DNA of 7,538 bases. Source: Nitrososphaerota archaeon. GTDB lineage: Archaea > Thermoproteota > Bathyarchaeia > Bathyarchaeales > Bathycorpusculaceae. Location of the stretch: NCBI GenBank assembly GCA_031260365.1, contig JAIRJY010000007.1:1-7538 (forward strand), read 5' to 3'. The translations under genes were made by a program, and so were the position numbers. This document shows positions 1-7,538 of this stretch, in pieces (positions within the stretch are counted from its first letter, which is position 1; each line of letters begins with the position of its first letter). Below the pieces are notes generated by a model. It did no database searches. It was not told the origin of the DNA and saw nothing but the letters and a program-made list of their open reading frames with translations.

Positions 1-81
1 TAACACACACGCCATAAACTGGAACGGAACAAAGCGCCTATCTAGTTAAATGGTTATCGATAGAGTTTTGATACAGTCTGG

Positions 82-110
82 GTAGCGGCAGGTATTCTGC
101 TACATTTTTT
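82..110 (+). terminator. possible hairpin-plus-T terminator
   Basis: GTAGC at 82-86 can pair with GCTAC at 99-103, or alternatively GCAG at 88-91 with CTGC at 97-100. The stem is followed by six T at 105-110. On the plus strand this resembles a terminator and would end a transcript entering from the left of the window. Nothing upstream within 1-81 could be identified as a gene. One frame stays open from base 2 to a TAA at 47-49, but the 15 residues are too few to judge. The stem is short, so this is weak. Confidence 0.3.
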
Positions 111-139
111 ATAAAACTATCAATGTAAACTAAAATTGC

Positions 140-146
140 TATATAC
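140..146 (+). promoter_or_regulatory. possible TATA box of the C/D RNA
   Basis: TATATAC lies in an A/T-rich stretch about 40 nt upstream of box C of the guide RNA. Archaeal transcription usually starts 22-27 nt downstream of such a box, which puts the start near 168-172, roughly 12 nt before the expected RNA end. No clear BRE is visible. The spacing fits an independent small RNA gene, but in an AT-rich spacer this is only suggestive. Confidence 0.3.
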
Positions 147-181
147 ATAAAAGACTTATCCTTGAACCCACACTAATTATC

Positions 182-247
182 GTGGATGATGAAACCTAGA
201 GTCACAGAGTTAAAACAGTGATATTGACTCGACGGGCGAACTGACAC
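182..247 (+). ncRNA. candidate box C/D guide RNA (16S C1402 2'-O-methylation)
   Basis: Box C is a perfect ATGATGA (186-192) and box D is CTGA (241-244). GTG at 182-184 can pair with CAC at 245-247 as a short terminal stem. Internally a D'-like CAGA (205-208) lies exactly 12 nt after box C, the usual archaeal guide length. It is followed by a degenerate C' box, either GTGATAT (218-224) or ATATTGA (221-227). The D guide (230-238) is complementary over nine bases to the 16S rRNA encoded at 6110-6118. The base five before box D (G236) pairs with the C encoded at 6116, equivalent to E. coli C1402. In archaea such RNAs bind L7Ae, Nop5 and fibrillarin, which methylates the target ribose. The boxes, the spacing and a guide match to the organism's own rRNA support the call. 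Weak points are the non-canonical D' and C' boxes and undefined ends. No protein frame crosses it. Confidence 0.75.
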
Positions 248-300
248 ACAAAAATAGACAACATCACATATTTTCACACATTTAGAAACAGCGACACACC

Positions 301-350
301 AAATAAAAAAAATAGGTTAATGTTAATCCGCTGTACGGAATTTAACATTA
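301..350 (-). terminator. terminator of the MarR/ABC operon
   Basis: An inverted repeat directly follows the permease stop codon. Bases 336-350 pair with 318-330 (13 pairs with a 2-nt bulge, loop 331-335). Read on the minus strand, the stem is followed by a T8 tract (A305-A312 on the plus strand). The hairpin plus T-tract suits an archaeal terminator. It also insulates the operon from the convergent C/D RNA on the other strand. Confidence 0.65.
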
Positions 351-353
351 CAT

Positions 354-1655
354 TTATAGAGGCAGATCTTTTTCTTTGAAAATCTTCACAGCTAATACAT
401 AAAGCACTACACCTATAATGACAAGAACCAAGAACTGAATCCCAAAGCTGCCACCTGACACAATAGCATTTGGATCATATAGAGTGTTCATTGAAAAATA
501 TTTAAGAAAATCCAAACCTTCGCCAAATCCACTCATCATTTGGAACAAATAAAAAGCAACAGGTATGCCTGCACCAAGTGCTAGAGAATTATTTGCTGAA
601 TTAAAGACACAAGAACAAAAGAAAGCAATTCCACTTGTAGCAAAAATTAAAAGAACAGCCCCAAGATTCAACGTAATGTACTCTTGGACGCTAAAATTCA
701 AACCCTCATCAAGCATAAACTGTTTTGAAACAAGCTGAGCATTAATAACTCCAACAAAAGCTGCTTTCTGCATTTCAAGTGCCACTACTTCATTTGGTGC
801 CGATGCCAAAACTTCTTCAGGCACCAAATCGGCAGCTATAGCCGCTGCAGCCAAAGCAGGTTCACTATTTTTTATTCTCGCCAAATTAGACGTTAATCCA
901 GTAACACTCATATCAAGCACATCCGCAGCTGCCGTAATACCCGCTAGAACCTTTTGCTGAAATTCAGCCATTTCCCCAGGTGTCATCGTATTTTGACTTG
1001 TGTTACCAGTATCGCCGCCAATTTTTTGCTGAAGATATAATCTATAAACGTCTTCATCAATTTTCCTAGCTTCAGCACCTCTCGTAACAGCTTCAGAATT
1101 CTCAAGAATCATAGTCAAGTTACCAGCTACTGTAGCCTTATCCCACCCAAACTCTTTTGACACATCTTTAACATCCGCGGTATACGCATTACCAAAAACG
1201 TTTCCTTGAGTTACTTGAATTGTTGCAATCCCTACAAGGCTAACAACGAGAAACATGCATAAAACGGCAGTGATCAAATAAGTACCCTTCGTTGCCGCAA
1301 CTGTCCGTCTCTTAATAGGTGTTGACAACGTATACGCCATCGAACCATTATCCACCTGTGCAGCAATCATACCATTTGCCGTAAGAACCACATAAATGAC
1401 CGGCAACACAACAGCAAGCATACCATAAAAAGTGCCAGAAAGCATAGTATTTAACGTAATAGTACCAAGACCACTAATCGCGTCTCCGATTACATCGCCA
1501 AACGCGCTCATAATTGTGTCTACCAAACTATTAATTTTAATAGGATCAAAACGTGAAATAATTAAAACCGACATCGCACATAACGTTGCCGTAAAAATCA
1601 GCCACAATTTATAATTTGATTTGAAGGTTTGTTTAAAGATTGTTTTATTGAACAT
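354..1655 (-). CDS. ABC-2-type transporter permease
   Basis: A 433-residue integral membrane protein, the channel-forming partner of the two ATPases encoded just upstream. Hydrophobic segments are visible near residues 17-33, 72-93, 125-147, 328-350, 357-373 and 404-424, giving about six membrane spans. The cytoplasmic loop L-S-T-P-I-K-R-R (110-117) matches the LSTPxxRR motif of BcrB/NatB-like ABC-2 permeases. Between spans 3 and 4 lies a large soluble insert (about 150-325) with Ala-rich helices, likely outside the cell. The start at 1655 is preferred over an in-frame ATG at 1697. It has AGGAG ten bases upstream, and the protein then begins with the Lys-rich segment typical of the family. 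The gene overlaps the end of the preceding ATPase by 11 nt. It is the only permease in the operon, so it probably works as a homodimer. The substrate is unknown; drug or antimicrobial peptide export is the usual guess for this family beside MarR. Confidence 0.85.
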   Translation of the reverse strand: MFNKTIFKQTFKSNYKLWLIFTATLCAMSVLIISRFDPIKINSLVDTIMSAFGDVIGDAISGLGTITLNTMLSGTFYGMLAVVLPVIYVVLTANGMIAAQVDNGSMAYTLSTPIKRRTVAATKGTYLITAVLCMFLVVSLVGIATIQVTQGNVFGNAYTADVKDVSKEFGWDKATVAGNLTMILENSEAVTRGAEARKIDEDVYRLYLQQKIGGDTGNTSQNTMTPGEMAEFQQKVLAGITAAADVLDMSVTGLTSNLARIKNSEPALAAAAIAADLVPEEVLASAPNEVVALEMQKAAFVGVINAQLVSKQFMLDEGLNFSVQEYITLNLGAVLLIFATSGIAFFCSCVFNSANNSLALGAGIPVAFYLFQMMSGFGEGLDFLKYFSMNTLYDPNAIVSGGSFGIQFLVLVIIGVVLYVLAVKIFKEKDLPL

Positions 1656-2550
1656 TGTTTTGTCTCTCCTTATATATACCATTAAAATATTTTTCAAGAG
1701 TGTACTTGATTTCAGATATGAACTTTATTTTATATCCTTTCAAAACGCCTAGAAAAGCGTTAACATCATTATCAGAAACATTGACAATCACTTGATTTTT
1801 TTCTGCCTGTTTTTCCTCAAAACTAAAATCCAAAGAGGTAAACCGTTTGTAATCAGACTTTGAGAGAAACTCTATTTTATATGACTTATTTTCGTTATGT
1901 CTTATCTCTTTTGTAGATTTAACGGCAAGAATTTTTCCGTCCTTAATGAGCGCGACTTTATCGCATGTATCCTCAACTTCATCAAACAAATGTGTAGACA
2001 TAAAAATTGTTTTACCTTTTTTCTTTTCATCATTTAAAATATCTATGAATCTAACACGCATCAGCGGATCAAGCCCAGTTGTAGGTTCATCAAGAATCAG
2101 AATTTCGCGATCTCCCATAAGCGCAGCGACAATAGCAGTTTTTTGTTTCATACCTTTTGACATGCGATTTAATTTTGCAGTTGGATCAAGCTGAAGCTTC
2201 TTAACAACATATTTTGCATAAGACAAGTCTTTAACTCCAAGCAACTCTGCCTGACCTTTAAAAAAGTCAACGCCAGTAGGTACTTCAGGGAAAGCGATTT
2301 CTCCCGGTACATACCCAATAATTTTTTTTAGTTCAGCTGAATCATTCCAACAGTCAAGCCCATTTATAGTAGCACTACCAGTATCAGGTTTCAAAAAACC
2401 CATCAAATGACGTATTGTAGTGGTTTTTCCAGCACCATTTGTGCCAACAAACCCAAATACCTCACTTTTTCCGATTTCTAAATTGACATCAAAAATACCG
2501 CGTCCATCACCGTAATTTTTTGTCAACATTTTTAGTTCAATTAACGGCAT
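1645..2550 (-). CDS. ABC transporter ATP-binding protein (BcrA-like), second copy
   Basis: A 301-residue nucleotide-binding subunit expected to power the neighbouring permease from the cytoplasmic face. Walker A is GTNGAGKTT (36-44), the signature is M-S-K-G-M-K-Q (130-136), Walker B is LILDEP (151-156) and the switch histidine is H187 (STH). The usual Q-loop IGYLPQ reads IGYVPGE (78-84), so the glutamine is replaced. After about residue 210 comes a roughly 90-residue C-terminal extension ending in SEIKYTLEKYF, also found in the first ATPase. The start at 2550 has GGAGGT (2561-2566) ten bases upstream and overlaps the preceding gene by 14 nt in another frame. It is a clear paralogue of the first copy (29 of the first 50 residues identical, no gaps across the motifs). 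A heterodimeric ATPase pair is a reasonable inference. The substrate is unknown. Confidence 0.92.
   Translation of the reverse strand: MPLIELKMLTKNYGDGRGIFDVNLEIGKSEVFGFVGTNGAGKTTTIRHLMGFLKPDTGSATINGLDCWNDSAELKKIIGYVPGEIAFPEVPTGVDFFKGQAELLGVKDLSYAKYVVKKLQLDPTAKLNRMSKGMKQKTAIVAALMGDREILILDEPTTGLDPLMRVRFIDILNDEKKKGKTIFMSTHLFDEVEDTCDKVALIKDGKILAVKSTKEIRHNENKSYKIEFLSKSDYKRFTSLDFSFEEKQAEKNQVIVNVSDNDVNAFLGVLKGYKIKFISEIKYTLEKYFNGIYKERQNNVQ
1666..1670 (-). promoter_or_regulatory. Shine-Dalgarno site that sets the permease start
   Basis: AGGAG on the minus strand lies ten bases before the ATG at 1655, within the 3' end of the preceding ATPase gene. It matches the CCUCC of the 16S 3' end in this window. 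No comparable site suits the in-frame ATG at 1697, which would also lengthen the overlap with the ATPase. Confidence 0.7.
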
Positions 2551-3505
2551 TTACAATCTTACCTCCGTCCATAGCAGCATTTGTTTTTCTATTTTTGTCA
2601 TAAAAACTCATGAAGTAATCTTCAAGAGTGAATTTAATTTCCGAAAAAAACTTTAAACTATAACCTGAGATCAGGTCTATAAACTCGTTGACATCCATAT
2701 CATCGATGTGAATATTTACCTGATTTCTTTGCTCTTTTACCGACGCAATTTTATAAGGTAGATGAGCATTTTCGAATTTTGAATGATTTTTTTTGAATCT
2801 TTCAAACTCGTCTTTAGAACGGAACTCTATCTTAAAGGTCTTGATTTTGGTATTGCGTAAATCGTCTGCAACAAAAGTTGAAACAAGTTTCCCGTCCTTT
2901 ATAATGGAAATTTTATCGCAAGTAGCATCCACTTCAGAAAATATATGAGATGACAAAAGGATTGTTTTACCACGTTTCTTTTCAGTTCTAACAAATTCGA
3001 TAAAGATATCCTGCATAACTGGATCAAGCCCACTAGTAGGTTCATCAAGGACAAGTACAGCAGGGTCATGCATAAAAGCGGTCACTATAGCGAGTTTTCG
3101 CTTCATACCAAGTGACATCCGCTTTAATTCACCAGACGGCTCCAACTCGAAACGTTTGATTAGCTCTTTAGTGTATGTCATATCTGTCATTTTGCGCAAA
3201 TCTGCCATCATTTTTATAAACTGTGTACCAGTGAGAGAGTCTGGAAGAGCAATTTCACCGGGTAGATACCCAAGATTTTTTTGTATCTCGTAATAATTTT
3301 TCCAACTGTCCAAACCATTCACAATGGTACGTCCTGCATGTGGGCGAGAAAACCCCATGATGTGACGAATAGCAGTAGTTTTTCCAGCACCATTCGGACC
3401 TAAAAATCCATATACTTCGCCTTTTTCAACATTAAAAGAAACATTAAAAACGCCACGTCCGTGTCCAAAATCCTTTGTTAAGTTTTCAACCTGTATAACT
3501 GGCAT
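2537..3505 (-). CDS. ABC transporter ATP-binding protein (BcrA-like), first copy
   Basis: A 322-residue ABC ATPase, second gene of the operon. Walker A is GPNGAGKTT (36-44), the signature is M-S-L-G-M-K-R (130-136), Walker B is LVLDEP (151-156), the D-loop is SGLDP and the switch histidine is H187 (SSH). The Q-loop region is LGYLPGEIALPD, with Gly-Glu where Gln is normal. The C-terminal domain (about 210-300) resembles that of the second copy and ends in SEIKFTLEDYF. A further polar tail of about 20 residues spans the translational overlap with the next gene. The ATG at 3505 lies two bases after the repressor stop codon and has GGGGAG (3511-3516) before it. The family exports peptides, drugs or ions with a separate ABC-2 permease; here that is the last gene of the operon. 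Confidence 0.92.
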   Translation of the reverse strand: MPVIQVENLTKDFGHGRGVFNVSFNVEKGEVYGFLGPNGAGKTTAIRHIMGFSRPHAGRTIVNGLDSWKNYYEIQKNLGYLPGEIALPDSLTGTQFIKMMADLRKMTDMTYTKELIKRFELEPSGELKRMSLGMKRKLAIVTAFMHDPAVLVLDEPTSGLDPVMQDIFIEFVRTEKKRGKTILLSSHIFSEVDATCDKISIIKDGKLVSTFVADDLRNTKIKTFKIEFRSKDEFERFKKNHSKFENAHLPYKIASVKEQRNQVNIHIDDMDVNEFIDLISGYSLKFFSEIKFTLEDYFMSFYDKNRKTNAAMDGGKIVNAVN

Positions 3506-3507
3506 GC

Positions 3508-4005
3508 TTACTCCCCTATTTGATTTGTTTTAAAATATTTATTCTTCATTTTTTCTATGACTTTTTCGTTCACTTTTTCTAAGTTATTGATAATCTCGAA
3601 TAAATGAGTTAGGTATTCTTCGCCTACAGAGTTAATATACTCTGTTAGGTAATCATCAACAATACTATCAAGAAGTTCAATGGCTTTACAACCCTTCTCT
3701 GTTACGGTAACGACAAGTTTACGACGGTCGTTTTTATCTAGATTTCTCACAAGATATCCTTTTTCCTCGAGAGTGCCAAGCATTTTGGAAACCCCTGACT
3801 TTGAAAGGCAGTTGTTATTTTTAAAATCTAGCAAACTGAAAGTATTCTCAGAAGCAGTTTTTGCGACATTGTGTAACAAAAAGAACTCAGACAGGTTAAT
3901 GTTTAGCCCTACAGGATATATGTTATCCATTTCAGCTATTGCAAGTATACTATGTCGCTTAATTTTTAAGGCTAGCTGTACAAACTGTTCTTTTATTTGA
4001 TTCAT
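3508..4005 (-). CDS. MarR-family transcriptional repressor
   Basis: A 165-residue winged-helix regulator, first gene of the operon. The N-terminal helix (1-30) and C-terminal helices (about 108-155) would form the dimer interface. The DNA-recognition helix is around L-S-K-S-G-V-S-K-M-L-G-T-L (67-79). The wing D-K-N-D-R-R-K-L-V-V-T-V-T (90-102) keeps the conserved Asp and Arg of MarR proteins. MarR dimers bind palindromes in their own promoters and release them on binding small ligands. A 23-bp palindrome lies 26 nt upstream of this start, so autoregulation together with the transporter genes is likely. The start codon has only a modest site, GGTGG about a dozen bases upstream, so the translation start is slightly less certain than for the other genes. 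The ligand cannot be predicted. Confidence 0.88.
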   Translation of the reverse strand: MNQIKEQFVQLALKIKRHSILAIAEMDNIYPVGLNINLSEFFLLHNVAKTASENTFSLLDFKNNNCLSKSGVSKMLGTLEEKGYLVRNLDKNDRRKLVVTVTEKGCKAIELLDSIVDDYLTEYINSVGEEYLTHLFEIINNLEKVNEKVIEKMKNKYFKTNQIGE

Positions 4006-4030
4006 CTACGCTCAATCCACCTTATCAGTC

Positions 4031-4053
4031 TACTACTCAATAGTTGAGCAGTA
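4031..4053. promoter_or_regulatory. palindromic operator, probable MarR binding site
   Basis: TACTACTCAA (4031-4040) and TTGAGCAGTA (4044-4053) form an inverted repeat with nine of ten pairs matching around a 3-bp centre. Length and symmetry suit a MarR dimer. A further CTCAA half-site lies at 4011-4015, next to the repressor's start. The palindrome covers the transcription start predicted from the TATA-like box at 4069-4077, so binding would block initiation. Confidence 0.6.
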
Positions 4054-4068
4054 AACGATTGAAAGGTG

Positions 4069-4084
4069 TTATTAATCATTTCGC
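4069..4084 (-). promoter_or_regulatory. possible BRE/TATA promoter of the MarR/ABC operon
   Basis: On the minus strand GCGAAAT, a BRE-like element, runs straight into GATTAATAAC, a TATA-like box. Transcription would start 22-27 nt downstream, near 4045-4050, inside the palindrome. That leaves a leader of about 40 nt before the repressor gene. The evidence is motif and spacing only. Confidence 0.4.
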
Positions 4085-4283
4085 TCTTCCAAAAAACAGA
4101 TCTACACAGAAAACAAAACTTTACAACCATGAAACATAAAACACAGTAAACAACATACTTTTCCAAAATGCTCTATTAACAAGAAAATTTTTACACACAC
4201 ACTTTTTTTCCAAAAAAGACAAAAACACCATAAACAACATAACATATAAAATTTAATAGCGGAAAATTTATCAGTACAGCAAA
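4085..4283. other. A/C-rich non-coding spacer
   Basis: This part of the divergent spacer between the repressor and eL22 genes is very poor in G on the plus strand and rich in A and C, with runs such as ACACACAC. CTTTTTT (about 4202-4208) and AAAAAAG (about 4212-4218) form a 7-bp inverted repeat with a 3-nt loop. Related TTTTCCAAAA motifs occur near 4158-4166 and 4677-4690. A 67-codon frame on the minus strand exists but looks like translated low-complexity DNA. No tRNA, C/D box pair or clear gene was found. Confidence 0.5.
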
Positions 4284-4293
4284 CATAAATAAC
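4284..4293 (+). promoter_or_regulatory. possible TATA box of the eL22 gene
   Basis: CATAAATAAC resembles an archaeal TATA box. A start 22-27 nt downstream falls near 4312-4317 and gives a leader of about 28 nt, enough to hold the Shine-Dalgarno site. Other A/T-rich stretches nearby (for example 4307-4316) could serve instead. Confidence 0.3.
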
Positions 4294-4330
4294 AAAATAA
4301 TTCATGAATAAAATTTAGGGCGAAATAATC

Positions 4331-4336
4331 GAGGTG
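4331..4336 (+). promoter_or_regulatory. Shine-Dalgarno site that sets the eL22 start
   Basis: GAGGTG lies six bases before the ATG at 4343 and pairs well with the 16S 3' end. An in-frame GTG at 4334 sits inside this element and is better read as part of the ribosome binding site than as the start codon. A third in-frame ATG at 4352 is less well spaced. Confidence 0.7.
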
Positions 4337-4342
4337 AATCAA

Positions 4343-4630
4343 ATGGTTGAAATGAAAATTGATGCTAACGAAATAAAAAGCAAAAGCGGCATGGTTCAAA
4401 AATATGCTGAATTCATTAAAGAGAAAACAAGTGCAGACGTATCAAATGAGGGTAACACTATTACAGTAAAAGGTGAAGGACCAGCAGTAGCTAAAAAATA
4501 TTTACGTGTTTTAACTAAAAAGTTCTTACACAAATACGAGTTAATTGACACCTACCGCGTAATCGCCGATGAAGGCGAAAACACATTGCAAATAATAGAA
4601 CGTAAAACATACGAAGAAGAAGAAGACTAA
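4343..4630 (+). CDS. rpl22e: large-subunit ribosomal protein eL22 (L22e)
   Basis: A 95-residue basic protein with a strongly acidic tail. It matches the eukaryotic L22e family in the best conserved block: KKYLRVLTKKFLHKYELID followed by TYRVIAD (about residues 51-76). This aligns with the [25 protein letters not shown] block of animal L22 as I recall it. It is preceded by the β-strand ITVKGEG and ends in E-E-E-E-D, like the acidic tail of eukaryotic L22. At 95 residues it is shorter than the roughly 125-130 residues of eukaryotes, lacking their N-terminal extension. In eukaryotes the protein sits on the surface of the 60S subunit and binds 28S rRNA. The gene stands alone, divergent from the MarR operon and convergent with the phosphatase gene, not in a ribosomal protein cluster. 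The family call is firm; its role in this archaeal ribosome is inferred. Confidence 0.85.
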   Translation: MVEMKIDANEIKSKSGMVQKYAEFIKEKTSADVSNEGNTITVKGEGPAVAKKYLRVLTKKFLHKYELIDTYRVIADEGENTLQIIERKTYEEEED

Positions 4631-4670
4631 ACACTTCTCTCCATTTTAGCAAACCACATTACTGAATCAA

Positions 4671-4680
4671 CTTTTATTTT
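4671..4680 (+). terminator. T-rich terminator of the eL22 gene
   Basis: CTTTTATTTT lies about 40 nt after the eL22 stop codon in the short convergent spacer. Archaeal termination often needs only such T-tracts. No strong hairpin accompanies it. Confidence 0.4.
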
Positions 4681-4682
4681 CC

Positions 4683-4710
4683 AAAAAAAAACAAACAAAA
4701 GAAGAAAAAA
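4683..4710 (-). terminator. T-rich terminator of the phosphatase gene
   Basis: Directly after the phosphatase stop codon the minus strand reads as an almost pure T/C tract, with T runs of six, four and nine (A runs on the plus strand at 4705-4710, 4697-4700 and 4683-4691). This is a typical archaeal T-tract terminator facing the eL22 gene. Confidence 0.5.
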
Positions 4711-4711
4711 G

Positions 4712-5701
4712 TTACAGTTCGTTTATAAATTGTTTGTAAACCGGGTGATTTTTAAATCGTATAGTTGTTTCTGTTTTCTCTATAGTACCACTTGGCATAC
4801 GCATAGAAATAGAGCTTACCGTTGCACCATCCCTGTTTAAACGCACACCATCAAGAAGCTCACCTTTAGTTACACCTGAAGCAACAAAAACTAACTCATT
4901 ACCCTTAGCCAACTCATCCTCACGATAAGTTTTATCTACATCTACACCAGCCTGCTTCAAACGCTCCACACGAGCGACATCAAGCATTGGATTCCAAACT
5001 CTAACAAGCATCACACCACCCAAACACTTCACCGCCGCCGCCGCAATAGTAGCTTCAGGACCCGCACCAGCACCAATAAGCAAGTCAAAACCAGAGTTTG
5101 GCGTAGCCGCAACAATCGCACCTATAATATCACCATCAGGTATAAGAATAATTTTCACACCCAACATCCGCAGAACCTTTAAAATATCATTATGCCTATC
5201 ACGATCCAACAGTATAACAGTAAACTTTTCCAAAGAAACATTTTTTGCCGCCGCAATAGTGCGCACAATCTCTTCAATACTCATATCCAAAGACAGTTTA
5301 CCATTGCTATGATAGTCAGTAGCAACTTTAAAGTAATAACCATCATCAGGTAAAACCTGAAAACATCCACGTGGAGCACATGCAATAGTAGATATAGAAT
5401 CTTTTCTACCTTTGCTAGCTGCAGTAGTACCATCAACAGGGTCAACAACAAAATCTAACGCTGGACCATAGCCAGTACCAACTTTTTCTCGTCGCTCAAA
5501 CGCCGGAGCATTATCTTTTGGTCCCTCACAACAAATAACTGCACCATCAATATCCATCTGATTTAAAACAGTCCGTGAAAACTCCACAGCCTTTGCATCA
5601 ATTAAATCACAATCACCATGACCAACATGCAACACTCCACCTATAGCTCCTGCAACAGTAACTCTAGTTAAAGAGGGTGCTAAAGCTCTTAACGAAACCA
5701 T
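4712..5701 (-). CDS. glpX: class II fructose-1,6-bisphosphatase (GlpX family)
   Basis: A 329-residue cytoplasmic enzyme expected to hydrolyse fructose 1,6-bisphosphate to fructose 6-phosphate in gluconeogenesis. It aligns with E. coli GlpX (336 residues) along its length: V-L-N-Q-M-D-I-D-G (45-53), C-E-G-P-K-D-N-A-P (58-66), EKVGTGYG (72-79), VVDPVDGT (85-92), IPDGD (187-191), GAGPEA (212-217) and ASGVTKGELLDGV (274-286). Equivalents of the metal and catalytic residues are present: D35, E59, D87, T92 and E216. E. coli Glu88 is Asp90 here, so the motif is DPVDGT instead of DPIEGT. The start at 5701 has GGAGA (5709-5713) seven bases upstream, and no earlier in-frame ATG is visible. The gene stands alone behind the 16S gene in the same direction, with its own promoter-like box. 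Activity on sedoheptulose bisphosphate, as in cyanobacterial relatives, cannot be excluded. Confidence 0.9.
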   Translation of the reverse strand: MVSLRALAPSLTRVTVAGAIGGVLHVGHGDCDLIDAKAVEFSRTVLNQMDIDGAVICCEGPKDNAPAFERREKVGTGYGPALDFVVDPVDGTTAASKGRKDSISTIACAPRGCFQVLPDDGYYFKVATDYHSNGKLSLDMSIEEIVRTIAAAKNVSLEKFTVILLDRDRHNDILKVLRMLGVKIILIPDGDIIGAIVAATPNSGFDLLIGAGAGPEATIAAAAVKCLGGVMLVRVWNPMLDVARVERLKQAGVDVDKTYREDELAKGNELVFVASGVTKGELLDGVRLNRDGATVSSISMRMPSGTIEKTETTIRFKNHPVYKQFINEL

Positions 5702-5745
5702 ATCATATTCTCCATTAACATAAATGCACTAAATTCCCAAACTTG

Positions 5746-5753
5746 ATATTTAT
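5746..5753 (-). promoter_or_regulatory. possible TATA box of the phosphatase gene
   Basis: ATAAATAT on the minus strand lies 45 nt upstream of the ATG. A start 22-27 nt downstream, near 5720-5724, gives a leader of about 20 nt that includes the GGAGA ribosome binding site. This supports transcription independent of the 16S gene upstream. Confidence 0.4.
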
Positions 5754-5986
5754 GGATTTGCACAAAAAAAGAAACTTTCCAGTCTAATACACAAAATACA
5801 TGACACAAAACATGTAAGCTAAATGCAGTCTAAAAAAGCTGAAATACTAAAAATAGAAAAGAAGTCTGAAACCCAAATCAGCTATCTCGCATTTCCTGTG
5901 TTAAGAATTGGGCTTTGACGTATAGAGTCTTGTGATGCTCTCCTTGCTCCTCCAATCAAGCTTTTACTTGCTTGAGATTTTTACTT
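5754..5986 (-). other. 16S rRNA trailer and spacer, no 23S or tRNA
   Basis: This spacer follows the 16S 3' end. Near the rRNA, TCAAGC (5956-5961) and GCTTGA (5970-5975) form a 6-bp hairpin with an 8-nt loop. AAATCAGC (5875-5882) is the reverse complement of GCTGATTT (7490-7497) in the 16S leader and could close a processing stem. Further on, the minus strand has several T-tracts (A runs at 5832-5837 and 5764-5770) that could end the rRNA transcript. ACATG (5798-5802) and CATGT (5811-5815) form a small hairpin. No tRNA-Ala or 23S start was found. Confidence 0.5.
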
Positions 5987-7470
<1,484 letters not shown>

Positions 7471-7477
<7 letters not shown>

Positions 7478-7488
7478 ATGACACTCCG
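7471..7488 (-). other. hairpin at the 16S leader/5' end junction
   Basis: CGGAGT (minus strand, from 7488) and ACTCCG (to 7471) form a perfect 6-bp stem with a 6-nt loop. The stem takes up the first bases of mature 16S. In the precursor it would compete with the mature helix 1 and could mark or delay 5' end processing. The structure is seen in sequence only. Confidence 0.35.
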
Positions 7489-7528
7489 TGCTGATTTCTG
7501 CGGATCAACATGTTTTTTGTGGTACGAA

Positions 7529-7538
7529 TATTAATTAA
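7529..7538 (-). promoter_or_regulatory. possible TATA box of the rRNA promoter
   Basis: The minus strand begins at the window edge with TTAATTAATA, an A/T-rich box. A start 22-27 nt downstream falls near 7505 and leaves a leader of about 28 nt that includes the candidate processing-stem arm at 7490-7497. Any BRE would lie outside the window, so this is tentative. Confidence 0.3.

Follow-up and report, generated by a model that had tools for sequence, protein, structure and literature searches.

A conserved archaeal sequence, likely a box C/D guide RNA gene, predicted to direct 2′-O-methylation of 16S rRNA at the C1402 equivalent

We investigated whether a short stretch of DNA on the same contig as a 16S rRNA gene encodes a guide RNA for that 16S rRNA. 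The window, i.e., the whole stretch of DNA that was analyzed, is a contig of 7,538 bases (G000:C55) from an archaeal assembly that is 60% complete, and its 16S rRNA gene lies on the minus strand at 5987..7476 (Rfam SSU_rRNA_archaea, 1492 bits, full length). The nine bases CGACGGGCG at 230-238 are identical to the plus strand at 6110-6118 and can thus pair with the 16S RNA, whose gene runs on the minus strand; the complementarity claimed in the preliminary description of this DNA was borne out by this identity. They form the longest unbroken 16S match within the 18 nt preceding box D (CTGA, 241..244, plus strand), and read as a D guide (230..238, plus strand) complementary to 16S 1400-1408 in E. 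coli numbering, with the target at 6110..6118 on the minus strand, in the decoding centre. The two bases next to box D (D+1 and D+2, AA) are unpaired, so that the duplex extends from D+3 to D+11 (9 bp). The fifth base upstream of box D (D+5, position 236, plus strand) faces window position 6116, which is 16S nucleotide 1361, the first C of CCCGUC. From the CCGCCCGUC motif we take this nucleotide to be the equivalent of E. coli C1402. The D+5 rule (PMC11542601) makes it (6116, minus strand) the predicted 2′-O-methylation site, and the box-D-plus-five register, which the preliminary description had pointed at the same residue, agrees with the alignment of 236 and 1361. The sequence at 183-246 is conserved and very probably a box C/D guide RNA gene, predicted to direct 2′-O-methylation of 16S C1402; of the readings considered, a guide RNA gene of an already known kind is much the strongest, and both its expression and the methylation are predictions.

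Box C (ATGATGA, 186..192, plus strand) contains ATGATG, which is invariant in an alignment of 41 rows, themselves retrieved by means of a box C pattern, and boxes C (RUGAUGA) and D (CUGA) are separated by the ~40-60 nt expected of an archaeal box C/D sRNA. Degenerate internal boxes can be assigned provisionally as D′ (CAGA, 205..208, plus strand; AGAGC conserved in the alignment) and C′ (GTGATAT, 218..224, plus strand; TGA conserved in the alignment). The internal C′/D′ region, with its conserved GA/UGA core and closing GC pairs that covary, might form a k-turn or k-loop. The likely extent of the sRNA gene, 183..246 on the plus strand with approximate ends, comes from a match over positions 1-64 of a covariance model (R1, E = 2.4e-16) that was itself built partly from the window sequence, one of its rows. 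An Rfam search of the window RNA returned no family at gathering score and no family named sR12; the closest models, sR2 and sR5, align over 182-246 with scores far below their cut-offs. Elsewhere in the same assembly, a weak sR2-like match below the cut-off (G000:C34:630-687, L180) is a possible other C/D sRNA, and it may be noise, the search behind it having also matched 12/14 controls, mostly bacteria.

The remainder of the window has several protein-coding features. A 98-aa protein at 4334-4630 (plus strand) matches the L22e family (PF01776, 33.1 bits, cut-off 23.6); to our knowledge, eukaryotic ribosomal protein L22e is not usually listed for archaea. On the minus strand, 354-4005 encodes a MarR-like regulator (HTH_27 winged-helix over its cut-off, MarR models just below theirs), two ABC ATPases and an ABC-2 permease-like protein, and 4712-5701 encodes a bacterial-type GlpX fructose-1,6-bisphosphatase (PF03320).

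A promoter-like BRE/TATA motif, ATAAAAGACTTAT, lies at 147..159 (plus strand), ~29 nt before box C. In 30/41 copies, the window included, the tetranucleotide CTTA lies within −33 to −26 relative to box C (1.6 expected from shuffles), and an A-rich element often precedes it. The usual archaeal distance from TATA to start places the start just before box C, where the putative promoter would begin transcription. Farther upstream, at 82-110 (plus strand), we also observed a terminator-like 7-bp hairpin followed by a T run (z = −2.05).

The machinery that such an RNA would need is encoded in the same genome, where a contig (G000:C160) carries Nop5 (PF01798, E = 1e-70) and, after it, a fibrillarin gene truncated where the contig stops, and fibrillarin is found in 39/41 genomes. 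The genome search suggested in the preliminary description thus recovered both proteins, fibrillarin as a fragment. The accompanying search for RsmI (TIGR00096) gave no match over the cut-off in 41 genomes, including the window's own 60% complete assembly, while 10/14 controls matched; a single match in G048 was below the cut-off, and an RsmI protein route to Cm1402 was rejected. In the mechanism that we propose, Nop5 and fibrillarin would be recruited to C/D and C′/D′ kink-turns that L7Ae would fold, and pairing of the guide with 16S 1400-1408 would bring the ribose opposite D+5 to fibrillarin for 2′-O-methylation of C1402, in the ribosomal P site.

We then considered how far the sequence is conserved within the class, probably Bathyarchaeia. 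BLAST with window 165-260 returned matches in 39/61 genomes (own included), a set gathered with no requirement on register. Boxes C and D are both kept in these relatives, and ACGGGCG-NN-CTGA is present in 28 of the 29 non-own loci that were read; the 29th (L013) has ACGGGCA, one base changed, in the same register, so the shift of guide against box D that would have told against the preliminary description is absent from this set. Model R1, built from 41 sequences, matches 108/256 genomes of the class, 41 of these 108 having contributed a row. In the window's own family it matches 77/90 listed genomes; 4 of the 13 listed genomes with no R1 match are at least 92% complete.

The stretch between boxes C and D appears to contain a helix. 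Its 5′ arm (GAGTCA, 199..204, plus strand), in the D′ spacer, can pair with a 3′ arm (TGACTC, 225..230, plus strand) located directly 5′ of the guide and overlapping it at base 230, which has two alternative partners, 199 and 16S G1408. In the 41-row MAFFT alignment, 94.3% of the cells in the helix columns are paired and 12 are doubly changed, with 0/500 shuffles as high by either measure, although the helix was first spotted in the same 41 sequences and relatedness can inflate such counts; slid versions of the helix reach at most 57% paired. The arms also covary in a second set of 51 distinct same-order sequences, outside the model alignment but found with a model containing the helix: 272/305 cells pair (263 in shuffles, 0/1000 as high) and eight are doubly changed (0/1000 as high). 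With pairing of the guide and boxes disallowed, the stretch 5′ of the guide still paired upstream with a mean probability ≥0.5 in 38/42 and 53/63 sequences. Further pair types in the 41-row alignment were not above shuffles (170/500 as high), and it is the other column-wise counts that carry the helix reading. When the longest helix was compared with that of shuffles under loose rules, the difference was weak (5.8 vs. 4.9 bp), and the fold of the window RNA was no more stable than that of shuffles (z = 0.02).

These results bear on whether the RNA has one guide or two. Because its D′ half is able to pair with the stretch immediately 5′ of the guide, it would be a single-guide RNA; judged from sequence, the window RNA is likely such a form, with the helix ending where the 16S duplex starts. 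In this single-guide version the guide duplex, 8 to 9 bp long, would have its outer end fixed by the internal helix. A double-guide C/D sRNA of the ordinary sort, whose particle would lack the helix and whose D′ spacer would target another site, in 23S rRNA or a tRNA, would account for the D′-like and C′-like boxes, for the D′ guide-like stretch that deep members of the class retain in common, and for the result of RNAalifold, which on the MAFFT alignment gave three pairs only and the helix not among them. We nevertheless regard it as unlikely, given the covariation, seen as doubly changed cells in both sets, between the D′ spacer and the strand just 5′ of the guide. The best matches of the D′ spacer to the window's own 16S (7.0 and 6.0 on 14 nt) look unremarkable by judgement rather than by a shuffle test; they speak against the double-guide form as well, and a D′ guide to the own 16S was rejected on the same judgement.

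We scored 105 copies (the 41 alignment rows, L013, and 63/65 further copies), all against the window's 16S. Two copies that failed the extraction pattern were left out, L300 (A at D+5) and L306 (CTTA as box D); model-found copies outside the scoring include a partial G1040 match, the second copies in G028 and G967, and the G316 copy, whose core is the same as that of one alignment row. G028, G967 and G1012 each gave two matches to the model. D+5 is G, pairing to the window's 16S, in 104/105 copies, and D+6, D+7, D+9 and D+10 are paired in 105/105, a conservation that is partly due to selection because some copies were found via the guide pattern and all were extracted with a pattern that demands the register. 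D+8 forms a Watson-Crick pair in 101/105 copies and a G-U pair in four, all four with a pairing G at D+2. Pairing is rare at the box D end (D+1 in 16/105 copies, D+2 in 7/105), and D+3 is unpaired in 12/105; in the 12 genomes concerned, the 16S motif was unchanged in eight, had two mismatches in one, and was not found in three.

Two genomes depart from this pattern at the target itself. In G049 (L296) and G394 (L300), D+5 is A but the 16S still has C1402, leaving an A-C mismatch at the target. A 16S motif search allowing up to two mismatches found the motif in 20/30 genomes (3/30 with a reversed control); a compensating 16S change was looked for in these two and none was found. Guide and 16S have not changed together in either genome, since both have TTGCACACACCGCCCGTC exactly. 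The A at D+5 counts against the guide reading in these two genomes, whose guides are candidates for natural loss.

That both genomes lost the D+5 pair and kept the rest, and that the duplex is short (9 bp), would also fit an RNA whose main role is to chaperone or time assembly by preventing early pairing of 1400-1408, and for which methylation is weak or incidental; C/D sRNAs have been discussed as chaperones (PMC7994747). Pairing alone, however, needs neither a G at D+5 in nearly all scored copies nor the constant distance to box D seen in the BLAST set, and Cm is reported at the equivalent residue in Pyrococcus abyssi (PMC7005279), so that we consider a mainly chaperoning role improbable, more so than a second guide. 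Methylation in vitro was high with duplexes of 8-10 bp (Yang 2016 as cited in PMC7089733).

Outside the class, we scanned genomes with the strict pattern TGATGA-gap-GACGGGCG-NN-CTGA (gap 30-60 in the Thermoproteota scan, 26-56 in the others). The pattern was present in 28/398 Thermoproteota, 7/227 Asgard, 38/243 Thermoplasmatota and 3/19 Iainarchaeota genomes, each count including a centre genome picked for having it, and the reversed pattern had 0 matches across the four scans. The phylum names are presumed from the named records that supplied the centre genomes (Heimdallarchaeota, Methanomassiliicoccales and Diapherotrites). Judged by eye, L059 (G246, Thermoproteota scan) and L189 (G434, Asgard scan) may be chance occurrences. 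Matching stretches numbered at least 120; among the 80 listed, 41 are archaeal and 39 bacterial, the latter taken as probable chance by eye, and at least four Heimdallarchaeota records with the pattern (L088, L091, L107, L129) are among the matches listed.

Likeness beyond the guide differs among these copies. When R1 was run on 23 loci from other phyla, three Asgard loci matched (L181, in a Heimdallarchaeota record; L190; and L191; E = 2e-8 to 7e-8). We also scored likeness to the Bathyarchaeia copies with the guide and C/D boxes left out, the C′/D′ boxes still contributing, and counted how many of 300 shuffles scored as high: few did for L181 (0), L183 (0), L191 (1), L228 (1) and L188 (3), and the likeness was weak for L193 (20) and L184 (30). 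By the same measure there was none for L302 (75), L229 (120), L199 (143), L192 (159), L310 (182), L182 (203), L221 (220) and L189 (236), L182 and L192 representing a second Asgard type. Copies from other phyla match sR1, sR2, sR3, sR60 and other families, all below the Rfam cut-off. A D′ stretch, TTCAGCCTTA, adjoins the C1402 guide in the Thermoplasmatota genomes G689, G723, G882 and G853 and also occurs in the deep class members L188 (a Hecatellales record, the same copy as L307), L304, L305 and L308, with L309 and G806 one base off. Common descent between phyla is favored because this stretch is common to Thermoplasmatota and deep members of the class.

The preliminary description had put the chance of a nine-base match in the 16S at well under 1%, which was too low. 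With no demand made on register, a match of nine or more bases anywhere in the 16S arose in 2.2% of 20,000 mononucleotide shuffles of the 13-nt stretch ahead of box D and in 11.7% of 20,000 shuffles of the whole 48-nt insert, so that a single nine-base match is only suggestive. Chance is excluded by comparison with relatives and not by the match itself: accidental complementarity of an unrelated or nontranscribed stretch, for which the shuffles leave room, was rejected as next to impossible in view of the R1 matches across the class, the register retained in the BLAST-found loci, the promoter-like motif upstream, and recurrence in three further phyla where the reversed pattern has no matches.

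The earlier interpretation therefore stands in part. A C/D guide, its D+5 register, the presence of fibrillarin and Nop5 and the lack of RsmI were upheld; the chance estimate and the novelty of an archaeal guide for this residue were not. The internal helix, the promoter motif and the recurrence in other archaeal phyla were not part of it. As to novelty, an archaeal guide for C1402 would not be the first, given the Cm1376 reported in P. abyssi (PMC7005279) and the predicted sR12 (PMC3511168). Cm1376 was reported from cryo-EM and mass spectrometry and is tabulated as the equivalent of E. coli m4Cm1402, yeast Cm1639 and human Cm1703 (PMC7005279); a review table sets P. abyssi Cm1369, a different number, beside Cm1402 (PMC11542601). 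The archaeal sR12 of Pyrococcus and Sulfolobus is a predicted guide for the snR70-equivalent site (Gaspin 2000 as cited in PMC3511168). In the portions available to us, Dennis 2015 gives helix 44 predictions only for the A1408 and G1494 equivalents and names none for C1402 (PMC4644070), and an S. solfataricus study names no Cm1402 (PMC11698992). Among the matches listed from the open-access literature, in the text available, there is no report of a C1402 guide in Bathyarchaeia or Asgard. The kind is already known; what is new is these members and their variant architecture, a covarying helix of the D′ half with the bases before the guide.

The ribose methyl at C1402 is made by proteins in bacteria, is guided by snoRNAs in eukaryotes and is also present in P. 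abyssi. Heimdallarchaeota are regarded as near relatives of eukaryotes, and copies in several archaeal groups, among them Heimdallarchaeota with likeness that extends past the guide, provide sequences for testing orthology of sR12 and SNORD43 against convergence. Hoeppner and Poole could not tell which of the two applies (PMC3511168). It is possible, and we propose it tentatively as a minority expectation, that the archaeal ancestor of eukaryotes already had one lineage of C1402 guides, that the Heimdallarchaeota and Bathyarchaeia copies are orthologous with each other and with snR70 and SNORD43, and that in Bathyarchaeia the second guide became a helical rod clamping the remaining one, a new archaeal single-guide design. 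The internal helix, if real, would show a route from a double-guide to a single-guide RNA.

The window RNA belongs, by D+5 geometry only, to the target class of sR12, snR70 and SNORD43 (the C1402 equivalent). The Thermoplasmatota guides from the scans (e.g., L184, L199, L221) share GACGGGCG-NN-CTGA with the window and, by eye, boxes C, D′, C′ and D; in contrast to the window RNA, they span ~46-50 nt from box C to box D, are apparently compact double-guide RNAs and have no extended internal helix. The eukaryotic snR70, SNORD43 and AtU43 have an equivalent target (18S Cm1639, Cm1703 and Cm1645, respectively) and are likened by target only to the window RNA, from which they differ in being longer and often intron-encoded. 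The 18S numbering of this residue varies slightly among the sources (PMC11542601, PMC3511168, PMC7005279), and snR70 is one of two yeast snoRNAs with consensus C′/D′ boxes (PMC8413462). Like the window RNA, sR12 is a box C/D sRNA and a predicted guide for the same residue (PMC3511168), the two being likened by the published description of the target only, a description in which the internal helix does not figure. Bacterial RsmI methylates the same C1402 ribose (PMC5053481); RsmI and RsmH (m4Cm1402) thus act on the nucleotide to which the window RNA is predicted to guide fibrillarin, but they do so as protein enzymes with no guide RNA.
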